NCBI GenBank assembly: GCA_031255875.1 | Contig: JAIRRR010000225.1 | Span: 1-20,253 of the forward strand | From: Treponema sp. | GTDB taxonomy: Bacteria; Spirochaetota; Spirochaetia; Treponematales; Breznakiellaceae | Length of the DNA stretch: 20,253 nt | Direction of reading: 5' to 3' | Shown here: positions 1 to 20,253 of the stretch, one piece after another | Layout: every line of letters starts with the position of its first letter | Position numbering within the stretch: the stretch's first letter is position 1 | Position numbers and translations under genes: made by a program | The notes under the pieces: model-generated | The model's input: the letters and a program-made list of their open reading frames with translations, nothing else | Told to the model about the DNA's origin: nothing | Database searches by the model: none

Positions 1-28
1 TATGCGGAGTTTTCTAAACCGGGAAGCG

Positions 29-44
29 CTGCCCGGCAGGGCGG
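29..44 (+). other. GC-rich hairpin in the leader of the LoaP-like gene
   Basis: CTGCCC (29-34) can pair with GGGCGG (39-44) around a GGCA tetraloop, with one G-U pair. No T-run follows, so it does not look like an intrinsic terminator. LoaP proteins are known to act through an RNA hairpin in the leader of their target operon. Whether this short stem is such an element is a guess, and the window starts too close by to see the promoter. Confidence 0.25.
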
Positions 45-88
45 GCGTTGGCACAGGCGGGTGTTTTGTGCTAGGGTAGGGGGTATCA

Positions 89-628
89 ATGAAATATTAC
101 GCTATTCAGGTTAAGACCAGGGGCGAGGAAAAGTACATAAGGCTTTTCCGGGCGACTCACCCTGAATTCCGGGCGGAGATTTACTTTCCCCAGCGGAGGA
201 TCGACGAGCGGCGGGGCGGTGTTGTTTTCCCCAGGCAGACGGGTATTTTCCCGGGCTATATCTTTCTGGAACTGTCAAACGACGATTCTGTCCTGAGATA
301 CCACTGGAATTTCCGCAGGACCGACGGGTTCTTCCGCTTTTTGAAGTCAAACCGGAATATCCGCGCGCTTGAGGGCAGGGACCTGGAAACGGTGCTCCAC
401 TTTATCAAGCGGGTTGGGCCTGTGGCCGGGAAGTCGAAGGTTTATTTTAACGAAAATTCCCGGATAGTGGTGGTGGACGGGCCGCTCCTGGGGCTTGAGG
501 GGAAGATTGTAAAAGTCGATAAAAGAAAGGGCAGGGCGAGGATCAAGCTCGACATTTACGACGATTCGTTTTCCATTGATCTGGCGTTTGAAACTATCGA
601 GCCGGCCTCCGCGGCGGGGAAAGGCTGA
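89..628 (+). CDS. LoaP-like NusG paralogue (transcription antitermination factor)
   Basis: A 179-residue specialised NusG protein. Residues 1 to about 110 form the NGN domain that binds RNA polymerase; it opens with YYAIQVKTRGEEK and continues with YFPQRR and FPGYIFLEL, typical of the family. Residues about 125-150 (VVVDGPLLGLEGKIVKV) form the KOW domain. Core NusG normally sits beside secE and rplK. This copy instead heads a sugar-nucleotide gene pair, the usual setting of LoaP or RfaH-type proteins that let polymerase read through terminators in long polysaccharide operons. The ATG at 89 follows a purine-rich site (AGGGGG, 77-82). Assignment to LoaP rather than another NusG paralogue rests on context and general similarity. 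The next gene begins 24 bases after the stop, so co-transcription is likely. Confidence 0.82.
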   Translation: MKYYAIQVKTRGEEKYIRLFRATHPEFRAEIYFPQRRIDERRGGVVFPRQTGIFPGYIFLELSNDDSVLRYHWNFRRTDGFFRFLKSNRNIRALEGRDLETVLHFIKRVGPVAGKSKVYFNENSRIVVVDGPLLGLEGKIVKVDKRKGRARIKLDIYDDSFSIDLAFETIEPASAAGKG

Positions 629-652
629 TCCCGGCCGGCCCGGGGGAAAGGC

Positions 653-2182
653 ATGACCATACCGAAATCAGGGCGTCTTTATATTATCGGGGCCGGGTTC
701 GCCGGGCAGACCCTTGCCGGGGAAATCAAAAACAAGGGCATATTCGGGAAAGTGGTCGCCTTTCTGGACGACGACGCGCAAAAGATAGGCCGCCGCATGG
801 ACGGCGTCCCGGTGCTTGGCCCTATCCGCGACGTGGCCCAGCTTCTGCGGATGAACCCTGCGGACGAGGCGGTTATCGCGATACCCAGCGCGAGCCGGGA
901 ATACCTTGCGGAACTGTACGCCGTCCTGAAAAAAGCGGGTTTCGAGCGGATCCGCATCCTGCCGGGCATCTCGCAGATCACCGAAGGCGACCCCCACCTT
1001 ATCCAGACCCGCTCTATCGATCCCCAGGACCTTTTGGGGCGCACGCCGGTGTCGGTGAATTTGAGGCAGAGTCTTTCCTACCTGCGGGGGAAGCGCGTCC
1101 TGGTAACCGGCGCGGGCGGTTCTATCGGCAGCGAGCTTTGCAGGCAGCTCCTTTCCGGGGGCGCTTCCCGGCTCTACCTTTTCGGGCACGGGGAAAATTC
1201 GATTTACCTGATCGACCGCGAGCTCCGCCTGTTGCAGGAAGAGGGGGTGGGGGAGAAGGCTACCCTGGTGCCGGTTGTCGGGGACCTGAAAGACGCCGAC
1301 TATATCGGCTATATTACCGGGAAGCTCAAGGCCGACGTGATCTTCCACACGGCCGCCTACAAGCATGTCCCCATGACGGAGGAGAACCCGGTCGCCGCGA
1401 TCGAGAACAACTTCTTCGGCACCGTGAACCTGGTGGACGCGGCGGCGAAGCACCGGGTAAGGCGTTTCGTGCTTATTACCACCGACAAGGCCGTGGAGCC
1501 GGTGTCGGTCTACGGGGCTTCCAAGTATCTATGCGAGCGGGCGGTCATCGAGGCGGCGTCCCGGCAGGCCGCGCGGCAGGTCAACTTTATGGCGGTACGT
1601 TTCGGCAATGTGCTGGGATCGCGGGGGTCTATCGTGCCGCTTTTCCAGAAGCAGATTGAAAAGGGCGGGCCTGTGACCATTACCTCGCCGGAAATGAGGC
1701 GCTGGTTTATGACCATACCCGAGGCCTGCTCCCTGGTGCTCAAGGCGGGGGGCGTCGGGGCCAACGGCAACCTCTACCTCCTTGACATGGGGGAATCGGT
1801 GCGCATCAAGGACATCGCGGAACAGATGATCCGTTTCTACGGCTTTGAGCCGGAAAAAGAGATAAGAATCGAATACATCGGGCTAAGGCCCGGCGAGCGG
1901 CTTGACGAGCGGCTCTGGGCGGATGACGAAAGGCCGGTTAAGACCGAGTACAGCCGGATCCTGCGGATAGAGCGGGAGGGCCCCCCGGCGCTTGACCTGG
2001 AGGCCCTGACGGAAAAGCTGCGCCCTGTCTGCCGCTTTGATCCGGGGGCCCCGGAAAAATACCGGGACAGCGATCTGTTGCGCGGGATTCTCAGGGAAGC
2101 TATCCCCAGCCTTGCCGCGCCCGCGCCGGGCGCGCCGGCAAAACAGGTTTCCGGGGCGAGGGCGGCCCCTCCCCATGCCTGA
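653..2182 (+). CDS. Soluble FlaA1/CapD-type NDP-sugar 4,6-dehydratase
   Basis: A 509-residue protein of the polysaccharide-biosynthesis CapD/FlaA1 family, which converts UDP-GlcNAc-type substrates to 4-keto-6-deoxy sugars. Residues 8-130 are a first Rossmann-like domain (YIIGAGFAG, then FLDDD). Residues 147-430 are the extended SDR catalytic domain: the NAD-binding TGAGGSIG at 152-159, the T277-D278-K279 triad, and Y287-G-A-S-K291 as a canonical YxxxK. HTAAYKHVPM and the FGNVLGSRGS region are also typical. Membrane-bound relatives (WbpM, PglF) begin with about four transmembrane helices; these are absent here, and the start is supported by GGGAAAGG just before the ATG. The last 40 or so residues are Ala/Pro-rich. 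The downstream aminotransferase start overlaps this stop, so the two are translationally coupled. The exact sugar substrate is unknown. Confidence 0.88.
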   Translation: MTIPKSGRLYIIGAGFAGQTLAGEIKNKGIFGKVVAFLDDDAQKIGRRMDGVPVLGPIRDVAQLLRMNPADEAVIAIPSASREYLAELYAVLKKAGFERIRILPGISQITEGDPHLIQTRSIDPQDLLGRTPVSVNLRQSLSYLRGKRVLVTGAGGSIGSELCRQLLSGGASRLYLFGHGENSIYLIDRELRLLQEEGVGEKATLVPVVGDLKDADYIGYITGKLKADVIFHTAAYKHVPMTEENPVAAIENNFFGTVNLVDAAAKHRVRRFVLITTDKAVEPVSVYGASKYLCERAVIEAASRQAARQVNFMAVRFGNVLGSRGSIVPLFQKQIEKGGPVTITSPEMRRWFMTIPEACSLVLKAGGVGANGNLYLLDMGESVRIKDIAEQMIRFYGFEPEKEIRIEYIGLRPGERLDERLWADDERPVKTEYSRILRIEREGPPALDLEALTEKLRPVCRFDPGAPEKYRDSDLLRGILREAIPSLAAPAPGAPAKQVSGARAAPPHA

Positions 2183-3380
2183 CGCCAACATCCCCTTCGC
2201 CCTTCCGTTTATCGGGGACGAGGAAAAAGAGGCCGCGCTGCGGGCGCTGGGTTCCGGGTGGCTGACCACGGGGAAGGAGGCGGCGGCCTTTGAAAGCGAA
2301 TTCGCCGCCTTCCTGGGAAGCCCCCCGGCGGCCCCGGTCCGGGCCTTCGCCGTCAACTCGGCTACGTCGGGCCTTCACCTTTCCCTTGAGGCCTGCGGGG
2401 CCGGGCCGGGCGATACGGTGCTCCTCCCCTCCTTCACCTTCGCCTCGGACGCGGAGGTGGTCCGTTACCTGGGCGCGGATCCTGTTTTTATCGACATAGG
2501 GCCCGGGACCTTCCACCTTGATCTCGGGGCCCTGGAAGCCGCCCTGGACCGGCTTTCGCGGGGCCTCCCCGCCTATCCCGGCGGCCCTGCCGGCAGGCCG
2601 GCGGCGGTAATTCCGGTCCACTACGGCGGCCTCCCCTGCGGCATGGGCCCGGTGCTGGAACTGGCCCGGCATTACGGGGCGCGGGTTGTCGAGGACGCGG
2701 CCCATTCGTTCCCGTCCCTCCTCCCGGACGGGAATTTTGCCGGGACCCTGGGAGACGCGGGGGTGTTTTCGTTTTACGCCACAAAAACCATCACCACCGG
2801 CGAGGGGGGGATGGTGGTAACCAGGGACCCGGAGATCGCCGCGCGGGTCAAGGTGATGCGGCTGCACGGCATAGACCGCGACGTGTGGAACCGCTACACG
2901 GACCGCGGGGCGTCCTGGTACTACGAGGTGGTCGAGCCGGGTTACAAGTACAACCTTCCCGACATACTGGCCGCGATCGGCAGGGCCCAGCTGAAACGCG
3001 CCTGGGAACTCCTCGCCATGAGAAGGGCGATCGCCGCGCGGTACGACGAGGCTTTCCGGGACAGCCCCCGCGTCATCATCCCGCCCACCGGGGCCGCCGA
3101 CGCCCGGCACCTTTACCCGGTCAGGCTAAGGGGCGGGAGCCCGGCTATTGGCCGGGACGCCTTTATCGAGAGGCTGAAGGAGAAGGGGATCGGCGTGTCG
3201 GTGCACTTCATCCCCCTCCACATCATGCCCTATTATCAAAAGCGCTACGGGCTGGCGCCGGAACAGTTCCCCGAATCCCTCAGGGCCTTTAGGGAGCTTA
3301 TCTCCCTTCCCATCTGGCCGGGAATGACGGACAGCCAGGTTGAAAGGGTAATCGGCGCGGTGGGGAGTATTGGCGCCTGA
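2175..3380 (+). CDS. DegT/DnrJ/EryC1/StrS-family PLP sugar aminotransferase
   Basis: A 401-residue PLP enzyme expected to transfer an amino group, usually from glutamate, to a 4-keto (or 3-keto) sugar nucleotide. The start is the ATG at 2175, which overlaps the dehydratase stop by 8 bases and gives the family's usual opening (PFIGDEEKEAALRALGSGW, then LTTGK). An in-frame ATG at 2037 would add residues with no family similarity. Family landmarks: VIPVHYGG, the PLP-phosphate/ring region EDAAHSF, and the Schiff-base lysine K204 in YATKTITTGEGGM. The C-terminal part has the expected HLYPVRL and VHFIPLH stretches. The pairing with a 4,6-dehydratase points to a 4-amino-4,6-dideoxy sugar, as in PglF/PglE or FlaA1/PseC pathways. 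Later pathway enzymes are not in the window. Confidence 0.92.
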   Translation: MPDANIPFALPFIGDEEKEAALRALGSGWLTTGKEAAAFESEFAAFLGSPPAAPVRAFAVNSATSGLHLSLEACGAGPGDTVLLPSFTFASDAEVVRYLGADPVFIDIGPGTFHLDLGALEAALDRLSRGLPAYPGGPAGRPAAVIPVHYGGLPCGMGPVLELARHYGARVVEDAAHSFPSLLPDGNFAGTLGDAGVFSFYATKTITTGEGGMVVTRDPEIAARVKVMRLHGIDRDVWNRYTDRGASWYYEVVEPGYKYNLPDILAAIGRAQLKRAWELLAMRRAIAARYDEAFRDSPRVIIPPTGAADARHLYPVRLRGGSPAIGRDAFIERLKEKGIGVSVHFIPLHIMPYYQKRYGLAPEQFPESLRAFRELISLPIWPGMTDSQVERVIGAVGSIGA

Positions 3381-3638
3381 ACCCAGCCCGGGACGAAAGA
3401 GCGGAAGCCGAAATGCCGAAATATTGATCAAGCCCATGGTTTCTGAATATACTACGAAAAAGAGGCGGAAGGCGTTCCGGTACCCGGACACTATTCAAAT
3501 CGCGGTTCGTTGGGACCGGGCTGTAAAATGAGGCTGTAAAGCCGGGTAAAAGTTTCGTCCGGCCGGATCGCGATGCGGTATGGGTTATTTTAAGGCAATT
3601 TAACGGCAAACTTTAGGCTGAGGGACAGGCAGGCGGGA
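3381..3638 (+). other. Intergenic gap without a convincing gene
   Basis: These 258 bases separate the sugar genes from the hydroxylase trio. I see small GC-rich stems, for example CGGAA(3466-3470)/TTCCG(3475-3479) with a GGCG loop, and TCCGG/CCGGA immediately after it. None has a T-run, so no clear terminator can be called. Two copies of GGCTGTAAA lie close together near 3523-3540. No open frame here resembles a protein I know, and no promoter matches consensus well. The promoter of the hydroxylase genes probably lies here but I cannot place it. Confidence 0.5.
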
Positions 3639-5756
3639 GTGCAGGCAGCGGTGGACGACGCGGAGGAATTTGTTGACGACATTGAATTACCGGGCACCCT
3701 TTGCGGGGTAACCATCCGCTCCCCGGTCGCGCGGGGCCGCCTTGTCTCGATTGACTGCCCCGATCTGCCTGAAAACTGCACGCTTGTCCGCGCGCGGGAC
3801 ATTCCGGGCAAGAACTACCTGGAGGAGCTTAAAATCCCGGTTTTGGCGTCGTCCGCCCTGTCGTACATCGGCGAGCCTGTCGCCCTGCTCCTGGGGCCTG
3901 AGCGGCTGCTGGTAGAAAACCTGGCCTCGCGCTGCCGGGTCAACGCCGAGCCTGAAGATCCCCAGGGCGCTGCGGAAGATCAGCCCGGGGACAGCCGGGA
4001 CATCCGTATCGGGGAGCCGGACAGCGCCTTTCAGGAAGCGGCCCGCATTGTCGAGGGCGTCTACCGTACCGGCCCGCAGGAGCACTGGTGCTCCGAGCCG
4101 CCGGGGGCCCTGGCCGAATGGACGGGCAGCGGCGGTCAGGCCGGGGTCCGGGTCATTGCCGCCGCCCAGTGGCCTTTCCAGGTAAAGCGGGCCGTGGCGA
4201 AAACGCTGGGCATGGCGGTTGGCAGGGTAATGGTATCGCCGGCCCGTGTCGGCGTGCACCTGGACGGCAAGATCTGGTACCCCGCCCTCCTGTCCTGCCA
4301 CGCCGCGCTGGGGGCCTATATCACGAAGCATCCGGTCAAACTTATGCTCACGCGGCGGGAAGATTTCTTCTACAGCCCCAAGCGCACGCCCTCGGAAATA
4401 CGCATACGCAGCGCGGTCGGGGAAAAGGGCCGGCTTCTGGCGAACGAGATCACCGTCACGGCCGACATGGGCGCGTGCAAGGTTTTCGCGGACGAAACGC
4501 TGGACCAGTGCTGCCTGGGTTCCCTGGGGATATACAAACAGCAGTGCGTCAGAATAAACGGAAAGGCCGCCAGCACCAATATCCCGCCGACCGGGCCCTT
4601 TGCCGGCTTCGGCCTTGCCCAGGGTTTTTTTGCCATGGAAAGCCAGGCGGCCCTGATCGCCGATACCCTTAGGATCAACCCGGTGGAGTGGCGCAAGGAG
4701 AACATGCTCTCCCGGAAAAAAAGCCTGGCGATAGGCATTCCCTTTGACGAGGATATTTTCCCCGAAAAACTCCTTGACACCGTTGCCGCCATGGGGGACT
4801 ACCACCGCAAATGGGCGGCATACGAGACGCTCAGGGGCTACCGGCGTTCCCGGGGCGGGCCTGAGAAAAACGAGCCGCTCAGGGGCATCGGCATCGCGGT
4901 CGCCTACCAGGCCAGCGGTTTTTTGCACAGCGCGGTTGACAAGGGCGCCTATGCGGTGGAAATGACCCTGCACAAAGACGGCTCGCTGGAAATCGCGAAC
5001 AGCATGGTCTTTTCCAGCGGCGATTACGTTTCTATATGGAAGAATATCGTTTCGGAGATTCTGGCGCTGGACCCCGGGCATATCCGCGTCATCAGAGGCG
5101 GCACCGATACCGCCCCCGATTCAGGCCCGGCCTGCCTCTCCCGGGGTATCACGGTGGTAACGCAGCTGGTGGAGCTTGCCGCCGCCGCCATACGGAAACA
5201 GCGTTTCAGGGACCCGCTGCCTATTACGGTGCGCCGTTCCTGCAAATGCGCCTACGTGCCGCCGTGGGGGGCGGAAACCGGCAGGATTGACCGGAACGCC
5301 TTTTCCCACGCGGGATGGGGGGCCGCGGTTGTGGAGGTGGAGATCGATCCGGTGGAATATACCCCGAATATCCGGGGGGTCTGGATGAGCCTGGACGGCG
5401 GCAAGATACTTTCCCAGAGGCGGGCGTGGCGGTCCGCGCGTTTCTCGATCATACAGGCCCTGGGCTGGGCTTCCCGGGAAAGGCTCAGCTACGAGGAGGG
5501 CCGTATCCCGGACGGGCAGTTCCTGGCCTACGATCTTCCCAATCTGCGGGAAATACCGCCTATCCACATCGACTTTATCTTCAACGAAACCGCGTCCCCC
5601 AAGGGAATCGGCGATATCCCGTTCAACTGCGTCCCCGCCGCCTTTGCCCAGGCGGTTTCGCAGGCCGCGGACCATCACTTTGCGCAGCTTCCGGTTACGG
5701 CCAGGGATATATGGGACGCAGGCAAATTCGGGCGGCCGGGGGACGCCGTGCCATGA
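3639..5756 (+). CDS. Xanthine-dehydrogenase-family molybdopterin-binding subunit, divergent
   Basis: A 705-residue homologue of the large (XdhA/XdhD-like) subunit of molybdenum hydroxylases, which oxidise purines, aldehydes or N-heterocycles. Family landmarks: FVDDIELPGTL with TIRSPVA near the N-terminus, YIGEPVALL, QEHWCSEP (147-154), PVKLMLTRREDF, and LPVTARDIWDA at the end. Key motifs are altered: the usual GGxFGGK is GVHLDGK (205-211), FRGFG is FAGFG with A322 for Arg, the expected GQG stretch is SSGDYVS (459-465), and the catalytic GxGE is GIGD with D659 for Glu. The start is uncertain. GTG 3639 is used here; GTG 3651 has better spacing from GGGAG (3635-3639), and the frame opens only after a stop at 3591, so the N-terminus is short for the family. 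The stop overlaps the next gene by four bases (ATGA). Confidence 0.85.
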   Translation: MQAAVDDAEEFVDDIELPGTLCGVTIRSPVARGRLVSIDCPDLPENCTLVRARDIPGKNYLEELKIPVLASSALSYIGEPVALLLGPERLLVENLASRCRVNAEPEDPQGAAEDQPGDSRDIRIGEPDSAFQEAARIVEGVYRTGPQEHWCSEPPGALAEWTGSGGQAGVRVIAAAQWPFQVKRAVAKTLGMAVGRVMVSPARVGVHLDGKIWYPALLSCHAALGAYITKHPVKLMLTRREDFFYSPKRTPSEIRIRSAVGEKGRLLANEITVTADMGACKVFADETLDQCCLGSLGIYKQQCVRINGKAASTNIPPTGPFAGFGLAQGFFAMESQAALIADTLRINPVEWRKENMLSRKKSLAIGIPFDEDIFPEKLLDTVAAMGDYHRKWAAYETLRGYRRSRGGPEKNEPLRGIGIAVAYQASGFLHSAVDKGAYAVEMTLHKDGSLEIANSMVFSSGDYVSIWKNIVSEILALDPGHIRVIRGGTDTAPDSGPACLSRGITVVTQLVELAAAAIRKQRFRDPLPITVRRSCKCAYVPPWGAETGRIDRNAFSHAGWGAAVVEVEIDPVEYTPNIRGVWMSLDGGKILSQRRAWRSARFSIIQALGWASRERLSYEEGRIPDGQFLAYDLPNLREIPPIHIDFIFNETASPKGIGDIPFNCVPAAFAQAVSQAADHHFAQLPVTARDIWDAGKFGRPGDAVP

Positions 5757-6238
5757 TTATCAAATTCGTCCTGAACGGCGACGATGTTACCCTCCGCACC
5801 GACGCGGATACCCGGCTGATCGATATTCTGAGGAACAGCTTCAATTTGACAGGGGCGAAAATAGGCTGCCTTTCCGGGATCTGCGGGGCCTGTTTCGTGC
5901 TTTTTAACGGAAAAGCCGCGCCTTCCTGCATCATTCCCGCCTTCAAGCTCCAGGGCAGTGAGATCATCACCATCGAGGGCTTTGTCCAGTACAATGAATA
6001 CCAGGACATAGCGTCCGGCTTTGCCCAGGCCCGGGTGGAATTCTGCGGCTTTTGCGACACCGGGAGGATATTCGCCACGGAGGCGCTCCTGGAGAAAAAG
6101 CCCCGCCCCAGCAGGGAAGAAATACTCGAGGCCTTTTCCGGAATCAAATGCCGCTGCGCCGAGCCGGAAAGCCTTGTGTCGGGGGTCCTGGCCGCCGCGG
6201 AATTCAGGCAACGGAGGCTGTATGGCAGAGGCGCGTAA
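5753..6238 (+). CDS. [2Fe-2S] subunit of a xanthine-dehydrogenase-type complex
   Basis: A 161-residue electron-transfer subunit with two [2Fe-2S] clusters. The plant-ferredoxin-type cluster is ligated by C39, C44, C47 (GCLSGICGAC) and C59. The second, helical-domain cluster is ligated by C98, C101 (FCGFC) and C133, C135 (CRC). All eight ligands are present. Family members normally read QCGFCTPG and CRCTGY; here they read FCGFCDTG and CRCAEP, so the glutamine that usually contacts the pterin is a phenylalanine. The ATG at 5753 lies inside the stop of the Mo subunit (ATGA), and the frame runs 17 bases into the FAD subunit, so the three proteins are translationally coupled. An in-frame start at 5315 would only read through the Mo-subunit gene. 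Confidence 0.9.
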   Translation: MIIKFVLNGDDVTLRTDADTRLIDILRNSFNLTGAKIGCLSGICGACFVLFNGKAAPSCIIPAFKLQGSEIITIEGFVQYNEYQDIASGFAQARVEFCGFCDTGRIFATEALLEKKPRPSREEILEAFSGIKCRCAEPESLVSGVLAAAEFRQRRLYGRGA

Positions 6239-7127
6239 CGATACGGAAACAGCAAAACAGTTGTTCTACCCTGCCGCCTTGCAGGAGCTTTTTGCCGTCT
6301 GGGAGCGCTCCCCCGGCGCGTCCCTCTCCGCGGGGGCCACTTCCCTGTCTTTCCGCCGGGCGGGCGGCTATAAAATTTCCCTCCCGGAACAGATCATTTC
6401 CCTGGGCGGCCTGGACGAGCTGCAGCGATTCTCCCGTACCGAGCGCTACCTGGAAATAGGCGCTACGGTACGCCTTGACGAGATCGTCAGCATGGGGAAG
6501 ATGGTCCCGGACGTTTTTACGCGCGCCCTCAGCGCGGCCGGAAACCCCCAGATGCGGAACCTTGCCACCATAGGCGGGCATATCTGCTACCCTTTCAAGC
6601 AGCTTGACGCCGTCGCCCCGCTCATCGCGCTCGACGCCCGTTACGAGCTGAGGACCGCGTCTTCCTCTCGCTGGATACCGGCATTCCGTTTTTCCTCCGC
6701 CCCCGGCCTTCCGTCCATCAGCCCCGGGGAACTGCTCACCAGGATCAGGATTCCCCTGGATATATGGAACTATTCCGCCTACAAAAAATTCACCGATCCC
6801 TATACCGGGGACACTGCGGTCGGCTCCATGGTTGTTATCGCCCGCTGCCAGAAGAATATCCTTACCGATATACGGATAGTTTACGCCGGCCTGGCGGCGC
6901 TCCGGGACAGAAACAGCGAGTCGGTCCTTACCGGCAAACAGCTGCCCCTGACCGAGCGGGATCTGGCGTATTTTATGGGGCTCTGGGCCGATTATCTTTC
7001 GGCGGCCGGCCCCGCCCTGCCCCGGGAGGGCGATCCCGCCTCCGGGACGGCCGGGGGGCTGAACGCCCTGATGCGCGCCGAGATGCTCAATTTCATCGAA
7101 TCCTGCCTCCGCGATTTGGCGGAGTAG
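6222..7127 (+). CDS. FAD-binding subunit of a xanthine-dehydrogenase-type complex
   Basis: A 301-residue flavoprotein of the CoxM/XdhB family that passes electrons from the iron-sulphur subunit to NAD or another acceptor. FAD-binding landmarks: SAGATSL (36-42), corresponding to the usual AGGTDL loop, and RNLATIGGH (112-120), corresponding to the usual ATIGGN, followed by DAVAPLIALDA (129-139). The C-terminal domain reads AYKKFTDP then a small-residue stretch with DIRIVYAGLA, as in the family. The ATG at 6222 is preceded by a good site (GGAGG, 6213-6217) and overlaps the previous gene by 17 bases; a longer frame from 6021 is out of family. No cofactor-insertion gene (XdhC, MobA) accompanies the trio here. 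Confidence 0.87.
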   Translation: MAEARNDTETAKQLFYPAALQELFAVWERSPGASLSAGATSLSFRRAGGYKISLPEQIISLGGLDELQRFSRTERYLEIGATVRLDEIVSMGKMVPDVFTRALSAAGNPQMRNLATIGGHICYPFKQLDAVAPLIALDARYELRTASSSRWIPAFRFSSAPGLPSISPGELLTRIRIPLDIWNYSAYKKFTDPYTGDTAVGSMVVIARCQKNILTDIRIVYAGLAALRDRNSESVLTGKQLPLTERDLAYFMGLWADYLSAAGPALPREGDPASGTAGGLNALMRAEMLNFIESCLRDLAE

Positions 7128-7143
7128 CCGGGCCGGGGGCGGT

Positions 7144-9126
7144 ATGAAAGAAATCACCATTAAAGATATTGCGAGATATGCCGGTGTCTCCATCGCAACG
7201 GTATCGCATGTTATAAATTCTACTCGTTATGTAAGCCCCGAGCTGACAGAACGGGTCATTAAAACTATAAAAGAGAATAATTATAAAAAAAACATAGTAG
7301 AAACTGTCAATATTGGCAAGCGTTCGCAAATAGCGTTTCTTGTTCCATGTCTTGAGGATTATATCCTATTGGCCGATGCCCTTTCCAGAAATTTATTACA
7401 ATTTGGGTATACATTATCAATATCAATAACGAATGATGATGTCACCATTGAAAAACGGCTTTTAACAGCATTGCCCGGCAATAAATCGATAGGGGGTATT
7501 ATATTGGTACCCGCCGCAGACACTTCTGATTATTACGAAAATATTCTAAACCGGACTATACCGCTTGTTTTAGCAGATCGTTTTCTTGATAATAACATTG
7601 ATTCTATTACAACCGATCACGAACTGGCCTTGTACAAAAGCACCGCTTATCTAATTCAATGCGGGCATGACAGGATCGTCATAATAACGGGGAAAAAGAA
7701 CAGTAGCCTCGCCAGAGAGCAAGTATCAGGATATCAAAGAGCTTTGACCGCGAATCATATTCCGTATCATCCCGAATTGGTATTGGCATCTGACAGTTTT
7801 CGGGGAGAAATTACCCAGCAATTGCTGTATGGGTTTTACGAAAAAATAAAACCTACCGCCTTAATATCCGGGGTAAACAGGATTACCCCCAAGGTGCTGA
7901 GTTTTTTCGACTGTTACGGCATCGAGTACCCTAAGCAGATTTCATTTATAGGGTTTGGAAATAAAGAATGGACAGAACTTATTGATCCGCCGGTTACGAT
8001 AATAGAAGAAGATTTTGAAACTATAGGGGCCATTGCGGCGGCAAGGGTTATTGCCAAGATTGCCTCGCCCGACAGGCCGATATCGGTAAAAAAGCAGCGG
8101 ATACAGACCGGCTTCCTGCTTCGAAAATCAACCCAGATGATTGGGCGGGGGCCCTTTGGGGAAGAAGCTATACCCATTGAAAAATTAACCCTTTCGGAAA
8201 AGGAAATAGAAGATCTGCGGAGCGGTCATTTTAAAATCGGCATTTCCTTTCATTACGGCAATACAGCATGGACGCGACTGCATGAAAATGGAATACGGGA
8301 TACCCTGGAAAAATACGGCGTAAGAATCCTTTCTGTTACCGAGGCCCATTTTAATCCTGAACTTCAGGTAACACAACTGGAAGGCTTGCGGATGCAAAAG
8401 CCCGATGCCATTATCGCCATTCCCTCTGATGATGTTGCCACAGCAGCTAAATTCAAGGAACTGGCAAGAGAGGTAAAACTAATCTTCATCAGTAATATTC
8501 CTTTAGGCATGGAAACAAGCGAATATGCGTCCTGCGTTTCCATAAACGAACGGGAAGGCGGCTACAACGCCGGAGTCCTCTTGGGGGAGCATTTCAAAAA
8601 CCGTGATAAAGTTCATATTGGCTTCATCTCGCATGGAGCGCCGTTTTACGGAACACATTTACGTGACGGGACGGCAGAACAGGTAGTCCGTGAAAATTAC
8701 CCTAATATTGAGATAGTCTCGGTAAAGTACTTCCACAGGATTGAACGCGCTTATGAAGTATGTAGAGAAATGATCAAGGAGCATCCGGAAGTTGAAGGGC
8801 TGTACGTTTCGTGGGATGTACCCGCTCTCCGGGTGATTATGGCACTCAAGGAACTCTGCCGGGAGGACATCGCTATTTTTACTTGTGACTTGGACGTAGA
8901 GATCGGGTCCTATTTGGCCAGAGAGGAAATGGTCAGGGGGCTTATTGCCCAACGCCCCTATATCCAGGGAACGGCGGTTGGGCTGGCAACCGCAAAGGCT
9001 CTGCTTGGAAAGGGGGAATACAAGTATATCGGCGTTTCTCCGTATATAGTACAAAAAACCGAATTACTCAAGGCATGGGAGGATATTTTCCACACCCCCA
9101 TTCCTGTAGATTGGAAATTGTCGTAA
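7144..9126 (+). CDS. LacI-family regulator fused to a sugar-binding-protein domain
   Basis: A 660-residue protein, nearly twice the usual 330-350 of LacI/GalR repressors. Residues 1-50 are the helix-turn-helix (TIKDIARYAGVSIATVSHVIN). Residues about 58-330 are a full LacI sensor (IAFLVP, then ISFIGFGNKEWTELIDPP, with LLRKST near 329). Residues about 348-660 are a second periplasmic-binding-protein-like domain whose order of motifs matches the mature substrate-binding protein at 10257-11390: FHYGNTAW, PDAIIAIPSDD, SVSINEREGGYNAG, YVSWDVPA, GLIAQRPYIQG, SPYIVQKTELLKAWEDI. No signal peptide is present, so it acts in the cytoplasm. It probably represses the operon starting at 9335 through the palindromes in 9134-9305. 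It begins 16 bases after the FAD-subunit stop with a weak site (GGGGGCGG). The first half is more AT-rich than the second. Confidence 0.93.
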   Translation: MKEITIKDIARYAGVSIATVSHVINSTRYVSPELTERVIKTIKENNYKKNIVETVNIGKRSQIAFLVPCLEDYILLADALSRNLLQFGYTLSISITNDDVTIEKRLLTALPGNKSIGGIILVPAADTSDYYENILNRTIPLVLADRFLDNNIDSITTDHELALYKSTAYLIQCGHDRIVIITGKKNSSLAREQVSGYQRALTANHIPYHPELVLASDSFRGEITQQLLYGFYEKIKPTALISGVNRITPKVLSFFDCYGIEYPKQISFIGFGNKEWTELIDPPVTIIEEDFETIGAIAAARVIAKIASPDRPISVKKQRIQTGFLLRKSTQMIGRGPFGEEAIPIEKLTLSEKEIEDLRSGHFKIGISFHYGNTAWTRLHENGIRDTLEKYGVRILSVTEAHFNPELQVTQLEGLRMQKPDAIIAIPSDDVATAAKFKELAREVKLIFISNIPLGMETSEYASCVSINEREGGYNAGVLLGEHFKNRDKVHIGFISHGAPFYGTHLRDGTAEQVVRENYPNIEIVSVKYFHRIERAYEVCREMIKEHPEVEGLYVSWDVPALRVIMALKELCREDIAIFTCDLDVEIGSYLAREEMVRGLIAQRPYIQGTAVGLATAKALLGKGEYKYIGVSPYIVQKTELLKAWEDIFHTPIPVDWKLS

Positions 9127-9133
9127 AATCTGG

Positions 9134-9153
9134 ATATTTTTACGTAAATTTAT
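9134..9153. promoter_or_regulatory. Putative operator O1 (TTTACGTAAA palindrome)
   Basis: The perfect core TTTACGTAAA occupies 9139-9148, with outer ATA/TAT arms matching after a two-base mismatch on each side. It lies 8 bases after the regulator stop and about 60 bases upstream of the -35 box. The central CG step is the usual centre of LacI-family operators. Its assignment to the upstream regulator is inference from position and repetition. Confidence 0.65.
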
Positions 9154-9172
9154 TGTTTATTCATTTCTGCGG

Positions 9173-9241
9173 GAAAAATATATAAATTTTTTACAAAAAA
9201 ATATTTGACAGGATAAACAGAGCAGTGTTATAATCATCACG
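9173..9241 (+). promoter_or_regulatory. Sigma-70-type promoter with AT-rich UP-like element
   Basis: The -35 TTGACA (9205-9210) and -10 TATAAT (9229-9234) both match consensus exactly and are separated by 18 bases. Immediately upstream, 9173-9204 is almost entirely A and T with several A- and T-tracts, as in UP elements that bind the polymerase alpha subunit. Transcription should begin near 9241. This would drive the operon from 9335 to 15126. Such a strong promoter would need repression, consistent with the flanking palindromes. Confidence 0.88.
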
Positions 9242-9270
9242 TGTTCAAAAGAACTGTATGCTTTTGAATA
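9242..9270 (+). other. Stem-loop at the 5' end of the operon transcript
   Basis: TTCAAAAG (9244-9251) and CTTTTGAA (9261-9268) form a perfect 8-bp inverted repeat around a 9-base loop; a G-U and a U-A pair can extend it to 9242-9270. It begins at or one base after the predicted transcription start. It could be a 5' hairpin that protects the mRNA, or a DNA-level protein site. The stem is AT-rich and the following run is short, so a terminator is less likely. Confidence 0.5.
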
Positions 9271-9287
9271 TTTTTACGTAAATATAT
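9268..9287. promoter_or_regulatory. Putative operator O2 (TTTACGTAAA palindrome)
   Basis: The perfect core TTTACGTAAA is at 9273-9282. Outer bases 9268-9271 pair with 9284-9287 after one mismatch. It lies about 36 bases downstream of the predicted transcription start. Its centre is 134 bp from O1 and 20 bp from O3, close to two helical turns, so a regulator could bind O2 and O3 on the same face and loop to O1. Confidence 0.68.
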
Positions 9288-9289
9288 AT

Positions 9290-9305
9290 TATTTTACGTA
9301 AAATA
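9290..9305. promoter_or_regulatory. Putative operator O3 (16-bp perfect palindrome)
   Basis: TATTTTACGTAAAATA reads the same on both strands over all 16 bases, with the central CG at 9297-9298. It is the most symmetrical of the three copies and is probably the strongest site. It lies within the untranslated leader, between O2 and the ribosome binding site of the IolE-like gene. Confidence 0.72.
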
Positions 9306-9334
9306 TATAAATTCCTTTTTTAGGAGGTGATTTT

Positions 9335-10156
9335 ATGAACGTTGCTTACATGACGAACGGCTGGGGAGCGGTTATGGCTCATTGTGCTGCGGCAAACAAT
9401 GTGAACGGCGCTTATTATGTTTCAACAGGGGCAGATGCGGAAGCCATTGCGGCGATTGCGTCTGCCGGGTATGGGCAAATTGAGATATTTGACGGCAATC
9501 TGCTCGCCTATGAAGGCCGGGAAAAAGAATTCAGTGAACTGCTCGGTGCGAACCACGTCTCGCTGCTGGCTGTTTATAGTGCCGCGAACTTTATTTACGA
9601 CGAAATACTCCCGGAAGAGCTTTTCCGGATAAGAAAGGCAGCGGCCTTCGCGAAAAATTTTGGCGCAACCCAGATTGCCCTGGGCGGCGGCGCGGTAAGA
9701 TATGACGGCATAAAAGAAGGCGATTATAAAAAACTTGCCGCAGCTCTGGACAAGGTATGCGGCGTAGCCGACGAACTGGAAATGACCGCGAGTTATCACC
9801 CGCACATGGGATCCCTTGTCCAATCTCCCGAACAATTGGACAAGGTTATGCCTTATACCCGTATCTGCCTGTGTCCCGATACCGGACACGTCGTGCTCGG
9901 CGGAGGGGACCCTGTTGCCATGGTTAAAAAATATACGGACAGGATTAAATATATTCACCTTAAGGATGTTACAAAGGCCGGAATGTTTTGCCCGCTTGGA
10001 GAAGGATGCATTGATTTCCCATCAATCGTGAGTATTCTTGATAAAAGCAATCAGGATGTTTTATACGCGATTGAATGTGACGGGTGGAACGGCGATTCCA
10101 GGAAGGGCGCGGAAATTACTTTCAACTATCTTAAAACAAAACTTAATTTCTCCTGA
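9335..10156 (+). CDS. IolE-like sugar phosphate isomerase/epimerase (TIM barrel)
   Basis: A 273-residue protein of the xylose-isomerase-like TIM-barrel superfamily (AP_endonuc_2). Metal-binding and barrel landmarks: E50 in QIEIFDGN, H155 and H157 in YHPHMGSLVQSPEQ, D182 and H185 in CPDTGHVVLGGGDP, H208-L-K-D211, GEGCIDFPSIV (223-232), and E247 in YAIECDGW. The YHPHMG, DTGH...GGDP and HLKDV...G.G.IDF pattern is closest to IolE (2-keto-myo-inositol dehydratase). A dehydratase, isomerase or epimerase acting on a keto-sugar or cyclitol is therefore likely, but substrate cannot be fixed. It is the first gene of the operon, with a strong ribosome site (AGGAGGTGA, 9322-9330) four bases before the ATG. 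It pairs functionally with the oxidoreductase at 11404. Confidence 0.85.
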   Translation: MNVAYMTNGWGAVMAHCAAANNVNGAYYVSTGADAEAIAAIASAGYGQIEIFDGNLLAYEGREKEFSELLGANHVSLLAVYSAANFIYDEILPEELFRIRKAAAFAKNFGATQIALGGGAVRYDGIKEGDYKKLAAALDKVCGVADELEMTASYHPHMGSLVQSPEQLDKVMPYTRICLCPDTGHVVLGGGDPVAMVKKYTDRIKYIHLKDVTKAGMFCPLGEGCIDFPSIVSILDKSNQDVLYAIECDGWNGDSRKGAEITFNYLKTKLNFS

Positions 10157-10199
10157 TTTTCAGGGGAATAAGTAACGGCATGGAAGTTTTTCGTGCCGT
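10148..10199 (+). other. Two tandem intercistronic hairpins before the binding-protein gene
   Basis: First hairpin: TTCTCCTGA (10148-10156) pairs with TCAGGGGAA (10160-10168) over 9 bp with one G-U and a TTT loop; the stop codon lies in the stem. Second: ACGGCATGGAA (10175-10185) pairs with TTTCGTGCCGT (10189-10199) over 11 bp with two G-U pairs and a GTT loop. Neither is followed directly by a T-run. They sit just upstream of the substrate-binding-protein gene, where such stems often mark RNA processing or protect the 3' end of an upstream message. Confidence 0.6.
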
Positions 10200-10256
10200 C
10201 AGTATGAAGCCAAAATTGGTTTTTATACAAAACTATTTTTTCGAAGGAGTTTCAGT

Positions 10257-11390
10257 ATGAAAAAGGGTTTGTTGGTAGTATTATGTGTACTGTTCGCCGT
10301 GTCATTCGTCTTTGCCGGCGGTGGTCAGCAGTCAGGCGGGGGAAGTGCGCCTCCGTCTTCGTCCGCTCCGATAGTACTTCCGTCAGGCGCGGTCATGAGT
10401 ACCGGCCCCCACGGAGAACAGGCCAGTCCGGCTTCCGATCTTTCACTGACTGAGGATGAGCTTGCCAAAATCAGGGCGGGCAAATACAAAGCTGCCATTT
10501 GTTTCCATTACAACGGGGACGACTGGTCGGCCGCGCAGGAAAAAGGCCTGCGGGATCAGTTCGGTAGAATGGGTATTGAGGTTGTCGCGGTTACTTCCGC
10601 CAATTTTAACGCTGCCCAGCAGAAAGCCGATATCGAAACTGTTCTTGCCTTAAATCCTGACGCGATCGTCTCCATACCGGTCGATGTTGTTTCAGCGGAA
10701 TCTGTTTTCAAGGATGCCGCGAGAAAAGGCGTCAAAATCGTGTTTATGGACAATTGCCCGGATAACATGATTGCCGGTACAGATTATGTTTCCGTCGTCT
10801 CGGCGGACAACTACGGCAACGGCGTCGCGGCGGCGGAAATAATGGGTGAAAAACTCGGCGGCAGAGGAAAAATCGCGATGGTATACTATGACGCGAATTT
10901 CTTTGTTACTAACCAGCGTGACGAGGCTTTCCGTAAAACAATCCGAGAAAAATTTCCCGGTATTACTATTGTTGAGGAAGCTGGTTTTAACGATGTCAAT
11001 AAAGGTGCGGAGGTCGGCGGCGCCCTCATCACTAAGCATCCCGATCTTAACGGGATTTACGCAACCTGGGACATTCCGGCAGAAGGCGTTGTGTCGGCGC
11101 TTCGGGCAAACGGTAGAAATGATATTATTGTAACTACTATTGACCTGGGTAATAATGTTGCCAGAATGCTTGCACAGGACGGAATAGTAAAGGGCTTGGG
11201 TGCTCAGCGGCCTTATGATCAAGGCGTGGCGGAAGCTATCCTGGTGGGATACGCGTTAATCGGCAAAAAAGCGCCCGGTTATGTCGCTCTTCCGCCATAC
11301 AAGGTCACTCACGAGAACGTACTGGAGGCCTACAAGGATATCTATTATGTTGACGCTCCGGCGGATATAAGAAACGTCTATAAAAATTAG
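10257..11390 (+). CDS. Periplasmic sugar-binding protein of the ABC transporter (RbsB-like)
   Basis: A 377-residue type I periplasmic binding protein (Peripla_BP_4 class) delivering a sugar to the downstream transporter. Residues 1-20 are a signal peptide (KK, a hydrophobic core, cleavage after VFA) followed by a Gly/Gln/Ser-rich linker. There is no lipobox cysteine at the cleavage site, so it looks freely periplasmic rather than a lipoprotein. The binding domain runs from about L64: KAAICFHYNGDDW, VTSANFN, PDAIVSIPVD, VSADNYGNG, ATWDIPAEG, GLGAQRPYDQG, LPPYKVTHENVLEAYKDIY. The same motifs in the same order form the C-terminal half of the regulator at 7144-9126. A good site (AAGGAG, 10244-10249) precedes the ATG. 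It is separated from the ATPase and permease genes by the oxidoreductase gene. Confidence 0.92.
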   Translation: MKKGLLVVLCVLFAVSFVFAGGGQQSGGGSAPPSSSAPIVLPSGAVMSTGPHGEQASPASDLSLTEDELAKIRAGKYKAAICFHYNGDDWSAAQEKGLRDQFGRMGIEVVAVTSANFNAAQQKADIETVLALNPDAIVSIPVDVVSAESVFKDAARKGVKIVFMDNCPDNMIAGTDYVSVVSADNYGNGVAAAEIMGEKLGGRGKIAMVYYDANFFVTNQRDEAFRKTIREKFPGITIVEEAGFNDVNKGAEVGGALITKHPDLNGIYATWDIPAEGVVSALRANGRNDIIVTTIDLGNNVARMLAQDGIVKGLGAQRPYDQGVAEAILVGYALIGKKAPGYVALPPYKVTHENVLEAYKDIYYVDAPADIRNVYKN

Positions 11391-11403
11391 AGGCAGGCAT
11401 TAT

Positions 11404-12576
11404 ATGAAAACGTACAACGTTGGTTTGATAGGCGCCGGTTTTATGGCAAAAGCCCACGCCATTGCGTATTCCGGTATGCCTATTTTCTTCTGGCCCGCTC
11501 CGGCCCTCGTGACTAAAAAGGTAATTGCCGATTTGACCCAAGAACGGGCCAGTGCGGCGGCCGCGCAGTTCGGATTTGAAAAAGGAACAGGAAACTGGAA
11601 GGACATCATACAGGATCCGTCGATTGACATTGTTGACATCTGTACGCCGAATGATGCCCACGCGGAAATAGCGATTGCCGCGGCGGCTGCCGGAAAGCAC
11701 ATCATCTGCGAAAAGCCCATCTCCAGAACTGTAGAAGAAGCCAAAGAAATGTATTTGGCCGTCAAAAAAGCGGGAGTCGTGAACATGCTGGCCTTTAATT
11801 ACCGGATGACCCCCGCAGTACAACTTGCCAAGCGGTATATTGACGAAGGTTCAATAGGGGACATTTTGGATTTCCGCGGTACCTATTTACAGGATTGGTC
11901 TGCGGACCCCAATTCACCTCTTTCCTGGAGATTCCAAAAGGATGTCTGCGGAAGCGGGGCCTTTGGGGACATCGCTACCCATGTCGTTGATATGCTCCGT
12001 TTCCTCATTGGCGACTTTTCGGAGATCAACGCCCGTATGGCTACGTACATAAAAGAGAGGCCCATACAGACGGGGACAACGGACAGCCTGGGTAATGTGA
12101 AAGGCGGTGCGGATGTCCCGAGAAAAAAGGTGGATGTTGACGATCAGTGCTGTTTGACCATTAAATGCGCGAACGGCGCCTTTGGTACCATTGAAGCGAC
12201 CAGGAACGCCTGGGGCCGAAATAATTATATCACATTTGAGATTCACGGAACGAAAGGCTCCATCTATTTCAACTACGAGAGGAGGGACGAACTTCAGGTG
12301 TGTTTTGCGGACGATCCCGGTGATAGGCGCGGATTCAGAACGGTATATACTGGTCCCGCGCATCCTTACGGGGAGGCTCTTTGGCCCATTCCTGCGCTTG
12401 GTATAGGTTACACAGAAACAAAGATCGTCGAGATGTACAAATTTGTCAAAGCGGTCACAGAGGGAAAAAGCGTTTCCCCCTCGTTCGAAGACGGTTACAA
12501 CATTGAATTGATCGGCGAAGCCGCGTTTAAGTCGGCAGCCTCCGGTCAATGGGAAAAAGTCGGAAAAATCGGCTGA
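11404..12576 (+). CDS. Gfo/Idh/MocA-family NAD(P)-dependent oxidoreductase
   Basis: A 390-residue dehydrogenase of the family that includes inositol 2-dehydrogenase and glucose-fructose oxidoreductase. The N-terminal Rossmann domain starts VGLIGAGFMAKAH (G10-A-G12-F-M-A15, with Ala where a third Gly is common), continues with DICTPNDAHAE, and has the signature C-E103-K104-P105, whose lysine is the usual proton-relay residue. The C-terminal domain has the catalytic GDIATHVVDM with D189 and H193 in the usual D-x3-H spacing. Length is normal. It starts 13 bases after the binding-protein stop with GAGGCAGG before the ATG. With the IolE-like enzyme it suggests oxidation of an imported sugar or cyclitol to a keto form followed by dehydration or isomerisation. 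No aldolase, hydrolase or kinase of an inositol pathway is present. Confidence 0.9.
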   Translation: MKTYNVGLIGAGFMAKAHAIAYSGMPIFFWPAPALVTKKVIADLTQERASAAAAQFGFEKGTGNWKDIIQDPSIDIVDICTPNDAHAEIAIAAAAAGKHIICEKPISRTVEEAKEMYLAVKKAGVVNMLAFNYRMTPAVQLAKRYIDEGSIGDILDFRGTYLQDWSADPNSPLSWRFQKDVCGSGAFGDIATHVVDMLRFLIGDFSEINARMATYIKERPIQTGTTDSLGNVKGGADVPRKKVDVDDQCCLTIKCANGAFGTIEATRNAWGRNNYITFEIHGTKGSIYFNYERRDELQVCFADDPGDRRGFRTVYTGPAHPYGEALWPIPALGIGYTETKIVEMYKFVKAVTEGKSVSPSFEDGYNIELIGEAAFKSAASGQWEKVGKIG

Positions 12577-12581
12577 CCCTG

Positions 12582-12619
12582 CCGCCATATCGTCCCCCTT
12601 GCAGAGGATGGTATGGCGG
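12582..12619 (+). other. Strong intercistronic hairpin before the ATPase gene
   Basis: CCGCCATA (12582-12589) and TATGGCGG (12612-12619) are exact reverse complements. The stem extends inward through TCGTCC/GGATGG with two G-U pairs, giving about 14 bp and a 10-base loop. It is followed by TTTATTCTCT, a weak T-rich stretch. It could act as a partial terminator that keeps ATPase and permease levels below those of the binding protein, or as an RNA-stability element. Confidence 0.62.
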
Positions 12620-12680
12620 TTTATTCTCTAAATAAATAGGCGTCTCAAGCCGGAAAACCTGACCGGAGATATAATTGGTT

Positions 12681-14177
12681 ATGAATGAATTTGTTCTGCA
12701 AATGAAAAACATTGTTAAATCCTTTTATGGCAACAATGTTTTGAAAAATGTGAATTTTAACCTTGAAAGGGGACACGTACACGCGATTGTAGGCGGAAAT
12801 GGCGCGGGGAAATCCACTTTGATGAAAATCCTGACCGGAGTTTACAAGAAAGATTCCGGCGAGATTCTTGTTGACGGTAAAAAAGTTGAGTTTTCCGGTT
12901 ATTCCGGTGCCACATCCGTCGGAATTCGCATGATATTTCAGGAGCTCAGCGTAGTCCCCACATTGACCGTGGTTGAAAATATCTATCTGAATCATGAGGA
13001 ACGAAAGGGGTTTTTCAATGACGATAAAGGCATGAGGGAAGGCGCAAAAAAACTTCTGGCCAGATTGGGGATTGACGTCCCGGTAAACGAAAAAATCGCC
13101 AATTTAAGCGTTGGTTACTGCCAGTTGATAGAAATTGCCAAGGCTCTTTCCGAAAAAGTAAAAATTCTTGTTATGGACGAACCGACATCCTCCCTTTCCG
13201 ACACCGAGGTAACGCGCTTATTCAATATTGTTAGAACCCTGAAATCAGAAGGTGTTTCCATCGTATATATATCACATCGGATGAATGAAATACTTGAAAT
13301 TTCTGACGAAGTGACCGTGCTCAGGGACGGAGAGCATATCATCACCGATGAAGCAAAGAATCTGACTATTGCCGGTATAATCAATCATATGCTTGGCGAT
13401 ACCGAAAGAAATGCCTTTGAGTACCACGAAAGGCGAAAAATCCAAAATCCGGGTGTTATGATTGATGTGAATGAATTGTGCGTTGACAATCTAATAACGG
13501 ATGTTTCGTTCCATGTAAATGAAGGTGAAATTGTAGGATTGGCAGGGCTCATGGGTAGTGGCAGAACGGAGATACTTGAGTCTCTTTTTGGAATAAGAAA
13601 AATACGAAAAGGTAAAATTACTATTCAGGGTAAGCCAGTTGAAATAAAAAACACCCATAATGCGATAAGGTCCGGTATTGCCCTTGTTCCCGAGGACAGG
13701 CGCAGGGAAGGACTCGTGCTTATCCATACTCTTAAAAACAATCTGCTGCTTGCGCTCTTTGACAAGGTAAAAAAGAGCAGGCTGTTCATTGACAGCGCCA
13801 AGATTAAGAAGATTTCCGAAGAGAGTATAGCAGATCTTAATATCAAGACAGGCAGCATTGATACACTGATAAGCAATCTTTCCGGGGGGAACCAGCAGAA
13901 AGTCGTTATTGCCAAGTGGCTTAAAAACGATCCAAAATTATTGCTCCTGGACGAGCCAACGGCAGGTATTGACATTGGCGCGAAGGGTGAAATCATCAAA
14001 ATAATCGAAAACTATGCTGTCAGCGGGAAGAGCGTTATTGTTGTATCTTCGGAAATATCCGAACTTGTGGCAATGTGTGACAGAATAGTCGTTTTGGTTA
14101 ATGGGAAAAAAGCCAAAGAACTTACCAGAAATGAAATAAATAATCAGGGGGTTATTCAGCATGCAATTCAAGGTTAG
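12681..14177 (+). CDS. Sugar ABC transporter ATPase, double-NBD (RbsA/MglA type)
   Basis: A 498-residue fusion of two nucleotide-binding domains that powers import with the adjoining RbsC-like permease. First domain: Walker A GGNGAGKST (38-46), signature LSVGYCQ (142-148), Walker B ending D166-E-P-T, and SHRMNE in the switch region. Second domain: a degenerate Walker A (GLMGSGRTE) as usual in this family, signature LSGGNQQ (400-406), and D424-E-P-T with AGIDIGAKGE after it. Start choice is open: ATG 12681 is used here, but an in-frame TTG at 12675 sits at a better distance from GGAG (12665-12668) and would add two residues. The gene overlaps the permease by 17 bases. Confidence 0.93.
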   Translation: MNEFVLQMKNIVKSFYGNNVLKNVNFNLERGHVHAIVGGNGAGKSTLMKILTGVYKKDSGEILVDGKKVEFSGYSGATSVGIRMIFQELSVVPTLTVVENIYLNHEERKGFFNDDKGMREGAKKLLARLGIDVPVNEKIANLSVGYCQLIEIAKALSEKVKILVMDEPTSSLSDTEVTRLFNIVRTLKSEGVSIVYISHRMNEILEISDEVTVLRDGEHIITDEAKNLTIAGIINHMLGDTERNAFEYHERRKIQNPGVMIDVNELCVDNLITDVSFHVNEGEIVGLAGLMGSGRTEILESLFGIRKIRKGKITIQGKPVEIKNTHNAIRSGIALVPEDRRREGLVLIHTLKNNLLLALFDKVKKSRLFIDSAKIKKISEESIADLNIKTGSIDTLISNLSGGNQQKVVIAKWLKNDPKLLLLDEPTAGIDIGAKGEIIKIIENYAVSGKSVIVVSSEISELVAMCDRIVVLVNGKKAKELTRNEINNQGVIQHAIQG

Positions 14178-15126
14178 TTCCCTAAAAGAAATTGATTGGA
14201 GCAGATACATTGTTTATATCGCGTTCGTTATCGTTTTTCTCTTCCTTTCAATTTGGCTCGGAGGGCGGGGTTTTCTGTCAGTGAACAACGTGTTAAATAT
14301 TACACGGCAGACCTCTATGATAACCATTATGGCTGTTGCTATGACTTTTGTAATCGGGGCAGCCCAAATCGATCTCTCAATTGGATCAATAGTCGCCCTC
14401 TCCTCTCTGGTATGCGCCCTGCTTCTACGTTCAACGAATAATATAGCTTTGGCTCTTGCCGCATCTGTCGCGATCGGCATTTTTGTAGGCGCGATCAACG
14501 GCTTATTGATAACTAAATTGGGAATACCGGCATTTTTGGCAACCTTGGGTATGATGGGCATTATCCGGGGTATTGGAATGTGGATAACCAATATGGCGGC
14601 TATTGTCATTACCAATGAAACGTTTAATTTCGTTTTTGGTGTTGGTAACATCGGAGGCTGGTTTCCTGTTCTCCTTATCTGGACGGTTTTATTTGTCGTA
14701 TTCGGCGTCATTTTGCTCAATAAAACGCCTTTCGGCAAAAAAACACTTGCAGCCGGGGGAAATGAGACCGCAGCTCGCTTTACGGGGATCAATACCAGCA
14801 AGGTCAAATTGATGACTTTTATTATGAGCGGCGCTTTCGCGGCTTTCGCGGGAATTCTTTATGCAGGTAGAATGCAGGCGGGGCGCTATACCTTTGGAGA
14901 AGGAGATGAAATGTCCACAATCGCGGCTGTAATCCTTGGGGGAACCAGTATGGCAGGAGGGACCGGTTTTGTTATTGGCACCCTGATAGGCTCGCTTCTG
15001 ATGGGAATGATAAACAACGGCCTTATACTGGGCGGACTCAGCGTCAGCCAGCAAACCATCGTCCGAGGGGTAATCATCATTCTGGCTGTTGCGCTATCAA
15101 ATGTGACCAGGAAAAAAGCGAATTAG
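14161..15126 (+). CDS. Sugar ABC transporter permease (RbsC-like)
   Basis: A 321-residue integral membrane protein of the BPD_transp_2 family. About eight to ten hydrophobic segments run from residue 15 onwards (YIVYIAFVIVFLFLSIWL first). Family signatures include AAQIDLSIGSIVALSS, the cytoplasmic loop KTPFGKKTLAAGGNETAARFTGIN that contacts the ATPase, and GGTSMAGGTGFVIGTLIGS near the end. Only one permease gene is present, so the channel is expected to be a homodimer, as in RbsC. The start overlaps the ATPase stop by 17 bases, indicating coupled translation. It is the last gene of the operon; a terminator follows directly. Confidence 0.93.
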   Translation: MQFKVSSLKEIDWSRYIVYIAFVIVFLFLSIWLGGRGFLSVNNVLNITRQTSMITIMAVAMTFVIGAAQIDLSIGSIVALSSLVCALLLRSTNNIALALAASVAIGIFVGAINGLLITKLGIPAFLATLGMMGIIRGIGMWITNMAAIVITNETFNFVFGVGNIGGWFPVLLIWTVLFVVFGVILLNKTPFGKKTLAAGGNETAARFTGINTSKVKLMTFIMSGAFAAFAGILYAGRMQAGRYTFGEGDEMSTIAAVILGGTSMAGGTGFVIGTLIGSLLMGMINNGLILGGLSVSQQTIVRGVIIILAVALSNVTRKKAN

Positions 15127-15128
15127 CA

Positions 15129-15161
15129 CGGAACGCGCCGTACGCGGTCCGGTAAATTTTT
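15129..15161 (+). terminator. Intrinsic terminator of the sugar operon
   Basis: Three bases after the permease stop, CGGAACGCG (15129-15137) pairs with CGCGGTCCG (15143-15151) with one A-G mismatch and a 5-base loop. GTAAATTTTT follows. The stem strength and T-run fit a rho-independent terminator closing the operon that starts near 9241. Confidence 0.75.
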
Positions 15162-15184
15162 AAGGGCGGTTTCCGCAAAAGACC

Positions 15185-15213
15185 GTGACACTCTGCGGAT
15201 TCTCTGCTATTAT
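15185..15213 (+). promoter_or_regulatory. Putative promoter of the TM2-domain gene
   Basis: GTGACA (15185-15190, one mismatch to TTGACA) and TATTAT (15208-15213, one mismatch to TATAAT) are separated by exactly 17 bases. The predicted start falls at about 15219-15221, on the ATG at 15220 itself. If correct, the message would be leaderless or almost so. Confidence 0.55.
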
Positions 15214-15219
15214 GGTGGT

Positions 15220-15729
15220 ATGTATAGCGTAGGTCTCGCGTATCTCTTATGGCTGCTTTCCGGATTCGGCGCCCTGGGGTTCCACCGTTTTTACCTGGGA
15301 AAGATCCCTTCAGGCCTGCTGTGGATGTTCACCGGGGGCCTGGTGGGGCTGGGATCGATCTACGATTTCCTCACCCTGCCCGGCCAGGTACGGGAGGCGA
15401 ATATACGGAACGCCCTGCTAAGCGGGGCCCTCGGAAAGGGCGCCAACCTCAGCGGCTGGCGTTATGTCAACGACGGCAGTTCCCGCGTTGTGCGCGAACG
15501 CAAGGAAAGCGTGGAGCGGGTTATTCTGCGCGCGGCCAAACAGAACAAGGGGGTAGTGACCGCCAGCGAAGTGGCGCTGGAAGGGAATATCTCCATAGAA
15601 GACGCGAGAAAAGCCCTGGAGATTCTGGTCAGCAAGGGTTTTGCCGAAATGCGGGTCCGCCGTTCCGGCACCATCGTCTACACCCTCCCGGAATTCATGG
15701 ACGGCGACTCCCCCCTGGAAGATTTCTAG
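15220..15729 (+). CDS. TM2-domain membrane protein with C-terminal winged-helix-like domain
   Basis: A 169-residue protein. Residues 2-20 and about 32-50 are two transmembrane helices of a TM2 domain; between them is the diagnostic G20-F-H-R-F-Y-L-G-K28, and YDFLTLPGQV closes the domain. Residues about 95-157 (ESVERVILRAAKQNKGVVTA..., ending GTIVYTLPEF) resemble a small winged helix, with an N-terminal helix, a helix-turn-helix and a basic wing. Such TM2-plus-wHTH proteins occur in spirochaetes, but their role is not known to me. The start is required because the first helix begins at residue 2. GGTGG directly abuts the ATG, too close to be a normal ribosome site. The gene is monocistronic and converges on mutS2 with 13 bases between stops. 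Confidence 0.8.
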   Translation: MYSVGLAYLLWLLSGFGALGFHRFYLGKIPSGLLWMFTGGLVGLGSIYDFLTLPGQVREANIRNALLSGALGKGANLSGWRYVNDGSSRVVRERKESVERVILRAAKQNKGVVTASEVALEGNISIEDARKALEILVSKGFAEMRVRRSGTIVYTLPEFMDGDSPLEDF

Positions 15730-15742
15730 CTATTCGGGAGCT

Positions 15743-18133
15743 TTAGCGCCTCAGTACCACCTCGGTCCTGCCGAAGCCGCCGAGTTCCGGGCGGGAAAAG
15801 AAATAATCCGCTACCTGGTCCTGTTTCGCCAGGTATTCGTGTACCCCCTTTTGAAGTACGCCGTTGCCCTTGCCGTGAATCACCGAAAATTCGCCAAGGC
15901 CGGACAGGACCGCCGCGTCGATCTGCCTTTGCAGAGTCTCGATGGCTTCCTCCAGCCGCATGCCCCGCAGATTGAGCTCAAAACAGGCCCGGGCGGCGGC
16001 CGACAGCCCGGCGGTCTCGATGAGGGGCCCGGCATCCTCCGGCGGCGCGGGGACGAGCTCGTCTTCGGCCACCGTTATCCTGAGAGAGCCGGTTTCCACA
16101 AGCCAGCCGCCCTTCTCCGGCCTGATAACCTTGCCCCGGCGTTTCCGCTCCCCGACAAGGACTTCGGCGCCGGGGGCTACGGGGGCCGGTTTCCCGCTTC
16201 CCGCCCCTCCGGGAACGCCGTCCGCCCCGGCCTCAATCCGGCTCCGCTCCCCCCGGAACAGCCTCTCCTCGGCGTCAAGGTTCAGGGCTTCGGCTTCGGC
16301 CGCGTCTCCCAGTTCCCGCAAAAATTCCTTTACCTTCAGGGTCTTTTCCCGGCTTAGCTCCCCTTCCTTTACTTCCCGTACCAGGTTTTCAAGTTTTTTC
16401 CTGCTTTCCTGCAAGAGGAGGCGGAACTTGCCCATGCCCCCCCGCTTAAGCTCAAGCTCTTTTTGCCTGAGCCTGAGTTCCCTGAGATCCGCGCCGCGCC
16501 TTTCCTCGCGAAGCCTCCGCTCCGTTTCCCCGGCTTCTTTCTGCGCCGCGTCCAGATCCCGGCGTTTTCTCTTGAGCTCGGCGATCAGGGCGGAAACGTC
16601 CGCGCGCTCGCCTTCCAGGTAGGAGCGGGCCCCGGCGACAATAGCGGCGGGGAGGCCGTTCCGGGCGGCTATATCCACCGCGCGGCTTTCCCCGGGGATG
16701 CCCATAACTATCCGGTAGGTGGGCGACAGGGTCAGGCCGTCGAATTCCACCGAGGCGTTTTCCACGCCGGAGCGGGTATAGCCGTAATTTTTCAGCGCCC
16801 CGTGGTGGGTGGTAACGACGACCCGCGGGCCTTTTTCTATAAAGTGATCCAGAACGGCCATGGCGATGGCCCCGCCTTCCTGGGGATCGGTGCCGGAGCC
16901 GAGTTCGTCCAGCAGCACGAGCGACCGGGACGTGGCGCGGGCGGTGATCGAAGCGATGCCGGCTATATGGGCGGAGAAGGTGGAGAGGGACTGGGCGAGC
17001 GACTGCTCGTCCCCGATGTCGGCGTAGACCCCGTCGAAGACCGGGAGCGATGTCCCCTCGCCTGCGGGAAGGGCAAGGCCGAACTGGTTCATCAGGGCGA
17101 AAAGCCCGATGGTCTTGAGCGCGACGGTTTTCCCGCCCGTATTGGGCCCGGTGATGATCACGATCGCGCTGCCCATGGCAAAGTCGATGGGGACCGCCCG
17201 GCTTCCCAAAAGCGGATGCCGCGCCTTCACCAGCACAAGCTCCCCGGCGTCTTTGGCAAAACAGCCCCGGCCGTCGCGGGAATAGCGGGCGCGGGCGCGG
17301 AGGGTTTCCAGGTACACCACCCGCTCGTGGAACAGGGCCAGGTCTTCCCGGAAAGACGAAACCGCCGCGGTTGTCTCCCGCAAGACGCGGCGTATTTCGG
17401 CGTCAAGGCGCCGCTGTTCGATGACGATGCTGTTGTTCTTCTCGACCACGTCCTCGGGCTCCACGAACAGGGTCTGCCCCGTGCCCGAAACCTCGTGGAC
17501 TATGCCTTTGATGCGCCCCCGGAAATTCGCCTTTACGGCCAGCACGGTCCTCCCGTCCCGCTGGGAAGGAACAGGCGACTGGAGCATGCGGCGGGTTTCC
17601 TCGTTCCCCGCGTAACGCGCCACGGCCTTTTCCAGTTCCGCCGCCAGGCCCTGTATCCGCCTCTTTATCTCCCGGAATTCCGGAAGGTCCCGCAGCCTTC
17701 CGTCCCTGTCCAGCACCCGGAAAACCTCCCGGGAAACGGCCCGGCAGTCGGGCATGCTGCCGGTGACCTCCTTAAGCGCGTCTTGGCTTTCCTCCCCGCA
17801 TTCCCCGCCGCATAGCCACTCCCTGAGCGCCTCCCCCCGCTCCGCGAAAATTCCCAGGGCGCAGAGTTCCTCCGCGCCAAGGACGGCCCCTTCCACGCCG
17901 AGGGCCGGGAGCAGCGGGGCGATGGCGGGAATGGCGCCCGGCGGCTCGGCGCTGCCGGAATTGAGCCGGTCCAGCACGGCGGATACAAGGCGCTTGAGAG
18001 AGGCGGCGGCTTCGCTGTCGCAAAGCGGGAGGGATTCGCCTATCTTCCTGCCGGCCTCCTCGCTTAACGCGCAAAGCGAAACAGCGTTACGCACCGAGTC
18101 GAATTCCAGCAGGGCGAGGGTTTTATCGTTCAT
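15743..18133 (-). CDS. mutS2: MutS2 family DNA/ribosome-associated ATPase with Smr domain
   Basis: A 796-residue MutS2 protein, a MutS homologue lacking the mismatch-recognition domain, implicated in recombination control and in rescue of collided ribosomes. Residues 1-300 form the core/lever region. The ATPase has Walker A GPNTGGKT (329-336), a STFSAHI segment, and Walker B with D409-E-L-G-S-G-T. A charged coiled coil spans about 510-640 (many EERR/ELK repeats). The C-terminal Smr domain starts at LNLRGMR (720-726) and has HGKGNG (753-758). The first motif is usually LDLRG; here Asp is Asn721. The ATG overlaps the rsgA stop (ATGA), so translation is coupled. Length is normal. Confidence 0.95.
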   Translation of the reverse strand: MNDKTLALLEFDSVRNAVSLCALSEEAGRKIGESLPLCDSEAAASLKRLVSAVLDRLNSGSAEPPGAIPAIAPLLPALGVEGAVLGAEELCALGIFAERGEALREWLCGGECGEESQDALKEVTGSMPDCRAVSREVFRVLDRDGRLRDLPEFREIKRRIQGLAAELEKAVARYAGNEETRRMLQSPVPSQRDGRTVLAVKANFRGRIKGIVHEVSGTGQTLFVEPEDVVEKNNSIVIEQRRLDAEIRRVLRETTAAVSSFREDLALFHERVVYLETLRARARYSRDGRGCFAKDAGELVLVKARHPLLGSRAVPIDFAMGSAIVIITGPNTGGKTVALKTIGLFALMNQFGLALPAGEGTSLPVFDGVYADIGDEQSLAQSLSTFSAHIAGIASITARATSRSLVLLDELGSGTDPQEGGAIAMAVLDHFIEKGPRVVVTTHHGALKNYGYTRSGVENASVEFDGLTLSPTYRIVMGIPGESRAVDIAARNGLPAAIVAGARSYLEGERADVSALIAELKRKRRDLDAAQKEAGETERRLREERRGADLRELRLRQKELELKRGGMGKFRLLLQESRKKLENLVREVKEGELSREKTLKVKEFLRELGDAAEAEALNLDAEERLFRGERSRIEAGADGVPGGAGSGKPAPVAPGAEVLVGERKRRGKVIRPEKGGWLVETGSLRITVAEDELVPAPPEDAGPLIETAGLSAAARACFELNLRGMRLEEAIETLQRQIDAAVLSGLGEFSVIHGKGNGVLQKGVHEYLAKQDQVADYFFSRPELGGFGRTEVVLRR

Positions 18134-19080
18134 AATAATTCCGAAAGTTCTTCCCGTATCCGCAGGTAGCTTTCGTAGCGATCCTCGTGGATCGCCCCTG
18201 CGGCCACTGCCTCAAGCACCTTGCAGCCCGGCTCGGTTTCGTGGGAACAGGAAAGGCCGTAAGAACATTTCCCCGCAAGGGGCGCGAATTCCTTCATATA
18301 ATGAATAAGCTCCCCGCCCGTAACGCCGTCCGGGAGCAGCCTCCGTATTCCCGGGGTGTCGATAAGGCGGATGCCCGGGCCTTCGAACAAAACCGACATG
18401 GCGGTGGTGTGGTTCCCCCTGTCGTACTTTTCGTTGATGCCCCCCACCCGCGCGCCTGTCCCGGGAATCAGCGCGTTTATCAGGCTTGACTTGCCCGCGC
18501 CCGACTGCCCCGCCAGGACGGACAGTTTTCCCGCAGCAAAGCGCCGCAGCTCTTCCATGCCCTCCCCGGTTTTCGCGGAAACCCGCAGCACCGGGTAGCC
18601 GATGCGGGCAAAATCCTCAAGCCGCTCGTCCGTGTCGATGTTGCCGTCAAAAATATCCTGCTTGTTGCACACAATGGCCGCAGGGATGCCGGCAATTTCC
18701 GCCTGGACAAGGGCCCGGTCCAGGAACCGGGGCCGGAAGGGGGGGGACGCGGGAGTGGCGACGCAGAGGACGAGGTCGATGTTGGCCGCCAAAAGCTGGG
18801 ATGCCGCAGAACGGTTCGCCCCAAGCCCTTTCTGGTTAAAGCGGGTAAAACGGTTCCGCCGCTCCTCCACCGCCAGAATGAGCCCTGTCCCGGGCCGGGA
18901 AGGATCTTCCTCTACCGCGACATAGTCGCCGGGGGCAAGGGGGTTGTAGTAACGCTCCACCCCTTTAAGGATCTTGCCCTTTATGCGGCACTCAAGCGAA
19001 ACTCCGGCGGCCTCCCCTTCCCTGAAAAGGCGCACCGTAAAAATATTCCGGGAACCCCGGATTACAAGGGCGCGTTCCAT
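18130..19080 (-). CDS. rsgA: Ribosome small-subunit GTPase RsgA
   Basis: A 316-residue circularly permuted GTPase that assists late 30S maturation. The N-terminal 75 residues are the OB fold. GTPase motifs then occur in permuted order: N139-K-Q-D142 (G4), SAKTGEG (168-174, G5), GQSGAGKSS (191-199, G1), GNHTTA (222-227, G2/switch I), and D241-T-P-G (G3). The C-terminal zinc site is C272, C278, H280 and C286 in the family's spacing. It begins 6 bases after the murI stop and its stop overlaps the mutS2 start. Confidence 0.96.
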   Translation of the reverse strand: MERALVIRGSRNIFTVRLFREGEAAGVSLECRIKGKILKGVERYYNPLAPGDYVAVEEDPSRPGTGLILAVEERRNRFTRFNQKGLGANRSAASQLLAANIDLVLCVATPASPPFRPRFLDRALVQAEIAGIPAAIVCNKQDIFDGNIDTDERLEDFARIGYPVLRVSAKTGEGMEELRRFAAGKLSVLAGQSGAGKSSLINALIPGTGARVGGINEKYDRGNHTTAMSVLFEGPGIRLIDTPGIRRLLPDGVTGGELIHYMKEFAPLAGKCSYGLSCSHETEPGCKVLEAVAAGAIHEDRYESYLRIREELSELL

Positions 19081-19086
19081 AAGCTG

Positions 19087-19929
19087 CTAAAATTCCCCGA
19101 GCCGCCCGAGGGAAAGCCCGGCATCGGCGGCCCTTTGGCGCCAGAGTTCCCCCGGCTCCCCGTCCCCGGTAAGCACGAGCAGATTCCGGGGCCTTTCCCC
19201 GGGCAGGGCCGCCCCTCCGCCGGGCGCGGCGCGGATACCGTGCTTTTCAAGCAGCGATTCCGCGCGGCCTGCCACCCCCTCGACCGAATCGAAGATACGG
19301 ACAGCTTCCTCCGGGCTTCCCTCCCCGGAAAGCGACTCGAACGCGTCGCGCAGGAACACAAAGTGCGTGCAGCCCAGGACAACGGCGTCAGCCCCGGCCC
19401 GGCGGAATCCGGCGATATAGGGCGCCGCCCGGCCGCGCTGTTCGTCAATACCCGCGCGGTCCCCGCCCCGTTCCACAAAGTCCACCAGGTCCGGCGCGGC
19501 GATCCCCGTCAGTTTGCAGCCGGGCGCGCAGCGGCGGAGCAGCCCCTCCGTATAGGGATCCGCAATCGTGCGCGCCGTGCCCAGTATCCCGATATGGCGC
19601 TTCAGGCTCGCGCTTGCCGCAGGCTTCACCGCCGGGACCGTCCCCACCCAGCGTATGCCCGGGAAACGCTCCCTGAGCAGGGCCAGCGCGGTAACGGAAG
19701 CGGTATTGCAGGCCAGCACCGCAAGTTTGGGCCTGAAAAGATTGTCCAGATCGCGGGCAAGGGCGGAGAGTATCCTCCCGAGCGCGTCCCGGTCCTTCCC
19801 GCCGTATGGGAAATTGGCGCGGTCGGCAACGTAAATTACCCGCTCGCCGGGGTTGCGCCGCGCAAAGCGGCCGCAGTAGGGAAGCCCCCCGATGCCGGAA
19901 TCAAGAAACAGGACAGGCCGCAGATCCAT
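19087..19929 (-). CDS. murI: Glutamate racemase
   Basis: A 280-residue racemase making D-glutamate for peptidoglycan. Landmarks: D10-S-G-I-G-G15, with Asp10 as usual near the active site; the two catalytic cysteines C74 (ACNTAS) and C187 (GCTHF); and VADRANFPYG. Numbering is from the ATG at 19929. An in-frame GTG directly upstream (19932) is a possible start adding one residue; neither has a strong ribosome site. The C-terminal 50 residues after EGVAGRAESLL are less conserved, with a short Gly/Ala/Pro-rich stretch. It lies between the zinc-ribbon gene and rsgA, closely spaced on the same strand. Confidence 0.94.
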   Translation of the reverse strand: MDLRPVLFLDSGIGGLPYCGRFARRNPGERVIYVADRANFPYGGKDRDALGRILSALARDLDNLFRPKLAVLACNTASVTALALLRERFPGIRWVGTVPAVKPAASASLKRHIGILGTARTIADPYTEGLLRRCAPGCKLTGIAAPDLVDFVERGGDRAGIDEQRGRAAPYIAGFRRAGADAVVLGCTHFVFLRDAFESLSGEGSPEEAVRIFDSVEGVAGRAESLLEKHGIRAAPGGGAALPGERPRNLLVLTGDGEPGELWRQRAADAGLSLGRLGEF

Positions 19930-19950
19930 CACGATAAGCCCGGCGGCCGC

Positions 19951-20244
19951 CTAGCCGAAAAGTTTGTCGAAAGCCTGCCGCGCTTCGGCCGCAGCGTCCC
20001 TGGCCTTCCCCGCTCCGGCGCTTTTCCCCCGGTATTTGGCGTCCAGGGAAAACCAGTCGCAAAAATTGCCCCGTTCCTTGTCGGCCACAAGCTCAGCCTG
20101 CGCCTCCCGGCAGTCGGCCCGGCTTCCCGGCAGATAGGAGCGGCAGTTCCGGCAGGACCGGAGATCCCTGCCGCAGCCGGGGCAGCGGAGGGAACGGCCT
20201 ATGGGCTCGGCATCGGTGACCGGGGACCCGCAAAACCAGCACAT
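19951..20244 (-). CDS. Small conserved cysteine-rich (zinc-ribbon-like) protein
   Basis: A 97-residue protein with eight cysteines in ordered pairs: C2/C5 (CWFC), C21/C24 (CPGC), C31/C34 (CRNC), then C45 and C62 (NFCDWF). The first two CxxC pairs suggest a zinc ribbon. The pattern CRNCRSYLPG...CREAQAELVADKERGNFCDWF matches a small conserved bacterial family of unknown function that I recall but cannot name. The C-terminal 30 residues are charged and helical. The ATG at 20244 gives the family's usual start (MCW.CG), but the frame stays open to the window edge, so a longer N-terminus cannot be excluded. murI begins about 20 bases after its stop. Confidence 0.78.
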   Translation of the reverse strand: MCWFCGSPVTDAEPIGRSLRCPGCGRDLRSCRNCRSYLPGSRADCREAQAELVADKERGNFCDWFSLDAKYRGKSAGAGKARDAAAEARQAFDKLFG

Positions 20245-20253
20245 GCACCCATT

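Follow-up and report, generated by a model that had tools for sequence, protein, structure and literature searches.

LacI repressors are regarded as relatives of binding proteins, and a gene of Treponema sp. raises the question of how one such regulator came to contain two sensor-type domains and which of them reads the ligand. The gene lies on the forward strand at 7144..9126 of the 20,253-nt stretch of DNA analyzed here (hereafter the window). It had been predicted to encode a LacI repressor carrying a copy of its own transporter's sugar-binding domain, which would read the imported ligand with the same pocket and might integrate a second ligand through the first sensor.

Architecture and distribution of the fused regulator

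The ORF encodes 660 aa and contains no internal stops. Pfam assigns a LacI helix-turn-helix (HTH) to residues 5-50 (7156..7293, forward strand; PF00356, E 5.9e-17), Peripla_BP_1 to residues 73-309, Peripla_BP_3 to residues 168-330, and Peripla_BP_4 to residues 365-623 (E 2e-27). The hinge region (residues 48-59, 7285..7320) has no usual PN..A motif according to residue counts, the local alignment being uncertain. It is followed by the first, LacI-type sensor (residues 60-335, 7321..8148), a periplasmic-binding-like effector domain recognized by PF13377 and PF00532 above their cut-offs and by structure matches to CcpA, PurR and RbsR. Behind this HTH and sensor, in the same frame and with no signal peptide seen, comes the captured binding-protein domain (residues 336-660, 8149..9123). 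Its residues 336-658 align with residues 50-372 of the substrate-binding protein (SBP) encoded at 10257..11390, with 36% identity and 57% positives (325 aa, E 6e-78). The N-terminal ~340 residues of the regulator gave only a chance-level BLAST match to this SBP (best E 0.78). The predicted order of a LacI HTH and sensor followed by an SBP-like stretch was thus borne out; the match starts earlier than in the ~310 residues originally proposed.

This earlier start, at residue 336, lies ahead of Peripla_BP_4 and corresponds to the linker of the mature SBP, where the two proteins share a GPxGE arm (GPFGE...LSEKEIEDLRSGHFK versus GPHGE...LTEDELAKIRAGKYK). The arm was found in 121 of 126 fused proteins and in 143 of the 151 proteins of the free-SBP set (redundant sequences were kept in both sets, and the 151 included seven truncated fused proteins that were later removed). 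The genome itself has 17 Peripla_BP_4 matches; among the 12 loci read, of which two (L023 and L028) had a poor ORF choice, only the window SBP has the arm. The second domain therefore belongs to the same SBP subfamily as the binding protein of the adjoining transporter, as had been claimed. Pfam, the SBP alignment and phmmer matches to solved sugar-binding proteins all point to a binding-protein fold for the C-terminal half.

An assembly error or frameshift at 8160-8190 could have joined two separate proteins artificially. This is excluded by the intact open frame, by database proteins with the same four Pfam domains (below) and by full-length relatives in eight other genomes: L015 (88% identity), L016 (82%) and L017 (76%), and G376, G370, G228, G091 and G209 (43-45%). 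G487 and G630 carry the same DNA as L015 and L016 and were counted once; G376 and G370 are mutually close, as are G228, G091 and G209. A LacI regulator with a complete sensor and a fused whole SBP-type domain, and hence two sensor-type domains in one protein, is confirmed.

To see where else the architecture occurs, 8000 candidates sharing the most words with the query were scored, giving 316 proteins at E<=1e-10. Each of the 120 matches listed, one of them the window protein itself, shows the same four domains in its precomputed Pfam annotation. Their sources include Treponema, Anaerobium, Paenibacillus, Ammoniphilus, Faecalicatena and a Chthoniobacterales MAG, and some fused database proteins are annotated as 'ribose transport system substrate-binding protein'. 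Across whole genomes the distribution of the fused regulator is patchy, with full-length copies in 6 of 392 genomes of the phylum, and with 6 of 390 in the order and 6 of 394 in a class-level search with the L030 query; the three genome sets overlap. On plasmids, none of the 50 matching records (E<=1e-30) covers 80% of the query, and no viral contigs were confirmed with P0045. Three other long frames with a LacI HTH (G692 C9, 663 aa; G680 C127, 556 aa; G680 C7, 474 aa) do not look like fusions; judged by their ends, they resemble ordinary LacI proteins behind an open stretch.

Narrow-phrase searches of the open-access literature found no description of this architecture or of regulators of these genes. 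A survey of LacI regulons defines LacI factors by two characteristic domains, and the words fused, fusion and additional domain are absent from the accessible part of its text (PMC4052901). The fused regulator is a widespread LacI variant that is undescribed in the literature searched, though present in databases.

Origin of the captured domain

The original prediction took the captured domain for a copy of the local transporter's SBP that reads the imported ligand with an identical pocket. The 36% identity to the neighbor, the shared arm and the sharing of most pocket residues speak for it. Phylogeny places the domain elsewhere. In a tree of 82 rows (36 fused domains, 34 free SBPs and 12 other SBPs, the last long-branched), built after exclusion of redundant rows and of two poorly chosen ORFs, a branch with 100/100 support sets all 36 fused domains apart; they are nested in the SBP subfamily, and the window SBP belongs to another clade. 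Seven of the 36 fused rows are truncated proteins, judged fused from a LacI remnant. An AU test rejected a group of five Treponema-type fused domains with the window SBP and P0180 (log-likelihood 372.8 lower), the group having been chosen after the tree was seen. Together, tree and AU test rule out duplication of the neighboring SBP as the source.

The idea that the fused domain always matches the adjacent transporter also failed in other genomes. In five other spirochaete genomes (L030-L034), the regulator's neighbor is a GH32 sugar operon whose SBP belongs to a different subfamily; the GH32 and SBP families were confirmed by Pfam in L030 and L032, and recognized as look-alike ORFs in L031, L033 and L034. 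Searching these five genomes with the window SBP at E<=1e-30 recovered the fused domain itself and no free SBP of the subfamily. The L030 fused domain matches the window SBP over 333 aa (33% identity, E 2.9e-68), but its match to its own adjacent SBP is limited to 114 aa (23% identity, E 4.7e-4), and the best match of the L032 fused domain to its adjacent SBP spans 44 aa (E 3.6e-4). The tree and these distant neighbor SBPs mean that the resemblance seen in the window reflects shared subfamily membership. Two substitutions at conserved SBP positions, Asp165 to Ser450 and Asp89 to Ala375, also stand against a local copy. We therefore reject this reading as to origin and, with its identical pocket, consider it very improbable.

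At L030:12042-17233 and L032:4272-9482, the regulator relatives adjoin CUT2 transporters accompanied by GH32 enzymes. Both of the GH32 proteins that were scanned scored far below the beta-fructosidase and sucrose-6-phosphate hydrolase cut-offs.

As far as sampled, the fusion appears to be old and of single origin. At least seven of the 120 fused proteins listed, P0112 included, may share a contig with one of the 120 free SBPs listed, to judge from equal lengths of their longest contigs; P0112 is an early branch within the fused clade. A derivation of the LacI half from the single LacI regulators that accompany such SBPs on plasmids of Klebsiella and Metabacillus found no support (27% identity each).

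The adjacent operon and its operator-like palindromes

Downstream of the regulator, five genes follow on the forward strand. They encode a sugar isomerase/epimerase-like TIM barrel, a candidate LgdB1 (9335..10156; PF01261; 43% to its Klebsiella plasmid counterpart); the GPxGE-subfamily SBP (10257..11390; PF13407; 57% to the Klebsiella plasmid SBP), with levoglucosan as its presumed ligand; a levoglucosan dehydrogenase (LgdA) by family score (11404..12576; NCBIfam NF052479.1, 710.3 bits against a cut-off of 650); a sugar ABC transporter ATPase (12675..14177; PF00005 in two stretches); and a sugar ABC transporter permease (14161..15126; PF02653), whose best NCBIfam scores are AraH- and ribose-permease-like and below cut-off. 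The window LgdA is 65% identical to the Klebsiella plasmid dehydrogenase, which itself scores 749.4 bits on the same family, and the Klebsiella cluster shares the gene order TIM-SBP-LgdA-ATPase-permease; the LgdA match in the Arthrobacter plasmid cluster is also 65%. Judging from family names and these similarities, the operon most likely imports and oxidises levoglucosan, a pathway treated in PMC7676230 and PMC10066097.

Two GPxGE-subfamily SBPs, on the Klebsiella and Arthrobacter plasmids, adjoin LgdA-like genes. On a Metabacillus plasmid (NZ_OK052578.1, 62786-77135; L043), three GPxGE-type SBPs lie within ~15 kb. The part of this plasmid region analyzed contains only a 29% match to LgdA. 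With no close LgdA there, levoglucosan need not be the ligand throughout the SBP subfamily, which probably covers several substrates.

The GC content is 42-51% across 7-15 kb (window 7001-15000) versus 57-69% on both flanks, which suggests that regulator and operon arrived together as one cassette. Upstream of the regulator, at 3639-7127, lies a xanthine-dehydrogenase-like set, with molybdopterin and FAD subunits recognized by Pfam and a 2Fe-2S subunit by eye. A xanthine-dehydrogenase-like FAD subunit also precedes the regulator in L016, and no such match was seen in L015 and L017.

Between the regulator and the TIM-barrel gene, the palindrome TTTACGTAAA occurs in three exact copies, O1 (9139..9148), O2 (9273..9282) and O3 (9293..9302), the last 20 bp after O2. 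A promoter of the form TTGACA-18-TATAAT with TG lies between O1 and O2 (9205..9234, forward strand) and matches the consensus at 12 of 12 positions; promoter-like sites in the scanned region, four in total, are not above the number in shuffles (mean 6.4). Counting both strands, TTTTACGTAAA occurs four times in the window (at three places) and in none of 100 shuffles. In the whole genome, WTTTTACGTAAAW is found at three places in this promoter and at one elsewhere. This extra copy (G000:C79:8466-8478), near ORFs read as MltG-like and PIN-like, is probably due to chance.

The same palindrome triple, with exact O1, lies downstream of the regulator in L015, L016 and L017; in L015 and L017 it precedes the same operon, and in L016 the contig ends there. 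O2 and O3 are 20 bp apart in all four Treponema-type loci, and O1 and O2 are separated by 134, 134, 132 and 111 bp, a spacing that would suit DNA looping. Among the GH32 contexts, L030 and L031 have two exact TTTACGTAAA sites where a CUT2 SBP gene begins in the GH32 operon, plus a one-mismatch palindrome directly before the regulator, and L032-L034 have three exact sites in and beside the region between the SBP and the regulator. The chance expectation from plain shuffles, calculated for L032 only, is 0.08 exact sites per 20 kb; one-mismatch palindromes also occur within genes. Palindromic, with a central CpG and near a promoter, the putative sites have the features of LacI-type operators. That the same palindrome stands next to different operons supports a conserved DNA target, to which the regulator would bind.

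Possible ligand sensing by the two halves

Among 52 fused proteins (the matches nearest the query plus two loci), the HTH (mean pairwise identity 0.677) and the captured domain (0.638) are better conserved than the LacI sensor (0.418) and the hinge (0.324), and the captured domain exceeds the LacI sensor in 99.9% of pairs. Between the window and L030, the values are 0.553 for the captured domain and 0.292 for the LacI sensor. The identities of the N- and C-terminal halves correlate (r 0.813), as they should if the two move as a unit. In the comparison of the window with L017, LgdA (0.931) and the free SBP (0.920) are the most alike, followed by the captured domain (0.815) and then by the LacI sensor (0.701). 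The captured domain is thus under constraint, to a degree between that of the LacI sensor and the stronger one of the free SBP. The contrast between the halves is only suggestive, since free SBPs are conserved anyway and single LacI proteins are not: mean identity is 0.578 among free subfamily SBPs (57 rows) and 0.297 among single LacI proteins (23 rows), the two sets being sampled differently.

Pocket positions of the captured domain were placed by alignment to solved sugar-binding proteins, in columns that we take to line ribose-type pockets. H370, W376, D429, F501, R507, W557 and Q603 are present in 52 of 52 fused proteins, D582 in 51, and D558 in 46, with E in the remaining six. The captured domain might instead be a structural module serving oligomerisation, DNA looping or as a docking surface, in keeping with the three spaced palindromes and with conservation that extends well beyond the pocket. 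Most pocket columns are invariant in the 52 proteins and match the free SBPs, however, and a purely structural role would not call for them; we regard this alternative as improbable.

The predicted identity of pockets with the transporter protein holds for most of the placed positions and breaks down at two, which lie in the pocket or next to it. SBP Asp165 corresponds to Ser450 of the regulator, with D in 143 of 144 free SBPs and S in 121 of 122 fused proteins; SBP Asp89, next to a conserved Trp, corresponds to Ala375, with D in 144 of 144 free and A in 117 of 122 fused proteins. Redundancy was kept in these counts, and one fused sequence in which the junction was not found was dropped. Other class-dependent columns beside conserved positions include Q220 to L506, E276 to L562 and G298 to D584. 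The replacements of Asp165 and Asp89 suggest a ligand or an affinity other than that of the free SBPs. The captured pocket is also kept in the GH32 contexts, where the 20 kb read at each locus contained no match to the window LgdA or TIM gene. Unless the pocket is less selective than its residues suggest, the ligand cannot then be the operon's own substrate in every case; the ligand of the captured domain may be shared across operons.

The LacI half has changed in a different manner. His22 in the HTH is found in all 52 fused proteins, and Arg22 in 19 of 23 single LacI proteins. Of the PN..A motif, which we take to be that of the LacI hinge helix, P49 remains in 1 of 52 fused proteins (20 of 23 single LacI) and A53 in 2 of 52 (23 of 23), so that, measured by its frequency in the 23 single LacI proteins, the motif is missing from the fused hinge. 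A hydrophobic residue is often present near the Leu position (L in 25 of 52), the local alignment being uncertain. R193 and D272, presumably the positions of LacI Arg197 and Asp274, occur as a pair in 1 of 52 fused and 18 of 23 single LacI proteins. These single-LacI controls comprise 21 ORFs picked by motif from 32 loci and two plasmid LacI proteins, and therefore lean to canonical forms. The loss mainly concerns the Asp, with D272 in 1 of 52 and R193 alone in 32 of 52. D273, found in 41 of 52, might be a stand-in for the lost D272; the window protein has Gln193, Gly272 and Asn273. The first pocket may thus be altered rather than dead, considering how often R193 and D273 occur.

These residues bear on whether the regulator takes two inputs, the LacI sensor and the captured domain reading different effectors, with release needing both or either and the LacI-sensor effector being operon-specific or a catabolite. 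Both domains are whole, T248, P263, S267 and P283 of the LacI half are invariant in the 52-row alignment, R193 and D273 persist as described, and the LacI half diverges faster, as an operon-specific sensor would. Against this, 51 of 52 fused proteins lack the usual R193 and D272 pair, and we consider the two-input reading rather doubtful. The predicted integration of two ligands is possible, but the first sensor mostly has no Asp of the kind usual in LacI proteins, which makes a protein with a single functional sensor no less likely.

We favor an explanation in which the gene product is a LacI repressor of the adjacent operon that arose by old fusion to a binding protein, with the captured domain as its main sensor; taken as a whole, it is on balance probable. 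The fusion partner of the LacI regulator would have been a periplasmic binding protein whose signal peptide was lost. Dimers or higher oligomers would occupy the three TTTACGTAAA operators around the promoter and block transcription, O2 and O3, 20 bp apart, being on one helix face. Sugar entering the cytoplasm would close the captured domain, and this closure would release the DNA. The original LacI sensor would mainly hold the dimer and relay the signal, or read a non-canonical effector. That the captured domain is the main ligand sensor is proposed from these sequence features with moderate confidence. A stricter form, offered tentatively, has the pocket, captured once, sense one common sugar across differing operons, with the LacI sensor and hinge decayed to a scaffold; as the hinge is then degenerate, DNA release would have to use a non-classical allosteric route.

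A LacI regulator has here gained a second binding-protein domain, on which it may now depend. If it does, this would be a natural sensor replacement; it would provide a blueprint for engineering sensors out of transporter proteins and would allow LacI control to be studied where the standard hinge is missing. The locus also provides a concrete candidate operator and regulator for the Treponema levoglucosan genes. In other levoglucosan clusters the regulators differ: that of the Klebsiella plasmid cluster is a single-sensor LacI protein, and that of the Arthrobacter plasmid cluster is a ROK protein. According to PMC7676230, the Bacillus smithii cluster has lgdA-B1-B2-C with LacI and ABC genes.

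A second LacI fusion is encoded in the same genome (L035:2903-5194, G000 contig C299; 763 aa), beside a Gfo/Idh-like gene. Like the window regulator, it joins a LacI HTH and sensor to a further, C-terminal binding domain of transporter type, but this domain (SBP_bac_1) is of another SBP class. Matches to this type at E<=1e-40 were found in 6 of 392 genomes of the phylum, its own included, with a partial match on C188. Compared with GPxGE CUT2 SBPs, the captured domain shares the GPxGE arm and the FHY..W, R, WD, D and QRP motifs; it differs in being fused to LacI with no signal peptide seen and in having Ser for Asp165 and Ala for Asp89. Compared with LacI/GalR repressors such as CcpA, PurR and RbsR, the regulator likewise has an HTH and a whole sensor, aligned near end to end, and palindromic operator-like sites with a central CpG; unlike them, it carries an extra SBP domain, has His22 for Arg22 and no PN..A hinge, and has mostly lost the R193 and D272 pair.
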